DNA of 64,000 bases from Anaerolineales bacterium (GTDB taxonomy: Bacteria > Chloroflexota > Anaerolineae > Anaerolineales > E44-bin32): contig JAFGNH010000070.1 of the NCBI GenBank assembly GCA_016927115.1, positions 1 to 64,000 of the forward strand, read 5' to 3'. Each line of letters starts with the position of its first letter. Position 1 is the first letter of the stretch. The notes under the pieces were generated by a model. That model made no database searches. It saw nothing but the letters and a program-made list of their open reading frames with translations, and was not told the origin of the DNA. Shown piece after piece: positions 1 to 64,000 of the stretch. The translations under genes were made by a program, and so were the position numbers.

Positions 1-192
1 TATTCAACAAGCCACGCCCTGAGAATTGAAGAACTACTGAAGCAGCAAGGCATTCCAAACAAGCTTATCCCGGTGCCGCGCCATATCGGTTCAGACTGCG
101 GTGTGTGTGTACGTGTGGCTGCAGATCTGGAAGCCGATGTCAAGCAGGTTGTCTGCGAAAGTGGTATCGAAATCCAGGGGATCTTTACCTGA
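1..192 (+). CDS. DUF3343 protein, C-terminal part (5' cut by window)
   Basis: Frame 1 is open from base 1 to a TGA at 190-192 and gives 64 residues beginning YSTSHALRIEELL. The pattern YSTSHAL...LIPVPRHIGSDCGVCVR is typical of DUF3343, a family of about 80 residues described as putative Se/S-carrier-like proteins. The two cysteines of the DCGVC motif are present. Only the first roughly 10-20 residues should be missing. In other genomes such genes lie near selenium or sulfur trafficking genes. Here the upstream context is outside the window and the neighbour downstream is convergent, so the role stays unassigned. The family call rests on the motif. Confidence 0.75.
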   Translation, partial: YSTSHALRIEELLKQQGIPNKLIPVPRHIGSDCGVCVRVAADLEADVKQVVCESGIEIQGIFT

Positions 193-340
193 CTGATACA
201 CTTCAGACTGCTTTTTGGATGTACTCAATCCATCTCGTATACATCGCTGCACCCCTTTTTTCCACAAATTCAAGAAGGGATCGCTGTTCTAAACAGAGTG
301 ATATCGATTTTGCCCGTGTGATGCGCCGGCAAAAGTGAAA

Positions 341-826
341 TTACCCCACCATTCCGGAGCCTGTGGTTTCCTTCAGCAGCTTGATAATCGCAGAAATCAC
401 TTCTTCCACGGCAGTAGAAACCGCAGGAGAAAGCCCCTCACCGATCTCAAACGAGGCCGATTCGACCGAAAACAGATGGATCTGCGGCTGAATGCCGTAC
501 AGCACAGTTGTAATCCCGGACAGCACCTCGGGGGTGATATGGTGTTGATACGCAGGTGAAGCCCCTTCCGGCACTTCGATCACATGATGATGCACACGCC
601 CGGGCCGGTCCCCCTGCTGGGCATCGATCAAAATAGTCAGTTCATGCTGCGATACCTGCTCTGCCAGATCCGGTGTCAGCTGCCGGGGCGTCAGAATTGT
701 GACTTGATCTGCATTCAACCGGCTTGAAAGCAGCGAGGCGACATACAGGCCAAACCCGTCGTCGCCCCGTATTGTATTTCCGTAACCAATGACCAGCGCA
801 CGCTTTTGCAGGTCTTCCGTTCTCAT
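341..826 (-). CDS. hoxW: Hydrogenase maturation protease (HoxW/HyaD type)
   Basis: 161 residues. This endopeptidase removes the C-terminal peptide of the [NiFe] large subunit after nickel insertion. The N-terminus has the family signature GYGNTIRGDDGFG (about 14-26), then IDAQQGD (Asp about 68) and a His pair near 95. Together these match the acidic/acidic/His nickel-sensing triad of the HybD family. The ATG overlaps the hoxH stop by 4 nt (823-826), so the protease is translationally coupled to its substrate. It is the last gene of the hox operon. A weak TTTGCC/GGCAAA stem follows at about 310-337, without a clear U-run. Confidence 0.92.
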   Translation of the reverse strand: MRTEDLQKRALVIGYGNTIRGDDGFGLYVASLLSSRLNADQVTILTPRQLTPDLAEQVSQHELTILIDAQQGDRPGRVHHHVIEVPEGASPAYQHHITPEVLSGITTVLYGIQPQIHLFSVESASFEIGEGLSPAVSTAVEEVISAIIKLLKETTGSGMVG

Positions 827-2238
827 CCGCGTAAAACCTCGTCGAGAAGTTCGTCATCCGGGCTGCGCATCTCGAAGTGCAGCGCCATCTGCTTGTATGC
901 ATGCGTTGAGCAGCTCAGGCAGGGATCAAACGCCCGGATCACAGCCTCCACCCGGTTTAGCATTCCTTCGGTCAGCTTGTTTCCATCCACATAGCGCCGT
1001 GCCGTTTGCACCACACCGCGGTTCATAGCGAGGTTGTTATGTGTAGTAGAGACAATCAGGTTGGCACCTGTCATCAAGCCGTTTTCATCCACCTCGTAGT
1101 GATGGATAAGCGTGCCGCGAGGCGCTTCGGTAACACCAATTCCGGATTCTGCATTAGCGGTCGCATGGGCACGCACCCTCGGGTTCAGTATTTCAGGATC
1201 TTCCACAAGCTTTTGGATACTCTCAACAGCATTGAGACATTCAATCAGGCGCGCCAGGTGGTAGTTCATTGAGCTGTGATGGTTGCGCTCACGGAACTCT
1301 GCCAGTTCAACATCTGCCTTGGGAGTACCGGTCGACTCGATCACATTCAAGCGGGCGAGTGGGCCGACACGGTAAATTCCATCCGGATACCCTTCCGGTT
1401 TGTAATAAGGGAACTTAAGGTACGACCACGGCTCCACTGCCTCGCCGATGTAATCCTGATATTCATCACGGTGAAAATCGGCAATCTGATGGAGGTGATC
1501 ATCCACCATACGCAGCCTGCCGCGGTACAGCTCCAGCACTTCTTCATGTTCATTCACCAACGCCAGGAAGCTTGTTGGGAAGTTACCAAATATGCTGACT
1601 TCTTCACGATAGTCATCCAGGGTACGTTTGAACCAGCCCAGCGTGCGCCGGATGATCGTCTCTGCCTCCGGAAGCATCTCGAGGATTGATATCCGCTGCT
1701 CTTCAGTCATCGGGCTGGTAACACCGCCGACCACGATCCAATCCGGATGGATTTTCTTGTTTGCCAGGATTTGAATAATCCCCTGGCCGATCCCGCGCAA
1801 GCGAATACCATCCCGGGCAATTTCAGGGTTGGATGCCATAATACCGAACAGGTTACGCTGATCTGGATCCGACTCCATTCCCAGCAGGAAATCCGGTGAA
1901 GCAAGGTGGAAAAAAGCCAGGGCATGCGACTGCAGCAGACTTGCATAATTGACAATCTTGCGCAGCATCTGAGCCGTTCCCATAACGCGTACCGACATGA
2001 TCGACTCGCACGCCTGTGCTGAAGCCAGCATATGGCTGATGGTGCAGATACCGCAGATGCGCCCCATCAAACCAGGCATTTCATAAAAGGGACGGCCGAC
2101 ACAGAACCGTTCAAACCCGCGGTACTGGGTTACATGGAAGCGGGCATCAGCAACATTGCCGGTCTCATCGAGCTGGATTGTGATCTTGCTGTGACCCTCA
2201 ATCCGTGTTACAGGGTCTATGACAATTCGTTCAGTCAC
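823..2238 (-). CDS. hoxH: NAD-linked [NiFe] hydrogenase large subunit HoxH
   Basis: 471 residues. HoxH carries the Ni-Fe active site for reversible H2 oxidation. Both ligand motifs are intact: RICGICTISH (Cys62, Cys65) and DPCLSCSTH (Cys440, Cys443). The 25 residues after His446 are the predicted peptide removed by the adjacent protease. The motif wording and the EFUYH gene order point to group 3d, cytoplasmic bidirectional NAD-reducing enzymes. The start is GTG at 2236-2238, with AGGAGG seven bases before it. It lies 11 nt downstream of hoxY. Confidence 0.95.
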   Translation of the reverse strand: MTERIVIDPVTRIEGHSKITIQLDETGNVADARFHVTQYRGFERFCVGRPFYEMPGLMGRICGICTISHMLASAQACESIMSVRVMGTAQMLRKIVNYASLLQSHALAFFHLASPDFLLGMESDPDQRNLFGIMASNPEIARDGIRLRGIGQGIIQILANKKIHPDWIVVGGVTSPMTEEQRISILEMLPEAETIIRRTLGWFKRTLDDYREEVSIFGNFPTSFLALVNEHEEVLELYRGRLRMVDDHLHQIADFHRDEYQDYIGEAVEPWSYLKFPYYKPEGYPDGIYRVGPLARLNVIESTGTPKADVELAEFRERNHHSSMNYHLARLIECLNAVESIQKLVEDPEILNPRVRAHATANAESGIGVTEAPRGTLIHHYEVDENGLMTGANLIVSTTHNNLAMNRGVVQTARRYVDGNKLTEGMLNRVEAVIRAFDPCLSCSTHAYKQMALHFEMRSPDDELLDEVLRG

Positions 2239-2249
2239 AATATATCCTC

Positions 2250-2783
2250 CTACGCGCCTGGCCGTGTATGATCGGTCAGATCAGGGGTACGGCCTTCCAG
2301 CAGTTCCGCAATGGTGAAATAGATCGTATCGGCTGAGGGCGGACAGCCCTGGACAAAGACATCCACATCGACTACCTCGTGCAGAGGTACCGTCTTCGGA
2401 CGCAGCGCCGGTACTACCTCACTGGGATGCAGCGGGTTTTCGTCTGCTTTACGAATATAAGCATCATCCAGCAGCTCTTCCACCGGAATGGTATTGCGCA
2501 TGGCCGGAATGTTGCCGGCTGCTGCGCAATCTCCCAGCGCAACCAGTATGCGTGAGTGTTTGCGAATCTTCAGCAGTTTGTGATAATCCTCTTCACTGCT
2601 TACAGCACCCTCAACCAGGAACACGTCAATCTCATCCGGCATTTCTTTGTTGTCCACAAGTGGGCTGTATACCAGTTCAATCCTATCCGCCAGGTCTATC
2701 AGGCGTTCATCAATATCCAGCAGTGACATATGACACCCGGAGCAGCCATCCAACCAGGTTGTAGCAACAGTTATTTTGCTCAT
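2250..2783 (-). CDS. hoxY: NAD-linked [NiFe] hydrogenase small subunit HoxY
   Basis: 177 residues. This subunit holds the single proximal [4Fe-4S] cluster that passes electrons from HoxH to the diaphorase part. Four expected cysteines are visible: Cys14 and Cys17 in DGCSGCHMS, Cys86 in ALGDCA and Cys147 in VQGCPPSAD. The protein lacks a twin-arginine signal and the extra C-terminal cluster domain of membrane-bound hydrogenases, as expected for a soluble group 3 enzyme. Its ATG overlaps the hoxU stop by 4 nt (2780-2783). Confidence 0.94.
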
Positions 2784-3502
2784 GCCTGCACCTCTCTCAT
2801 TTTGGTCAGGTAGGGCAGGAATTCAGTGCGTTTGATCATTTCACCTGAAGCTTTCCCTTTTTCAACGATAGCACCGGTGGGGCAAACATTGACGCATTTC
2901 CCACAAGAGGAGCACGTTTTCGATTCTCCCCAGCTTGTGTCGAAATCACTGATAATCCTTGAATTGATCCCGCGTCCGAAGACATCCCAGGTGTTGGCGC
3001 CTTCAATTTCAGAGCACACACGCACACAGCGCGAACACAGAATGCAGCGGTTGGCATCGATGACAAAACGCTCGTGCGTCATGTCTACCTTCCGCACCGG
3101 ATCGAGATGCGGGTAACGCACATGATCCATACCAAGCCACTGAGCCAGGTCCTGGAGTTCGCAGTTGCCATTCGATACGCACACAGCACACACATGATTG
3201 CCCTCTGCAAAGAGCAGCTCGAGGATCATCCGGCGGTATTTACGAACCCGGTCGGAGTTCGTATTGACTACCATACCTTCTTCAACATATGTGGCGCAGG
3301 CTGGAAGCAGCTTGTCCCAGTTCTCCACCTCAACCAGACACAAGCGGCAGGAACCGACAAGTGAAAGGCCGTCAAGCTGGCAAAGCGAGGGAATGTATAT
3401 CCCGTTCTCCCTGGCTACCTCCAGGATAGTCTCATCTTCATGGGCGCCGATATCGCGCCCGTCAATTTTCAGAGTCTTGATTCGCGAGCGTTTTACTGTC
3501 AT
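2780..3502 (-). CDS. hoxU: Diaphorase iron-sulfur subunit HoxU (NuoG-like N-terminus)
   Basis: 240 residues, an electron wire between HoxF and HoxY. The order of cluster motifs is complete. A plant-type [2Fe-2S] uses Cys41, 52, 55 and 69. A His-Cys3 [4Fe-4S] uses His103, Cys105, 108 and 114. Two ferredoxin-type [4Fe-4S] clusters use Cys153/156/159/163 and Cys197/200/203/207. Length matches HoxU rather than full NuoG. It overlaps hoxF by 4 nt upstream and hoxY by 4 nt downstream. Confidence 0.94.
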
Positions 3503-5193
3503 GACAGCCTCCCTCCCTCAGCCTTCTTGCCCGAAACCACTTCCCCGGATACGGAAAGTGGGCCATCCATCACAATACATTCCTGATATTCCTTGTTGAA
3601 ATACCTCATCGTGCTGATCACCGGGTTGGGAGCCGCTTTTCCAAGCCCACACAAACTTGCGTTCTGGCACAGCTCACACAGGTCTACCAGCATGTCATAA
3701 TCGCGCTGTGTGGCTTTGTGCTTCACAAACCGATCCAGCAAATCATACATTTCACGGGTGCCAACCCGACAGGGGACACATTTGCCGCATGATTCAGACA
3801 TGCTGAATTCCATAAAATACCGGGCGACATTGACCATCGAGGATGAATCGTCCATGACAATCATTCCCCCTGACCCCATGATCGTGCCGACCTCTTTCAG
3901 GGATTCGTAGTCAACCGGCATATCCAGGAACTGCTCCGGCACACATCCGCCGGACGGGCCTCCGGTCTGCACGGCCTTGAAGGAACGCCCTTCCGGCAGC
4001 CCGCCGCCGATATCAAAGACGATCTCACGCAGCGTGATCCCCATCGGGACTTCGATCAGACCGGTGTTCCTGATCTGACCTGCAAGCGCAAATACTTTGG
4101 TGCCCTTGCTTTTCTCCGTCCCTACGGCGGCATACCACTCACCTCCGTTGCGCAGGATGGGCGCCAGGTTGGCAAATGTCTCCACATTGTTTATCAAGGT
4201 TGGCTGGCCCCAAAGGCCGTAATCCGCCGGATACGGAGGCCTGGGGCGCGGGATACCACGCCGTCCCTCAATCGAAGCAATCAGCGCTGTTTCCTCGCCG
4301 CACACAAATGCGCCTGCACCCAGCCGAACATCAATCGAGAAATCAAAGGTTGTACCAAAGATGTTGTTGCCCAGAAGGCCTGCCTGCCGCGCATGTCGTA
4401 TTGCCAGGTTCAGGCGTTCGACAGCCAGTGGATATTCAGCACGGATATATACATAACCCTTGTTGGCTCCTACGGCGTAACCGGCAATCACCATGCCCTC
4501 GATCACGCGGTGTGGGTCGCTTTCCAGTACGCTGCGATCCATGAACGCACCCGGGTCACCTTCATCAGCGTTGCAGATCACATATTTCTCATTGCTTTCA
4601 GCCTTGGCAACAGTGACCCATTTGAGGCCGGTTGGATAACCGCCGCCACCCCTGCCGCGCAGGCCGCTTCGTGTGACTTCCTCGATCACTTCATTTGGAC
4701 TGAGTTCTGTCAGAGCGCGAAACAAGCCCTGGTATCCGTCGGCAGCAATGTACTCCGGCAGCGATTCAGGATCAATGATGCCTGAGTTTTCGAGAACCAC
4801 TCTTTTCTGTCGCTCGAAAAACGGCACATTCTGCTCGAGCAGCAGTTCCTCATTGACACCCTTCTCAAACGTGTCGAGAATCGCAGGCACATCTTCAACG
4901 GTGACACCCTGGTACAAAATCCCTTCAGGATCAATCCGCAGGAGAGGGCCTTTAGCACATAAGCCCATACAACCTGCTCCTTTGATATCGACCTTATCCT
5001 GCAGGCCGCGTGCTTCCGTTTCAGCAATCAGCGCTTCGAGTACCCTGTCACTGTTCAATGAAATACATCCGGCAGCAACACAGATGGTGATACGGTGTTC
5101 ATACGCATCCAGCTGCTCACGGGTACTCTCCGCGACCTCGATCAGTTCATCATGAGTATGAATTGAAATACGTTGGTTATTCTGTCTCTTCAT
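3499..5193 (-). CDS. hoxF: Diaphorase NADH-binding flavoprotein HoxF
   Basis: 564 residues from the chosen start. The N-terminal thioredoxin-like [2Fe-2S] domain has Cys38/43/75/79 (CVAAGC and CMGLC). The NuoF-type core follows, with the glycine-rich FMN/NADH segment [13 protein letters not shown] and a C-terminal [4Fe-4S] site in [12 protein letters not shown] plus [10 protein letters not shown]. It exchanges electrons between NAD(H) and the HoxU clusters. An extra ferredoxin domain at the C-terminus, as in some HydB proteins, is absent. The frame is open to 5241, but tandem ATGs at 5191-5196 with AGAAGAAG just before them fit the family better and reduce overlap with hoxE to about 17 nt. 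Confidence 0.92.
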
Positions 5194-5695
5194 CATCTTC
5201 TTCTGCCATCCATTTGTCGAACTGCTCACGCACTTTTTCAACGCTCAGGTTGCCGACAACCTCGCCATCGAAAACTGCCGCCGGCGCCAATCCGCATGCC
5301 CCGATACAACGAACGGTTAGCAGCGAAACTTTGCCGTCCGGTGTTGTTTCGCCCGGGTGAAGATTGTAGCGTTCACAGATTTCCTCAAGGATTGCCTCGC
5401 CCCCTTTGATATGGCAGGCTGTTCCGGTGCACATGGAGATGGTATGCTTGCCCGCCGGTTTCATCTGGAAATAATGATAAAAAGTTACAACCCCCAACGC
5501 TTTGCTCGGTGATATGGGGAGTTTTGACGTGATAAAGCGCAGCGCATTCTCATCGATATACCCGAACAACTCCTGCACGGTGTGCAGTGTTTCGATGAGT
5601 GCATCCGGTTGATAGCCGTTCCTGCGCATGGTGGCTTCAACCTGTTTCCAGCGCATATCTGCAGCGTAATCGATTGTTGTAGCCGCTTCAAGCAT
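5177..5695 (-). CDS. hoxE: Diaphorase [2Fe-2S] subunit HoxE (NuoE-like)
   Basis: 172 residues, first gene of the hox operon. NuoE-like fold with one [2Fe-2S] cluster ligated by Cys89 and Cys94 (MCTGTACH) and Cys130 and Cys134 (RCIGACG). With HoxF and HoxU it forms the diaphorase module that links the hydrogenase to NAD(H). AGAGGAG six bases before the ATG supports the start. The leader is about 187 nt, counted from the predicted promoter and Rex site. Confidence 0.94.
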   Translation of the reverse strand: MLEAATTIDYAADMRWKQVEATMRRNGYQPDALIETLHTVQELFGYIDENALRFITSKLPISPSKALGVVTFYHYFQMKPAGKHTISMCTGTACHIKGGEAILEEICERYNLHPGETTPDGKVSLLTVRCIGACGLAPAAVFDGEVVGNLSVEKVREQFDKWMAEEDDEETE

Positions 5696-5803
5696 AATTC
5701 ACTCCTCTGATTCAAACTCAAATACTGGCTCAGAATTTCCTGTAAAAACCGTGCTATGTATCTACCACAGATTATTGCGGTATCGTTCTACAGCAGCATA
5801 CGG

Positions 5804-5824
5804 AAAAAATCGGCCGTACCGCCG
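5804..5824 (-). other. Possible weak attenuator in the hox leader
   Basis: In the minus-strand leader, a short CGGC/GCCG stem with loop GGTACG is followed by six T residues (5804-5809). The stem is only 4 bp, so termination here is doubtful. It is noted because it lies between the promoter and hoxE. Confidence 0.2.
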
Positions 5825-5865
5825 CGCCTCTCCATCATACAAGAAAAAGCAGCGCAATCCTCATA

Positions 5866-5883
5866 TTGTGAAATTTTACACAA
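5866..5883 (-). promoter_or_regulatory. Rex operator of the hox operon
   Basis: The 18-mer TTGTGTAAAATTTCACAA (minus strand) matches the Rex consensus TTGTGAA-N4-TTCACAA at 13 of 14 defined positions. It begins five bases after the -10 box and covers the predicted start site, an ideal repressor position. Rex leaves DNA when NADH/NAD+ is high, which would induce an NAD-linked hydrogenase able to dispose of electrons as H2. No rex gene is in the window. Confidence 0.75.
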
Positions 5884-5888
5884 ATCAT

Positions 5889-5917
5889 TTTATACACCCC
5901 CTGCAAATACGGGTCAA
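5889..5917 (-). promoter_or_regulatory. Sigma-70-type promoter of the hox operon
   Basis: On the minus strand TTGACC (5912-5917) is followed after exactly 17 bases by TATAAA (5889-5894). This is the best promoter match in the window. Transcription is expected to start near 5882, inside the Rex site. Confidence 0.75.
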
Positions 5918-6140
5918 GCTTCCTGTATATACAATTACGGTAAATATTACATTTGATAGATCTGTATGCGGATAAATGACACCCCCGGTATTTTCAGTCC
6001 TGCACAATGCAGATTCCTTGCTGCATTCATTTCAGGCTTCCTCGACTTCTCATCAGTCATCCAGGTACTTCAGCCCTGATAGTATCCATTCAAAATAGTC
6101 AGATTTAGTGAAAGATTCAGTGAGGGAAAAGCTGTAAAAG
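5918..6140. other. Intergenic region between the hox promoter and the DUF1295 gene terminator
   Basis: About 220 bases with no credible gene or RNA. The part next to the hox promoter is AT-rich. Confidence 0.5.
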
Positions 6141-6184
6141 AAAAAAACGGGAATGCCCAGGCGGGTCAGGCGGGCAGTTCCCGT
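6141..6184 (-). terminator. Rho-independent terminator of the DUF1295 gene
   Basis: The minus-strand transcript folds as ACGGGAA-c-TGCCC paired with GGGCA-TTCCCGT, with a 13-base loop, and is then followed by seven T residues (6141-6147). It lies 25 bases beyond the stop codon. Confidence 0.8.
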
Positions 6185-6208
6185 AAACTAAGCTGCGAAA
6201 AAACGTTT

Positions 6209-7084
6209 TTATCTCCGTGGCGGCTGCGGAATCAGCACCGAAGTGCGAGCTTTGTAAGCCTCATAGTCTTCCTGGCCACCCCACTTTTCATCTGCGCGCT
6301 GCTCAAGCAGCGGGACTCCGCTGATACGGGTAAGAAGAAGTGTGATAAAAACCGGTGAGATCATTGCCGTCCACTGCCATCCGCGGAGAACAGGAACTGC
6401 AGCAATCGCAACGCCAATCCATAATACAATTTCACCAAAATAATTCGGATGGCGGGACCAGGACCACAGGCCGGATTGGATAAATTTGCCCTTGTTCACT
6501 GGATCCGCACGGAATCTGCTTTTCTGAAAATCAGCAGCAGCCTCCATTCCAAACCCGAACAGCCACACTACCAGCCCGACAACGGCGAAGGGCCCGAATG
6601 GCACACGCAATGTTGATGTAATCGCAGCCAATGCTGCTGCCAGCGAAAAAGAAACCCACAATCCCTGCAGCGTCCAGGCCATGAGGAAGCGAGGAAAGGA
6701 AACCTTGATAGCATCAAATCGCTCATCGGCTCCTGCTTTTCGCACTCGCCGGAAAAGAAATGTTCCCAACCGTACAGCCCAGATAATCACCATAATTCCC
6801 ATCATCCAAACCCGCGCATCAAGCTCCGGACTCAGAAGAAGGGCTGCTGTAATAACAGATATGTACGTGATGCTGCCAGTCAGATCATAATAATGCTCGG
6901 TACCTTTTAAATAGGATGGGATAAAAACCAGCCACTGAAACACGAACGCCATCAAGATGCCCAGCGCATACAGCGGGAACCCACCTGCCTTCGCGCTTCC
7001 CTGACTACCGGACAGTGCCAGGCCGGTACCAATAAGAACTATAACCGGAAGTGCAATCCATGCTCGTTTCGTTTCCTGATCCAT
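6209..7084 (-). CDS. DUF1295 family membrane protein (steroid 5-alpha-reductase-like)
   Basis: 291 residues with about seven hydrophobic segments. The C-terminal signature SGLWSWSRHPNYFGEI, followed by a second basic/acidic segment near the end, is typical of the DUF1295/ICMT-like fold shared by steroid 5-alpha-reductases and isoprenylcysteine methyltransferases. These are NAD(P)H- or SAM-dependent integral membrane enzymes; the substrate here is unknown. The start is ATG at 7082-7084, preceded by GGAGAAGG. An upstream TTG at 7096 overlaps that ribosome site and is less likely. It is a single-gene unit. Confidence 0.85.
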   Translation of the reverse strand: MDQETKRAWIALPVIVLIGTGLALSGSQGSAKAGGFPLYALGILMAFVFQWLVFIPSYLKGTEHYYDLTGSITYISVITAALLLSPELDARVWMMGIMVIIWAVRLGTFLFRRVRKAGADERFDAIKVSFPRFLMAWTLQGLWVSFSLAAALAAITSTLRVPFGPFAVVGLVVWLFGFGMEAAADFQKSRFRADPVNKGKFIQSGLWSWSRHPNYFGEIVLWIGVAIAAVPVLRGWQWTAMISPVFITLLLTRISGVPLLEQRADEKWGGQEDYEAYKARTSVLIPQPPRR

Positions 7085-7587
7085 TGCCTTCTCCAATCTT
7101 TTTACTGGGTATGTTTCCGCCTTCTACCTGGTTTTCCAGCTTACAATTTCCATGAAGAGCCCCATGAGGGTGTTTCACAGGTATCCAAAGTTTACAAGAC
7201 CCAATAAACGTTAAGACTTTCCATCTTTTTAGATGCGGCCTTCTCTATCATGTTACATCATAGTTCTAATAATGGCCCACTATGATCCTTGCTGAGTCAT
7301 GGTCTCACATCTCAACAGCCGACCACAGTACATTCACATTTTCGTAGCAATATGGAGAGGGCTTCCTCGTCCTTTGTCCTATTCTGTATGATCCCTTTGG
7401 AAGTGAGGGCGTTTCCGCAATGTCAGGAGCAGGGCAGTGTTACACCGCTTGAATAAGATACAGATCGCAGCTCGAAGGAACAGGCAGCACTTCCGATAGT
7501 ACTGGATATACACTCACACAAGGCAACCCGCTGCAAGTACAATAGTTAAACAGAAATAAAAATACTGCAGCCCCGAGGAATATGATC
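7085..7587. other. Divergent intergenic region
   Basis: About 500 bases between two divergent genes. No convincing gene: short open frames here have no ribosome site and atypical composition. The right end holds a TACAAT box at 7538-7543, a likely -10 element for the esterase gene, and a GAGG ribosome site at 7575-7578. Confidence 0.5.
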
Positions 7588-8484
7588 ATGCCGATGCGCA
7601 TCACCCTCATAAAGAAAGTCCTCCGGAAACAGTTCGAAGACTGGGAAGAAGGATCGATCCAGGAACAGCGCCACCGCCAGGAAAATGCGGTCCGCCTGTC
7701 GCGCCGGCTGCCGTTGGGTATTGAATACCAGACCGTCGATGTCAACGGCATACCATCAGCATGGTTCACCCCTTCTGACTGCAGTCCCGGGGCTATCCTG
7801 TACCTTCATGGAGGTGCCTATTGTCTTGGGTCGATCAACACCCACCGGGAAATGGTCGGGCGCATGGCTGAAGCTGTAAACAAGAGACTCCTGGTTATCG
7901 AATACAGGCTGGCACCGGAACATCCCTACCCTGCTGCTCTGGAGGATGCCCAAACAGCCTGGCAATGGCTTCTTGATCAGGATCTTGAACCCAAACAGCT
8001 GTTCCTGGCAGGAGATTCTGCAGGCGGCGGACTGGTACTGGCATTACTGCTTGCCCTGCGAGATGCGGGAAGGCAGATGCCGGCCGGAGCGATTTGTCTC
8101 TCCCCATGGACCGATCTGACAATGGAAAGCACTTCCGCATTCGACAAAGCAGCCGTGGATCCAATTCTCAATCGTGAACATCTTGCGAAAAAAGCTCACT
8201 GGTATGCTGGTGATTTTTCCATCAAGAACCCGCTAATTTCCCCACTCTATGGCGATTTTTCAGGCCTTCCACCTCTGCTGTTCCAGGTCGGCAGCGATGA
8301 GCTCCTGCTGGATGATTCCACCCGTGCAGCAGAAACTGCCCGCACAGACGGAGTGGAGGTAACCCTTGAAATCTATGAAGAAATGTTCCATGTATTCCAG
8401 ATGGTGCCGTTCCTGCCTGCAACTAAAAAAGCTCTGCAAAGCATTCACAACTTCATCAAGGGGATAGAGCAGCGGGCCCGGTAG
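7588..8484 (+). CDS. Alpha/beta hydrolase, hormone-sensitive-lipase type esterase
   Basis: 298 residues. It has the oxyanion-hole motif HGGAYCLG and the nucleophile motif GDSAGGG (Ser about 144). The acid is Asp about 237 in GSDELL, and the base is His about 268 in EMFHVFQ. This is the full triad of the bacterial HSL (lipase family IV) group, which hydrolyses short- to medium-chain esters. There is no signal peptide, so it is probably cytoplasmic. ATGs at 7582, 7588 and 7594 are in frame; 7588 has the best spacing to GAGG. It stands alone, so the natural substrate cannot be inferred. Confidence 0.88.
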   Translation: MPMRITLIKKVLRKQFEDWEEGSIQEQRHRQENAVRLSRRLPLGIEYQTVDVNGIPSAWFTPSDCSPGAILYLHGGAYCLGSINTHREMVGRMAEAVNKRLLVIEYRLAPEHPYPAALEDAQTAWQWLLDQDLEPKQLFLAGDSAGGGLVLALLLALRDAGRQMPAGAICLSPWTDLTMESTSAFDKAAVDPILNREHLAKKAHWYAGDFSIKNPLISPLYGDFSGLPPLLFQVGSDELLLDDSTRAAETARTDGVEVTLEIYEEMFHVFQMVPFLPATKKALQSIHNFIKGIEQRAR

Positions 8485-8520
8485 AAAGCAATCCGATCTC
8501 CCTGTCTGCACTCAAACAGA

Positions 8521-9549
8521 TCAGAGAAATTTCGCCCCGAAAACGGCCGCCAGAAAGACACCAAGTAAACAAAGGAGCGAGGCACCTATTACCAGCCCAA
8601 CCCACTTCCACATTTTAGAAGACGATTCACGCATACTGTCAGCTGTGCGCTCAATTGCTGAAAGATCTGCAACAACTGTTGGCTCTGGCAGACCCTCCGC
8701 TGTTTCAAGCAGTGTCACCAGATCTTCCACCCACACCCTTACTTCCTCGGCAGGCAGATCAAACTCGAACAACTTCGGATTGAGAGCCGATGTTTGAACC
8801 ATCTTTCCCGGCCTCAGGTAAATTGTCCTTGTTGCGAAATACTCAGGGGGTTCAGTCAGCCTGAGGATAACCTCAGCCAAACCTTCCCGGGTCAGCAGCT
8901 GTGTCACCCACTCATGATCCAGCCCGGATACCCTTACATTCTCCAGGTCAGGAACAGTGAGCTCCATTGCTTTTGCACCAGCGAGATCCGCCAGCCGGTT
9001 GTCCACTGTCTGACTGAAGGAGAAGCGTGTTTGGAGAGTAGTCGCCAGCTCGATTTCAAGCACCGGCCCCCGGAAAAAGTAAACGCTCAGATCCCTGCCC
9101 ATGAATTGACCGTGATACTGGCGGAAAAACAGCTGGTAAACACTCCCTTCCAGCCCCAGAGGTAGAAACACGGCATCCAGCAGTTTACTGCGGCGGTGAT
9201 AAATCGTGTAGAAAACACCCCCTGCAATGGCTCCCAGAACCAAAAGATACACCACACCGGATACAACCAGTACCCAGATCGGCCATTCTCTACTGGTTAC
9301 CAGCCATAGAGGTATAAATAAACAGACACAGCTGAGAACAACCGCCACACCTGCAGATACCATCCACAGTACACCAGCTCTGATAAAACCGCGGCCGACA
9401 TCCTTCACGACTTCAGACACATCAGCCTCCTTCTCTCTGTGCTGCAGTGACGCAGGTCCACGCAGCTTGCTGAAGAAACGTACCTGGTCTGATAAATAGT
9501 CCTCTGTAATAACAGGCCAAGTATAGTTTTTTTGTTTCCATAACGCCAC
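8521..9549 (-). CDS. Unknown membrane protein with three transmembrane segments
   Basis: 342 residues; no family recognised. Two hydrophobic segments lie at about 58-84 and 90-116. A soluble region of roughly 190 residues rich in beta-prone sequence follows, then one C-terminal segment at about 315-340. The layout suggests a membrane-anchored cytoplasmic or external domain rather than a transporter. The start is GTG at 9547-9549, with no clear ribosome site; no in-frame ATG occurs near it. It is convergent with the esterase gene and divergent from the MFS gene. Confidence 0.65.
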   Translation of the reverse strand: MALWKQKNYTWPVITEDYLSDQVRFFSKLRGPASLQHREKEADVSEVVKDVGRGFIRAGVLWMVSAGVAVVLSCVCLFIPLWLVTSREWPIWVLVVSGVVYLLVLGAIAGGVFYTIYHRRSKLLDAVFLPLGLEGSVYQLFFRQYHGQFMGRDLSVYFFRGPVLEIELATTLQTRFSFSQTVDNRLADLAGAKAMELTVPDLENVRVSGLDHEWVTQLLTREGLAEVILRLTEPPEYFATRTIYLRPGKMVQTSALNPKLFEFDLPAEEVRVWVEDLVTLLETAEGLPEPTVVADLSAIERTADSMRESSSKMWKWVGLVIGASLLCLLGVFLAAVFGAKFL

Positions 9550-9643
9550 GATCGAACCAATAGGATAATTTCACTGTTACGAAATCTATAGTTGAGGGTT
9601 ATTACTAATGGATTACTATCCCCGAAAGTAATGGAGAAACGGA

Positions 9644-11017
9644 ATGTCTGATGAAATAGCAATGAAGACTAAGCGCAGAGAGCAATGGGCCTGGTATCTG
9701 TATGATTTCGGAAATTCCGCGTATGCCGCTGTCGTGCTGCTTGCAGTATATTCGGTCTATTTTAAACAGGGGGTCGTAGCTGGACCGGAAGGATCAGCCT
9801 TATGGGGTTTGTCACTAACAATCGCAATGCTGGTCGTGGCGATAATCGCTCCTTTTCTGGGCACACTGGCCGACTACTCACAGAAGAAAAAGAGCTTCCT
9901 GTTCGTTATGACATCAATGGCAGTCCTGTTTACTGGACTGCTGTTTTTCGTTCAGAAGGGTGATATCGTTCTTGGCATGGTTCTTTTTATACTTGCCGAA
10001 ATTGGCTACCGCTCCGGGCAGGTTTTTTATAACTCCCTTCTGGTGGATGTAGCAGATCCTGATGAGATCGGTCGTGTATCGGGTAAAGGGTGGGCGATAG
10101 GGTCGCTGGGGGGAATCCTCTGCCTTATCGTTGTGCTCGCCATGATCCAGCTTAATCCCGGCAACAATGTGGTCGTTCGTTTAACACTTGTATTCACTGC
10201 TGTGTATTTCCTTGTATTTTCACTGCCTGCTATGCTGATCATCAAGGAAAAGAAGCCTCCTGAAGAATCTGAGGGTAATAACTATTTTAAGATCGCAGTT
10301 AAACGTCTGAAAAAAACAATCCGCTCTGTGCGCAGCTTCAAAGAATTTATCAAATTTATGGTTGCGCTGTTGATCTATAATGACGGTATCATTGCAGCTC
10401 TCGATTTTGCAGCGATCATCGGTGCGGTGCTGTTTGGAATTACCGACACACAGCTTATTATCTTTGTCATCATAGTCCAGATCACCAATGTAATCGGCTC
10501 CTATGTTTACGCTTTGATCGGTGAGCGAGTCGGCTATAAGAACAGTCTAATCCAGTCTTTGCTTTTGATGATCCTGGCCATTGTTGCGATGATGTTCATC
10601 AATGGCCCAATCCCATTCTTTATTGTTGGGGCAGTAGCCGGATTTGCGATGGCGGGTGTCCAATCTGTCAGTCGAACGCTGGTCAGCATATTTGCCCCAA
10701 AGAGCAAGACTGCTGAATTCTACGGCTTCTTTGCACTTGCAGGCCGCACATCATCCATTGTCGGGCCGGGCATTATGGGTTTTGCCGCTTCCGGCATTTC
10801 CGCGTGGCTGATGACCACTCTTGTCGATACCGGTCTGGTAACTGCCGGCAGCGAACTGGCGATCACGGTAACAGAAAAAATCGGGCATCGTTTTGCTATC
10901 GTTTCCATTGTGATCTTTCTTCTGGTAGGATTGATGCTGCTGCTGTTTGTCAATGAAAAAGAGGGCAAATTGGCAGCAGAAATTGCGGAAGCCAAAATCA
11001 ATGGTGAAAAGGCATGA
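9644..11017 (+). CDS. MFS transporter, UMF1/Atg22-like family
   Basis: 457 residues with about 12 hydrophobic segments. The N-terminal signature WAWYLYDFGNSAYAAV is the hallmark of the UMF1 (Atg22-like) branch of the major facilitator superfamily. The vacuolar Atg22 member exports amino acids; bacterial substrates are unknown. GGAGAAACGG precedes the ATG. The stop overlaps the ATG of the downstream acyltransferase by 4 nt, suggesting a two-gene operon. Confidence 0.9.
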   Translation: MSDEIAMKTKRREQWAWYLYDFGNSAYAAVVLLAVYSVYFKQGVVAGPEGSALWGLSLTIAMLVVAIIAPFLGTLADYSQKKKSFLFVMTSMAVLFTGLLFFVQKGDIVLGMVLFILAEIGYRSGQVFYNSLLVDVADPDEIGRVSGKGWAIGSLGGILCLIVVLAMIQLNPGNNVVVRLTLVFTAVYFLVFSLPAMLIIKEKKPPEESEGNNYFKIAVKRLKKTIRSVRSFKEFIKFMVALLIYNDGIIAALDFAAIIGAVLFGITDTQLIIFVIIVQITNVIGSYVYALIGERVGYKNSLIQSLLLMILAIVAMMFINGPIPFFIVGAVAGFAMAGVQSVSRTLVSIFAPKSKTAEFYGFFALAGRTSSIVGPGIMGFAASGISAWLMTTLVDTGLVTAGSELAITVTEKIGHRFAIVSIVIFLLVGLMLLLFVNEKEGKLAAEIAEAKINGEKA

Positions 11018-11775
11018 AACCAATACGGAAAATTCCTTTCGAAGAACTTCAGAAGCGCCGTCCCCTCCGGCGCTTCATGCAGTGGTTGTCAAAAGTTGCT
11101 TTCTGGCTGCTTACAGATCTTGAGATTGAGGGAATGGAAAATTTTCCACCTTCAGGCCCACTGCTGATTGTTGGAAACCATTTCAGTATGGTTGATGTAG
11201 CTGCATTTGTTCGCACAGCGCCGTATCCGATTGAGTTTATCGGTGGTGCGAAAACACCAAACGCCCCTCCTGTTATGTCCCTGATCCCCCGATTATGGGG
11301 CGTCCTGCCTGTTTTTCGAGGCACCGGCTCACACTTTGCCCTGCGCGAAGCGGAAAAAGTCCTCAATAAGAATGGCGTCGTGGCTATCTTCCCGGAAGGC
11401 GGCAGCCATGCCCGCCAGCTCCGCCCAGCCCGCCCCGGGGCTGCGTTCCTGGCAGCACATTCCAGAGCGCTAATCCTGCCGATCGGACTGGTTGGTATGG
11501 ATGAAGTATTTGAACATCTTGCCCGCTTCAAGAAAGCACACATCCGTATCAGAGTAGGAAAACCCTTCGGCCCTTATGAGGTGACCGGGCGAGGCCGGGA
11601 AAGACGCCAGCAGTTGGATGAAATCGGAGACAGAATTATGAGGGAGATTGCTGCGCTTATCCCTGAGGACAAGCACGGGTATCTTTCAGAAGATGCTGAA
11701 CTAAGAGACAGGGTTATAGAATATCCCTGGGCAACCCGGGTTGAAGGTCAGGTAGAGGGAACGAACATACGCTGA
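11014..11775 (+). CDS. 1-acyl-sn-glycerol-3-phosphate acyltransferase family protein (PlsC-like)
   Basis: 253 residues. It carries the NHFSMVD box (HX4D, His56 and Asp61), a GGAK block and FPEGG (about 126-130), the signature motifs of glycerolipid acyltransferases. The predicted reaction is transfer of an acyl chain to lysophosphatidate in membrane lipid synthesis. The C-terminal tail of about 40 residues after the core is longer than in minimal PlsC. It is coupled by a 4-nt overlap to the upstream MFS gene. Confidence 0.88.
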   Translation: MKPIRKIPFEELQKRRPLRRFMQWLSKVAFWLLTDLEIEGMENFPPSGPLLIVGNHFSMVDVAAFVRTAPYPIEFIGGAKTPNAPPVMSLIPRLWGVLPVFRGTGSHFALREAEKVLNKNGVVAIFPEGGSHARQLRPARPGAAFLAAHSRALILPIGLVGMDEVFEHLARFKKAHIRIRVGKPFGPYEVTGRGRERRQQLDEIGDRIMREIAALIPEDKHGYLSEDAELRDRVIEYPWATRVEGQVEGTNIR

Positions 11776-11778
11776 AAA

Positions 11779-11815
11779 GATATCCCCCGCATTTTCAGGA
11801 TGTGTGGGGGATATC
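11779..11815 (-). terminator. Inverted repeat between convergent genes, probable terminator
   Basis: GATATCCCCC and GGGGGATATC form a perfect 10-bp stem with a 17-base loop between the plsC-like gene and the phosphodiesterase gene. On the minus strand TTTTC follows, so it best serves the phosphodiesterase transcript. That gene's stop codon lies inside the loop. On the plus strand no U-run follows. Confidence 0.6.
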
Positions 11816-12298
11816 CTCCTGCATCAGCGAGATATTTCCTGTCTCAGTATCGAAAATTGCCCAGCTGCTTGTGCCAAAAAGGCCCATAAACTCACCGGGA
11901 TTCAAGAGCAGTGAATTACCGACCTTCTCGTGGAAGGCTGTATGGTCATGTCCATATACAACCAGATCATACTCACCGGTCGCTGCCACTGGCCTGGCAA
12001 TTTCCGGGTAATGAGTCATAACAACCTGCAAGCCGGCCAGATCAAACGAAGCCAGCCGGGCGTATAAATGCAGATTCTCATACGAATCAGCAGCATTTTT
12101 CAAGGCGAGAATATCCCCATCGTTGTTCCCGAGGACAATATGTACCGGAATGTCCAATTCCTTTCCCAGTGCATGGACCATGAACGGTGAACAGAGATCG
12201 CCGCAGTGCAGGAGCACATCTGCCTTGCCCAGGTCCGGCAGGATTTCACCCAGCCGCCAGATCTGGTCATGTGTATCGCTGATTACCGCTATTTTCAT
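11795..12298 (-). CDS. YfcE/MJ0936-family metallophosphodiesterase
   Basis: 167 residues. Metal-binding motifs are in order: ISDTHD near the N-terminus, HCGD, GNND, THYP and GHDH. This is the calcineurin-like fold of the small YfcE/MJ0936 phosphodiesterases, which hydrolyse phosphodiester bonds with two metal ions. The start is ATG at 12296-12298, six bases after GAGG. A TTG two codons upstream is less well placed. It is monocistronic. Confidence 0.88.
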   Translation of the reverse strand: MKIAVISDTHDQIWRLGEILPDLGKADVLLHCGDLCSPFMVHALGKELDIPVHIVLGNNDGDILALKNAADSYENLHLYARLASFDLAGLQVVMTHYPEIARPVAATGEYDLVVYGHDHTAFHEKVGNSLLLNPGEFMGLFGTSSWAIFDTETGNISLMQEDIPHTS

Positions 12299-12376
12299 TG
12301 CCAACCTCTTTTTTTTGCGTTTGACCTCTCATCCTATTGAAAGATCAAAGCAAGGTTAATAAGCACGCCCGGGAGA

Positions 12377-13891
12377 TCATGATTCTGTGCGACCTGATTC
12401 CTTACTCAGCGCGGCTATTTTACTCTGGAGATCCGTTGTTATCTGATCCTCCCGGAGACGCCAGCTCCAGTTGCCTTCCATCCGCCCTGGATAGTTCATC
12501 CGGGCGGAGGTATGCAGAGCCAGAAAATCCTGCATTGGAGCCAGTGCCCAGACAGCGCGGGAATGCCAGACAGCCCGGATCATATCCCATGCGATATCCT
12601 CGCCACTGACTCTGAGGTATCTGCGCGCGAAATCTTTCTCTTCTTCAGGTGCTGCTTCATACCAGCCGCGTACAGTATCGTTATCGTGTGTGCCTGTGTA
12701 GGCAACACAATTCTGTGAATAATTGAGCGGCAGGAAGGGATGAGTATCATCAGCGTCAAAAGCAAACTGCAGCACTTTCATGCCCGGCAGCGAGAATGAA
12801 TCCCGCAGTTTTATGACCTCGGGAGTAATCAACCCAAGATCCTCTGCGATGATCGGCAGTCCACCCAGATTCTCCTGGAGCTTCAACAGCAGCTCTTTTC
12901 CAGGGCCTTTTACCCACCTTCCAATAACAGCCGTTTCTTCAGATGCGGGTATTTCCCAGTACGCTTCAAAACCGCGAAAGTGGTCGAGGCGCACAGTGTG
13001 TGCAATTTCCAGCGCGGCTTTTAACCGCTTCGTCCACCAGCGGTATCCAAACTCTCGCATATAATCCCATCGGTATAGAGGATTTCCCCATCGCTGGCCT
13101 GTCGGCGAGAAATAGTCCGGAGGAACACCAGCCACATATTCAGGCTGCCCATCCTCCTGAAGAAGAAACATCTCCGGATGAGCCCATACTTCCGCGCTGT
13201 CATGAGCCACAAAGATGGGCAGATCTCCGATCAATGTAATACCCAGTTCTTCTGCACGGCTGCGCACACCCCTCCATTGTTGAAAAAAGAAGTACTGAAT
13301 AACTTGCTGGATTCTGACTTCGGATTGGAGTGAACTCCACGCGTTGGAGAGTGTTTCCGGATCCCGCAGTGCAAGAGACTTTTCCCAGGTATGCCAAGGG
13401 GCCAGCCCATGTTCGGTTTTAAGAACGATAAAAAGCGCAAAATCATCCAGCCAGAACTGCTGGTTCCGGCAGAAGCGTTCAAACGCTGCTTTTTTTTGAT
13501 TCCCGGCATCCTGCAAGAACCGCTGTGCGGCTTTTTGCAGCAGAGGGATTTTTAACTCAATAACCCGCCCATAGTCAACATACGAGGGATCGAAGTGCGG
13601 ATTCGGCACCAGGTCATCACTATCGAGCAATCCATCCTGCAGAAGCACCTGAGGGGAAATCAGAAGCGGATTGCCAGCAAAAGCGGAGAGGCACTGATAA
13701 GGAGAATCAGCATAACCGGTGGGACCCAATGGCAAGAACTGCCACAGTGAACAGCCGCTGTTTTTCAGCCAATCCAGCCAGTCTATGCAAACCGGCCCCA
13801 GGTCACCGATACCAAATGGGCCAGGCAGGGAGGTTGGGTGAAGCAGGATCCCTCCTGCTCTCTTAAAATTTAACTGCGTCCGGAGCTGCAT
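12377..13891 (-). CDS. malQ: 4-alpha-glucanotransferase (amylomaltase, GH77)
   Basis: 504 residues. MalQ transfers maltodextrin segments between glucans. Visible landmarks are the N-terminal AGGILLHPTSLPGPFGIGDLG, split as AGGILLHPTSLP and GPFGIGDLG, the nucleophile segment RLDHFRGF, the acid segment EDLG and THDNDT. All three GH77 catalytic carboxylates are present and the length is normal. The ATG at 13889-13891 shares one base with the glgA stop (TGATG). It is the third gene of the glycogen operon, where it could trim or recycle linear chains. Confidence 0.93.
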   Translation of the reverse strand: MQLRTQLNFKRAGGILLHPTSLPGPFGIGDLGPVCIDWLDWLKNSGCSLWQFLPLGPTGYADSPYQCLSAFAGNPLLISPQVLLQDGLLDSDDLVPNPHFDPSYVDYGRVIELKIPLLQKAAQRFLQDAGNQKKAAFERFCRNQQFWLDDFALFIVLKTEHGLAPWHTWEKSLALRDPETLSNAWSSLQSEVRIQQVIQYFFFQQWRGVRSRAEELGITLIGDLPIFVAHDSAEVWAHPEMFLLQEDGQPEYVAGVPPDYFSPTGQRWGNPLYRWDYMREFGYRWWTKRLKAALEIAHTVRLDHFRGFEAYWEIPASEETAVIGRWVKGPGKELLLKLQENLGGLPIIAEDLGLITPEVIKLRDSFSLPGMKVLQFAFDADDTHPFLPLNYSQNCVAYTGTHDNDTVRGWYEAAPEEEKDFARRYLRVSGEDIAWDMIRAVWHSRAVWALAPMQDFLALHTSARMNYPGRMEGNWSWRLREDQITTDLQSKIAALSKESGRTES

Positions 13892-15357
13892 CAACTGCTT
13901 GCCCTGTCCGCGACAATCCGCAGATAAAGATCACGGTATTGTTCTGCGGAGCGTTTCCATGAATAATCAGCTGCCATTGCCCGCAGCTGGAGGGATTTCC
14001 ACAACCCCTGGTCACCATATGCATCAAGTGCTCTATAAAGGGTATCCCGAAAAGCATCAGCGGTCAGATCTTCGAAAAGGAACCCGATCCCACTTCCATC
14101 GCTGGAATATGGCGGAACGGAATCCTTCAAACCTCCTGTAGCCCGTACAACTGGAATCGCACCATAACGCATGGCTATGAGCTGAGCTAATCCGCAGGGT
14201 TCGTATCGGGAGGGAACCAGAATCATATCGCTGCCGGCATAAATTCTGCTGGCAAGGCCGGCATCATATTTCAATACGGCTTTGATTCTGTCCGGATAAC
14301 GCGCCGAAAAATCGGCGCAGCGGCTTTCGAGATGAAAATCACCCGTGCCAAGCAGAATGAACTTCCATGAAACCGGCTGATCATTTGCTTCAAGCATACT
14401 TTCCAGCGCATCAAGGGTGATATCCACTCCCTTCTGTATATCCAGGCGGGTCACCATCCCCAACAGTGGAATGGTAACATCCGGTTCAAGGCCTGTTTCC
14501 TCTAACAAAGCCTGTTTCCCTTTTACACGTTCCTCCAGGTGATCCCTGGAGAAATTCACCACGAGATCGGTATCGGCAGCTGGATCCCAGCTGGCCGGGT
14601 CGATACCATTCAGAATGCCGCTGAGCGCATCCGATCTGGAACTCAACAACCCATCAAGCCCACTGCCGTATTCTTTTGTTTGAATCTCTTTCGCATAACT
14701 CGGGCTGACTGTGTTGATCCGATCTGCCAGAGAGATCCCCATTGGCAGCGGGATCTCGCGTGCCCAGTCGGGAAGGAAATCACACTCTACCCGGGGAATC
14801 CGGTATGCCCGTACAGCCGGTTCAGAACCAACGCCCATGTATGGGAGATTGTGAATAGTCAGCAGTGTTCCAGTCTTTTGAAGCTCCCATCCCTCCACAC
14901 CCTTCTGCTGTTCCTTTAATGCAGAAAGGTAAGGTACAGATGCGGCTGTATGCCAGTCATTGGCATGCATTACATCCGGGACCCAGCCGGACTGGTTGAA
15001 GTAGTTCACTACTGCGATCGCAAAAAACAGAAACCGTTCTCCTTCAAGTGGTTGCCCTGGATAGACTTCCGGTGCCTGCTGCAGGGCGGGTCCGTCAACG
15101 AAATATGTGGGGATATCATAAACATTTGCAGAGTAGAAAACAGCCTGGACTGTCTGATCGCCACGTTGAACAGGAATTTCAGCCACCGCTTCTGCTCCCA
15201 GTTCAGGCAGGTTAATATGACTGTAACACGGCATAAACAGCCTGACATCCAGCCCCAGCCTGAGCAGGGCACGCGGCAGTTCCTCCGCAACATCCGCCAG
15301 TCCCCCAATTTTTGCAAGCGGTCGGAACTCAGCAGAAAGGAAAGCGATTTTTGTCAT
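13891..15357 (-). CDS. glgA: Glycogen synthase (GT5)
   Basis: 488 residues, ADP-glucose (or UDP-glucose) dependent elongation of alpha-1,4-glucan. The N-terminus MTKIAFLSAEFRPLAKIGGL contains the conserved K-x-G-G-L sugar-nucleotide motif. The C-terminal Rossmann domain has PSRYEPCGLAQLIAMRYG, the GT5 donor-site region. The start ATG at 15355-15357 overlaps the stop of the branching enzyme gene by 4 nt (ATGA). No glgC is in the window. Confidence 0.94.
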   Translation of the reverse strand: MTKIAFLSAEFRPLAKIGGLADVAEELPRALLRLGLDVRLFMPCYSHINLPELGAEAVAEIPVQRGDQTVQAVFYSANVYDIPTYFVDGPALQQAPEVYPGQPLEGERFLFFAIAVVNYFNQSGWVPDVMHANDWHTAASVPYLSALKEQQKGVEGWELQKTGTLLTIHNLPYMGVGSEPAVRAYRIPRVECDFLPDWAREIPLPMGISLADRINTVSPSYAKEIQTKEYGSGLDGLLSSRSDALSGILNGIDPASWDPAADTDLVVNFSRDHLEERVKGKQALLEETGLEPDVTIPLLGMVTRLDIQKGVDITLDALESMLEANDQPVSWKFILLGTGDFHLESRCADFSARYPDRIKAVLKYDAGLASRIYAGSDMILVPSRYEPCGLAQLIAMRYGAIPVVRATGGLKDSVPPYSSDGSGIGFLFEDLTADAFRDTLYRALDAYGDQGLWKSLQLRAMAADYSWKRSAEQYRDLYLRIVADRASS

Positions 15358-17006
15358 TTTGAAAACCAATCTGATTGAATATGGGGAAAGATTTTATCTT
15401 TTTCCCAAAACTCTTCCCGCAGAACCATATCCGGGCTGTTGTCCAGAGAATTCACAAGGCTGTAAAAACGGTCAACATGATTGCGGAACCGTTCAATAGC
15501 ATACTCTTTAGCCTGTCCAGTTGTTACCAGGAAGGGCCAATCCGATGATTGTAGAAGCAGCAGTTCCCGTGCAGCCTGGCGAAGGACTGCACGTGCCTGT
15601 TCGGATCCACCATGATCGGCCTCCACTACTGCGGCCATCTTGTTTTCGGCTTCATGTATCATGGGCCACATCCACTGCGTATCAGCGTTCATCCATACGA
15701 AGTGTGTGCCGCCTGCCCCCCAGGATCCTTCTGGGAGATTCATCACTGTCTGTGGGGGATGTTCAGCGAGGTATTTTGATGCCGTGGTCAGTTCCAATGA
15801 ATCAGAAGCCGCCACCCGTTTGATCACCTCTCCGAGCCACTCAACTCCCTCCAGCCACCAGTGGCCGAACAGTTCTGTGTCGAAGTTTGCCGAAATAATT
15901 CCATAGCCGTTCTGCGCTTCGGCAAAGGATCGCATCTCATCCTCAATCAACCAGGCAAAGTGTTCCGCATGCTGCCCAACCTTGTATGAAGCCCAATCCG
16001 GGTGGTACAGCTCCTTTTTTCCAAGGCCAATTTTCGACCCGGTTACCCTCCAATACTGCATTCCGGAGACGCCATCCTTCTTATGGAATTCACGGTAATC
16101 ATAATCACCCGGATAACCCCAATCAGCACTCCAAACCTGCAAGCCGGTCCGGTTGTTCCTGGCAATGACAGACACATCCGGGATCACAACATGGTAGGGC
16201 AGAAAAGTGGTTCCTGGTTCCACAATGATTTTTTCATCAAATGGAACCGTATAGCGACGTGTAACCGCTCCGTAAGGTCCAATTGCTTCGCCGGCAGCGA
16301 CACCAACAGGCAGGCCACCCTCAACAAGGTGTGTTTCAGAGAAAAAGAGCTTGAGATTATTCAGCGCCAGGAAATGTTCAATACCCGGACGTTCCCGCCC
16401 GTTTTCGTCGATGTAACCGGGCCGATAGGCACATTCTGGAAGCCAGATAGCACGAGGAGCACACCCGAAATGCCGCTCGTACGCATCTACAGCTGTCCGC
16501 AGTTGAAGCTGGATAGACTCATCCCTGCCAAGCAGCGGCAGGTAACCATGAGTAGCGCCACAGGTAATGATCTCGATCACCTCATCGTCCTGCAACGCAC
16601 GGAAGACAGGGATAAGATCACCATGGAAGGTGTCAACGAAGAGATTCTTCTGGTGCTGAAAGTAGTCATGGTAAAAACCAGCCAGGATCTCAAGCTGTTT
16701 TTCACCACTGCGCTGGAAACGCGGGATGTCTTCCGCTGCAGCTTTAATTTTCTCTTCGAGATACAACAGCAGATTACGACGGATATCTTCATCTGCCAGC
16801 TGTTCAACCAGGATGGGCGTAAGGCCTAGGGTCACAGCATGACGAATTCCCATATCTCTGGCTTTCAGAAGCTGTTCAAGCAAAGGAATATAGGTCTCTA
16901 CAGCAGCTTCATGGATCCATTCCTCTCCATGCGGCCATCTTCCCGCCTGTCTGACGTAGGGAATATGGGAATGAAGGACAAAGGTAAACGCACCTGCACT
17001 TGTCAT
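15354..17006 (-). CDS. GH57 1,4-alpha-glucan branching enzyme
   Basis: 550 residues. GH57 landmarks are HSHIPYV near the N-terminus, WLPECAY with the Glu nucleophile, and NFDTELFGHWW with the catalytic Asp, followed by a C-terminal helical region of the DUF1957 type. Length and motifs fit the branching-enzyme branch of GH57 rather than amylopullulanases. The enzyme creates alpha-1,6 branches and is encoded just before GlgA. The start ATG at 17004-17006 has GGAGAG seven bases upstream; the frame is open further but without a start signal. Confidence 0.9.
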   Translation of the reverse strand: MTSAGAFTFVLHSHIPYVRQAGRWPHGEEWIHEAAVETYIPLLEQLLKARDMGIRHAVTLGLTPILVEQLADEDIRRNLLLYLEEKIKAAAEDIPRFQRSGEKQLEILAGFYHDYFQHQKNLFVDTFHGDLIPVFRALQDDEVIEIITCGATHGYLPLLGRDESIQLQLRTAVDAYERHFGCAPRAIWLPECAYRPGYIDENGRERPGIEHFLALNNLKLFFSETHLVEGGLPVGVAAGEAIGPYGAVTRRYTVPFDEKIIVEPGTTFLPYHVVIPDVSVIARNNRTGLQVWSADWGYPGDYDYREFHKKDGVSGMQYWRVTGSKIGLGKKELYHPDWASYKVGQHAEHFAWLIEDEMRSFAEAQNGYGIISANFDTELFGHWWLEGVEWLGEVIKRVAASDSLELTTASKYLAEHPPQTVMNLPEGSWGAGGTHFVWMNADTQWMWPMIHEAENKMAAVVEADHGGSEQARAVLRQAARELLLLQSSDWPFLVTTGQAKEYAIERFRNHVDRFYSLVNSLDNSPDMVLREEFWEKDKIFPHIQSDWFSK

Positions 17007-17033
17007 TATATTCTCTCCTGGTCCGATGAATCG

Positions 17034-17061
17034 ATTGTAGCAGAACCACTTCAGATCACAA
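17034..17061 (-). promoter_or_regulatory. Promoter of the glycogen operon
   Basis: Minus strand TTGTGA (17056-17061), 16-base spacer, then TACAAT (17034-17039) with an extended TGC before the -10. The expected start is about 20 bases upstream of the branching-enzyme ATG. Confidence 0.6.
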
Positions 17062-17180
17062 AAGGATTTTGGGGTTTTTCTATCCGGATTGGGTCTTTCT
17101 CGCCCGAGTCGCACATAACCAGCTCAGCCAGAGTCAGATAAAGGCAGCACGGGCACCTTTCCACAGAACCGGCCATCCAC

Positions 17181-17211
17181 AAACAAAAACCGTCTTCATG
17201 GGAGAAGACGG
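17181..17211 (-). terminator. Rho-independent terminator of the parA operon
   Basis: Minus-strand stem CCGTCTTC/GAAGACGG (8 bp, 6-base loop) followed by TTTTTGTTT, 47 bases beyond the stop of the gene at 17258. Confidence 0.8.
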
Positions 17212-17257
17212 CTGACAAGCCTTTTGTTCAGAAACGGGTTTCTTGCCCCTTTATTTT

Positions 17258-17824
17258 TTAATAACGCTCACGTTTCAGAATGACCCGTAATTCCATGGCA
17301 AAATTCTCTCCCGGCGCACCAAGAGAGGCGGTATAAGAAGGAAAGAGATTCACCACATCCCATCCCTTCTCGGCAAAAGAGTTCAGGATCTCATTCAGGC
17401 CAACCAGGCGTGAACCGTCTGAAAAATCGATCACATAATCCCAGTACGCCTGGTTTTCTTCTTCAATCTGATCGTAAAAAACCTGCAGCGCCCGGAACTC
17501 CAAACCACCTTTTTGAACTGGCATCGTCTTGTTCGCAGCGGGAGAAGGAACTTTCCTGGGATCCTCTGGTTCCGATTCCGGCTCAGGAGGTGCTTCCACC
17601 TCTGGCTCAGCTTCCGGGATAACCTCATCCTGATCCACAATGTCTACGTCTGCAATTTCTGCCTTTTTCATTTCCTCTTCGGCTGTTGTGACAGGATCCT
17701 GTTGTTTTACTTCTTCCATTTCCGGTTGAAATCGTGCTGCAGCCGGCTGCTTTCCTTCCGCAGCCGGTTTATCAGTCTCTTTGCGGGTGAATAAAACGTC
17801 TAGACTTGTCCGTTTTCGAGCCAT
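17258..17824 (-). CDS. Acidic, low-complexity protein with a DUF4177-like C-terminus, coupled to ParA
   Basis: 188 residues. The first 110 or so residues look disordered: a basic start (MARKRTSLDVLF) and then a Glu/Pro-rich stretch. The last 75 form a compact domain with the pattern EILNSFAEKGWDVVNLFPS, which resembles DUF4177-type small beta-alpha domains. The gene overlaps the end of parA by 25 nt and has no separate promoter, so the two are probably made together. It is not ParB: no HTH or nuclease-like motif is visible. A partner or adaptor role with the ATPase is inference only. Confidence 0.6.
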   Translation of the reverse strand: MARKRTSLDVLFTRKETDKPAAEGKQPAAARFQPEMEEVKQQDPVTTAEEEMKKAEIADVDIVDQDEVIPEAEPEVEAPPEPESEPEDPRKVPSPAANKTMPVQKGGLEFRALQVFYDQIEEENQAYWDYVIDFSDGSRLVGLNEILNSFAEKGWDVVNLFPSYTASLGAPGENFAMELRVILKRERY

Positions 17825-18579
17825 CGGGAAACCTCCTCGGCCAGCTTCAGGTATGCCTGCGCCTGTGGATTCTCAGGGGCGAAAGTCAGAACAGATTCGC
17901 CTTCATGCGCAGCTTCTGCAATCCGAACCGTCCTGCCAATCTGAACCGGGAAAACTGGAAGACCAGCCCCTTGCATTGCATGCAGGGCATCCTGGTGATG
18001 GATAAGACGGCCGTCGTAGAATGTGGGCAATACACCGATTGTCTCAATTGCAGGGTTCAACTCCGAACGAACCTGGTCCAGCGTATCAAGGAACAGCTGC
18101 ATACCCCGGAGATCTACAGACTGTGGTTGTGTTGGGAGAAGAACGCCATCTGCTGCAGTCAGCGCATTGATCGTGAGCATACCCAGGCTCGGCGGACAGT
18201 CAATCAGGATGACATCAAAAAGGGATGATACCTCTGCAAGCTGCTTTTTCAAAACACTATCACGATTCATACGGGAAACCAGACCGAGCTCTGTCACCGC
18301 CAGAGCGATGTCTGCCGGCAGCAGACTCAGATTGGTATCCAGCTTCCGAATAGCATCATGAATAGAAAGCGTTCCGGGGACAGCGCCGCCGAGCACCTCG
18401 GCGATGCTCTTTTCAGCTGTATCCATAATCCCACATGATCCGCTCAAACTGGCCTGGGGATCGATATCCACAAGCAGAACCCTGTGTTCGAAATGCTTTG
18501 ACAGGGCAACACCCAGTGTATGGGCGGTTGCCGTTTTTCCTACACCACCCTTATGATTCGCGATCGCAATTATTCGCAT
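17800..18579 (-). CDS. ParA/MinD-family ATPase (Soj-like)
   Basis: 259 residues. Deviant Walker A motif KGGVGKT (about 10-16), DIDPQASLS (Walker A' region) and LIDCPPSLG (Walker B region) place it among ParA/Soj partition ATPases. Such proteins position chromosomes, plasmids or protein complexes by ATP-dependent DNA binding. The start ATG is preceded by GAGGAG. No parB or parS-like site is seen nearby. The downstream overlapping gene has a DUF4177-like end, so this may be an orphan ParA that positions some other cargo. Confidence 0.9.
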   Translation of the reverse strand: MRIIAIANHKGGVGKTATAHTLGVALSKHFEHRVLLVDIDPQASLSGSCGIMDTAEKSIAEVLGGAVPGTLSIHDAIRKLDTNLSLLPADIALAVTELGLVSRMNRDSVLKKQLAEVSSLFDVILIDCPPSLGMLTINALTAADGVLLPTQPQSVDLRGMQLFLDTLDQVRSELNPAIETIGVLPTFYDGRLIHHQDALHAMQGAGLPVFPVQIGRTVRIAEAAHEGESVLTFAPENPQAQAYLKLAEEVSRWLENGQV

Positions 18580-18612
18580 GTACCACTTCTCCTCAGAATA
18601 AACGCTTCCCCT

Positions 18613-18618
18613 ATTGTA
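18613..18618 (-). promoter_or_regulatory. Probable -10 element of the parA operon
   Basis: TACAAT on the minus strand 34 bases before the parA ATG. The -35 region has no clear TTGACA match. Confidence 0.4.
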
Positions 18619-18722
18619 TACGATCCGGGATTTTTAATGAAAGCCTTTCAGGATATCTACTCCGGCTTTTCCAGAATTGCGACAAGCCTGTGAACAGCAC
18701 ATGTCGAGTGCGATTGCGGCCG

Positions 18723-18817
18723 CTTCGACCATTACGCTCAGCATGACCGAGCGCACTCAGTTTGACCGAGCGCTCTCAGTATGCCCGGGCGCCCTCAGTT
18801 TGACCGATCACGGTCAT
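18723..18817. repeat. 19-bp degenerate tandem repeats between parA and the L,D-transpeptidase gene
   Basis: Three head-to-tail units are clear: CATGACCGAGCGCACTCAG (18742-18760), TTTGACCGAGCGCTCTCAG (18761-18779) and TATGCCCGGGCGCCCTCAG (18780-18798). They are flanked by a diverged unit at 18723-18741 and a half unit from 18799. Units 2 and 3 each contain a self-complementary 8-mer (GAGCGCTC, GGGCGCCC), so base changes keep pairing. The last unit runs into TGACCG-ATCA-CGGTCA within the transpeptidase coding end. The flanking CTTCGAC...CGCTCAG resembles a short dispersed repeat seen in many bacterial genomes. Confidence 0.7.
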
Positions 18818-19985
18818 AGGAAGTGTAGCTGGCGGGGTCTGTCGGCACCTCACCACTGGGATCAACTACATAGACCCATGTGCCTTCTTCGACCCAATTA
18901 TACATCCAGCGGGCATCCACAGGTGCAAGGTTCACACAGCCATGAGTTATTGGAGCTCCGAAGCTGTTATGCCAGTACACCCCATGCAGCGCCCTTCCCT
19001 CATCAAAATACATTACCCACGGTACATCCTCAAAGAAGTAATAATCTGAGCGGTCTGAAGTAAATGCACCACTCATATCATCTTTCAGTTTTTTTACATA
19101 TACCTGGAACAATCCCGGTCTTGTCCAGGATCCGACCGCCCCGACCGAAACCAGCGTGGTAAACACCATTTTTCCATTTTCATACGCGGCCAGGGTTTTC
19201 TCCACAAGATTGACCACTACCCATTTACTCCCTGTGACCCCTTCAGGAACTGCAGGATCCGGCACAACCTCCGCTACCCGGTCCCCCCTGACCCACTCGT
19301 CAATACCGATCTGGATCCACTCATAGAACCCGGCTATCTGCCTGTCATATACATTGACAAACTCATAGCGGTACAGGGTGCGTCCGGTTACAGGGCTTGA
19401 TTCACCAGGCTGCCGGTATACCGGAAGGGTATCGATACTCCAACCATAGGAATGGTCCGGGGTATCTGAGAGTGCGAAGCCATGGAAAGTTGGCACTGCG
19501 ATCCAGGCACAATCGCTTCCACCCCGAACATACACACCTGGATCAATCATGTAGATCGCCTGGCCATTCTGTATGGTGCAATCCAGGTAAGACACAACAA
19601 TCGAACCAGAAGGGAAGCGGTTAATGCTGTTCCGGCTGTGGGCTGCATCCGATACCGAACCATACAGAGGTGTTCCATTGCTGGGAAGACGTTTGTAGAG
19701 ACGCAAAAAATCATCTATCGTGAGGTCATAGGGAACAGTTGGCAGAGGGCGTTGGGATAGTATGCCGCTCCGGGCAAGCTCTGCCAGCTCAGAGGAAGGG
19801 CCTGTTTCCGGGCAAAAGGATGGGTACTCCATCTGCATCCTTGCCGTGCACAGCAAGGAATCTCCTTCATTATTGCTCGATTGAACATCCTGAGCAGTGA
19901 CAGCAGATTGCAGAGGTATACCGGTCATCCCGATTACCAGTACAAATCCGAAAAGAATTCTCCAAAGCGTTGGTTTTCTGCGCAT
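18795..19985 (-). CDS. L,D-transpeptidase (YkuD domain), exported
   Basis: 396 residues. A basic start and hydrophobic core (RRKPTLWRILFGFVLVIG), followed by SAVTAQ, form a signal peptide. The C-terminal YkuD domain has HGVYWHNSFG and THGCVNL with the catalytic Cys near 350. It forms 3-3 peptidoglycan cross-links or attaches proteins to the wall. The region from about 60 to 240 has no recognised domain and may bind the wall. The ATG at 19983-19985 is better spaced from AGAGG than the ATG three codons upstream. The stop codon lies in the tandem repeats. A TATACT box at 20004-20009 is a likely -10. Confidence 0.9.
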   Translation of the reverse strand: MRRKPTLWRILFGFVLVIGMTGIPLQSAVTAQDVQSSNNEGDSLLCTARMQMEYPSFCPETGPSSELAELARSGILSQRPLPTVPYDLTIDDFLRLYKRLPSNGTPLYGSVSDAAHSRNSINRFPSGSIVVSYLDCTIQNGQAIYMIDPGVYVRGGSDCAWIAVPTFHGFALSDTPDHSYGWSIDTLPVYRQPGESSPVTGRTLYRYEFVNVYDRQIAGFYEWIQIGIDEWVRGDRVAEVVPDPAVPEGVTGSKWVVVNLVEKTLAAYENGKMVFTTLVSVGAVGSWTRPGLFQVYVKKLKDDMSGAFTSDRSDYYFFEDVPWVMYFDEGRALHGVYWHNSFGAPITHGCVNLAPVDARWMYNWVEEGTWVYVVDPSGEVPTDPASYTSYDRDRSN

Positions 19986-20106
19986 AAAAAACATACCTCT
20001 GAAAGTATACCCTATCCGCCGGTATATTAACGGCGGTTATTCCTGTTAATGAATATCTCAGATGGAAGGTTATATCCGGACACAAAATGCTGAAACCCGT
20101 TCTGTG

Positions 20107-21534
20107 CTAGAAATCGGGTGGGCACTCCAGCTGACCGAGTTCTTCCCACTTGCAGAGTTCACTCTGCCCGGGCAAGAGCACCTCGCTTGGATTCATCGGG
20201 CGGCATTGGACGCCATCCTCGCAATACCGGATCTCAAAATGGACATGAGGCCCGCCTGAATTGCCACTCGAGCCGCTCAGTGCAACTACCTGCCCCGCTT
20301 CAACGATATCACCGGGGCCTACCAGATCTGCCAGGTTGTGCGCCATCAGAACCTGCCAGCCATCGTTCTCCACTATTACCAAATAACCATAGAGTTCATG
20401 ATAGCCGGCAAACGTAACTTCTCCGCCCATGGGAGTATATACGGCAAAGCCCTCCCGTGAACACTGAGCGTAATCAATGCCGGCATGGATAAACTCACCA
20501 CGCACTTCTCCAAACAAACCGGATATCACAGATTGATCTGAAGGGGCAATGCAGCTGAACGAAGTTGGGCCATCATAACCAGTGACGGTAAATGCGAGCG
20601 GTTCAGGTACAATACGCAGCTGGCGTGCCTCCCTGTTAACAGAGTCCGGATCCAGTTGAGCTGCATGGCTCTCATCCTCAAAGGTTGAACCAGTCATTTC
20701 AGTGGACAGTTCGGTCTCCAGGGCAGTTCCACCAATACCTGCTTCCAGCATCCAGCGGCACACTACAGGCCCACCATGACTGTCAGGTTTTGTCTCTTCA
20801 CCAGGAAGCCCGTTCTTCATGGAAAAGTATCCGTATTCAGCAAATAGTCGTGCTGTAGCTTTATCGTTCAGATCCTGATCACCAATAGCAATAGCCTCGA
20901 TCATCATTGGTGACCCGGGATACACTTCATTCACGCCACGCAGCCAGGCGGCAAAACCGGCCGTCCGTAGTGAGTCGATAAGCGCCTGAAGGTCGGTTGT
21001 GAGCACTTCTCCCGTTGCAGGATCCGTGATTGAAATACCCACAGCACCCCCCCCGCTGAATGGGGTATCAGCCATTACGGCGCGGTCGTCATAGCTGCCG
21101 TGGATCAGGTTGACTCCGGTTAATTCGATAGTGCCATTAAAAATCTGCTCCGCATATTCCAGCATACCTCTGGTCCTGCTGTTGATCTCCCAGCTATTAA
21201 CTTCGACCAACTCGTAATTACTACCGGGATCCAGGCAGCCAGCCGGATCCTCATAGGATTCATAGGATAGAGCCGGAGCAACTTCTTCAGTACCTGAAGT
21301 ATCGCCTTCCTGTGCCTGGGGATCTTCTGCCGTATTTTCCTGAATCAGTTCGAGGACAGGTTCTGCAATGGCCATCACTTCTTCTAAAACATCGATTGAT
21401 GCCTGCTGAGGAGTTGTTCCTGATGAAGGCTGCAGGAGCAGTAGAGCGATCAGGATAAAACCGATAAACGCAGTGATGCTTTTTATCAGGAGCGTCAGCG
21501 TAAATGCCATGATGCGGAATATGGGTTGATCCAC
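20107..21534 (-). CDS. Membrane-anchored M23 (LytM-type) peptidase
   Basis: 475 residues. A hydrophobic segment at about 9-36 is an uncleaved anchor or signal. The C-terminal M23 domain has the zinc motif HAGIDYA near 347-353 and HVHFE with His430 and His432. GxSGxSGG before HVH is typical. It should cleave peptidoglycan peptides outside the membrane. The central 300 residues match no domain recognised here, and cysteines in the C-terminal tail may form disulfides. The start is GTG at 21532-21534, with GGAG 13 bases away. An ATG eight codons in is possible. It is co-oriented with the L,D-transpeptidase gene. Confidence 0.88.
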   Translation of the reverse strand: MDQPIFRIMAFTLTLLIKSITAFIGFILIALLLLQPSSGTTPQQASIDVLEEVMAIAEPVLELIQENTAEDPQAQEGDTSGTEEVAPALSYESYEDPAGCLDPGSNYELVEVNSWEINSRTRGMLEYAEQIFNGTIELTGVNLIHGSYDDRAVMADTPFSGGGAVGISITDPATGEVLTTDLQALIDSLRTAGFAAWLRGVNEVYPGSPMMIEAIAIGDQDLNDKATARLFAEYGYFSMKNGLPGEETKPDSHGGPVVCRWMLEAGIGGTALETELSTEMTGSTFEDESHAAQLDPDSVNREARQLRIVPEPLAFTVTGYDGPTSFSCIAPSDQSVISGLFGEVRGEFIHAGIDYAQCSREGFAVYTPMGGEVTFAGYHELYGYLVIVENDGWQVLMAHNLADLVGPGDIVEAGQVVALSGSSGNSGGPHVHFEIRYCEDGVQCRPMNPSEVLLPGQSELCKWEELGQLECPPDF

Positions 21535-21896
21535 TAAACAAATTCTCCCAAAACAGCAGGTCCAAATTATGGAAACATAATGTTGGATTATACCTGTATT
21601 CTCATAAAAATATCGATTAAAACCTCACGAATGAATTATATCCGACTTGACATTCCCCGCCACAAGAAAGGCTCTGCTTTATCCTTTCTGGTACTTCCAG
21701 CAGCGATTCATCCTTACCTGAGGGGGAGCGTTAAGATAGAATTGAATACTTGGAAGAGTTTCGAATTTTGCAGACATCTAGTATCATAACGATGTGATAT
21801 AGTGGACTCTGGAAAATAATAAATAAAAGACCGCTGCTAAACGAGGATAAATCCTGCCAGTTTACTGCACTCAGCGAAATAATAAGGAGAAGGTCG
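21535..21896. other. Divergent intergenic region before the 4-TM protein gene
   Basis: About 360 bases. No convincing gene; one 69-codon open frame lacks a ribosome site. A TTGACA hexamer at about 21649 has no -10 at proper distance. AGAAAGG/CCTTTCT could pair near 21667-21691. AAGGAG stands before the ATG at 21897. Confidence 0.4.
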
Positions 21897-22481
21897 ATGA
21901 AAGATCAAACCCGAATGGTACAAGATGGAATTATGCTGGCGGCTGCGTACCACTTTTTAATGGCAGTTGTTTTCATAATTGGCGCAATCGCGATTATCTT
22001 CTATGCCATGGTTCCCCCACTCGTTGAGGAATCCACAGGACCTGCACAGTCCCTGTTCCTGCCAGTCGTTGGTCTGTTGGTATGTGCTGCTATGGCAATC
22101 GGCTACGGCTATGTTGGTTCAGGTCTGACCAAATTGAAGAATTCTGCCCGAATGGCAGCCGTGTTCCTGGCGCTTTTTGGAATGCTTGGTGGCGTCTTTG
22201 GTGTTGCCGGCGTCCTGGCCACCTCCATCAATACCGTTACAGCACCTGATCTCGTCCGGGTTGGAGTAATTGGACTGTTTGTTATGGGGATTAACTTTAT
22301 CTCGATCCTTGATATCTTTTTACTGTTCTTCCTCTTCCAGCAGGATGTCCGTGCACTATTCTATGGTGTGGGTCCGGAAGTTGAAGGAGCAGATATCCCG
22401 ATGATGAGGCCTGGCAGGCCGGCACCGTCAGCAGCCCCCCGGCGCCCCACTCCAACGAGTGGGCAGAAACCCGCTGATTAA
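21897..22481 (+). CDS. Unknown four-transmembrane protein
   Basis: 194 residues; family not recognised. Hydrophobic segments lie at about 14-40, 51-72, 83-108 and 122-150, and a Pro/Arg-rich tail (RPGRPAPSAAPRRPTPTSG) follows. The start is supported by AAGGAGAAGG. It is monocistronic and ends in a strong terminator. Function unknown. Confidence 0.75.
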   Translation: MKDQTRMVQDGIMLAAAYHFLMAVVFIIGAIAIIFYAMVPPLVEESTGPAQSLFLPVVGLLVCAAMAIGYGYVGSGLTKLKNSARMAAVFLALFGMLGGVFGVAGVLATSINTVTAPDLVRVGVIGLFVMGINFISILDIFLLFFLFQQDVRALFYGVGPEVEGADIPMMRPGRPAPSAAPRRPTPTSGQKPAD

Positions 22482-22548
22482 GCAGGGGTTCCCGGCAGCA
22501 GCTGTTTAGAATACCGGATTTAATCTGGCCACATATTAAACAGATAAA

Positions 22549-22581
22549 GGAAGTGGCAGCATTAGCCCACTTCCTTTTTTC
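22549..22581. terminator. Bidirectional rho-independent terminator
   Basis: AGGAAGTGG and CCACTTCCT pair over 9 bp with a 10-base loop, followed by six T residues on the plus strand. On the minus strand TTTATC follows, so it can also end the etfA transcript. Confidence 0.85.
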
Positions 22582-22603
22582 TTCCTGCAGGATTTTACAT
22601 GAA

Positions 22604-23629
22604 CTAAAGGCGCTGGATTTCTGCAATCAGTTCCGGTACGATTTCAAATACATCGCCCACGATACCGAATCGTGCATGTTTAAAAATAGGAGCTTCCGGA
22701 TCCTTGTTAATTGCAACAATCGTTTTCGCAGACTGTATCCCCGCCAGATGCTGAATCGCCCCTGAGATACCCAGTGCAATATATAGATCAGGAGAAACCA
22801 CTTTCCCTGTCTGCCCCACCTGGTATTGATAAGGCACAAAACCCGGATCGACTATCGCCCTGCTTGCACCAACAGCTCCCCCCAGTGCCTCTGCCAGTTG
22901 CTGCACAATCTGGTATCCCTGCTGCGCCAGCCAGGTTTCCCTGTCCTTTTCGGATTCCAGACCATCCGGCGCTGATAAACCCTTAGGCTGGGTTACACCG
23001 CGACCGCCAGCGACAATAATGGATGCTTCAGTCAGCAGGATTTCCCCTTCGACTGCTGTAAAACGAAGTACTTCATATGCAGCTGGTGCATCAACCAGGT
23101 CAAGCGACTGAGCCGTACCGAAGCGTGATTCATCCTTCTCAGGAGGGGTAAATATTCTGCTTCTCAGAACTGCGATACATGGTGTTTGTTCTGCTTTCAG
23201 CTGCTGCAAAATTTTTCCTCCGTGCACAGGACGTGTAACAATGGCACCGCCGTCCCACTCCAGTGCAACCACATCAGGGAAAACACAAGCTCCGGTATCA
23301 ACAGCAATCATCGCAGCCATATCCCGCATCCGCACATTTCCCGGCATCAATACCAGATCCGGCTTTTTCTCTTCAACAAGCGCTGTCAGTTGAGTAGCAA
23401 AGGCTTCAGCTGTAAAATGGGTCAGCGCAGCATCGTCACAATAGCAGACTTCATCAGCGCCATACCAGAACGGTTCTGCTGCGAATTCCCTTGATTGTGG
23501 CCCCAGCAGTACCCCGGTGATCGTGCCTGATTCGGTTTTGACGGATTGGGCAGCTCCCATTGCCTCCCAGGATGGTTTGGAAACAACACCCGAAAAAATA
23601 TCCAGATAGACAAGAATATTCTCTGCCAT
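22604..23629 (-). CDS. etfA: Electron transfer flavoprotein alpha subunit
   Basis: 341 residues. The C-terminal FAD domain is highly typical: [33 protein letters not shown] and [13 protein letters not shown], then [11 protein letters not shown]. It takes electrons from the acyl-CoA dehydrogenase encoded in the same operon and passes them to a membrane quinone or another acceptor. Its ATG shares one base with the etfB stop (TGATG). Confidence 0.95.
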
Positions 23630-24411
23630 CAGAGCACCTTCTCTTCTGTCAGCCGCTTCACCAGCGTGGCTGCAATCTTTGCTGCGTTGTCACCGGTGAT
23701 CATCTCAACAGCTTCGGTACGGCCGGCTGGTTCCGCCAACCCGAGAGAGTGACAGGCAGCTTCAGGTATGCCTGAAAGCCCCAGATCAGACAGGTCCCAA
23801 CACGGGATAACTGCCCGGGCTGCTTTTCGGATTCCCATAAAGGAAGGATAGCGTGGCTCACAGATCTCTTTCACAACACTGACCACAGCAGGCAGTGCTG
23901 CTTTTACATGCTGCCTGCCATCTTCAAACAACCGTTCGACTTCGATCGTCTGACCCTGGATGTCCAGACTGGTTACCTTTGCCGTCTGGGTAAGAGCCGG
24001 CCAATTAAGCAGCCGCGCGGTCTGTGAAGCAGTCAGACCCGTTTCTTCATCGGTTGACTGCCGGCCAAAGAATACCAGATCAACCTCACCTACTTTTTGC
24101 ACAGCCTCTGCCAGCATGGATGCTGTGATGGATGTTGTTTTCAGTATGTTTTCTGGTGCAGAAAGCTGAACGGCTTCCTTGCAGCCCATTGCCAGGGCAT
24201 GCTTGAGCGCCTCATTCTTTTCACTACCTCCAACACTCAAGGCAACAACATCCCCGCCAAATTCTTCTGTCAACTGGAGCGCAGTCTCCACGGCAAATTC
24301 ATCCCAGGGATTAATAATCAGGGAGGCATCCCCCCAGAATACATCACCCGCCTGGAGTGAAAGTGTGGCAGCCGTGTCTATCGTTTCCTTCACACATACA
24401 ACAATTTTCAC
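23629..24411 (-). CDS. etfB: Electron transfer flavoprotein beta subunit
   Basis: 260 residues. The N-terminus [13 protein letters not shown] and the [13 protein letters not shown] segment are typical of EtfB. The nucleotide-loop region reads [19 protein letters not shown] and not the DGDTAQVGP form common in electron-bifurcating EtfB. The start is GTG at 24409-24411, eight bases after AAGGAG. It lies 11 bases after the acyl-CoA dehydrogenase stop. Confidence 0.94.
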
Positions 24412-24422
24412 GGTTTCTCTCC

Positions 24423-25637
24423 TTAGGCTTCTCTGGTCCACTCTTCAGGGTCATAGGGAGGGAGCATTTTTCGCAGCGGACGATCCTCTCGATCCCCCAG
24501 TGCATAACCTGCCTGGAGTATCTGCTGGATTTCGCTGGAACCCTCATAGATCACTGCACCACGCGCATTTCTCAGGTATCGTTCAACTTCATACTCATCG
24601 CTGTAGCCATAAGCACCATGAATCTGGATGGCTTCAGATGCAGCTTTAAAAGAAGCGTCTGTTGCATACCATTTAGCCAGGCCTGTTTCGCGAGTATTTC
24701 GGAGGCCCTGATTCTTTCTCCAGCCAGCCTTCAGATACAGAAGCCTTGCAACCTCATAATCCCGTGTCATCCAGGCAAGCTTCTGCTGGATCAGCTGATG
24801 TTCGGCAATCGGTTTACCGAATGTATGCCGCTCTTTTGCATAACGGACACTGGCTTCCAGGGAAGCTCTGATCAGACCGGTGGCTCCAGCCGCAACAGTG
24901 TAACGCCCATTGTCAAGACAGGACATGGCAATCTTGAAGCCCTCTCCTTCTTCACCGAGCAGATTTGCTGCTGGTACACGCACATCCTGGCAGTTCACCC
25001 AGCCTGTGGATCCGGCCCTTACACCCAATTTCCCGTGGATATCAGCACTGGTCACACCCGGCCAGTCGGTTTCAAGAATGAAAGCGCTCATGCCGGCAGT
25101 TCGTTTTCCAGCCTCCGGGTCGGTGCGAGCAATCCAGATCATGTAGTCTGCTTTGGTTGCCAGCGAAATCCACATCTTCTCGCCATTAATGATGTAGTCA
25201 TCCCCATCCCGGCGAGCGGTAGACACCAGTGCAGCCGGATCCGAACCGGCATCCGGCTCTGTCAGACAGTACCCGCCAATTTTTTCACCCATTGCCAGGG
25301 GTGTAAGGTATTTCTGCTTCTGCTCTTCACTGCCCCACTGCAAAATTGCATAAGAACACAGCCCCATATGTACAGACATAATCACACGCAGGCTGGTATC
25401 CACCACCTCCAACTCCTCACACACCAACCCCAGGCTGATGTAATCCATTCCCTGACCACCATAGCGCACCGGGAGGGATACTCCCAGAATGCCCAATTCT
25501 GCCATCCTGGGAAGCACCTGGGGATCCATCTCCTGTTTTCGATCCCACTCTTTGATTGTCGGTGCAACTTCCTTATTCACATAGTCACGCACCATTCGGG
25601 CAACCATCTGTTGTTCTTCATTTAGTTGAAAATCCAT
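24423..25637 (-). CDS. Acyl-CoA dehydrogenase
   Basis: 404 residues, FAD enzyme that forms the alpha,beta double bond of an acyl-CoA (or reduces it in reverse). Landmarks are YCLTEPDAGSDPAAL, the FAD/substrate loop, and RHTFGKPIAEHQ. The catalytic Glu lies in IYEGSSEIQQ, as in short- and medium-chain enzymes. The exact substrate is not readable. The ATG at 25635-25637 follows AGGAGG, although the frame is open further upstream. It is the first gene of an operon with etfB and etfA. Confidence 0.93.
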   Translation of the reverse strand: MDFQLNEEQQMVARMVRDYVNKEVAPTIKEWDRKQEMDPQVLPRMAELGILGVSLPVRYGGQGMDYISLGLVCEELEVVDTSLRVIMSVHMGLCSYAILQWGSEEQKQKYLTPLAMGEKIGGYCLTEPDAGSDPAALVSTARRDGDDYIINGEKMWISLATKADYMIWIARTDPEAGKRTAGMSAFILETDWPGVTSADIHGKLGVRAGSTGWVNCQDVRVPAANLLGEEGEGFKIAMSCLDNGRYTVAAGATGLIRASLEASVRYAKERHTFGKPIAEHQLIQQKLAWMTRDYEVARLLYLKAGWRKNQGLRNTRETGLAKWYATDASFKAASEAIQIHGAYGYSDEYEVERYLRNARGAVIYEGSSEIQQILQAGYALGDREDRPLRKMLPPYDPEEWTREA

Positions 25638-25663
25638 TCGAGTATTCCTCCTGTATGAGCTGG

Positions 25664-25692
25664 ATTCTAGCAACCTTATAGCAGACCGGCAA
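25664..25692 (-). promoter_or_regulatory. Promoter of the acyl-CoA dehydrogenase-etfBA operon
   Basis: Minus strand TTGCCG (25687-25692), 17-base spacer, TAGAAT (25664-25669), with TGC before the -10. The leader is about 20 bases. Confidence 0.65.
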
Positions 25693-25894
25693 TGGATATC
25701 CACTGCCATCCATATTTCTGCTGTTCGGACACCAACTCCGTTCTTCACTCGTGTCCGCAGCAAAAGGTTTTCTTCAGATTCCTGATACTGTTATCATAGT
25801 TGATCTTATAATGCTCTTGCCAGAAAAGGATGGTATGGAAATCAGATGATAGACGTACAATCTATCCTCATTCCCAATTCGGGATCTGAAAACC

Positions 25895-26374
25895 TTATGT
25901 AATCCCGATTACGGTTCCATCGGTCAACAATAACAGACTCTCCGGTTCAAGCCGAAATACGGAGAAGGGGGTTCCAGCGGCAGCCCAGATAACCTCACAA
26001 TCCATCAAATCAGCATCTATATAGACCGGCACCGATTCGGGAAAACCAACCGGAGGCACCCCTCCGATAGCGAATCCGGTAACCTCACGCACCTGTTTTG
26101 CATCAGCGATGGCAACCCCTTCACCCACAACCTCTGCAAGCAGGTCCTCGTCCACCCGGTTTTTGCCGCTTGCGATCACCAAAACTGCCTGTCTACTTTG
26201 CTTTCCTATGAACACAAGCGATTTTGCTATACTGCCGACATCACAACCTATGCTTTCCGCAGCCTCACGGGCTGTTCTGGTGGAAGACGGAAGTTCCACA
26301 ACCTCGAATGAAAGTTGATAGGTATCAAGGATGGATTGAACCTTCTGTGAACTTGAACTGAGTGTACGTGTCAA
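25895..26374 (-). CDS. YbaK/EbsC-family aminoacyl-tRNA deacylase-like protein
   Basis: 159 residues. The family pattern is clear: AKSLVFIG with the conserved Lys, then the ASGKNRVD segment, and AIGGVPPVGF, the GGxxP substrate-pocket motif. Family members hydrolyse mischarged tRNA in trans, such as Cys-tRNA(Pro) or Ala-tRNA(Pro). The exact specificity is not clear. The start appears to be TTG at 26372-26374, with GGAGGG six bases upstream; no ATG is near. Confidence 0.88.
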   Translation of the reverse strand: MTRTLSSSSQKVQSILDTYQLSFEVVELPSSTRTAREAAESIGCDVGSIAKSLVFIGKQSRQAVLVIASGKNRVDEDLLAEVVGEGVAIADAKQVREVTGFAIGGVPPVGFPESVPVYIDADLMDCEVIWAAAGTPFSVFRLEPESLLLLTDGTVIGIT

Positions 26375-26456
26375 AACTTCCCTCCGACCAGATTTTTTCT
26401 GCCCCCCTGCAACGCCTTATTGTATCTCCCTCGTTTGAAAAGGAAAAATCGGATAT

Positions 26457-26490
26457 AAAAAAAACCACCTGTCGAAAAACGACAGGCGGT
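26457..26490 (-). terminator. Rho-independent terminator of the SIMPL gene
   Basis: On the minus strand a 10-pair stem (CCGCCTGTCG with CGACAGGTGG, one U-G pair) has a 5-base loop and is followed by eight T residues. The wobble pair forms only in the minus-strand RNA. Confidence 0.88.
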
Positions 26491-26528
26491 TCTTTCCCTG
26501 CTGATTCAGCCTGTGAATTGACAGGCAT

Positions 26529-27266
26529 TTACCTGACTGAATACGTCACCTGAAGTTGAATATAGGCACTCACAAGCCCGGGAGCAATGCTCGGGGCAGG
26601 CGCATCCCCGCCGCCCCCAGACTGCGCACGGGTATAATCCATCATACCGTTATAAGCAGTTACCTCTGTGATAGAAATAACAGGGCCAAGTTCCTGCCCG
26701 GAAAGTGAAGCCAGTTCCTGTGCTACCTGCTCTGCATTTGCTACAGCATCATGTCGGGCTTCTGAACGCAGCGGCTGCGAATCTGAAACGCCGAAGGTAA
26801 CACCATAGATATTGTTAGCGCCCGAATCCATGGCTGCCTGCAGCACCTGGCTGAGATTATCGATCTGGCGCACAATGATGCTGACCTGGTTAGTCACCCG
26901 GTAACCTGCAATGCCCTGATAACCGCTTTCGTTATACTGCGATTCGCTCCATACACTGTAATTGGAGGTCTGGATATCCTCACGCAGTACACCCTCTTCC
27001 ATGATGGCTTCAAACAGCCCCTTCATGACCACTTCATTCTGGCTGCTTACCGATACTACAGACTCCCCAAAAGTCTCCACACCGATCTGGATGGAAACCT
27101 GGTCCGGTTCACCATAAGCGGTCCCCTCGCTACTAACAGTAATTGTCCGTTCAGCCCCTCCAGAATCGGCAGCGGTATTAGAGGAACCCGCACATCCGGA
27201 CAGGATCAGCACTACCACAACAGATAGAACTAACAGATTTTTCTGAAACTGTTTTTTTGTTTTCAT
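26529..27266 (-). CDS. SIMPL-domain (DUF541) lipoprotein
   Basis: 245 residues. A type II signal peptide with LILSGC puts the lipid-anchored Cys at 25. The rest matches the SIMPL/DUF541 fold: an opening TITVSSEGTAYGEPDQVSIQ and a later YRVTNQVSIIVR. SIMPL proteins are surface or periplasmic and often of unknown role. AGAAGGAG before the ATG supports the start. The C-terminus includes a Gly-rich linker (QSGGGGDAPAP). Confidence 0.9.
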   Translation of the reverse strand: MKTKKQFQKNLLVLSVVVVLILSGCAGSSNTAADSGGAERTITVSSEGTAYGEPDQVSIQIGVETFGESVVSVSSQNEVVMKGLFEAIMEEGVLREDIQTSNYSVWSESQYNESGYQGIAGYRVTNQVSIIVRQIDNLSQVLQAAMDSGANNIYGVTFGVSDSQPLRSEARHDAVANAEQVAQELASLSGQELGPVISITEVTAYNGMMDYTRAQSGGGGDAPAPSIAPGLVSAYIQLQVTYSVR

Positions 27267-27451
27267 TTTTATCTCCTTCTAAATTGAACTGCACTAATCA
27301 AGACGCACTTCAGCCTGAAAAAGTTCCATTAAAACAGATGCAAAATGTGTATTAAAATTCTACCAGTCCTGTACCCTGCTGAACTGGCAATTTCTGGTTG
27401 AACTTCAAATACACCCTAACCACGCCGGTCAGCTGCTCTGAATAGTATGGA

Positions 27452-27507
27452 TTATCACACCGATTCAATCGTACTATAATCCAGGTATGCAAAGGCCCAT
27501 GCAATGA
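27452..27507 (+). promoter_or_regulatory. Promoter and six-codon leader ORF before the TPR gene
   Basis: TTATCA (27452-27457), 17 bases, TATAAT (27475-27480). The start is expected near 27487, exactly where ATG opens a six-codon frame encoding MQRPMQ. That frame ends in TGA at 27505-27507, overlapping the ATG of the TPR gene (27504) as ATGA. Translation of the main gene may depend on this minicistron, since no ribosome site precedes it. Confidence 0.5.
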
Positions 27508-28916
27508 CCACCATCCTTCACAATAGAGCACTCCACCTGGTCCTCCTGATTCTGCTGATCATACTGCTGCAGCCCTCACCTCTCCCGGATGCCCTCCTTC
27601 TCGATCTTCAGACACAGCTCGATACCGCTTCCTCCACACAGACCACGCTGTCCACATCGATCAACAACATCTCCTTCATGTACCCGGATTGGCAGGATCC
27701 TGTTGTTAGCGGCATAGAGATGACTGTCGCCTCAGAAAACCCGCATGCAGCCCTGCAGCTGCTGGACAGGCTTGAAAATACTTCTGCCGTAGCAGAGTCC
27801 TGCCTGATGATTCATCTGCAGATTGCTCTCGATGAGCCTGAAGAAGCAGCGACCGCCTGGTTTGAAAGTGATGCCCTCTGCCGTTATGAAGGAAGTATCA
27901 TTACACCACTCATTCAATATTATCTCAGCAAGGATGATTTCATTGAAGCTGCTTCCCTGCAAACTATAGCGATTGAACACTCTCCATTGGCTCCTGCGGA
28001 TTATCTGAATCTCGCCAAAATCTACAGCGTATTCGAGCCGGAAAAAGCACTTGCCCCGCTGCAGATTGTTCGATCCCTTTCCAGCCAGGAAGACCCCTTT
28101 ATAATTGATCTGATCAGGGTCATTGAGGATTCACGCTTCCAGGAGTCCCCGGCTTATACTCTGGCCAGAATCGGTGTGCTCTATATAGGCCGTGGCGAAT
28201 GGGATTATGCCGGTTGGGCGCTGACCAATGCAGTTCTGCTTGAACCGGAATACGTTGAAGCACTGGCCTATCTTGGTTATGTTGAAGATCAAAACGGTGA
28301 AAATGGCCTCCCACAGCTGGAAAAGGCTGCAGATCTGGAACCTGACAATCCTCTGGCGGCGATTTTCCTGACCCAGCACTGGATTCAACAAAACGATTTG
28401 GATAAGGCCTATGATTCTGTCGGTGAAGCATACAGGCTTGTCCCGGACAACCCTGTCATTGCCGCCCTTCAGGGAGAAATCTTCGCCCGTATGGGGGACC
28501 ATGACTCAGCAGGTGTTGCATACCTCAGAGCCTGTGAACTTGAGCCTGATATTCCCGATTTCTGGCTGCTGCTGGCGGAATACAGCATGAAGTATGAAGT
28601 CAAGGTTGAAGTGCTTGGTGTCCGGGCTGCAAGAAATGCGGTCTTGCTGGCCCCTCAGGATGCACATGCCCTTGATCTGCTTGGATTTGCCCACTACCTG
28701 AATGGGAGTTTTGATGTAGCCGAGAGGGTATTACAACGCGCAGTGGCTGCCGATAACAAACATGCACCGTCTTTTTTCCACCTGGGGCTGACATTACTGG
28801 AACTGGGAGATACCGAAGAGGCTGTTACCAATATCAAGAAAGCTGCCGAACTGGATCACGGGGGCTACTACGGTAATCTGGCTGCCCGAACACTGGAATC
28901 CATCCAGCAGCCCTGA
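27504..28916 (+). CDS. Membrane-anchored TPR-repeat protein
   Basis: 470 residues. An N-terminal hydrophobic segment (about 8-33) is followed by helical tetratricopeptide-like repeats. The best are near residues 235-270 (YAGWALTNAVLLEPEYVEAL), 320-350 and 405-465 (DVAERVLQRAVAADNKHAPS). TPR proteins act as scaffolds; no catalytic domain is visible. The protein is probably outside the membrane. No near neighbour indicates a partner. Confidence 0.8.
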   Translation: MTTILHNRALHLVLLILLIILLQPSPLPDALLLDLQTQLDTASSTQTTLSTSINNISFMYPDWQDPVVSGIEMTVASENPHAALQLLDRLENTSAVAESCLMIHLQIALDEPEEAATAWFESDALCRYEGSIITPLIQYYLSKDDFIEAASLQTIAIEHSPLAPADYLNLAKIYSVFEPEKALAPLQIVRSLSSQEDPFIIDLIRVIEDSRFQESPAYTLARIGVLYIGRGEWDYAGWALTNAVLLEPEYVEALAYLGYVEDQNGENGLPQLEKAADLEPDNPLAAIFLTQHWIQQNDLDKAYDSVGEAYRLVPDNPVIAALQGEIFARMGDHDSAGVAYLRACELEPDIPDFWLLLAEYSMKYEVKVEVLGVRAARNAVLLAPQDAHALDLLGFAHYLNGSFDVAERVLQRAVAADNKHAPSFFHLGLTLLELGDTEEAVTNIKKAAELDHGGYYGNLAARTLESIQQP

Positions 28917-29104
28917 TCCCGGATCCGAAACACCAGAAAACACCCGGCTCTTATACATGGATGTGTGCTGCAGGCACGCATCTGCTTTCATAAATCGGCA
29001 GGTTTTTCAGAATCATCTGCACCGGATTCTACTGGTTCAATTTCCCTCCCCAGTTCACTTATAAAACCACTATCTCCAGGTATCCCTTTCGAATACAGCT
29101 GTGC

Positions 29105-29110
29105 TACAAT
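29105..29110 (+). promoter_or_regulatory. Extended -10 element before the lipoprotein gene
   Basis: TACAAT preceded by TGC, 16 bases before the ATG at 29127. No good -35 is seen; extended -10 promoters can work without it. Confidence 0.4.
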
Positions 29111-29126
29111 TCGCCTCATCAGATAT

Positions 29127-29780
29127 ATGCATACAACAGCAAAGAAACGCTTTCACCTTCTCATACTCATCCTGTTTGCTGGGGCAGTACTGGCGGCATG
29201 CAATTTTCCTGCGCCTCCAATCCTTCCCGGCCAGCCCCTTTTCCAGGATGATTTCAGCAGCCATGCAAGTGGATGGACAACATCCGACTCCGACGTCCTC
29301 ACTATGGACTACCTGAGTAACAGCTTCGTGTTTCAACTAAGGGAACCTAATATCGAAGCCTGGTCCACCCCTGGTGTTGATCTTGCGGATATCCGAATAG
29401 AGGTCGAAGCCGTTAAATCAGGCGGTGTTCAGGGTACAACCTATGGTGTAATCTGCAGATATCAGGATCCGGACCACTTCTATTTTTTCCTTATCTCGGA
29501 TGATGGTTATGCATCCATTGGTAGTATGGTCCAGGGAGATAAATACCTTTTGAGCCACGCGACAATGCTCCCGGTTGAAAGCATCCTCCAGGGTGATAAC
29601 AGCAACCGCATTCAAGCGGAATGTATTTCAAATCAGCTCCGGTTTGTGGTGAATGACGTCCTTATCGCTGAGGTGGAGGATAACCTGTATACGCATGGAG
29701 ATGTCGGCTTGATGGTGATCTCATCGGACCGAACCGGGGGAGAAGTAAGGTTCATGTCCTTTATCGCCCATCAACCCTGA
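29127..29780 (+). CDS. Lipoprotein with a LamG/DUF1080-like beta-sandwich domain
   Basis: 217 residues. The type II signal peptide ends in VLAAC (Cys25). The mature part begins LFQDDFSSHASGWTT, followed by beta-rich sequence with YGVICRYQDPDHFYFFLIS and a closing GDVGLMVISSD. This is the pattern of concanavalin-like domains (LamG or DUF1080) that are common in surface lipoproteins of this type of bacterium. They usually bind glycans; the ligand is unknown. The frame is open 54 codons upstream, but the ATG at 29127 gives the signal peptide and follows a -10 box. Confidence 0.75.
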   Translation: MHTTAKKRFHLLILILFAGAVLAACNFPAPPILPGQPLFQDDFSSHASGWTTSDSDVLTMDYLSNSFVFQLREPNIEAWSTPGVDLADIRIEVEAVKSGGVQGTTYGVICRYQDPDHFYFFLISDDGYASIGSMVQGDKYLLSHATMLPVESILQGDNSNRIQAECISNQLRFVVNDVLIAEVEDNLYTHGDVGLMVISSDRTGGEVRFMSFIAHQP

Positions 29781-29807
29781 CAGGCTCACAATGATGGAAG
29801 TCCCCCC

Positions 29808-31076
29808 ATGAAAGTTTCCGTTGACAGTATTGGCTGCCGATTAAACCAGGCAGAAATGCGATCCCTTGGCTGGCAGCTTGAGGAAAATGGAGTCGAGCTG
29901 ACCCAGGATTTTGAAGAGAGCGATATTATCGTCCTCAATACTTGCACTGTGACCGCCAAAGCAGCTGCTGATTCGCGGGGAAGAATACGAGCAATCCGAA
30001 AAAAGAACCCCTCAGCCCGCCTTATTATTACAGGATGCTGGGCAACCATGGAATCGGACGTCGCTGCCAGGCTGGTAAAGCCTGAAGACGTTGTGTCAAA
30101 CAATAACAAGGCCTCCATAGCGGACCTGATCCTCAAGGATCGCAAATCTCTTCCAGCCATAACTCCTGTCACAGATAAACCTGCCTTCCGTAGGACCCGC
30201 GCTTTCGTGAAAGTTCAGGATGGATGCAACAGCCATTGTGCTTACTGCATTACCACCATAGCCCGTGGCCGTTCCACCAGTGTACCGGTTGCACATGTCG
30301 TGGACCAGGTAGAGCGCGAAGTAAAAGCAGGTGTGAAGGAAGTGGTTCTGACCGGTGTGCAGCTGAACAGCTATGGCAGAGATCTGGCAGACTCTGACCT
30401 TACAACTCTGATTCGTGCTCTCCTTGCTTACACAGATATTCCACGCATCCGTCTCTCATCCATCGAGCCCTGGAATCTTCCGGACACATTATTTGAACTG
30501 TGGAAGTCACCACGTTTATGCCGCCATCTGCACCTGCCGCTGCAGTCAGGAAGTAATGAAACCCTTCAACGAATGAGGCGGCCTTATACAACAGAACAAT
30601 ATACACAGCTTCTCCAGCACGCTCTGCAGGCTATTCCCGGTGTGGCTATTTCAACCGATATCATCACCGGGTTCCCCGGAGAAACGGCTGAAGAATTTGA
30701 GGCCAGCCTGGCTTTCGTTGAGCAGTCCGCCTTCGCACACGGTCACGTGTTCAGTTATTCTCCCCGCCCCCACACCGCTGCACAGGCATTCCCGGGCAGG
30801 GTTACTGAACGAATCGTAAAGGAAAGGACTCACCGGATGCGAGCCGTTATCCATCAGAAGCAGGAACTATTCCGCAGGTCTGCCCTGAATACGGAACTTG
30901 AGGTCTTATGGGAGCGCGCAGTACAAACGCCCGAGGGTTCCTGGCTGCTGTCCGGCTGGTCCGACACCTACTTGCGGGCGTTGGCGGAGTCCAGCGTTAA
31001 CCACTCGAACCAGATCAGCAGGGTATTGATTGTGGATAGTGATGGGAAAACATTGACCGGCCGGCTTCCTGAATAG
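29808..31076 (+). CDS. mtaB: tRNA t6A37 methylthiotransferase MtaB
   Basis: 422 residues, radical SAM enzyme that converts t6A37 of tRNA to ms2t6A. The N-terminal UPF0004 domain has GCRLNQAE, NTCTVT and GCWATME, with the three cysteines for the auxiliary [4Fe-4S] cluster. The radical SAM triad is CNSHCAYC. The C-terminal TRAM-like region is short. The GCRLN signature separates MtaB from MiaB and RimO. Confidence 0.92.
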   Translation: MKVSVDSIGCRLNQAEMRSLGWQLEENGVELTQDFEESDIIVLNTCTVTAKAAADSRGRIRAIRKKNPSARLIITGCWATMESDVAARLVKPEDVVSNNNKASIADLILKDRKSLPAITPVTDKPAFRRTRAFVKVQDGCNSHCAYCITTIARGRSTSVPVAHVVDQVEREVKAGVKEVVLTGVQLNSYGRDLADSDLTTLIRALLAYTDIPRIRLSSIEPWNLPDTLFELWKSPRLCRHLHLPLQSGSNETLQRMRRPYTTEQYTQLLQHALQAIPGVAISTDIITGFPGETAEEFEASLAFVEQSAFAHGHVFSYSPRPHTAAQAFPGRVTERIVKERTHRMRAVIHQKQELFRRSALNTELEVLWERAVQTPEGSWLLSGWSDTYLRALAESSVNHSNQISRVLIVDSDGKTLTGRLPE

Positions 31077-31121
31077 GCCCCTTACCTTAAAATCGTGCTT
31101 CCATCTGCCTGCAGACCCCGG

Positions 31122-31127
31122 TATAAT
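31122..31127 (+). promoter_or_regulatory. -10 element giving a probably leaderless yqeY transcript
   Basis: A perfect TATAAT ends six bases before the ATG at 31134, so transcription should begin at or next to the start codon. The -35 (about 31099-31104, TTCCAT) is poor. Confidence 0.5.
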
Positions 31128-31133
31128 GACATC

Positions 31134-31580
31134 ATGGTTACTTTACAATCACTACAGGATGAACTACACGATTCAATGCGCAGTGGGGATGATCTTAGGA
31201 AGCGGACGATTCGGATGGTTCTCTCAGCAATAAAGCTTGCAGAAGTCGAAAAACGCCAGCCTCTGGAGGAGGACGAGATTCTGGCTGTTCTGCAAAAAGA
31301 AGCCAAAGCTCGATCTGAGACCATCGAAGAAGCCAGGAACGCTGGACGTGAAGACCTTGTTCAGGGAGCTGAAGAGGAACTTGCTCTCCTGCAAACCTAT
31401 TTACCCGCAGCCATGAGCCAGGAGGAGTTGGACCAGGAAATCAAGGCTGCTATCGCTGAATGCGGCGCAGCAGGACCTCAGGAAATGGGGAAAGTTATGA
31501 AAATCGTGATCCCCCGGGTCAAGTTGCGAGCTGATGGCAAGGAAGTCAGTGAACGTGTTCGGGCACTGCTTTCTAATTGA
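31134..31580 (+). CDS. yqeY: GatB/YqeY domain protein
   Basis: 148 residues. Features of the YqeY family are KRTIRMVLSAIK near the start, the central EEELALLQTYLP and the C-terminal MGKVMKIVIPRV, a domain shared with the tail of GatB that binds tRNA in amidotransferases. The cellular role of stand-alone YqeY is uncertain. The gene heads a run with pgpH, ybeY and dgkA. There is no ribosome site before the ATG, consistent with a leaderless mRNA. Confidence 0.9.
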   Translation: MVTLQSLQDELHDSMRSGDDLRKRTIRMVLSAIKLAEVEKRQPLEEDEILAVLQKEAKARSETIEEARNAGREDLVQGAEEELALLQTYLPAAMSQEELDQEIKAAIAECGAAGPQEMGKVMKIVIPRVKLRADGKEVSERVRALLSN

Positions 31581-31588
31581 AACAATCC

Positions 31589-33760
31589 ATGAGTGAATCC
31601 CGATCCGAACGGACGGATTTAAAAACCCGCTGGCTGCATATCTGGCATTCTACCCAACTGGGACTGATCTTCGCGATCGGACTGATTGGTGTGATTGCCA
31701 TTCTCGCTGTACCTGTGTATACCCGCCAGACAGACGTTCTGCTCGAACTGAATGATGTATCCAATCAGGATATTCTGGCGCCGTATACACTTTCCTTTAA
31801 CAGTGAACTGATGACACAGCAAGCCCGGGAAGATGCCTCACAGGCTGTTGAATCTATCTATGATCCACCAGACAGCAAAGTCGCGAGGCAGCAGCTGGAG
31901 ATACTCCGGGCCTCCCTGGCTTTTATTTCATCCATCCGTTCGGATGCTTTCTCTGATCGCGATCAAAAACTGGCCGATCTGAGTGAGACACAGCATTTCC
32001 AGATCAATACTGAAACCGGTGAATACTTGCTGGATCTGAGTGAGGCTCGCTGGCAGGTAGTTCAACTCGAAGCTGTGGCAGTTCTTGAACAGGTAATGCG
32101 GAGTGAAATCCGGGATTATCAATTGGAGGAAGCTCGCCGATCCATTCCGGCCCTGGTGAATATTTCTCTTCCTGATGATGAAGCAGAGATCGTCATCCTG
32201 CTGGTGAACGGAACGATTGCTCCCAATGCAATGTACAACGAGGAAGCTACACAGCAGGTGCGCGATCAAGCCAGGGAATCTATCACCCCCATGGTAAAAA
32301 CCTATGCAAAAGGCGAGACCATCATCGGCCGCGGCCGGCTGGTCACCGCACTTCATCTTGAGGCGCTGGATGCTTACGGCCTGCTGGAGAAAGAGGATCG
32401 CTGGCAGATGATCGCGCTGCAGTCACTGCTGGCCGTGGTTCTCTCCTCCTTGCTGATGCTGTATTTTATGCGCACTCAGAACCCGAAGATCAGAACACCC
32501 AAGGTAGCGCTTGCTACCAGCATTCTATTTATCCTCACTGTAGGTGGCTTGCAGATCATGATCCCTGATCATGCAATCCTCCCATACCTGTTCCCGGCAG
32601 CCACCCTGCCTATGCTGCTGGCCATTATTGTCGGACCGGGAGCCGGAATCCTGGCTTCAGCAATTACAGCCGCCATAGCAGGATACCTGAGCACCCGGGG
32701 ATTCGAAGTAACACTGTATATCCTGGTCAGCGGAGTGATGGGCTCCCTGATAATCAAGGAGGCAGAACGGCTCAGCTCCTTCTTCTGGTCGGGTGCCGCC
32801 GCCTCTCTCGCTGCTGCAGCAATCATTGTCCTGTTCCGGTTCCCGGATCCTGCAACAGACCTCATGGGAAAAGCTTCACTTATCGCAGCTGCTGTTGCCA
32901 GCGGTCTTCTCTCAGCCAGTCTGTGTTTCGGTATTTTACTTCTGCTGGGACAACTGGTTGGGATTACAACCAATCTGCAGCTGATCGAACTGGCCCGTCC
33001 GGATCACCCTATGCTGCAGCTGCTGCTGAGGAATGCTCCGGGCAGCTACCAGCACAGCCTCCAGGTAGCTAATCTGGCGGAGCAAGCTGCGCGGACTATC
33101 GGTGCAAATGCTCAACTGACACGTGTAGGCGCACTGCACCATGATGTGGGAAAAGCACTGCAGCCGCAGTATTTCATTGAGAATCAGATCCCGGGCCAGA
33201 ATATCCACGATCAACTGGATCCCGTAACATCAGCCAGCATTATCATCCAGCATGTCACCGATGGGCTCAGCCTGGCAAGAAAGCATCGCCTCCCCCATCG
33301 GGTACAGGCATTCATTTCCGAACACCATGGGACCATGCAGACCATGTATCAATACCGGGAAGCGCTGCGCAGTGTTGATGGAAACGCAGAAAAACTGAAT
33401 ATCCAGGATTTTACCTATCCCGGCCCTGCACCCCGATCACGGGAAACCGGTATCCTGATGCTCGCAGATAGTGTGGAAGCTAAAGCGCGCGCAGAAAAGC
33501 CGGAGAATACACAGGCCATTGATGATCTCGTGCGCTCCATTATTCAGGACCGGTTGAACCAGCACCAGCTTGACGATACCTCCCTCACTCTGCATGATTT
33601 GAAACTTATCAGACAGTCCTTTGTCAGCACACTCAAAGGAATGTACCACCCTCGTATCCATTATCCGGAAGCACCGGCTGCCAGGAGTGACTTTCCTTCA
33701 GATGCACAAACCATAGATCGGGGAACGCCACATGAATTACCAGATACATCTCAGAACTGA
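31589..33760 (+). CDS. pgpH: 7TM-HD phosphodiesterase, PgpH/YqfF-like (c-di-AMP)
   Basis: 723 residues. Order: one membrane segment near the N-terminus, a large extracytoplasmic 7TMR-HDED region (to about 270), seven clustered hydrophobic segments (about 275-470), then a cytoplasmic HD domain with GALHHDVGKA near 515 and EHHGT. This is the layout of PgpH, which degrades cyclic di-AMP. The start could also be TTG at 31577, which overlaps the yqeY stop; neither has a good ribosome site. It overlaps ybeY by 29 nt. Confidence 0.9.
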   Translation: MSESRSERTDLKTRWLHIWHSTQLGLIFAIGLIGVIAILAVPVYTRQTDVLLELNDVSNQDILAPYTLSFNSELMTQQAREDASQAVESIYDPPDSKVARQQLEILRASLAFISSIRSDAFSDRDQKLADLSETQHFQINTETGEYLLDLSEARWQVVQLEAVAVLEQVMRSEIRDYQLEEARRSIPALVNISLPDDEAEIVILLVNGTIAPNAMYNEEATQQVRDQARESITPMVKTYAKGETIIGRGRLVTALHLEALDAYGLLEKEDRWQMIALQSLLAVVLSSLLMLYFMRTQNPKIRTPKVALATSILFILTVGGLQIMIPDHAILPYLFPAATLPMLLAIIVGPGAGILASAITAAIAGYLSTRGFEVTLYILVSGVMGSLIIKEAERLSSFFWSGAAASLAAAAIIVLFRFPDPATDLMGKASLIAAAVASGLLSASLCFGILLLLGQLVGITTNLQLIELARPDHPMLQLLLRNAPGSYQHSLQVANLAEQAARTIGANAQLTRVGALHHDVGKALQPQYFIENQIPGQNIHDQLDPVTSASIIIQHVTDGLSLARKHRLPHRVQAFISEHHGTMQTMYQYREALRSVDGNAEKLNIQDFTYPGPAPRSRETGILMLADSVEAKARAEKPENTQAIDDLVRSIIQDRLNQHQLDDTSLTLHDLKLIRQSFVSTLKGMYHPRIHYPEAPAARSDFPSDAQTIDRGTPHELPDTSQN

Positions 33761-34232
33761 TCCGGGTTACGAAGCGTATACTTCACTTGCTGCCAGTGCA
33801 GCACAAGCGGTGCTGGAGTTCCAGAATGCACCGGAAGGCGCTGTGTCTATTGTCCTCACAAGCAGCGAATACATCGCACATCTGAATGCAACCTACCGCG
33901 ACCAACCAGGGCCAACAGATGTTCTTTCTTTTCCTGACGGAGATAAGGATCCCGAAACCCGGAAAATCTACTTCGGGGATGTGGTTATTGCTGTTCCCGA
34001 AGCTCTAGAGCAGGCTGAGGAAGGCGGTCATTCAGTTGAAGCTGAGCTGCGTCTTCTTGTCGTCCACGGTTTGCTGCACCTCCTCGGGTTTTCTCATGAC
34101 GAAGACCTTCCTCGTGAAAAGATGTGGGCAATACAGGCTGAAGTGCTAAGCCGGCTTGAAAACGAGATTACGGAACCTGTATACTACTTTAACCCAACAC
34201 CGGATTCTTCTCCGGAATCGGAAGCCCAATGA
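33732..34232 (+). CDS. ybeY: Endoribonuclease YbeY (rRNA maturation factor)
   Basis: 166 residues. The zinc motif reads HGLLHLLGFSHD, a variant of HGxLHLxGYDH. GPTDVLSFP and the segment IYFGDVVIAVPEA are also typical. YbeY acts in 16S rRNA 3' end processing and ribosome quality control. A Ser/Glu-rich tail of about 20 residues extends past the core. The neighbours pgpH and dgkA are the classic context of this gene. Confidence 0.93.
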   Translation: MNYQIHLRTDPGYEAYTSLAASAAQAVLEFQNAPEGAVSIVLTSSEYIAHLNATYRDQPGPTDVLSFPDGDKDPETRKIYFGDVVIAVPEALEQAEEGGHSVEAELRLLVVHGLLHLLGFSHDEDLPREKMWAIQAEVLSRLENEITEPVYYFNPTPDSSPESEAQ

Positions 34233-34612
34233 GGTCACCTAATCAATCCAATTCTCGGCCCGAGTCTTTCAAACATGCTTTTTCCGGCTGGATCTATGTG
34301 ATTAAAACCCAGCGAAACGCCTGGATCCATGCCGTTGCAACCTTATTGGTGTTCCTGATCGCAGCCGTCCTGGAACTGTGTGCACTTGAAATCGCCCTTA
34401 TTGTCGTTGCTGTCGGTATGGTGTGGATGGCAGAATTATTCAACACAGCAGTCGAAGTGATCGTGGATATGATCACCCCGGAATACCATCCCCTGGCAAA
34501 GATAGCGAAAGATGTAAGTGCGACTGCTGTTCTGGTCTCTGCCCTCACAGCCTTGATAATTGGTATCCTCCTTATGGGTCGACCTCTTTTAGCCCTGGTA
34601 CTGGATCTGTAG
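34229..34612 (+). CDS. dgkA: Diacylglycerol/undecaprenol kinase (DgkA family)
   Basis: 127 residues with three hydrophobic helices. The signature AELFNTAVEVIVDMITPE, followed by HPLAKIAKDVSATAVL, marks the small membrane kinase family. In Gram-positive-type bacteria these enzymes phosphorylate undecaprenol to recycle the cell-wall lipid carrier. Its ATG overlaps the ybeY stop by 4 nt. Confidence 0.92.
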   Translation: MRSPNQSNSRPESFKHAFSGWIYVIKTQRNAWIHAVATLLVFLIAAVLELCALEIALIVVAVGMVWMAELFNTAVEVIVDMITPEYHPLAKIAKDVSATAVLVSALTALIIGILLMGRPLLALVLDL

Positions 34613-34832
34613 CCAGTCCTCAATTATCATGTGCCCCCTGATGATTTTCTTCAGAGACATTTTTACCTGCTCACAGACTGCGGCAGCCCTTCTGTCAGAT
34701 TACGAAATACCTGGTAAAAGGCTGCCGTTTCCATTCATAAACGGTCAAGAATTATTTGCACTGCCTTTCATTCTATGCAATAATTCAAATCGTTGGGACC
34801 CAATATCTAATAGCAGCACAATGTGAGTTTCA

Positions 34833-37382
34833 TTGACTGAAAAAAACTCTATCCTGAAAGCAGCAAAATTCTCTTATGATCCTTCACAGCCCTCCAGGGC
34901 AATGGAAGATCTGATGATTTGCACGCGTGACACACTCGATGTTGATCGTGTTGCCCTTTATGAATTTGATGAAAAGGCTGTTGCATATCTGCCCCGTTTC
35001 GCATCCGGAATCTCCGTAAGCAAATTAGGCCATCTCTCTTCACGATCGGACCACCCCTTTTTAAAAAAAGTCCTGAACAGCCAGACAGCTACCACAACTA
35101 ACGGCCATACCACAGCGATCGGCGTCCCACTTGCCCCTGGATCGATCGCCTGTGCACCCTGCCTCACAAACTCACACCCGATCGGATTTCTATTTGCAGC
35201 TGCCGAACGGGACCGCACATTTACTGCTGAGGACCTGGTTGCGCTTGAAATCCTTGCCCTCAGAGCAGCAGATATTCTCAGTGGAGCACGACACCTCGCA
35301 AGTCAGGGATATCTCTCCAATAAACTCGCACTTGTATACCAGGCGACCGAAGCCATTACAGAACCTCATAAAAAGCAGGAATCAATTAAACAGACTGCTG
35401 CCTTCCTCCTGAGGGCTACGTCGGCAGATGCCTGTGATATCACCCTGTTTGATCACGGAGAATCAACTACTTCACGCTTCCGACTCTCTATCGGAAAATC
35501 AGGGAAGCAAAAGATAACCACGTTGCCGCTTGAATCAATGCCCCCCTACCCGATCCATGATGAGGTTGTACAGAAACGAAAGCCTGCCAAGCTTGGCCTG
35601 ATCCCTCCCACTGGAAGCACAAAGGACCTTGCATTTCTCGAACAGGAAGGGATTGCTGCAGCAGCGATTTTTCCACTGGCTCCCCATTCTGACGTCCTGG
35701 GGATTGCCAGGCTTATCTACGAACAGGCAGGAAGACAAATCCTTGAACAGGATTTCGAACTCGCCCAGGCGATCATCAATATCGGCTCAATCGGGCTGGA
35801 GGATGCAGTACACCTGGCAAAAGCCGAACAACACGCCAACCAGCTCCAGGTGCTGGAAGAAATCGGCAAGGAAATGACTTCCACTCTCGATCTGGAAACT
35901 GCATTGGAAAATGCGATGCACTATACCCAGAACGTCCTGCAGGCCGAAGCCTGTGTGCTCTTCCTGCTCGATGAGAATGGTGAGGAACTCATCCTGAAGG
36001 CAACCGGTGGGCGCCAGCTCCGACTCCGCGATGTGGCCATTCGGCTGGAAGAAGGTATCGCAGGCTGGGTTGCCCGCAATGGCAAACCGCTGATCGTGAA
36101 CGATGTCCGTACCAACCCGCTTTATCAGAGTGCCATCGATGGACAGACCGGCTTGCTGACTGCATCTGTCCTGTGTGTCCCTCTTGGGACGAGAGGTGAA
36201 TGCCTCGGGGTTATTCAGGCTATCAACCATCCCCGTGGTGCATTCACCGCAGAAGACCAGCAGGTGCTTTCGTCGGTAGCTTCCTGGGCGGCAATCGCGA
36301 TCGATAATGCCAACCTGTTTGAACGGGTTGCAGAAGAACGCAGGAGATTGGAAGCCACACTGGTTGAAACAGCAGACGCAGTTGTTATCACAGATAAAGC
36401 AGGCATGATCATTCTGGTAAATAAAACCGCCGCCCAGCTGTTCCGGATTAACGCCGGTATGGCCAGCAATCGGCATGCCTCCGAAATTTTTATCGAGCAT
36501 CCTCTCGGCGACCTGCTGAGCAATCCGACTGTGAAACTGCCCGTTTCCACCGAGATTACAACCCCCTCAGAACGGGTCCTGTTTACAACTATCAGTGAAA
36601 TCACCGGCGTCGGTCGTGTCGCAGTCATGCAGGATATTACAGCACTCAAGCAGATAGACCATATGCGGTCGCAGCTCCTCGGCACAGCAGCCCACGATCT
36701 GAAAAATCCGCTGAACGCGATCCGCCTTGGCGCAGACCTCCTCAGTGATGCACCTCTCAGCCCGCAGCAGTTCAAGGCTCTTTCTATGATGCAGCGAGCT
36801 ACAGACAGTATGACCAACCTCATTAGCGGGCTGCTTGAGACAATCCGACTCGAATCAGAATCGAATCCAACGGTTGAAACCTGCCTGCTCGATAATCTGA
36901 TCCGCAAGGCCATTGAAGACCTTTCTCCACTGGCGGAAGATAAAAAACACACCATTGAGTATACGCCCCCGGGTGAACAGCTGGAAATCGTTGGCAATCC
37001 GGGAAGGTTAACATCCGTTATCACCAATCTGCTCAGTAATGCCATCAAATTTACCGATCCGGGCGGGCTTATCCAGATAAAACTCAGCTGGGATGAAGAT
37101 TATGTACAGGTTGATGTTATAGACAATGGCCCGGGTATTGTTGAGGATGAAATCCCCCGCGTTTTCGATCATCTTTTCCGCGGCAGGAATGCGATCCGGG
37201 ATCCAAATAATCCCATTGAAGGCACTGGGCTTGGGCTTGCACTGGCGAAAACTGTTATCGAGCAGCACGGAGGGCGCATCTGGCTTACAAGCTGCGTCGA
37301 TGAGGGAACATCGTTCCATTTCACCCTGCCATGGGAACCAATTCCCAAAACCGGCTCCCTGCGACACCATTCAACAGATTGA
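34833..37382 (+). CDS. Cytoplasmic sensor histidine kinase with GAF and PAS domains
   Basis: 849 residues without a membrane segment. Successive GAF-like regions lie at about 15-150, 160-325 and 345-500, the third being the clearest (LEEGIAGWVARNGKPLIVND). A PAS-like domain follows at about 508-600. The HisKA phosphoacceptor is His621 in AAHDLKNPLN, and the HATPase has NLLSNAIKF, DNGPGI and GTGLGLALAKT. The start is TTG at 34833, since an in-frame TGA lies seven bases before it. No response regulator is adjacent. The signal, probably a small molecule or redox cue, is unknown. Confidence 0.88.
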   Translation: MTEKNSILKAAKFSYDPSQPSRAMEDLMICTRDTLDVDRVALYEFDEKAVAYLPRFASGISVSKLGHLSSRSDHPFLKKVLNSQTATTTNGHTTAIGVPLAPGSIACAPCLTNSHPIGFLFAAAERDRTFTAEDLVALEILALRAADILSGARHLASQGYLSNKLALVYQATEAITEPHKKQESIKQTAAFLLRATSADACDITLFDHGESTTSRFRLSIGKSGKQKITTLPLESMPPYPIHDEVVQKRKPAKLGLIPPTGSTKDLAFLEQEGIAAAAIFPLAPHSDVLGIARLIYEQAGRQILEQDFELAQAIINIGSIGLEDAVHLAKAEQHANQLQVLEEIGKEMTSTLDLETALENAMHYTQNVLQAEACVLFLLDENGEELILKATGGRQLRLRDVAIRLEEGIAGWVARNGKPLIVNDVRTNPLYQSAIDGQTGLLTASVLCVPLGTRGECLGVIQAINHPRGAFTAEDQQVLSSVASWAAIAIDNANLFERVAEERRRLEATLVETADAVVITDKAGMIILVNKTAAQLFRINAGMASNRHASEIFIEHPLGDLLSNPTVKLPVSTEITTPSERVLFTTISEITGVGRVAVMQDITALKQIDHMRSQLLGTAAHDLKNPLNAIRLGADLLSDAPLSPQQFKALSMMQRATDSMTNLISGLLETIRLESESNPTVETCLLDNLIRKAIEDLSPLAEDKKHTIEYTPPGEQLEIVGNPGRLTSVITNLLSNAIKFTDPGGLIQIKLSWDEDYVQVDVIDNGPGIVEDEIPRVFDHLFRGRNAIRDPNNPIEGTGLGLALAKTVIEQHGGRIWLTSCVDEGTSFHFTLPWEPIPKTGSLRHHSTD

Positions 37383-37503
37383 ACGCTTTCAGGTTGACAT
37401 ATTTATAAACACTGCTCATTACACAGCAGCTTCATTAATACCGCCTGTAAATAGATCGCTGCATCATTGAGTAGTCCTTCAAACCACGCTAAAAGGTATA
37501 TCA

Positions 37504-38346
37504 ATGACAGCATTCATTTTTGGTACCGTCGGCTCTCCTGCATCCACTCCCGCCAAACCTGGTGGGTCAATCGGAACAATTCAGTATTTATCCAGCATCG
37601 GATTGTTTGCCTTTGAAATAGGTTGGGTGCGTTCTGTCCGCGTTTCCGAAAATACTTGCCGGGAAATCAAAGCTGCTGCTCTGGAGAACAAAGTCGGGCT
37701 GAGCGTCCATGCACCGTATTACATCAACCTTAATGCCGATAATAACGAGTGGGCCAAAAGCAGAAAGCGTCTGATGGATGCTGCCTACTATGGAAATCTC
37801 GCCGGAGCCACTGATATCATTTTCCATCCAGGATCGACTTTTGGGGATAGAGAAAATGCACTGAAAACCGCCATTCCCCGCCTTGAAGGATGCCTTGATG
37901 AACTTCATATAGCAGAAAATCCCGTCCGCCTGAGGCCGGAGACAATGGGGAAAAGCGGGCAGCTTGGCTCGTTCGAGGATATCCTCACGATCAATACAAT
38001 GCTTCCAGAGATCGAACCATGCTTTGATTTTGCCCACCTTCATGCCCGCGCCGGCGACGGGTCCTGCAACACCTATGATGAATGGTCCAGAATATTGGAA
38101 CAGCTGGCAAATAATGCCCGGCCGGGTGCCTTGCAGCGCCTGCACTGCCACCTCTCCGGGATCGCCTACACCGCAAAGGGAGAGAAGCACCACCTTATGC
38201 TGCGTGACTCAGACTTTGACCTGCTTGCCCTGCTGAAAGCACTGGCGGCCTTGAACTGCGGGGGAAGAATTGTTAACGAAAGCCCTGGAGATATGGACCG
38301 GGATGCCCTGTATATCAAAGAAACATGGGAGGAGATCTCTGGCTGA
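37504..38346 (+). CDS. TIM-barrel AP endonuclease (endonuclease IV-like)
   Basis: 280 residues. It has the endonuclease IV/AP2 pattern: LSVHAPYYINL, then IIFHPGS, CFDFAHLHAR, and a late NESPGD segment supplying metal ligands. The predicted reaction is cleavage 5' to abasic sites, with three zinc ions. It is more like the shorter archaeal-type enzymes than E. coli Nfo. AAAGG precedes the ATG. The gene runs into a uracil-DNA glycosylase-like gene, which fits a base excision repair pair. Confidence 0.82.
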   Translation: MTAFIFGTVGSPASTPAKPGGSIGTIQYLSSIGLFAFEIGWVRSVRVSENTCREIKAAALENKVGLSVHAPYYINLNADNNEWAKSRKRLMDAAYYGNLAGATDIIFHPGSTFGDRENALKTAIPRLEGCLDELHIAENPVRLRPETMGKSGQLGSFEDILTINTMLPEIEPCFDFAHLHARAGDGSCNTYDEWSRILEQLANNARPGALQRLHCHLSGIAYTAKGEKHHLMLRDSDFDLLALLKALAALNCGGRIVNESPGDMDRDALYIKETWEEISG

Positions 38347-38374
38347 TTTAACACAAACAGAAAAACAGCTTTCT

Positions 38375-38980
38375 ATGAAGCAGCTTCGTTATGAGATGAA
38401 ATCCTGTACTCTCTGCATCGATCAGGGTTTTGATATTATTCCGCGCGCAATTTTTTCAGGCACTGAAAATGCCCGGATCATGGTGATAGGCCAGGCCCCG
38501 GGAGTCACAGAGGTCGAGGCAGGACGCCCTTTTAATGCAGGCAGCGGATCGCGCCTGTTTCAGTGGTTGGCGGAAGTCGGTATTAATGAGGAGCAGTTCC
38601 GCACAGAGCAGTATATGACCTCGGTGACAAAATGTTTTCCGGGAAAAGCGCCATCCGGTGCGGGGGATCGGGTTCCATCTAAAACTGAGCAGATGCTGTG
38701 CCGGCCGTTCCTTGAAAGAGAGATCACCCTTGTTGACCCAATGCTTATCCTCCCGGTTGGCAGGCTGGCAATTAACCTGTTCTTTGCAGCAAAAGAGCCG
38801 CTCTCAAGCCTGATCGGACAGAAAGTATACAAGGATAACCGTTGGATAGTCCCCCTGCCGCACCCATCCGGCGCCAGCCGGTGGCACCAGAGTGAGGAAA
38901 ACAGGGAGCGTATCAGGCAGGCTATCCAACAGATTGTCGGCATACTTGAATATGCAATGCCCGAAGAGGATCGAAAATAA
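38375..38980 (+). CDS. Uracil-DNA glycosylase superfamily protein (Fe-S type)
   Basis: 201 residues from the ATG at 38375. Motif 1 is GQAPGVTEVEAGRPFNAGSG and motif 2 is HPSGASRW, the arrangement of family 4-like UDGs. Four cysteines (CTLC, TKCFPG, MLCRPF) are placed as for a [4Fe-4S] cluster. The enzyme would excise uracil from deaminated DNA, creating the abasic site that the preceding endonuclease cuts. The frame is open upstream, and a CTG at 38339 with GGAGGAG before it is an alternative start; the ATG has no ribosome site. Confidence 0.8.
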   Translation: MKQLRYEMKSCTLCIDQGFDIIPRAIFSGTENARIMVIGQAPGVTEVEAGRPFNAGSGSRLFQWLAEVGINEEQFRTEQYMTSVTKCFPGKAPSGAGDRVPSKTEQMLCRPFLEREITLVDPMLILPVGRLAINLFFAAKEPLSSLIGQKVYKDNRWIVPLPHPSGASRWHQSEENRERIRQAIQQIVGILEYAMPEEDRK

Positions 38981-39161
38981 TCATAAACGTTGCAGATCGG
39001 GAAGGATCAACCGGAGCTGCACTGCATTCTATTCCCGGTAAGGCCGGCTTCTGCCCCCCTTGTATACTTCATCTCCACGAACAACGGTTTAAACTTACGC
39101 TGACCGTGGCTGCCTGCGACCCTCAATAGAATACCGGCAGGTCCGCTCCCTTCGTACCAGG

Positions 39162-39199
39162 AAAAAAATGCGGCCGCTGCTTTAAGCGTGCGCCGCATT
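39162..39199 (-). terminator. Rho-independent terminator of the deoxynucleoside kinase gene
   Basis: Minus-strand stem AATGCGGC/GCCGCATT with a 17-base loop, running into seven T residues, 35 bases after the stop codon. The rest of the 38981-39233 gap holds no gene. Confidence 0.75.
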
Positions 39200-39233
39200 C
39201 AGGTTCCGTTTACCCAGGCAGTCGTACAGAAAA

Positions 39234-39881
39234 CTACGAGTCAGGAAAATGAACTTCCTCTTTCCCGCTCAATCGCTGATGAATACGTTGGATAATAATT
39301 TGCAGGTGTTCCGGTTTATGGACAAAATCCAGATTATCAGTCCGTATAGTCAACACCGGGCATAGGTCAAAACGTCTCAACCAATCTTCATAAAGGGAAT
39401 CCAGCAGGTCCAGGTATTCCCGTGTGATCCCCTTCTCCATTTCCCTTCCCCTGGCATGGATGCGTTTAAGCAGAATATCCACTGGTGCGTTCAGGAATAT
39501 CAGAAGGTCGGGTACGGGAAGGTTATTGACCACCATGCCAAAAACAGTCCTGTAAGTCTCAAAATCCCGATCCGATATATTTCCGAGAACCTGGCTCGCC
39601 CGGGCGAAAATCTCTGCATCTTCATAGATGGACCGATCAATGATTGCCGAGTTTTTCATTTCTGCCAGGTTCAGGTGCTGCTGGGCACGGTGCCCCAGGA
39701 AGAAAACATTCAGATGGAAGGACCACATTTTCATATCGCCATAAAAATCGGAGAGGTACGGATTATCAACCACCGATTCATAGGCTGTCGCCCATCCAAG
39801 TTCCTGTCCCAACCGGTCTGTAAGGCTTGTTTTACCGGTACCAATATTCCCTGCAACAAGGACAAAGTGCTTAGCCTTCAT
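39234..39881 (-). CDS. Deoxynucleoside kinase
   Basis: 215 residues. P-loop GNIGTGKTS at the start, the DRSIYEDAEIF segment (DRS motif) and a LID region RGREMEKGI match the dNK/dGK-dCK family. It phosphorylates deoxynucleosides in the salvage route to dNTPs. The start is ATG at 39879-39881, five bases after GGAAGG; a GTG two codons upstream is possible. It is divergent from the TolB-like gene. Confidence 0.9.
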   Translation of the reverse strand: MKAKHFVLVAGNIGTGKTSLTDRLGQELGWATAYESVVDNPYLSDFYGDMKMWSFHLNVFFLGHRAQQHLNLAEMKNSAIIDRSIYEDAEIFARASQVLGNISDRDFETYRTVFGMVVNNLPVPDLLIFLNAPVDILLKRIHARGREMEKGITREYLDLLDSLYEDWLRRFDLCPVLTIRTDNLDFVHKPEHLQIIIQRIHQRLSGKEEVHFPDS

Positions 39882-40029
39882 ATTCACCTTCCTTTAAAGG
39901 ATTTCCGTTTTCCCCGGTCAAATCCGCCTTTTCCTACTCGGGCAGCAGAAAGAGCGTATCAAGTAATGGAAAATTCCGCAACAATTTCAATACCTGCTTT
40001 ATCGATCAATCCTCCCTGCGGAGGAATGG

Positions 40030-40035
40030 TACAAT
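40030..40035 (+). promoter_or_regulatory. Probable -10 element of the TolB-like gene
   Basis: TACAAT about 95 bases before the chosen start. No clear -35. Confidence 0.35.
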
Positions 40036-40130
40036 TCCAACCTGTCTTTTCCCGCACCACCATTCACCTTACCATGGAGACCGGTTTTGCCGGCGGAAAG
40101 GTTGTTTCCCGGAAAGCCCTGGAGCTGCCG

Positions 40131-41510
40131 ATGAAATCTAAAGATCTGTCTGACCGTTTAAAGCAGATGTTCGTTAACCTGCTCTACCTCTTCGTCGGCT
40201 TTGCTGCCGGATATGGTTTGAGTTTTCTGCTGGAACCGGGTCGGGTATCCTTTATAACCGCCACCATACCCGAGTCCGGGGAACAGATCGCCAGCACATC
40301 AAGCCTGAGTATTTCATTCAACCAGGATGTGGATCAAAACAGCGCAGAAGCCGCCTTCCGGATCACCCCTGCTTTTCCCGGTGATTTCAGTTGGGAAGGG
40401 AACACGCTTGTTTTCTCGCCGTCGAATCCGTTTGCGGAAAACCAGCGTTACCAACTGTCACTCTCTACTGAAGTGCTGTCCACAAACAGCATGCAATCGA
40501 CAGGTCCACTGGAACTGCAATTCACTATCCGGCCGGCCAGTATCATTTTCCTCCACCCAGCCGACGAAAGCAGTCAACTCTGGATAGTTCCAAGTCCCTA
40601 TTTACCTGAGAATGCTTTTCAACTTACTTCAACCGCAGGCAGTGTGGTCGATTACACATCGGCACAGGATGGATCCTTCCTGGTGTATCTTGCACAGAAT
40701 ACCGAAGGATTATACTCCCTGTGGTATCTTTCACCCCATTCCAGGGAGGAAAAGCTTCTTCAGGACTTTGGAACAGCCCGATGCAGCTTCCCCACACTCT
40801 CTCCTCAGGGGAATAAGGTTGCGTTTCTCCGGATATCACCCACAGACGATACTGAGGTCGACAACGGCCTCTGGATCCTGGACATCGAATCCGGCGCAAG
40901 TACACACCTCCTTTCAGAAAATGCAGACCAGTGGGACATGCCAGCCTGGTCACCGGATGGGACAAAACTTGCATTTGCAGATGCCGGCATCCCCGGAATT
41001 CGCTTCCTCGATGTAAGTACCGGAAAGGAGGAAGTGCTGGCCTCTTCAATGGGAACCTCCGGCAGCTGGTCGCCGGACAGCGCTCTCTACCTGTACAGCG
41101 ACCTTGCCATGGTGAGGAGTCAGGCCCTGGGATCCATCTACCAGGCAGATCTGGTGGGAAAATCGATAAAAACTCTCTTCCCCTCAGAAGACTCTATGAA
41201 CAGCTACCGGGTGCCGGTCTTTTCCCCGGACAGAAGCTGGCTGCTGGCAGGTGTGCACAACCGCAGTACAGGGCCGGGCTACCAGCTGGTGTTGTACAGT
41301 TATCCGGATCTGGAATCACACCAGATCACTTTTGAGCCCGATTACACCCATGGTGCAATGAGCTGGCATCCCTCCTCCCGGGCCTTTCTATTTCAAAAGG
41401 TCGAGAACCTTAACCCTGATGCCACTCCCTCCATCTGGCTTTACAATCTGGAATCCGATAGTACCATGCTGATCTTCGAGAATGCTTTCCTGCCAGGCTG
41501 GCTGCCGTAA
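40131..41510 (+). CDS. Membrane-anchored Ig-like plus TolB-like beta-propeller protein
   Basis: 459 residues. One hydrophobic anchor lies at about 15-35. A bacterial Ig-like (Big_5/SbsA type) domain follows, with IPESGEQIASTSSLSISFNQ split around ESGEQ, then repeated blades of a TolB/WD40-like propeller. Blade marks include PAWSPDGTKLAFAD, SWSPDSALYLYS and VFSPDRSWLLAG. It is probably a surface binding protein; the ligand is unknown. GGAG six bases before the ATG at 40131 supports the start. An ATG at 40074 is also in frame. Confidence 0.8.
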   Translation: MKSKDLSDRLKQMFVNLLYLFVGFAAGYGLSFLLEPGRVSFITATIPESGEQIASTSSLSISFNQDVDQNSAEAAFRITPAFPGDFSWEGNTLVFSPSNPFAENQRYQLSLSTEVLSTNSMQSTGPLELQFTIRPASIIFLHPADESSQLWIVPSPYLPENAFQLTSTAGSVVDYTSAQDGSFLVYLAQNTEGLYSLWYLSPHSREEKLLQDFGTARCSFPTLSPQGNKVAFLRISPTDDTEVDNGLWILDIESGASTHLLSENADQWDMPAWSPDGTKLAFADAGIPGIRFLDVSTGKEEVLASSMGTSGSWSPDSALYLYSDLAMVRSQALGSIYQADLVGKSIKTLFPSEDSMNSYRVPVFSPDRSWLLAGVHNRSTGPGYQLVLYSYPDLESHQITFEPDYTHGAMSWHPSSRAFLFQKVENLNPDATPSIWLYNLESDSTMLIFENAFLPGWLP

Positions 41511-41640
41511 TTGAGAAAATTTCCAGCAAAAGGTTTAATTTCTCGTAACAGGATCCCGGTCCCCGTAATTATTTGGTGTGAAAGGGAATGGTAACAACTT
41601 TCCGGAATTCAACAAAATTTTTATCCACATGAAAAAAGGC

Positions 41641-41646
41641 TACAAT
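41641..41646 (+). promoter_or_regulatory. Probable -10 element of the GH5 gene
   Basis: TACAAT preceded by GGC, 49 bases before the ATG. The -35 region is only AT-rich. Confidence 0.4.
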
Positions 41647-41695
41647 AGTGCTCGTCAGAAACACCACAGTCTACTTGAAAGGAATACCCTGATAT

Positions 41696-43573
41696 ATGCT
41701 TACACTGCATGGAAACCGGTTTGTGGATGCTTCAGGTCGGACAGTGATGCTGAGAGGGATTAATCTGGGTGGAAGCTCCAAGATACCTGTGCGACCGGAT
41801 GGTGCCACGCACCTGAGGGAAGGCTTCAGCAACCACCGCGAGGTTTCTTTTGTAGGAAGGCCGTTCCCTCTTGAGGAAGCAGATGAACACTTTTCCCGGT
41901 TGAAGGATTGGGGGTTCAATATGCTGCGCTTCCTGGTAACCTGGGAAGCCATCGAGCATGATGGGCCTGGCCAGTATGATATTGCCTACCTGGACTATCT
42001 CACAGCTGTGGTTCAGAAAGCCGGGGAATATGATCTTCCCCTTTTTATCGACCCGCACCAGGATGTCTGGAGCCGGTTTTCCGGAGGAGATGGTGCTCCT
42101 GGCTGGACATTGGAAATGGCAGGGTTCAACCTTACTCATATCCAGCCGACCGGCGCCGCTGTGGTGCATCAGTGGACAGAAGGCCCCTATTCACAGCAAA
42201 TCTGGTTTACCAATGGATTCAAACTGGCTGCTGCTACGATGTTCTCCCTCTTCTTTGCCGGTAACGATCTGGCCCCTGAAACCCGGTTTGATGGTGAGCC
42301 TGTACAGGAGTTCCTGCAGCGCCACTACATCGCAGCAATCCAGCAGGTAGCAGAGCGTATGCGTACCTTTGATCACGTAATCGGCTATGACACACTCAAT
42401 GAACCTCTTCCCGGCTATGTCGGTATGGAGGATCTGCGCAATCCGCCGGATTATTATCCCAACGGGAATAATCCCTCTCCTTACCAATCGATGCTGCTCG
42501 GTGCGGGATTCCCCCAGCGTGTTGATTTCTGGAAGATGACAATGCTGGGGCCCCAGAGGAGGGGATCCAGATTACTCAATCCGGATGGTCTGCGGGTCTG
42601 GCGTGAAGGACACCCATGCATCTGGCGGCAGAATGGTGTATGGGATCTGAATGCCAAAGGCTCCCCGTACCTGCTCCGCCCTGGCCATTTTGCTAAGTTA
42701 AACGGCGAAAAAATCGATTTTAATCAAGACTACCTGCGCCCCTTCATAAACCGCTTCAGCCGGGAGATACGCAAGATCGATCCCCGGGCAATTATTTTTA
42801 TGGAGACCATTCCGGAGCACGCTTCACCCACCTGGGGGCAGGAAGATGCGGATCGAATCGTATACGCGCCTCACTGGTATGATCCTGTTGCACTGACATT
42901 AAAACGGTCGATAACCTGGTTTGGCTATGATGCAACCGAGCGGAAAATCCTGCTTGGCCGGCGCAGAATTGAACGGGAGTATGCCGCTCTTTTGCGTGCC
43001 CGAAAGGATGATGCCCAAACGAAGCTGAATAATCCACCAACGCTTATCGGGGAAATTGGAATATCCTATAACCTCAATAATGCCAGGGCTTACAAGACAG
43101 ACGATTTTACCGCACAGATAAAAATGATGGATCGCAGTATGAAAGCGTTGGAAGCAAACCTGCTTCATGTCACCCTCTGGAATTACACGTCTGATAACAA
43201 TAATCTCTACGGTGATCTGTGGAACTGTGAGGACCTGTCCATTTTCAGTCGCGATCAGCAAAAGGATCCGGAAAACCTGAACAGCGGTGGAAGAGCTTTG
43301 AAGGCAGTCGTACGTCCATACCCTTTGGCAACTGCCGGGATTCCGCTCGATCTATCCTTTGATATCCACTCGAGGAGATTCCTGTTCAGGTTTGAACATT
43401 CTCCTGGTATTTCAGAGCCAACTATACTCTTCCTGCCGCGTTTGCAGTATCCGGAGTCAGTCAATATCACGGTCTCCGACGGCCGCTTTGAACTGGATAT
43501 ACCCAATCAGCAGCTGCTCTACTGGCATACAGAAAAGATGGAAATCCATCTACTTGAAGTTTGCCCCGGGTAA
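41696..43573 (+). CDS. GH5 family glycoside hydrolase resembling steryl glucosidases (GH5_12)
   Basis: 625 residues. A TIM barrel with the acid/base Glu236 in YDTLNEP and the nucleophile Glu453 in IGEIGIS. DPHQDVWSRFSGGDGAPGW and the large insertions between barrel strands are typical of GH5_12, best known from fungal ergosteryl-beta-glucosidase and glucocerebrosidase-like enzymes. A beta-sandwich tail follows at about 530-625. No signal peptide, so the substrate is probably an intracellular glycolipid; this is inference. It is followed by the short GH3-type gene after 126 bases. Confidence 0.82.
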   Translation: MLTLHGNRFVDASGRTVMLRGINLGGSSKIPVRPDGATHLREGFSNHREVSFVGRPFPLEEADEHFSRLKDWGFNMLRFLVTWEAIEHDGPGQYDIAYLDYLTAVVQKAGEYDLPLFIDPHQDVWSRFSGGDGAPGWTLEMAGFNLTHIQPTGAAVVHQWTEGPYSQQIWFTNGFKLAAATMFSLFFAGNDLAPETRFDGEPVQEFLQRHYIAAIQQVAERMRTFDHVIGYDTLNEPLPGYVGMEDLRNPPDYYPNGNNPSPYQSMLLGAGFPQRVDFWKMTMLGPQRRGSRLLNPDGLRVWREGHPCIWRQNGVWDLNAKGSPYLLRPGHFAKLNGEKIDFNQDYLRPFINRFSREIRKIDPRAIIFMETIPEHASPTWGQEDADRIVYAPHWYDPVALTLKRSITWFGYDATERKILLGRRRIEREYAALLRARKDDAQTKLNNPPTLIGEIGISYNLNNARAYKTDDFTAQIKMMDRSMKALEANLLHVTLWNYTSDNNNLYGDLWNCEDLSIFSRDQQKDPENLNSGGRALKAVVRPYPLATAGIPLDLSFDIHSRRFLFRFEHSPGISEPTILFLPRLQYPESVNITVSDGRFELDIPNQQLLYWHTEKMEIHLLEVCPG

Positions 43574-43699
43574 ACCATTCCTGTGCGTGATGGGACTTCT
43601 GTGGAAGTTTCCCGGAACCAGCAGAACGTACAAACAGGCGGTGTTATTAAAAACCGCAGCATCACATAATCTTTTTTTCATTGTGGAAAGGACTACCTG

Positions 43700-44833
43700 A
43701 TGGAAAATCCCGAAGCCTTACTGCAGGCTCAATTACAGCCCTGGTATGTCGCCATCGCGGATCCTGCATCTGCGCAGGAGAAGGTACTTCGCCAGCTGAT
43801 TCAGATCTATGCACAGACAAGGTACGGTAGAGATCACCACGCAGCACAGGTAGACAGCAGCAGCGCATTCCGGGAGGCTTTCCCTGTGCTGGGTTATCCG
43901 GAATACCTTCCGATGATTCGCCGGGTTATGGAGGGTGATCTGGACCTGCTGCTTTCAGAACCTCCCGTGGGCTGGGCTATAACACGTGGAACAACAGAAG
44001 GTGAATCGAAGTTTATCCCCATGACACCGACAGATTTGCAGATGAGAGTGAGCGCTGGGCGGGCAATTTTGAACTACGCAGCCGAAACCCGGCAGTTCGA
44101 CCTGTTCGCAGGTGTCAATCTTAACCTGAACTTCCCTTCCACAGTCGGGCATATCACTGTCGCAGGCAGGGAAATCGCCTATGGTTACAGTTCCGGAATC
44201 TACACTCGCTTCGTTTCGGAAAAGACGCCTGTCCGCTCCGTCCCCTCACAGGAAGAAATCGACCAGCTTGGTGGTGGAAAGACAAAACAGGATTGGAACG
44301 CACGTTTTGAATTAGCCTATCAGAAATGCCGAGAGGAAAATGTCACCCTTGTCGGAGGAGTCGCCCCAACCGCCCTGAAATTCGGAACCTACCTTCACAA
44401 GACACATGGTGTGTACCCGAAAGACCTCTGGACGATAAAGATCATGACACTCGGCAGTATCCCTGGAATCAACACCCGCTATGCCCCATCCCTCAGGGCA
44501 ATGTATGGGAATGTGTCGATCAGGGAGATATATGGAACCACTGAGGGTATGTTTGGCCAGCAGAAAGACACAATCCGTGCCTGGGTACCAAATTACGATC
44601 TGTTCTTTTTTGAAATAGAAACCCGAAACGGAATAAAGATGCTGCATGAGATGAGACCGGGAGAAACAGGCAGCCTCATCGTATCCACTCCGATTCTGCC
44701 GCGTTATAAAATCGGAGACCTGATTATGGCTTACCGCTCACCGTATTTCCGCTGCATCGGCCGTGATCGCTGGTGGACTCCCTATTATCATCTGTGGAAA
44801 GAAATATCCACCTTTAATCTGAACAGGTTATAA
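43700..44833 (+). CDS. GH3 (auxin-responsive)-family adenylating enzyme, short form
   Basis: 377 residues. The three ATP/AMP motifs of the family are present: TRGTTEGESKFIP, YGTTEGMFGQQ and RYKIGDLI. Plant GH3 enzymes activate a carboxylate and join it to an amino acid. Family members are usually 500-600 residues; here the protein ends about where the C-terminal subdomain would begin (after IGRDRWWTPYYHLW). The stop codon is clean and no frame continues, so this may be a minimal form rather than a frameshift. AAAGG before the ATG supports the start. Confidence 0.78.
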   Translation: MENPEALLQAQLQPWYVAIADPASAQEKVLRQLIQIYAQTRYGRDHHAAQVDSSSAFREAFPVLGYPEYLPMIRRVMEGDLDLLLSEPPVGWAITRGTTEGESKFIPMTPTDLQMRVSAGRAILNYAAETRQFDLFAGVNLNLNFPSTVGHITVAGREIAYGYSSGIYTRFVSEKTPVRSVPSQEEIDQLGGGKTKQDWNARFELAYQKCREENVTLVGGVAPTALKFGTYLHKTHGVYPKDLWTIKIMTLGSIPGINTRYAPSLRAMYGNVSIREIYGTTEGMFGQQKDTIRAWVPNYDLFFFEIETRNGIKMLHEMRPGETGSLIVSTPILPRYKIGDLIMAYRSPYFRCIGRDRWWTPYYHLWKEISTFNLNRL

Positions 44834-44910
44834 CCAGGCTGAGGTGAAATATCAGTGTGATGTTACAAAGCCGCAAGAATTATCCGGCTTAAGTTCAAGA
44901 TTCCCCCCTG

Positions 44911-44983
44911 AAAAAAAACATGAGCAGCCATCTGCCGCAGCCTGCAAGGGACAGGCACCTTTCGCTGCGGAAGATGCTGCTCA
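44911..44983 (-). terminator. Long stem-loop terminator of the LiaF-like gene
   Basis: In the minus-strand RNA TGAGCAGC (44976-44983) pairs with GCTGCTCA (44921-44928). Inner pairs AGAT/ATCT and CCGCAGC/GCTGCGG are interrupted by single mismatches, and a small GCCTG/CAGGC hairpin sits at the top. Eight T residues follow (44911-44918). Confidence 0.8.
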
Positions 44984-45037
44984 CACTGTGAAAAAGACAG
45001 CTTATTAGGAGATCCATGTCTCCAGGAGAATCCGTGT

Positions 45038-45499
45038 CTACGTCCTCCGAATAAAGCCACCCAGAATAACTGATAATCCTACTGCAATCAGGATGATCGG
45101 CCAGATAAGGTCCCACCCAAAAGAATCACCCAGGCCAATGCTCATGAGGATTAAACCCATGATCATGGTTCCAATCACCGGTTGACGGTAGCGGGGCACA
45201 AACAGGCGAAAGAATACTTCAAGAATGAGAATAGCCCCTGCGCCGGCAAAAACTAATGACCAGCCGGCCATACCACTCAAGATCGGGACATTGTTAAGTA
45301 CTCCAAGGTTATTGGCGAGAAGCACCAGGCCGGCCCATATCAGAATCCCGGCCCAGATAATATTGCCCAGCGGGTCACGACGCCCTTTTTCGTGAAAATG
45401 CTTCTCTTCCACTTTTTCGTGTTCCTTCTCTTCAACTTTCTCTTCCATGGGATACGGGCTCCCACTTCCAGTCTCTTCAGGTTTGAATTCTTCCGTCAT
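45038..45499 (-). CDS. Four-TM membrane protein, DUF5668/LiaF-TM-like
   Basis: 153 residues. A charged Glu/Lys/His-rich head (about 1-40) is followed by four hydrophobic segments, with WAGILIWAGLVLLANNLG and LIWPIILIAVGLSVILGG as the typical repeated W-P/G-rich pattern of DUF5668/LiaF transmembrane domains. LiaF-type proteins modulate envelope-stress signalling in Firmicutes, but the sensing C-terminal domain is missing here. The ATG at 45497-45499 has AGGAG before it. Confidence 0.75.
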   Translation of the reverse strand: MTEEFKPEETGSGSPYPMEEKVEEKEHEKVEEKHFHEKGRRDPLGNIIWAGILIWAGLVLLANNLGVLNNVPILSGMAGWSLVFAGAGAILILEVFFRLFVPRYRQPVIGTMIMGLILMSIGLGDSFGWDLIWPIILIAVGLSVILGGFIRRT

Positions 45500-45908
45500 G
45501 TTTGGCTCCTTCTTATTATTTCTGGAATAATTTACGCTTCTGATTCTACATGGAAAGCGACAGGTTTCAACATTCCTAAAACCTGTACGCAGTAATTTTG
45601 AAAAAGTTTCAGAATTGGATATCATTCATCCTGGTCTCCGAATCCACCTCTTGCCGGTGCCTGATTTCATGCCGGGGCAGCGATCTGGGATATCCGGGTT
45701 TGGATTATTTTCCTGATTGCAGCCCAAACCCATTAATCTGAGTGCTCCGGATCTCTTTTTCATACTTGTATTTCCTTTTATTATGGTTTAAAAATGTTAT
45801 ACTTGCACTATTACACTTATTACATTACTTATCGGCTTATCGCCGTCCTGCAGTCCAAAATGAACCTCACTATTAGAGAAACCAGACAACTACCAAGGAG
45901 AATCAAAA
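45500..45908. other. Divergent intergenic region before the triple-domain lipoprotein gene
   Basis: About 410 bases, AT-rich towards the right. TATACT at 45798-45803 is a possible -10 for the lipoprotein gene, giving a leader of about 100 bases. AAGGAG precedes the ATG at 45909. No gene is seen, and no structure resembling a molybdenum-cofactor riboswitch. Confidence 0.4.
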
Positions 45909-47345
45909 ATGAAATTTGCACGCATACTTCTTCCGCTTCTGATCGCAGTATTGATGCTAAGTGCCTGCCGGGCACCTGTCGTTGAGCAGGAGGAACAACC
46001 GGCTGAGCAGGTTGGCGAGGTTATTCTGGAAGTTCAGGGTTTGGACGGAGAACCCGTTCAGCTGACAATGAATGACCTGGAAGCCCTGCCCGCTGTAACA
46101 GGATATGCAGGACGGAAAAGCAGCACAGGGCACATCACACCACCAGCTGAATTCACCGGTGTCCTGCTGACAGATCTTGTTGGCCTGGTCGGTGGAATGA
46201 GCGAGCAGGAAGGTATCCGGGTGCAGGCCTCAGACGGATATGCAATGACATTTTCCTACTCACAGATTACAAACGGCGATTTTATCGCCTATAACCCCGG
46301 CACAGGCACTGAGACCGAAACCGATCCCTTCCAGGTCATCCTGGCCTATAAAGAGGATGGAGAGTACCTGATCCCGGATACAGAGGGTAATCTGCGTGTC
46401 TATCTGATCAATGATGATCCCATGCAGGTTACGGACGGCCACTGGAGTATCAAATTTGTCAACAGGATTGAATTAAAACCGCTGGCTGAGGATTGGCTTC
46501 TTTTTCTCGAAGGAGCTGTCGAAGAAACGATCGACCGCGCTACATTCGAAACCGGCGCCGCACCGAACTGCCACCTGGCTGTATATATCGATGAAGATGG
46601 CAGAAAGTTTTCCGGTATCCCGCTGTGGTACCTGGCAGGCAGGGTAGATGATGAGAATGTTCACGAAGATGATGCCTTCAACCGTGACCTTGCAGCAGCA
46701 GGCTATACAATCAACCTCACAGCCGGGGATGGTTATAGTGTCTCCTTTAGTTCCACCGATATCGCCGAAAACGACGATATTATCATTGCTTATTTAATGG
46801 ATGATGAGGTACTGGAAGAGAAACACTTCCCGCTCAGATTGGTTGGGCCGGATCTGGAGGGCAGTCAGAAAATCAGCCAGATTGTCAGCATCAGCCTTGA
46901 CTTCTCTGAAACCGTGATGCCCGTAGAAGAAGCAGAAACCGAGGAAGAACCTGAAACAGCACTTGTTGATGTCCCCATTCCCACGGAAGACAACTGGACA
47001 TTGACTATCGCCGGTGCCACGGCAGAACAAATGACATGGACGATGGCCGATCTGCTGGCAATGGAAAGTATTGATATTACAGCAGAGCATCCGAAAAAAG
47101 GTGCTCAGGACTACACTGGTGTGTCGATAAACAGCCTGCTTGATCTGGTACAGCCATCTGGCGAAGCGACAACGCTTACATTTACAGCATCAGACGGCTA
47201 CGCTGCACAGGCAGCCCTCTCAGATATCCGTATCTGCGCAGACTGCCTGGTCGCATTCGATGAGACCTCTCTGCGCCTGGCGCTTCCGGGTTTTGATGAC
47301 TCCTCCCTGTGGATCAAGGAGCTATACCTGATTACGATCCAGTAA
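45909..47345 (+). CDS. Lipoprotein with three tandem sulfite-oxidase-like domains
   Basis: 478 residues. Signal peptide with LMLSAC (Cys20). Three related domains follow at about 38-190, 192-340 and 360-478. Domains 1 and 3 show the Oxidored_molyb (SUOX) signature order: an opening strand, LTMNDLEALP or WTMADLLAME, a (F/Y)TGV segment, and S/A-DGY. Domain 2 is more diverged (TAGDGYSVSF). No canonical cofactor Cys is evident in domain 1, so catalysis is doubtful. A tungstate/molybdate importer lies downstream beyond a terminator. A role in metal or pterin binding at the surface is only a guess. Confidence 0.7.
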   Translation: MKFARILLPLLIAVLMLSACRAPVVEQEEQPAEQVGEVILEVQGLDGEPVQLTMNDLEALPAVTGYAGRKSSTGHITPPAEFTGVLLTDLVGLVGGMSEQEGIRVQASDGYAMTFSYSQITNGDFIAYNPGTGTETETDPFQVILAYKEDGEYLIPDTEGNLRVYLINDDPMQVTDGHWSIKFVNRIELKPLAEDWLLFLEGAVEETIDRATFETGAAPNCHLAVYIDEDGRKFSGIPLWYLAGRVDDENVHEDDAFNRDLAAAGYTINLTAGDGYSVSFSSTDIAENDDIIIAYLMDDEVLEEKHFPLRLVGPDLEGSQKISQIVSISLDFSETVMPVEEAETEEEPETALVDVPIPTEDNWTLTIAGATAEQMTWTMADLLAMESIDITAEHPKKGAQDYTGVSINSLLDLVQPSGEATTLTFTASDGYAAQAALSDIRICADCLVAFDETSLRLALPGFDDSSLWIKELYLITIQ

Positions 47346-47369
47346 ATACCGTCGGGCGAATTCCATTCA

Positions 47370-47405
47370 GGTGCCGGGCAGGATAACATCCCGGCACCGT
47401 TTTTT
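47370..47405 (+). terminator. Rho-independent terminator after the triple-domain lipoprotein gene
   Basis: GGTGCCGGG/CCCGGCACC, 9 bp with an 11-base loop, then G and six T residues. It lies 25 bases after the stop and 16 before wtpA, so wtpA is either separately transcribed or reached by read-through. Confidence 0.88.
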
Positions 47406-47420
47406 CATTGAAAGGCTGCC

Positions 47421-48497
47421 ATGAAACTGGGACAAAATTTCAGGATGCTTGCTCTTTCCATCCTCATTTTTCTGAATGCATGCAAACCTCACGGCCCGGT
47501 ACAGGTCAGAGTGCTCTACGCCGGCAGCCTGATTGTTCCCTTTACTGAACTTGAAACCACCTTTGAAGCTGCTCATCCTGAAATTGATCTTCTCATGGAG
47601 GGGCATGGCAGTATTCAGTGCATCCGGCTTGTCACCGAGCTGCACGAGCCTGCGGATTTGCTTTTCAGTGCGGACAGCGAGCTGATCCCCGAACTGATGT
47701 ACAACACACTGGATCCGGATACCGGTCAGCCCTATGCAGACTGGTTAATCATGTTTGCCACGAATACGCTCACACTGGCCTATACCGATCAGAGTCTGTT
47801 TGCAGATGAAATCAATGCAGATAACTGGTACGAAGTAATCTCCCGTCCTGGGGTTCGACTCGGGCTTTCAGACCCCCGTTTTGATGCCGCTGGCTACCGC
47901 AGCCTGATGGCATTACAGCTGGCAGAAGAGTATTATGAAAACCCTCTGATCTTCGAGGACCGGGTAATGGGCCAGTTCCAGTGGCCCGTCCGCTCTAACA
48001 GGGTTGATAATCACTGGAACATCCATATACCTGAAATCGTTGAACCGAAACCGGATAGTGGAATCGTACTGCGGGGCGGTAGTGTGCAGCTTATCGCACT
48101 GCTTGAATCCGGTAATATCGACTATGCGTTCGAATACGAAAGTGTTGCCCACCAGCACGGATTCAGAACCATAAAACTGCCCGATGAAATCAACCTCGGC
48201 CAGGAACAGTTCCAGGAAACCTACCAGTCAGTTGAGGTGGTGCTTGATTTTCAACGATTCGAAAACATCACACCTGTTTTCAGCGGAGACCTGATCCGCT
48301 ATGGACTGACCATTCCTTCCAATAGCGCTCACCCACAGGAAGCACAGACATTCGCTGCATTTCTGCTCGGGCCTGAAGGCCAGGCAATTATGGATTCCTT
48401 TTCACATCCTCTGCTCCAGCCTGCTCTGGCAGACCGCCTCGAACAGCTTCCGGTGCTCCTCAAGCCCTTTGTCGACGCCATGTCGACACAGGAATAA
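47421..48497 (+). CDS. wtpA: Tungstate/molybdate-binding lipoprotein (WtpA-like)
   Basis: 358 residues. Lipobox LNAC (Cys21), then VRVLYAGSLIVPF, EGHGS and ADLLFSADSELIP, the oxyanion-binding layout of WtpA/ModA proteins. AGSL and GS loops supply the backbone and side-chain ligands. It captures tungstate or molybdate outside the cell for the permease encoded next. The start has AAAGG upstream. The WtpA form is favoured over ModA because of the long domain and the EYESVA segment. Confidence 0.85.
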   Translation: MKLGQNFRMLALSILIFLNACKPHGPVQVRVLYAGSLIVPFTELETTFEAAHPEIDLLMEGHGSIQCIRLVTELHEPADLLFSADSELIPELMYNTLDPDTGQPYADWLIMFATNTLTLAYTDQSLFADEINADNWYEVISRPGVRLGLSDPRFDAAGYRSLMALQLAEEYYENPLIFEDRVMGQFQWPVRSNRVDNHWNIHIPEIVEPKPDSGIVLRGGSVQLIALLESGNIDYAFEYESVAHQHGFRTIKLPDEINLGQEQFQETYQSVEVVLDFQRFENITPVFSGDLIRYGLTIPSNSAHPQEAQTFAAFLLGPEGQAIMDSFSHPLLQPALADRLEQLPVLLKPFVDAMSTQE

Positions 48498-48515
48498 GTA
48501 CGCCTGGAGGGAACC

Positions 48516-49319
48516 ATGAAACTGCGCCCCTCAAAAGCTGCCTCTCCAAAACTTCCATGGTTGTTTGTAATCCCTGGTTCGATTCTGATTCTGTTCATCC
48601 TCCTTCCTATCACCGCCACGCTGTTTTCCACACCGGCACCATTCCTTTTTGATACACTGCGTGACGCTGCGGTTTTACGGACGCTGGGCAGAACCATTCT
48701 CTGTGCCGCGGAAGCTACATGCGCTGCTTTCCTTCTTGGTATTCCCCTCGCGTATTTGCTGGCCCGCATCCCGTTCCGCTTGAAATGGCTGGTTTCAGGT
48801 TTGATCGATCTCCCGATCGTAATTCCCCATACAGCTGCCGGGATCGCGCTCATTCTTGTTTTTGGACGACAGGCCTCTGCAGGAAAACTGTTGAACCAGG
48901 CAGGCATCCTCTGCACAGATACCAACACCGGAATCGTCCTGGCTATGTTGTTTGTAAGTTTACCGTTTCTGGTGAACGGTGCGCGTGAAGCCTTTGCTCT
49001 GATCGACCCGGAACTGGAACTCGCAGCTATGACCGATGGTGCGAGCACCTGGGGAGCATTTCAACATATTACGATTCCACTTGCGTGGCGCGGTATCGCA
49101 GCAGCCAGCCTGCAGATGTGGGGCCGGGGAATGAGTGAGTTTGGTGCAGTAGTCATCCTTGCCTACAATCCGAAAACCATCCCGGTTCTCGTGTTTGAAC
49201 GCTTCGCCGGGTTTGGACTGCAGGCAGCGCAGCCGGTAGCGGTAATCCTGATCGTTTCAGCTTTGATCCTCTTTGCTGCAATCCGGCTGGTTCTGATGCG
49301 CTCCGATTCAAATATCTGA
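48516..49319 (+). CDS. wtpB: ABC transporter permease for tungstate/molybdate (WtpB/ModB-like)
   Basis: 267 residues with five to six hydrophobic segments. The EAA loop is recognisable as ELAAMTDGASTWGAFQHITI, the site that docks the ATPase, and the surrounding sequence is of the CysT/ModB class. It begins 18 bases after wtpA with GGAGGG before the ATG. No ATPase gene (wtpC/modC) follows: the next gene is convergent nrdJ, so the ATPase must be encoded elsewhere. Confidence 0.85.
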   Translation: MKLRPSKAASPKLPWLFVIPGSILILFILLPITATLFSTPAPFLFDTLRDAAVLRTLGRTILCAAEATCAAFLLGIPLAYLLARIPFRLKWLVSGLIDLPIVIPHTAAGIALILVFGRQASAGKLLNQAGILCTDTNTGIVLAMLFVSLPFLVNGAREAFALIDPELELAAMTDGASTWGAFQHITIPLAWRGIAAASLQMWGRGMSEFGAVVILAYNPKTIPVLVFERFAGFGLQAAQPVAVILIVSALILFAAIRLVLMRSDSNI

Positions 49320-49435
49320 ATCCAGGTAAAAATCTGCCCCCAGAGAATCCTTTTGCCTCTTGCGGTTGATCCAACGGAACTCCATCGGAACCCATCCTGC
49401 CGATTCAGGCTGGTATTGCCGGCCTGTAGTAAAAA

Positions 49436-49475
49436 CAAACAGGAGCTGGTGTGTTAACACACCAGCTCCTGTTTG
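49436..49475. terminator. 40-bp perfect palindrome, bidirectional terminator
   Basis: The two 20-base halves are exact reverse complements, centred on GTTAAC at 49453-49458. It separates the convergent wtpB and nrdJ genes. T-rich sequence follows on both strands (GTTTTTAC on the minus strand). The stem is unusually long for a terminator. Confidence 0.75.
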
Positions 49476-49500
49476 AATGTTATTTATTATGAAAGAACGA

Positions 49501-51975
49501 TCAGCACTCACTGTACCCGCAGGAATAGCACTTGCGGCAGCCCTCTTCATTGACCAATGATGCCTGCCCGCACTCCGGACAAAGATCACCAATCTTCATG
49601 CTGAACTGAAATTCTTCTTTTCCCATATCTGATAATGCGTCTTCTGTCTCGCCCAGGTATTCGGAAAGAGAGCGTGCCAGACCATCAGGAAGGGAAAGCA
49701 CACGGTTCGGGCCAAAACCAACAGATCGTCCACCCCCAATACCAGCCAATTGTCGGATCACTTCAGCCATCCTGTCTCGTGGAGAAACAGGGGAGGAGAT
49801 ACGGAGGATATAGGAGATCAAGCGCCCTATCGCTTCTGAAACCGCTGCAGTATCCGAGCCGGCCTTAGCACTGGTAATAAAGATTTCGAACGGCTGCTTC
49901 TGTATCGTCTGATTGATGGTAACGAAAGTCTTCCCCAGGGGTGTACGTATCTGATAGGTACTGCCATCCAGGCGGGTCGGCCTTGGTTTCTTATTCTCTT
50001 CCCACAGATGAAGCTGCTCACTCTCATCAGCTGTTCCATCTTCTTTTAGCTGCTGTGCTTCGGCAGTCTCAAGAACAACTTTATCCCTGGAACCGGTCAC
50101 ATAGACTGTCAGCCCCTTACAATCATTCTCCCAGGCAAGCTGATAAGCATCGGCCACATCCTCCACCGTTGCACTTGCCGGGAAATTACAGGTTTTACTG
50201 ATGCTGTTATCCACAAAGCGCTGCAGAGCAGTCTGCATCATTACGTGACCCTCAGCGTTGATATCCTGGGAAACAACAAAGGTATCTCTCACATCCGCGG
50301 GGACGAGTTCAATATCCTGGCAGGAACCTTTCGCCAGAACTTCCTCCACGATTTCCATCCGCCTTACATCATCTATTCCCGCTTCCACCAGTGCCTGTTC
50401 AAACATCGGGCTGGCATAATTCAACTGGAGGTCCTGCCCATCGTCGTTCACATGACGCACATAAGCCAAAGCAAAGACAGGCTCACAGCCATACCCTTCA
50501 CATCCTGCGACTGTGGAGATCGTTCCTGTTGGGGCAATTGTAGTTTGTGCTGCATTCCGGATACCGTGTTCGCGCAGTTTATCTACAACGGTCTCCCAGA
50601 CAATCTCCGGTCGCGCAAAGTCCATCGTATACTCATGCAGTGGTGTTGGCGGTTCCCAGGTGAGGTTATCAGGATCATAAATACTTCCTGCAATTGAAGG
50701 AAAAGGCCCGCGTTCAACCGCAAGCTGTATGCTGGTCCGCATGATGTGGTAGCGTATAAATTCGATCACCTGCGAGGCGAATTCAATCCCCTCTTCTGAA
50801 CCATAACGCACGCCTACGTGATACATCAGATCAGCCAGCCCCATAACGCCCAATCCAATACGCCGGGCTCGCATGGCAGATTGTTTCAACTGCGGTACAG
50901 CAGGCACATAGGCATTTGCATCAATAACATCATCCAGAAATCTTGTGGACAGTTGGATGCTTTTCGAAAGTTTTTCCCAATCCACGGTCCTGGCAGGGCC
51001 AAAATGCTGCGCCAGGTTTATCGAGCCAAGGCAGCAGTTCTCATATGGACCCAACCACTGCTCACCACAGGGATTAGTTGCTTCCAGTTCATACAGATGC
51101 GGCAGTGGATTCCCACGATTCGCCGCATCCAGGAAGAGAACACCCGGTTCTCCATTATGATGAGCATACTTGACAATCATTTCGAAGATTTCGCGCGCCT
51201 CTGCCCGTTCAACAACCTCTCCACTTTGTGGGGATATCAGATCGTATGTTGAACCTTCCGCAACCGCATGCATGAATGCATCGGTAATGCCGACAGAGAT
51301 ATTAAAATTCGTGATCTCGTCCTCGCTGGATTTGCAGGTAATGAACTGACGAATATCAGGGTGATCGACCCGGAGCACAGCCATATTTGCGCCCCTGCGG
51401 GTGCCTCCCTGGGCAATCTCTCCAAACGCCTTATCATACACACGCAGAAATCCGACCGGACCTGTTGCCTGCCCGGAAGAAGATTTAACCAGCGAGCCCT
51501 TTTCCCGTAAACGGCTGAAGGAAAAACCATTTCCTCCTCCCGTCTGTTGAACCAGGGCGGCATCGCGCAGGGTTTGGAAGATTCCATCCCCTTTCCTGCC
51601 CATGTCATCGGATACCGGCAGCACAAAACAGGCTGCCAACTGCCCCAGCAGGGTTCCCGCTCCTGTGAAAGTAGGGGAATTGGGCAGGAAGTTTTTGTTT
51701 GCCATAAGTTCGTAATAGGAACGTGCTGACCCGATTACATCACCCTGGAACGCTTCTTCAACCGCAGCAATGTGGTAGGAAACGCGCCAGAACATCTGCT
51801 CAACAGTTTCTGCCGGCTGCCCGTCTTTGTCCCGCCGCAGATAACGACGTTCCAGCACCTTGCGTGAATTCTCACTAAGATCAACTTTACACAGATCATC
51901 CGGAATAGGTGGACAGGGCAAAACACCAGCTTCATCCGCTTTAATTTCAACTTCAGGCGGTAAGGTATCAAACAT
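49501..51975 (-). CDS. nrdJ: Adenosylcobalamin-dependent ribonucleotide reductase (class II)
   Basis: 824 residues. It makes deoxynucleotides with B12 as radical source, independent of oxygen. Seen: [25 protein letters not shown], the active-site segment [10 protein letters not shown] plus [21 protein letters not shown], and a zinc-binding tail CPECG...[12 protein letters not shown]. Length and tail match NrdJ of the type with a C-terminal Cys-rich domain. The start ATG at 51973-51975 lies five bases after GGAGG; an upstream ATG overlaps that site. nrdR lies just upstream. Confidence 0.95.
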
Positions 51976-52026
51976 CAGGTCCTCCACATTCCAGGAAATC
52001 GTTCCATTAAATTCATACCATTAGTT

Positions 52027-52054
52027 CCGGAAAGAGTATATCCGCACTCTCCGG
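52027..52054. promoter_or_regulatory. Dyad overlapping the nrdJ promoter
   Basis: CCGG-aa-AGAGT, an 8-base centre, ACTCT-CCGG. On the minus strand it contains TATACT (52035-52040), a plausible -10 about 60 bases before nrdJ. The dyad could be an operator or a leader hairpin. It does not match the NrdR box. Confidence 0.4.
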
Positions 52055-52142
52055 GCCAGTTTACCCCCTGCATTTCGTATTCGATTAACTATGCAGCTAC
52101 TTTCGCCTGCGCCATATTTAAAAACCCAGCAATCCACGTTCG

Positions 52143-52613
52143 TTACTTTAACGCAGTCAGATTTCCATCAGACTCGATCAGAGAATCGATTTCATCCCTG
52201 ATGGACTGAAGATCATCCAATCCCAGATAAACGATCGCATAGCGGATATAGGCGACATAATCAAGTTCCTTGAGAGCCGCCATAACGATATCCCCTACCA
52301 CCCTGGAAGAGACTTCGGGTTTCCCCAGGCCAACCAGTGCTGATTCAACTTCCCCGACCATCCGGTCAATGGCAGATGCAGAAACAGGTCGTTTTACACA
52401 GGCAATTCGTATGCCTGCAGCAAGTTTTTCACTGTCAAAAGCCTCACGTTTGCCGTCGCGTTTAATAAGCATTGGGGAAAGCATCGCTCGTTCGTATGTT
52501 GTGAAACGCTGATCACAATCCAGGCATACCCGACGTCGTCGAACATTCCCGCGGGTATCATGGGAGGTGTCTATCACACGAGTGCTTTCATTCTGGCAAT
52601 ATGGACAGCGCAT
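52143..52613 (-). CDS. nrdR: Transcriptional repressor NrdR
   Basis: 156 residues. An N-terminal zinc ribbon (MRCPYC, then CLDCDQRFTT) and an ATP-cone domain beginning about residue 48. NrdR senses ATP/dATP and represses ribonucleotide reductase operons. The start ATG at 52611-52613 gives the usual N-terminus; a TTG three codons upstream is possible. It is adjacent to, and upstream of, its probable target nrdJ. Confidence 0.94.
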   Translation of the reverse strand: MRCPYCQNESTRVIDTSHDTRGNVRRRRVCLDCDQRFTTYERAMLSPMLIKRDGKREAFDSEKLAAGIRIACVKRPVSASAIDRMVGEVESALVGLGKPEVSSRVVGDIVMAALKELDYVAYIRYAIVYLGLDDLQSIRDEIDSLIESDGNLTALK

Positions 52614-52706
52614 GAACCTCAACCGTTAAGGAACCGAACTACTGTTCGACGCCATATCTTGGACAGTACTGGTGTCTACCCCGAGATATATGGGCCAGGG
52701 GATGAT

Positions 52707-52735
52707 ATTGTAGCATGCACCTTAACCCTCCACAA
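52707..52735 (-). promoter_or_regulatory. Promoter of nrdR
   Basis: Minus strand TTGTGG (52730-52735), 17 bases, TACAAT (52707-52712), with TGC before the -10. Confidence 0.6.
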
Positions 52736-52836
52736 GCGATCCCTGAATATTGCTTCGATTAAGAGCTTGGTACTTTAGTACTAACCTGTATTTTGCTGGC
52801 AGGAATGGAATTTTGGTGATGGAATTTGCGGTTAGA

Positions 52837-52884
52837 ATGGCCGCCTGGTGCCCGGAGGAGGAGGTGGGCACCAGATCTGGCCAT
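52837..52884. repeat. Strong hairpin with a purine loop downstream of ftsZ
   Basis: ATGGCC and CTGGTGCCC pair with GGGCACCAG and GGCCAT. The 12-base loop reads GGAGGAGGAGGT on the plus strand and ACCTCCTCCTCC on the minus strand. No U-run follows on either strand, so it is not a standard terminator. Confidence 0.6.
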
Positions 52885-52966
52885 AAAACAACGCTATTCT
52901 CCCGCTGTCTTTTCGATCAGACCAGACAGCAGTGGAAAACCAGAATTATTCAGAGCGGTACAGAAC

Positions 52967-54076
52967 CTACCGCCTCCGCAAGAACGCCGGGATATCAAGA
53001 TCGTTGACATCAAAAGCCGCCTGCTGTAATTCCTCATTTGAGGAAATATTCTGGTCATTTCTCACAGCCGGCTGAGATGCGGGGGCTATTCTGGTCCGCC
53101 GCATCGAGCGTCGTGCAGTATTGGATTGATCAAATCCGGTTGCGATCACAGTTACCCTGATTTCATCGGACAGGGAAGGATCGATCACAGCACCAAATAT
53201 CAGGTTGACATCCGGATGTGCCGTTTCCTTGATAATGGCTGCCGCCTGATTGACCTCAAACAGGCTCAGGTCGGAACCGCCTGTAACGTTGAACAGGATA
53301 CCCCGTGCACCATCGATCGTGATATCAAGCAGAGTGCTTGAGATGGCCTGTTCTGCAGCAATCCTTGCGCGATCCTCACCGGATGAACGGCCGACAGCCA
53401 TCAGCGCTGCCCCGCCCTCAGACATGATGGTGCGCACATCTGCAAAATCGAGATTGATCAGGCCGGGGATCGTGATCAGCTCACTGATACCCTGGATTCC
53501 CTGGCGCAGTACATCATCAGCCAGTTTGAAAGCATCCTGCAGGCTGGCTCTCTTATCCGCCAGCTGCAGCAGCCGGTCGTTCGGAATCACAATCAGGGTG
53601 TCGACCTCTTCCTTCAACTTTGAGATCCCGTCTTCTGCCACATTTGAACGGCGAGCTCCCTCAAAAGTAAAGGGCCTGGTCACCACACCAATGGTCAGTG
53701 CACCGATCTCTTTGGCTACCTGGGCGATGACGGGCGCAGCACCTGTGCCGGTTCCGCCACCGATACCGGCAGCGATGAACACCATGTCGGAACCACGCAA
53801 AACATTGTAGAGATCCTCGGTGCTCTCTTCCGCAGCTTTCTGCCCGACATCAGGATTACCACCGGCACCCAGCCCACGCGTGCTTTTATCGCCGATCCGC
53901 ACCCGTGTAGGTGCATTGGATAACAGCAGCGCCTGGGCATCGGTGTTGACAGCAACAAACTCAATCCCGGAAAGGCCTTCCTCGATCATCCGGTTGACAG
54001 CATTGCTGCCGCCTCCGCCCACACCTATTACTTTAATTCTTGCGAAGGACTCAGTATTTGGTATTGGTTGCATCAT
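52967..54076 (-). CDS. ftsZ: Cell division protein FtsZ
   Basis: 369 residues, tubulin-like GTPase that forms the division ring. Seen: [20 protein letters not shown] (106-112), the T7 segment [11 protein letters not shown] and the C-terminal tail DIPAFLRRR that binds FtsA. GGAGGAGG lies just before tandem ATGs at 54071-54076. It is the last gene of the dcw cluster, 58 bases after ftsA. Confidence 0.97.
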
Positions 54077-54134
54077 TTCCTCCTCCTAACCAGTTTATCA
54101 ATCCTGGTTAGCAAACCCTTCAAAAAATTTTATA

Positions 54135-55385
54135 CTATCCCGGCAAAAGCCGTCGGAAAAAATCTACCATCCGATCCATATCAAAACTCAGTACACCTTT
54201 ACCTGAACCATTCAGGGACGCGCCTTCAGTCTGCATCAGTTCGGCCCAGTGCAGCAGCCCCAGGCTTGTAGAAAAATGTGGAGCCGATATCTCATCAGCC
54301 ACTCCACGTATATGTTCAGGCTTTCCCAGACGCACCGGAAGCCGCAGCACCTTCGCTGCTACGTCCCTGATCCCCGGCAGCTCACTGGTGCCGCCTGTAA
54401 GTACCAGTCCTGCCGGTAGCAGTCCATCATATCCGGAGCGCTTGATCTCCTGTCGGACGAAACCAAAAATCTCCTCAACTCTGGGTTCAATGATGCTGGC
54501 TAACTCTTTCCGCTTGATCTGGAACGGCTTGCCATCACCAAACGGCCGCACTGCAAACGCCTGATTTTCGTTGCAGGTTTCTGCCCGGGCCTGACCATGC
54601 CGCCGCTTGATCATCTCTGAAGTTTCTTCCGGCAGATGCAGCACCTGGGCGATATCATTGGTTAAATGCTGACCTCCGATTGGAATTACAGCAGTATGCC
54701 ATACCGCCCCTTCAATGTAAATTGCCAGATCGGTTGTTCCGGCACCAATATCACAGACAACAACACCCATCTCCCGCTCTGTCTCGGTCAGCACCATCTC
54801 TGCAGCAGCCAGCGACGACAGAACCCATCCGTCCACAAACAGACCGGCCCGTTCGATACACTGCTCCAGGTTCTGCAGTGAAGTGCTGGATGCAGTGACG
54901 ATATGAGCCTCAACTTCCATCCTGTATCCGTGCATGCCGATAGCATTCCGGATGCCATCCTGATCATCGACGATGTAACCTCTCGGAATGGCGTGGATAA
55001 CTTCCCGATTATACGGAATAACAATCGATCGCGCTGCATCCAGTGCCCGGGAAATATCATCACGGCCAATGGTGCGGCCGGTTACACCAGCCATGCCTTT
55101 GCTGTTCAGCGAACTGATCTGGGCACCAGAAAGATTAACTAGCGCAGAAGATATCTCATATCCAAGGGAGCGCTCTGCCTTATCCCGTACCGCCTTTAAT
55201 GCCTGCGTCAGCGATTCAAGGCTGACCACCCCACCCTTGCGCATTCCTGCAGAAGGTACCACACCGGAAGCAATAATCTGCAGGTCCTGGTCAGCAGTCA
55301 ACTGACCGACAAGCAGACACAGCTTGGAGGTTCCCACATCCAGGCCGACAAAGTAATGTTCTTCGGTACCCAATCTAACCGCCAC
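54135..55385 (-). CDS. ftsA: Cell division protein FtsA
   Basis: 416 residues, actin-like protein that tethers FtsZ to the membrane. Seen: FVGLDVGTSK (phosphate 1), CDIGAGTTDLAIY (phosphate 2) and VLTGGTSELPG, and a C-terminal amphipathic helix (DMDRMVDFFRRLLP). The start is GTG at 55383-55385, six bases after GAGAGG. Confidence 0.95.
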   Translation of the reverse strand: MAVRLGTEEHYFVGLDVGTSKLCLLVGQLTADQDLQIIASGVVPSAGMRKGGVVSLESLTQALKAVRDKAERSLGYEISSALVNLSGAQISSLNSKGMAGVTGRTIGRDDISRALDAARSIVIPYNREVIHAIPRGYIVDDQDGIRNAIGMHGYRMEVEAHIVTASSTSLQNLEQCIERAGLFVDGWVLSSLAAAEMVLTETEREMGVVVCDIGAGTTDLAIYIEGAVWHTAVIPIGGQHLTNDIAQVLHLPEETSEMIKRRHGQARAETCNENQAFAVRPFGDGKPFQIKRKELASIIEPRVEEIFGFVRQEIKRSGYDGLLPAGLVLTGGTSELPGIRDVAAKVLRLPVRLGKPEHIRGVADEISAPHFSTSLGLLHWAELMQTEGASLNGSGKGVLSFDMDRMVDFFRRLLPG

Positions 55386-55395
55386 GGTTAACCTC

Positions 55396-56277
55396 TCATT
55401 GATAATACGGCGCAGTTATCTGTTCTACACTGACCAGTTCCGGTACGTACTCTTTCTCCAACAGCTGGCTGACAACCGCCTGATATACCACCATCTTTTG
55501 CGATAAATTACCGCCCTGCCCAAAATACGCCTGCCAACCGTGGGGATCGGTAAATCCCAGCCCATGTTCACGATCGAAGGTGAACAACTGTACTTCCGGC
55601 ATGGCACTCGTCAGATTCTGTACCGCGAGGACTACTGCCGGGTCAATTACCGGTTCCAGAGGATCCTCTGTAATCTGCAGAACGGATTCATAGCTGACCA
55701 GATTGGGAAGCGTTGTTTCTGATTCCCGGCCGAGGAACGCAATCCCTTCCTTGCTGATCCACCAGACCCGTCCCCCATCCGTCCACCTGATAACAGGCAC
55801 CCGTTCCTGGATTTCGATCTCTACTGTAGCCGGCCACTTTAGAGACACACGGGCCGAACCAATTTCAGGGTAGCTTTCCAGCCGATCCTGCACAGCCTGC
55901 GGATCCACCAGAAAGATAGATTTTCCACGCACACTTGCAATCGAACTTACCTGCACATCACTCAGGATCCTCTCACCAGATATTACCGGCATCCCTACCA
56001 TGTATCGTGGATTATTAATAAGATTGAAACCCAGCAGGAAAACACCTGCCATCAGAATAAGCGCAACAAAACGCCTGGCCTGTCGAAAGGCCGGCAGTGC
56101 CGGAAGCTGCATCTCTGCGCCATCGACCCGGGAAACCGGGAGCACCAGACGCCGTCTTGGCTGTGACCTTCGTCGTGCCCCGATCGTCGGCCGTGGATAC
56201 AGGTCGCCGTGAACACCCCGCTGATGGGTTGTTCTTGTCCCTGCTTCTGAATGCAGCGCCCTCGAATCCAGTGCCAT
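55396..56277 (-). CDS. ftsQ: Cell division protein FtsQ/DivIB
   Basis: 293 residues. A basic cytoplasmic head of about 65 residues rich in Arg, one transmembrane segment (about 70-92), a POTRA domain (about 100-170) and a beta domain containing WWISKEGIAFL. It acts in the divisome scaffold with FtsL/FtsB partners. The ATG at 56275-56277 follows the ddl stop by one base and has GGAG upstream. The head is longer than in many FtsQ proteins. Confidence 0.88.
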   Translation of the reverse strand: MALDSRALHSEAGTRTTHQRGVHGDLYPRPTIGARRRSQPRRRLVLPVSRVDGAEMQLPALPAFRQARRFVALILMAGVFLLGFNLINNPRYMVGMPVISGERILSDVQVSSIASVRGKSIFLVDPQAVQDRLESYPEIGSARVSLKWPATVEIEIQERVPVIRWTDGGRVWWISKEGIAFLGRESETTLPNLVSYESVLQITEDPLEPVIDPAVVLAVQNLTSAMPEVQLFTFDREHGLGFTDPHGWQAYFGQGGNLSQKMVVYQAVVSQLLEKEYVPELVSVEQITAPYYQ

Positions 56278-56278
56278 C

Positions 56279-57391
56279 CTATGCTCCATACTTCCGCTTT
56301 AAAGCTGATTTCTGCTCATAACGTTCAAACGCCAGGTCGACCAGCTTTTCCATCAACTGAGGATAGGCAAGGCCGCTCTCCTCCCACAGTTTTGGATACA
56401 TGCTGATACTCGTAAAACCAGGAATGGTATTGATCTCATTGAGATACAATGCACCACTGTTTCGATCCAGCAGAAAGTCCACCCGCGCCATTCCTGCGCA
56501 GTCTATGGCCTTGTATGCCTTCACTGCCAGTTCTTTCACCCTGTCTGTAGTGCTTTTATCAATGGGTGCCGGGATCAGCAGATCAGAGTCATCGTCGATA
56601 TACTTCGCCCTGTAACTATAAAAAGCATCGCAGGGCACTATCTCTCCGGGTACCGATGCTTCAGGTGTTTCATTTCCAAGCACACTCACTTCGATTTCTC
56701 TGGCATCCAACCCTTCTTCTACAACCACCCGGCGATCATACTCCGCCGCTTCCAGAAGGCCTTCCACAAGATCAGCACGCGAGGTACATTTGCTGACCCC
56801 GACAGAAGATCCCAGGTTGGCAGGCTTGGTGAAAACCGGGTAGCCCCCGATACGATCAACTTCTGCAAGTGCCCCATCCATATCTGACCGGATCTGACTC
56901 GACAGCAGAACAATGTCTTTCACTACCGGAATTCCCGTATCACGCATCACGGATTTGAACAAACCTTTGTCCATGGCAACCGATGAAGCCAGAACACCGG
57001 CCCCCACATAAGGGACATCCGCCAGCTCCAGCAGCCCCTGCATCGTTCCATCTTCGCCGAAGGTCCCATGCAAAACAGGGAAAATGACATCAAACGCTGA
57101 AAAGACTTCCAGTGCTTCTTCCCGCGTTACTTTATAGATATTTCCCAATCCGGGTTCTGCGAACAGCGCCAGCGAGTCGAGTGATGCAGTTTCCTGATCC
57201 TTCAGCGCATTCAGCACCTGTTCCGGATTTTGAAGCCCCACCCACTTTCCATCCAGTGTAATTCCAATCGGAACGATGTTAAATACTTCGCGATTCAAGG
57301 CTCCAATGACAGAACGCGCGGAACGAAGCGAGACTTCATGCTCGCCGGAACGTCCTCCGAACATAACACCAATTCGCAGTTTTGCAGTCAT
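56279..57391 (-). CDS. ddl: D-alanine--D-alanine ligase
   Basis: 370 residues, ATP-grasp enzyme that makes D-Ala-D-Ala. Seen: GGRSGEHEVSL, FPVLHGTFGEDG, KPANLGSSVGVSK and YLNEINTIPGFT. The length suits the VanA-like/long Ddl group. GGACAGG before the ATG at 57389-57391. It directly follows murB. Confidence 0.95.
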   Translation of the reverse strand: MTAKLRIGVMFGGRSGEHEVSLRSARSVIGALNREVFNIVPIGITLDGKWVGLQNPEQVLNALKDQETASLDSLALFAEPGLGNIYKVTREEALEVFSAFDVIFPVLHGTFGEDGTMQGLLELADVPYVGAGVLASSVAMDKGLFKSVMRDTGIPVVKDIVLLSSQIRSDMDGALAEVDRIGGYPVFTKPANLGSSVGVSKCTSRADLVEGLLEAAEYDRRVVVEEGLDAREIEVSVLGNETPEASVPGEIVPCDAFYSYRAKYIDDDSDLLIPAPIDKSTTDRVKELAVKAYKAIDCAGMARVDFLLDRNSGALYLNEINTIPGFTSISMYPKLWEESGLAYPQLMEKLVDLAFERYEQKSALKRKYGA

Positions 57392-57392
57392 G

Positions 57393-58364
57393 CTACCTGT
57401 CCTCTGCAGAATCATTTTCCGGATCCTGCGGCCAATCACCGAAGATTTCCACTTCCAGCTCAAGGTCAACACCGGAGTGCTGCTTAACTTTTTCCTGCAC
57501 AACCCGGATCAGCTGTGCCGCATCTGATGCTGTTGCACCCTCCTGGCTAAGGAAAAAATTGGCATGCAGTGTACTGACCTCCACACCTCCTACCTTGAAC
57601 CCTTTCAAACCAGCTGCTTCGATCAACCGGCCGGCAAAATCACCTGGAGGATTCTTGAACGTCGATCCCCAGGATGCGCCTGCAGGTTGAGTGCGCTGTC
57701 GATGCTCTACAGCTTCTGCGAGCTTCTGCTGTACTGCATCACTGTCAGCTTCCTGCAGTCGGTACGCAGCCCGCAGAACGACCGCCATGCCTGGATTCGA
57801 CTTCAGTACGCTGCTGCGATACGCATACGAGAATTGAGCCGGTTTCCAGACTTCGTAGTCTTTATTGGGTTGCAAGATTTCTGCCACCTCAAGGCTTCCA
57901 GCCGTGTTCCCACCCATCGCACCAGCGTTGTTTACAACTGCACCACCAACGCTTCCGGGTATTGCAGCCGCCCACTCCAGACCGGTGAGGTTACGTTCTA
58001 CCGATCGGCGGGCTATTGTTCCCATGGAAGCGCCGGATTCAGCCCACAGGAGCCAGGATCCTTCTGCTTCCTTTTCAAATGTAAAACGGCGGGCTTGATT
58101 TAACAGGACCACACCTCGCACACCAGCATCGGCGACCAGAATATTCGTTCCGCCCCCGACCACCCGAAACCGGATTTCTTCACGCCACAGAAAACGCACA
58201 GCATCAACCAGATCGTCTCTACTGCGGACGGCGATCAGGTAATCTGCCGGGCCGCCGATCCTCGAAGAGGTATAACGGCCCAACGGAAGCTGCTCCTTCA
58301 GCTTGCGGCTGAATTGAGCTTCCAACGCCTCACGTTGTGAAGGTGTTAATCCTTCTTTTGCCAT
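57393..58364 (-). CDS. murB: UDP-N-acetylenolpyruvoylglucosamine reductase
   Basis: 323 residues, FAD enzyme that makes UDP-MurNAc. Seen: RIGGPADYL, GGGTNILVAD, AAIPGSVGGAVVNNAGAMG and the GSTFKNP segment with the catalytic Ser. It is the type II (short) form. Its ATG shares one base with the stop of the small upstream gene (TAATG). Confidence 0.95.
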   Translation of the reverse strand: MAKEGLTPSQREALEAQFSRKLKEQLPLGRYTSSRIGGPADYLIAVRSRDDLVDAVRFLWREEIRFRVVGGGTNILVADAGVRGVVLLNQARRFTFEKEAEGSWLLWAESGASMGTIARRSVERNLTGLEWAAAIPGSVGGAVVNNAGAMGGNTAGSLEVAEILQPNKDYEVWKPAQFSYAYRSSVLKSNPGMAVVLRAAYRLQEADSDAVQQKLAEAVEHRQRTQPAGASWGSTFKNPPGDFAGRLIEAAGLKGFKVGGVEVSTLHANFFLSQEGATASDAAQLIRVVQEKVKQHSGVDLELEVEIFGDWPQDPENDSAEDR

Positions 58365-58543
58365 TAAAGATCCCGCACTCTGGCTATCAGTCTGTCTACA
58401 ACTTCCTTCTTCGGTTCGCCAACAATTCTCCGGCCATAAAGAACTGCCTCCTGCGGACTGGATGCTTCCCTGCCTGCCAGCCTCAAACGCAGTTCCGAAC
58501 GCCGATCACGACCTAAAACCTCTCTAATCTCTGTGTTAAGCAT
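58364..58543 (-). CDS. Small 59-residue protein between murC and murB
   Basis: 59 residues, basic and probably helical (TEIREVLGRDRRSELRLRLA, then a second helix KKEVVDRLIARVRDL). No family recognised. GGAGG lies six bases before the ATG at 58541-58543. It overlaps the murC end by 8 nt and touches murB by 1 nt. This coupling on both sides argues for a real gene. A regulator or partner of MurC/MurB is inference only. Confidence 0.6.
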   Translation of the reverse strand: MLNTEIREVLGRDRRSELRLRLAGREASSPQEAVLYGRRIVGEPKKEVVDRLIARVRDL

Positions 58544-59906
58544 CAGACGCCTCCATCCCGGACTTAAGCCTCTGAAGCAGCATTTTGCCGATCTCATTGC
58601 CGTCGCCAGCGCTCAATGTGAGAACGACTGCCGGCGGAACTACCATGCTGTAGAGATAATCAACTGCTTCGGAAAAAGTCTCCTTATATATTACCTGGGG
58701 GTGATCTATCCCTTCTGCCAGTTGGCGGCCGCCCAGCGTTTCATCCTTTGGCTCCCGGGCAGCAAAAACTGACGTTACAATGACAGAATCGGCATCACAA
58801 AAGGCTTGAGTGAATCCCTCAAAAAACTGGCGCAGTCGGGAATAGGTATGCGGCTGGAAAACAGCATGGATTTTCCTTCCGGGATATGCTTCCCGCGCTC
58901 CTGATAGAGTCGCCTTGATTTCCGTGGGATGGTGTGCGTAATCATCAATCACAGCAATGTCACCAACTTCTCCCAGAACCTCAAAACGCCGGGATACACC
59001 ACGATAACCTTCCAGGTGCTTCTGAAACGCTGCAATTTCCATGCCCAGAAAATCGCACACACTCCACGCGGCCAGAATGTTAAGAACGTTATGCCTGCCA
59101 TGCAGCTGCGTTCGGAAAGTACCAGCCTTCTTTTCACCCTCAAAGACGTCAAATACAGTCAAACCATCAGCTTCCGTATGCTGATTCTCAGCCCGCCAAT
59201 CTGCGGAAGGATCAAAGCCATAGGTGATGCGATTAGGTGCATCCACCTTCAGCCGTGCTGCACCCGGGTCATCCAGGCAAAGTACCACGGCATCGTGTGC
59301 CTGGTGTACATACTCCTGAAAAGCAGCTTGAAAGTCTTCTGCAGTTGGATAACAATCCGGATGGTCATGCTCAACCGTCGTTATTACTGCGATGGAAGGA
59401 TAGATAGAAAGGAATGTACGTGCATACTCATCCGCTTCGATCACAAACAGGGAACTTGATCCGCTCCCGGCATTGGTTTGATAGTTTTCAAGAATGCCGC
59501 CCACAATGAACGAAGGCTGCAACCCGGCACTATCCAGCACAAAGGAAATCAACCCGGTAGTTGTCGTTTTTCCATGTGTTCCTGCAATTCCGATAACACG
59601 ATATTGTCGCAGCATCTCTGGCAGGAATGCATCTCGTCGATAGACGGGAATACCTGCATCCCTTGCTGCCTCAAGCTCAATGTTGGAATCAGAGATTGCG
59701 GATGATGCAATAATAAAGTCCGCTTTCTGAATATTCTCAGCTTTATGCTCGTACATAATCTGAATACCCAGATCCTCCAGTGCAGCTGCATAAGGCGATC
59801 GAATCAGATCAGATCCGGAAATCTCATCGCCCTGATTCTTCAGAATCCGTGCGATGGCCGATAAGCCTGCACCTCCAATTCCCACAAAATGAACTCGCCG
59901 CTTCAT
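58536..59906 (-). CDS. murC: UDP-N-acetylmuramate--L-alanine ligase
   Basis: 456 residues. N-terminal FVGIGGAGLSAIA, the ATP loop GIAGTHGKTTTTG, and YAHHPTEI typical of MurC. It adds L-Ala to UDP-MurNAc. Overlaps the upstream CvpA-like gene by 4 nt and the small downstream gene by 8 nt. Confidence 0.96.
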   Translation of the reverse strand: MKRRVHFVGIGGAGLSAIARILKNQGDEISGSDLIRSPYAAALEDLGIQIMYEHKAENIQKADFIIASSAISDSNIELEAARDAGIPVYRRDAFLPEMLRQYRVIGIAGTHGKTTTTGLISFVLDSAGLQPSFIVGGILENYQTNAGSGSSSLFVIEADEYARTFLSIYPSIAVITTVEHDHPDCYPTAEDFQAAFQEYVHQAHDAVVLCLDDPGAARLKVDAPNRITYGFDPSADWRAENQHTEADGLTVFDVFEGEKKAGTFRTQLHGRHNVLNILAAWSVCDFLGMEIAAFQKHLEGYRGVSRRFEVLGEVGDIAVIDDYAHHPTEIKATLSGAREAYPGRKIHAVFQPHTYSRLRQFFEGFTQAFCDADSVIVTSVFAAREPKDETLGGRQLAEGIDHPQVIYKETFSEAVDYLYSMVVPPAVVLTLSAGDGNEIGKMLLQRLKSGMEASDA

Positions 59907-60436
59907 AAGAACACCACGATCACAAAGATGAACACTGCACCGACCGCGAAATAGATCAGCGGAGGTGTGAGAATATTGGGCGGAAGATACGCCATGGTGC
60001 TGGCAATCCTCACCGCCAGATCCGAACCCGCTTCAGGCAGTGTAACAAAATCGGTTGGATATCCAGCCTGTTCCAGGTAATACCAGATGGAACCAAACAG
60101 GAAGTATCCGTTTACGGCTCCACAAACAAGCCCGAGCATGATCTCTTCAAGCCGTTCCCGAACCATTTTTGGCTGCAAAAAACGGAACTGTGGTGTTTGA
60201 TACCCAAAAAATGCCAGCAATGCTATCGCCCCACTGCGAATCATAAACTGCGCTTCCGGTGTCTGCACCAACAGCATCGTCTGATACATTGCAATATGGT
60301 TCTCAAGGATCGTGTTGACAAACAAACCCAGCAGCAGTGCACTGGTCACCAGCAGTTCTTTGGACCAACCGCGCATTGCACCAATAAAGGCAAAAATAAT
60401 GATAAAAATACCAAAGATAGCGGTGATACTAACCAT
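59903..60436 (-). CDS. CvpA-like four-transmembrane protein within the mur genes
   Basis: 177 residues. An N-terminal AFIGAMRGWSKELLVTSALLLG segment, given as AFIGAMRGW and KELLVTSALLLG, matches the G-x-x-R-G-x-x-x-E start of CvpA family proteins. Four hydrophobic segments in all, the last at the very C-terminus. CvpA-type proteins are poorly understood membrane proteins linked with envelope maintenance. It overlaps murG by 8 nt and murC by 4 nt, so it is made with the wall enzymes. Confidence 0.65.
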   Translation of the reverse strand: MVSITAIFGIFIIIFAFIGAMRGWSKELLVTSALLLGLFVNTILENHIAMYQTMLLVQTPEAQFMIRSGAIALLAFFGYQTPQFRFLQPKMVRERLEEIMLGLVCGAVNGYFLFGSIWYYLEQAGYPTDFVTLPEAGSDLAVRIASTMAYLPPNILTPPLIYFAVGAVFIFVIVVFL

Positions 60437-61520
60437 TCCTGCCCCCTTCCGCGAGAAGGCGTAATTCAGCTGCTATCTGCTTTGCCGCCTCAGGCATACT
60501 CATGGAACGGGCCGCATCCGACATGGTTTTCAACCCGGCAGGATCTCCCAGCAAGCCCAGAACAGTCCGGGGAAGGCTCTCCGAGAGCGTTTCATCCGCT
60601 ATCTGCAGGGCAGCGCCGTGCCTGACCAGGTAATCCGCATTAACCTTCTGGTATCGCCAGGCATGCGGGTACGGCACCAGAATGGACGGCAAACCCAGCA
60701 TTGTAAATTCACCCAGAATGGAAGCTCCTGCCCGTGATACAACCAGATCAGCCGCTGAAAGCGCAGCCGGCATCCGCTCATGCAAATAAGCGTAGGGGAA
60801 ATAGTCCGCCGCCAACGCCCCCAGCCCGGATTGCACATCAGCTACACGCGGCCAATCCAGCTGACCTGTGATATGGATAATCCGGATGTGTACCAGCAGT
60901 TCCGGCAGCGAAGCCCACAGTGCTTCATTAATGGAACGCGCCCCGCGGCTGCCGCCGAAAACCAGCAGTACAGGTCTATCGTTCTCCAGTCCAAATCTAC
61001 TTCGTGCCTCATCCTTATCCAGCTGCAGTTCCCGGCGAACTGGATACCCGGTCTCAATGATCGTGGCTGAATCAGGGAAAAAAACACGGGAATCGGGCGC
61101 CGTGACGGCTGTGCATGTGCAAATCCTGGTGATCCATTTCAAGGCCAGTCCCGGTTCAATATCCGGAACATAGGCAAGGCTGGGAATACTCCGGCCGGCC
61201 AGAGCAATAGGAATACCGACATATCCTCCCGTGAAAAAGAGGACATCAGGGTTGTATTCCTGCAGTATTTTCCTGGCGGCCTTTACACCCTTCATCACCT
61301 TCACCATGTTTCCCGGTATATTTTTCAAACCCACACCGTGCAATCCTGCTGTCGGGATTGCTTCATACTTCAGACCTGCCCTGTGGACGAGTTCGGCTTC
61401 CATACCGCCTATGCCGCCCACCCAGAGCACGTCAAAATCATGATCCAATGCTTCAATTACGGCTAACGCGGGATAGACTCCGCCGCCGGTCCCGCCTGCC
61501 GATATCAAGAGACGTAACAT
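60429..61520 (-). CDS. murG: Lipid II synthase MurG
   Basis: 363 residues, GT28 enzyme that adds GlcNAc to lipid I at the membrane. Seen: ISAGGTGGGVYPALAV (G-loop 1), FGGSRGARSIN (G-loop 2) and the donor segment GASILGEFTMLGLPSILVPYP, listed as GASILGEF and LPSILVPYP. The ATG at 61518-61520 follows GTGGAAGAA and overlaps the end of ftsW by 68 nt. Confidence 0.95.
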   Translation of the reverse strand: MLRLLISAGGTGGGVYPALAVIEALDHDFDVLWVGGIGGMEAELVHRAGLKYEAIPTAGLHGVGLKNIPGNMVKVMKGVKAARKILQEYNPDVLFFTGGYVGIPIALAGRSIPSLAYVPDIEPGLALKWITRICTCTAVTAPDSRVFFPDSATIIETGYPVRRELQLDKDEARSRFGLENDRPVLLVFGGSRGARSINEALWASLPELLVHIRIIHITGQLDWPRVADVQSGLGALAADYFPYAYLHERMPAALSAADLVVSRAGASILGEFTMLGLPSILVPYPHAWRYQKVNADYLVRHGAALQIADETLSESLPRTVLGLLGDPAGLKTMSDAARSMSMPEAAKQIAAELRLLAEGGRNG

Positions 61521-62670
61521 CTGGTTTTCTTCCACGCTGACTGGATTTCTGCCGGGCGACATTGAACAACAGTCCTATAGCCGTCAACGTAACCAGCAGA
61601 TTCGATCCGCCATAACTGAACAACGGTAGGGCGTTCCCGGCAAAGGGAAGCATACCCAACAATACCGACATATTGATTAATGCTTCAATTCCGATCCAGA
61701 AGGCGATACCACTTGCAAGCAGCATCGAGAACCGGTCTTTGGCTTCGGTGCTGATAAGGAATCCACGCCAGACAAACGCAGTGAACAATCCCAACACAAG
61801 GATCGCTCCAATCAGCCCCAGCTCCTCCCCGACCACGGCGAATACACTGTCAGTGTGGGGAACGGGTAGAAGGCCAAACTTTTCACGGCTCGCTCCCAGA
61901 CCACGTCCGAAAATCCCACCGGTGTAGAATGCCTGCAGTGAGCGTTGAACATGATAGGATGCCTGTTCAATATTAACGAGGCCGGCAAGGTAATCCTGCC
62001 AGCGCGCCCGGCCTGTGCTGGTGATCCGCACCAGAAGAAGCCCGGCCCCAGCTCCACCCAGAACGATGCTGACAGTCTGAACAAGACTGGCTCCAGCAAT
62101 ATAGAACATCACAAAAGCGACCATTATAATGGTCAATGCTGCACTCAGATCCGGCTGCTTGAGAATTAACGCTGCTATAAGAGCCATAATCCCCATCAGC
62201 GGAATAAAACCATACTCCCACTGACGGATTCGCTCCCCTTTCGACTCCATCCACGCAGCAAGGTAGATAATCACTGCCAGTTTTGCCAACTCAGAAGGCT
62301 GCACGGAACCTTCCAGAATTGCCCGCCGGGGTTCATCACCACTCGGTATCAGTAAAACAAAGAAGAGCATTGTTATGCTGAAAACCATTATCGGCAGTGC
62401 CAACCGCCGCAGGAAATTCAATGGAAACATCGCTGCAATCAACAAAACGATAACACCCAGACACGTGTGAAAGAGCTGTTTGCGGAACAGCGCATATGGA
62501 TCTCCCAGGTACTGATACGAAACATCCCAGCTGGATGAGAAAACCATGATCATGCCAAAGACAACCATCGAAACAACGATCAGCAACATCCAGGGGTCCA
62601 CGCCTATCCTCTGGATGAAACGGTTCCATGTCGATCGCAAATCAGTGCGGGAAAGAGATGCGTTTGTCAT
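61453..62670 (-). CDS. ftsW: Lipid II polymerase FtsW (SEDS family)
   Basis: 405 residues with about ten hydrophobic segments. SEDS marks: PSELAKLA, the LPVPHTDSVFAVVGEELG loop and FSYGGSNLLVTL. It polymerises glycan strands at the septum with a class B PBP. The C-terminal tail is basic (RRDRRRSLSRVSRN). It overlaps the murD stop by 4 nt. Confidence 0.95.
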   Translation of the reverse strand: MTNASLSRTDLRSTWNRFIQRIGVDPWMLLIVVSMVVFGMIMVFSSSWDVSYQYLGDPYALFRKQLFHTCLGVIVLLIAAMFPLNFLRRLALPIMVFSITMLFFVLLIPSGDEPRRAILEGSVQPSELAKLAVIIYLAAWMESKGERIRQWEYGFIPLMGIMALIAALILKQPDLSAALTIIMVAFVMFYIAGASLVQTVSIVLGGAGAGLLLVRITSTGRARWQDYLAGLVNIEQASYHVQRSLQAFYTGGIFGRGLGASREKFGLLPVPHTDSVFAVVGEELGLIGAILVLGLFTAFVWRGFLISTEAKDRFSMLLASGIAFWIGIEALINMSVLLGMLPFAGNALPLFSYGGSNLLVTLTAIGLLFNVARQKSSQRGRKPDVTSLDIGRRDRRRSLSRVSRN

Positions 62671-64000
62671 AATGCTGCCACCAATTCCTTGAAACGGTTT
62701 CCACGCTCTTCAAAATCCCTGAATGCATCAAAACTGGTGCACCCGGGAGAAAGAAGCACTACACTGCCCGGTTGAGCTGTTCTTACCGCCATCTGGACTG
62801 CATCCTCCAGACTGCCAACTGTATGCACTGCACAACAGCAGTCTTCTTCCTTCAGTAAAGCAGCAATTTTTTCCGCCGCTTCTCCAAAGAGAATAACCGC
62901 TTCTGCATGATTATTCGCAGCTTCTGCAAACGGACGCCACGATAATCCTTTATCCCGGCCTCCGGCCAGCACCACGATCGGCTCTGAAAAGGAGTCCAGC
63001 GCAGCCGCAGCCCGTAGTGGCGTTGTAGCGATCGAATCGTTGATCCACAGAACGCCATGGAGCCGTCCAGCCTCCTCCAACCTGTGAGCAAGCCCATGAA
63101 AATCAAGCAAAGCCTCTCGCATTACATCCACAGGCACTCCCTTTGTGGCACACAAAGTAAACGCTGCTGCAATATTCCACAGGTTATGTGCGCCGCGAAG
63201 TGGTGATTCCTGCACCCGACAGATATTCGTTTCCCTGCCATGCCAGTGATGGGTAAAACTCTGCCCATTAAAGGAAACCCCATCCAACCCTTCAAGAGAA
63301 CGGCCAAAACCTAGCAGGTGTCCCTTGATATCCTCTTGCACACCCCTTACGCGATCATCATCACAGCCTATAACCGCCCAATCCTCTTCTTCCTGATAAG
63401 CAAAGATTCGGGCCTTCGCCGCCAGATAGTTTTCCATCGTTTTATGGCGGTCCAGGTGATTGGGCGAAATATTCAGTAAAGCTGCCGTTTGCGGACTAAC
63501 TGTCAAAATTTCCAGCTGGAAGGAAGACAATTCCATCACAACCAGATCACCCTGCCGGATTTCGTCCAGGTCGCTGATCAACGGATTGCCAATATTGCCA
63601 CCGACCCAGACCTGGAAGCCCTGTTCCCGGGCGAACCGGCGCAGGATATGGCCGGTCAGGCTGGTTGTAGTGGATTTCCCTGCCGAACCTGTGATACCAA
63701 TAACGGGAACAGAGACCTGCTCCAGGAACAATTGAGAATCGTTCAACAGCCGAATCCCTCTGCTGCGGGCTTCCTGAATAAAGGGAAGGTCAGCCGGGAC
63801 ACCTCCGGAAAGAAAGAGCGTATCTGCTCCATCCAGCAGCGAAAACGGATGTGAGCCGAGAGACACCGTATCTATCAGGCCGGAAACCGCAGACAGCTCA
63901 TCCTTGAGCTGATCACTGCTTTTCAGGTCGGTAACCAGAATCTGCGCGCCGCACTCAGAGAGGTGACGGATCAGTGCCAGCCCTTGCCGGGCCAGCCCCA
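62667..64000 (-). CDS. murD: UDP-N-acetylmuramoylalanine--D-glutamate ligase, N-terminus cut by window
   Basis: The frame stays open to the window edge: codons before the GTG at 63866 read GLARQGLALIRHLSECGAQ, the N-terminal Rossmann start of MurD. So the gene extends beyond 64000 and the GTG is internal. The ATP loop GITGSAGKSTTTS and the late GRDKGLSW and LLSPGCTSFDAF are typical. It adds D-Glu to UDP-MurNAc-L-Ala. Roughly 10-20 residues are missing. Confidence 0.95.
   Translation of the reverse strand, partial: GLARQGLALIRHLSECGAQILVTDLKSSDQLKDELSAVSGLIDTVSLGSHPFSLLDGADTLFLSGGVPADLPFIQEARSRGIRLLNDSQLFLEQVSVPVIGITGSAGKSTTTSLTGHILRRFAREQGFQVWVGGNIGNPLISDLDEIRQGDLVVMELSSFQLEILTVSPQTAALLNISPNHLDRHKTMENYLAAKARIFAYQEEEDWAVIGCDDDRVRGVQEDIKGHLLGFGRSLEGLDGVSFNGQSFTHHWHGRETNICRVQESPLRGAHNLWNIAAAFTLCATKGVPVDVMREALLDFHGLAHRLEEAGRLHGVLWINDSIATTPLRAAAALDSFSEPIVVLAGGRDKGLSWRPFAEAANNHAEAVILFGEAAEKIAALLKEEDCCCAVHTVGSLEDAVQMAVRTAQPGSVVLLSPGCTSFDAFRDFEERGNRFKELVAAL

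Follow-up and report, generated by a model that had tools for sequence, protein, structure and literature searches.

The hoxEFUYHW hydrogenase operon of this genome is very probably controlled by the repressor Rex, through an 18-bp dyad that lies on the predicted transcription start site. The dyad occupies positions 5866–5883 of the window, the 64,000-nucleotide stretch of DNA analyzed here, and its minus-strand reading, TTGTGTAAAATTTCACAA, matches the consensus TTGTGAA-N4-TTCACAA at 13 of 14 positions, with T for A at position 6 as the sole mismatch; dyad, coordinates and score agree with the initial annotation. Rex is a common repressor that releases DNA as NADH builds up. At a low NADH/NAD+ ratio, NAD+-bound Rex would occupy approximately +1 to +17 and keep RNA polymerase from initiating, and a rise in NADH would cause the NADH-bound protein to leave the DNA, allowing the hydrogenase to be expressed. 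The enzyme, an NAD(H)-linked [NiFe] hydrogenase of group 3d type, would then shed electrons as H2 and restore NAD+; the cell would probably make it when electrons are in surplus. Computed support for this switch comes from the dyad and its promoter match, from the operon and a canonical rex gene in the genome, and from enrichment of the motif, its recurrence before hoxE in relatives and a Rex-type regulon in the order; the binding, the response to NADH, the start site and the direction of the enzyme are predicted from sequence.

Profile models and translations bear out the gene order hoxEFUYHW proposed initially. On the minus strand, hoxE (5177–5695, ATG at 5695) scores 219 bits with the NCBIfam HoxE model, just below its cut-off of 224, hoxF (3499–5196), a NuoF-like NADH/FMN subunit, scores 489 bits in the TIGR01959 family, below the equivalog cut-off, and hoxU (2780–3502) reaches 381 bits with the NCBIfam HoxU model, above its cut-off of 333. 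The remaining genes, also on the minus strand, are hoxY (2250–2783), the small [NiFe] subunit, matched by group-3 small-subunit models; hoxH (823–2238), the large [NiFe] subunit, matched by large-subunit models and carrying the motifs RICGICTISH and DPCLSCSTH in its translation; and hoxW (341–826), a maturation protease above the TIGR00072 cut-off. With E-F-U-Y-H subunits and both Ni-binding motifs of HoxH, the operon has the composition of a Group 3d (Hox) NAD-linked [NiFe] hydrogenase. Two more HoxE/NuoE-like genes occur in the same genome (G000:C148:366-806 and G000:C161:23386-23691; 41% and 34% identity to HoxE, respectively), with no listed Rex site for either.

The dyad lies 170 bp upstream of hoxE and, as had been claimed, directly follows a TTGACC-N17-TATAAA promoter on the minus strand, at a gap of 5 nt. 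The −35 hexamer (TTGACC, 5912–5917) agrees with TTGACA at five of six positions and the −10 hexamer (TATAAA, 5889–5894) agrees equally well with TATAAT, giving an overall match of 10/12. Transcription would start at 5881–5883 (minus strand), ∼7 nt downstream of the −10 hexamer, and the predicted start near 5882 falls on the dyad's first bases. The predicted leader of ∼187 nt (window positions 5693–5882, minus strand) contains the Shine-Dalgarno sequence AGAGGAG of hoxE (5702–5708, minus strand); its fold is unremarkable (z −1.7), and an Rfam search of it returned no match above threshold. The upstream gene on the same strand (6209–7096) is followed by a clear intrinsic terminator at 6184–6141 (minus strand; hairpin then U7, −20.4 kcal/mol, z −2.7), and hox is therefore a separate transcription unit.

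A standard promoter scan did not list the hox promoter, because its −10 hexamer ends in A. This omission and the incomplete promoter match would suit an alternative in which the palindrome arose by accident and some other promoter or regulator drives hox, as would the bare half-site pattern, which 64 kb of sequence should contain by chance (with one mismatch it is common in shuffles of the window, mean 2.5). However, the full score of 13/14 is unique in the window, where all other positions reach at most 11/14, the dyad recurs before hoxE in relatives, and its geometry is common to hox and other Rex-type promoters. Because the full score coincides with promoter placement and recurrence in relatives, we consider the dyad to exceed chance, and an accidental palindrome is highly unlikely.

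Recurrence was assessed at 80 named HoxE loci, where sites of at least 12/14 numbered 4 in the 39.9 kb of hoxE upstream stretches compared to 3 in 546 kb elsewhere. The sites cluster in Chloroflexota, in which 8 of ∼21 hoxE loci have one of at least 11/14 within 600 bp (∼0.4 expected). A hoxE upstream site is also present in G035 and G060, although rex was not found in the G035 assembly, and in G030 a site stands before hypA-hypB-hoxE. The spacing from dyad to hoxE is similar in relatives, mostly 84–263 nt. Within the 80 named loci, no such site precedes hoxE in Cyanobacteria, Chromatiales, or Acidobacteria, and it is missing in most other phyla. The sigma-70 promoter at the site in the window is better than that at any named Chloroflexota hox locus.

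The arrangement of a promoter followed by a dyad on the start site recurs in Rex-type promoters. Among 32 sites chosen because they stand in front of genes, a promoter of at least 9/12 ended 0–14 nt before the dyad in 9, compared to 0–4 in every other offset window, with the 15-nt window adopted after a fixed-offset version of the test had failed first; at a promoter threshold of 8/12, the counts were 14 of 32 versus 1–7. The fixed-offset promoter average over the 32 sites showed no signal because the gap varies. The layout is clearest at ndh of G134, where the dyad begins 2 nt after TTGACA-N17-TATAAT.

The regulator that this reading calls for is encoded in the genome, which contains a single full-length rex gene (L001:1486-2106; PF06971, 1.7e-18; 262 bits with the NCBIfam Rex model, cut-off 126). 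Its product combines the winged-helix N domain and Rossmann NAD(H) domain of a Rex repressor, aligns over its full length to solved Rex structures (2vt2, 3ikv, and 5zz5), and retains the conserved IRKDLS-FG helix and GVGDLG motif. The gene shares 60–67% identity with rex genes of its family, indicating the same lineage, and one gene of the window is 59% identical to its counterpart in a congener; the rex and hox contigs therefore fit the same lineage. Judged by the named relatives of HoxE, the genome belongs with Anaerolineae-type Chloroflexota. In this assembly (4.81 Mb in 204 contigs, 92% complete, 6.75% estimated contamination), binning error was considered and ruled out, as both contigs carry family-typical genes and are similar in composition. 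No site of at least 11/14 indicative of autoregulation was found at the genome's own rex.

A search allowing two mismatches gives 27 motif sites in this genome, versus 4 for a reversed control pattern. Only about four 13/14 sites are well placed, and the well-placed sites precede hox, focA, a GNAT-family gene, and, at a distance of 18 bp from the start codon side, an FAD oxidoreductase gene; the remaining one-mismatch sites fall within ORFs or lack a clear target. An HdrC-like gene has a 12/14 site 188 bp upstream. At G000:C55:7612-7629 (L142), a 13/14 Rex-like site is located 18 bp before an FAD-dependent amine-oxidase-family gene and downstream of a LuxR-type regulator gene.

We extended the survey to 201 genomes of the order, 177 of which have rex. 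Motif counts against the control were 237 versus 66 in the rex-bearing genomes and 24 versus 12 in the rex-less ones, so that count gives no clean separation between the two groups; the excess in rex-less genomes is possibly due to several incomplete assemblies. The motif lies upstream of NDH-2-like genes in four genomes and of focA in three, including this one, and also precedes GAPDH, nuoA, PEPCK, and AOR; in G112 it is found 122 bp upstream of rex itself. It also stands before hydrogenase operons that are HoxE/NuoE-headed or related, in G116, G134, G051, G075, and G044. Many other copies are within ORFs or before genes without an obvious redox role. The initial expectation of motif copies before other redox genes thus holds both here (focA) and across the order (NDH-2, GAPDH, nuoA, rex, and hydrogenases), and the targets resemble a typical Rex regulon.

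The dyad could also be the operator of a CRP/FNR-family regulator, in which case cAMP, O2, or some other signal would govern hox. The consensus TGTGA-N6-TCACA of this family overlaps that of Rex, several sister sites consist of it, and one of these, in G133, adjoins a CRP-family gene. This genome also encodes a CRP-like protein (L130) with the recognition helix TTREQACR, which fits the R-E-x-x-x-R pattern of E. coli CRP. However, the hox dyad does not carry TGTGA-N6-TCACA in both halves, one CRP half-site being broken to TGTGT. Of eight such cores in the genome, only three are intergenic, precisely those that also carry the Rex motif's outer T...A, whereas the other five lie inside ORFs, and a Rex-like regulon that includes rex also speaks against CRP. 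A CRP-like regulator is the less likely binder of the dyad, and we consider control of hox by such a protein unlikely. A second CRP-like regulator (L131, G000:C27:216432-216641) is fused to an apparent B12-binding domain.

With its consensus match, a rex gene in the genome, placement at a redox-gene promoter, and conservation in relatives, the hox dyad has the attributes of a predicted Rex operator. A broader reading, for which the case is evenly poised, is that NAD-linked [NiFe] hydrogenases may be under Rex control throughout the Anaerolineae lineage, Hox as well as a distinct HoxYH-type operon in which NuoE/F-like genes are doubled, through a common layout of −10 followed by a dyad on the start. 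Operons at L187 (G051:C4:136500-147500) and L189 (G075) combine doubled NuoE/F-like genes with HoxY/H-like genes and encode a NuoG-like subunit that carries a molybdopterin-oxidoreductase domain. A Rex-type promoter heads both. In the G051 operon, the HoxY- and HoxH-like genes come after the doubled NuoE/F-like genes, and the dyad scores 12/14.

Our literature search found no paper tying Rex to a hoxEFUYH (group 3d) operon and no Rex regulon in Chloroflexi, the main Rex survey, Ravcheev et al. 2012, which may describe hox, being outside its scope. That Rex controls hydrogenases is well established in general. We regard the hox switch as a soundly predicted case of a common type of switch, on a new target. 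It would provide a testable rule for the timing of H2 production via NADH-linked hydrogenase in fermentative Anaerolineae.

The closest experimental parallel is Caldicellulosiruptor bescii, in which EMSA showed Rex to bind in front of both [NiFe] and [FeFe] hydrogenase genes, the NADH specificity of binding was tested, and the consensus, TTGTGAAN4TTCACAA, is the same as that matched by the hox dyad (PMC6391272). The enzymes of that Gram-positive thermophile are a membrane-bound ferredoxin-dependent [NiFe] hydrogenase and [FeFe] hydrogenases (PMC6391272), whereas the Hox operon considered here belongs to an Anaerolineae-type genome. Rex sites have also been predicted in Caldithrix abyssi, where one precedes the rex-hydABC operon (PMC5317091), in Calderihabitans maritimus before hyd-3b and cooS-ech (PMC7306483), and in Parageobacillus before Ni-CODH/ECH. 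The C. abyssi and C. maritimus cases resemble ours in that Rex is predicted to control hydrogenases that are NAD(P)-linked or energy-conserving, with induction at high NADH, but they involve an [FeFe] trimer and group 3b plus Ech enzymes, respectively, in contrast to a group 3d-type Hox with an unlinked rex (PMC5317091, PMC7306483). Cyanobacterial hox operons encode the same enzyme type under redox-linked control, but their regulators are others, with hoxEFUYH under cyAbrB proteins and hoxUYHW under RpaA, and cyanobacterial RexT, an ArsR protein, has no relation to Rex (PMC13421787). The present case extends predicted Rex control to a Hox operon, a type of operon whose known regulators differ elsewhere.
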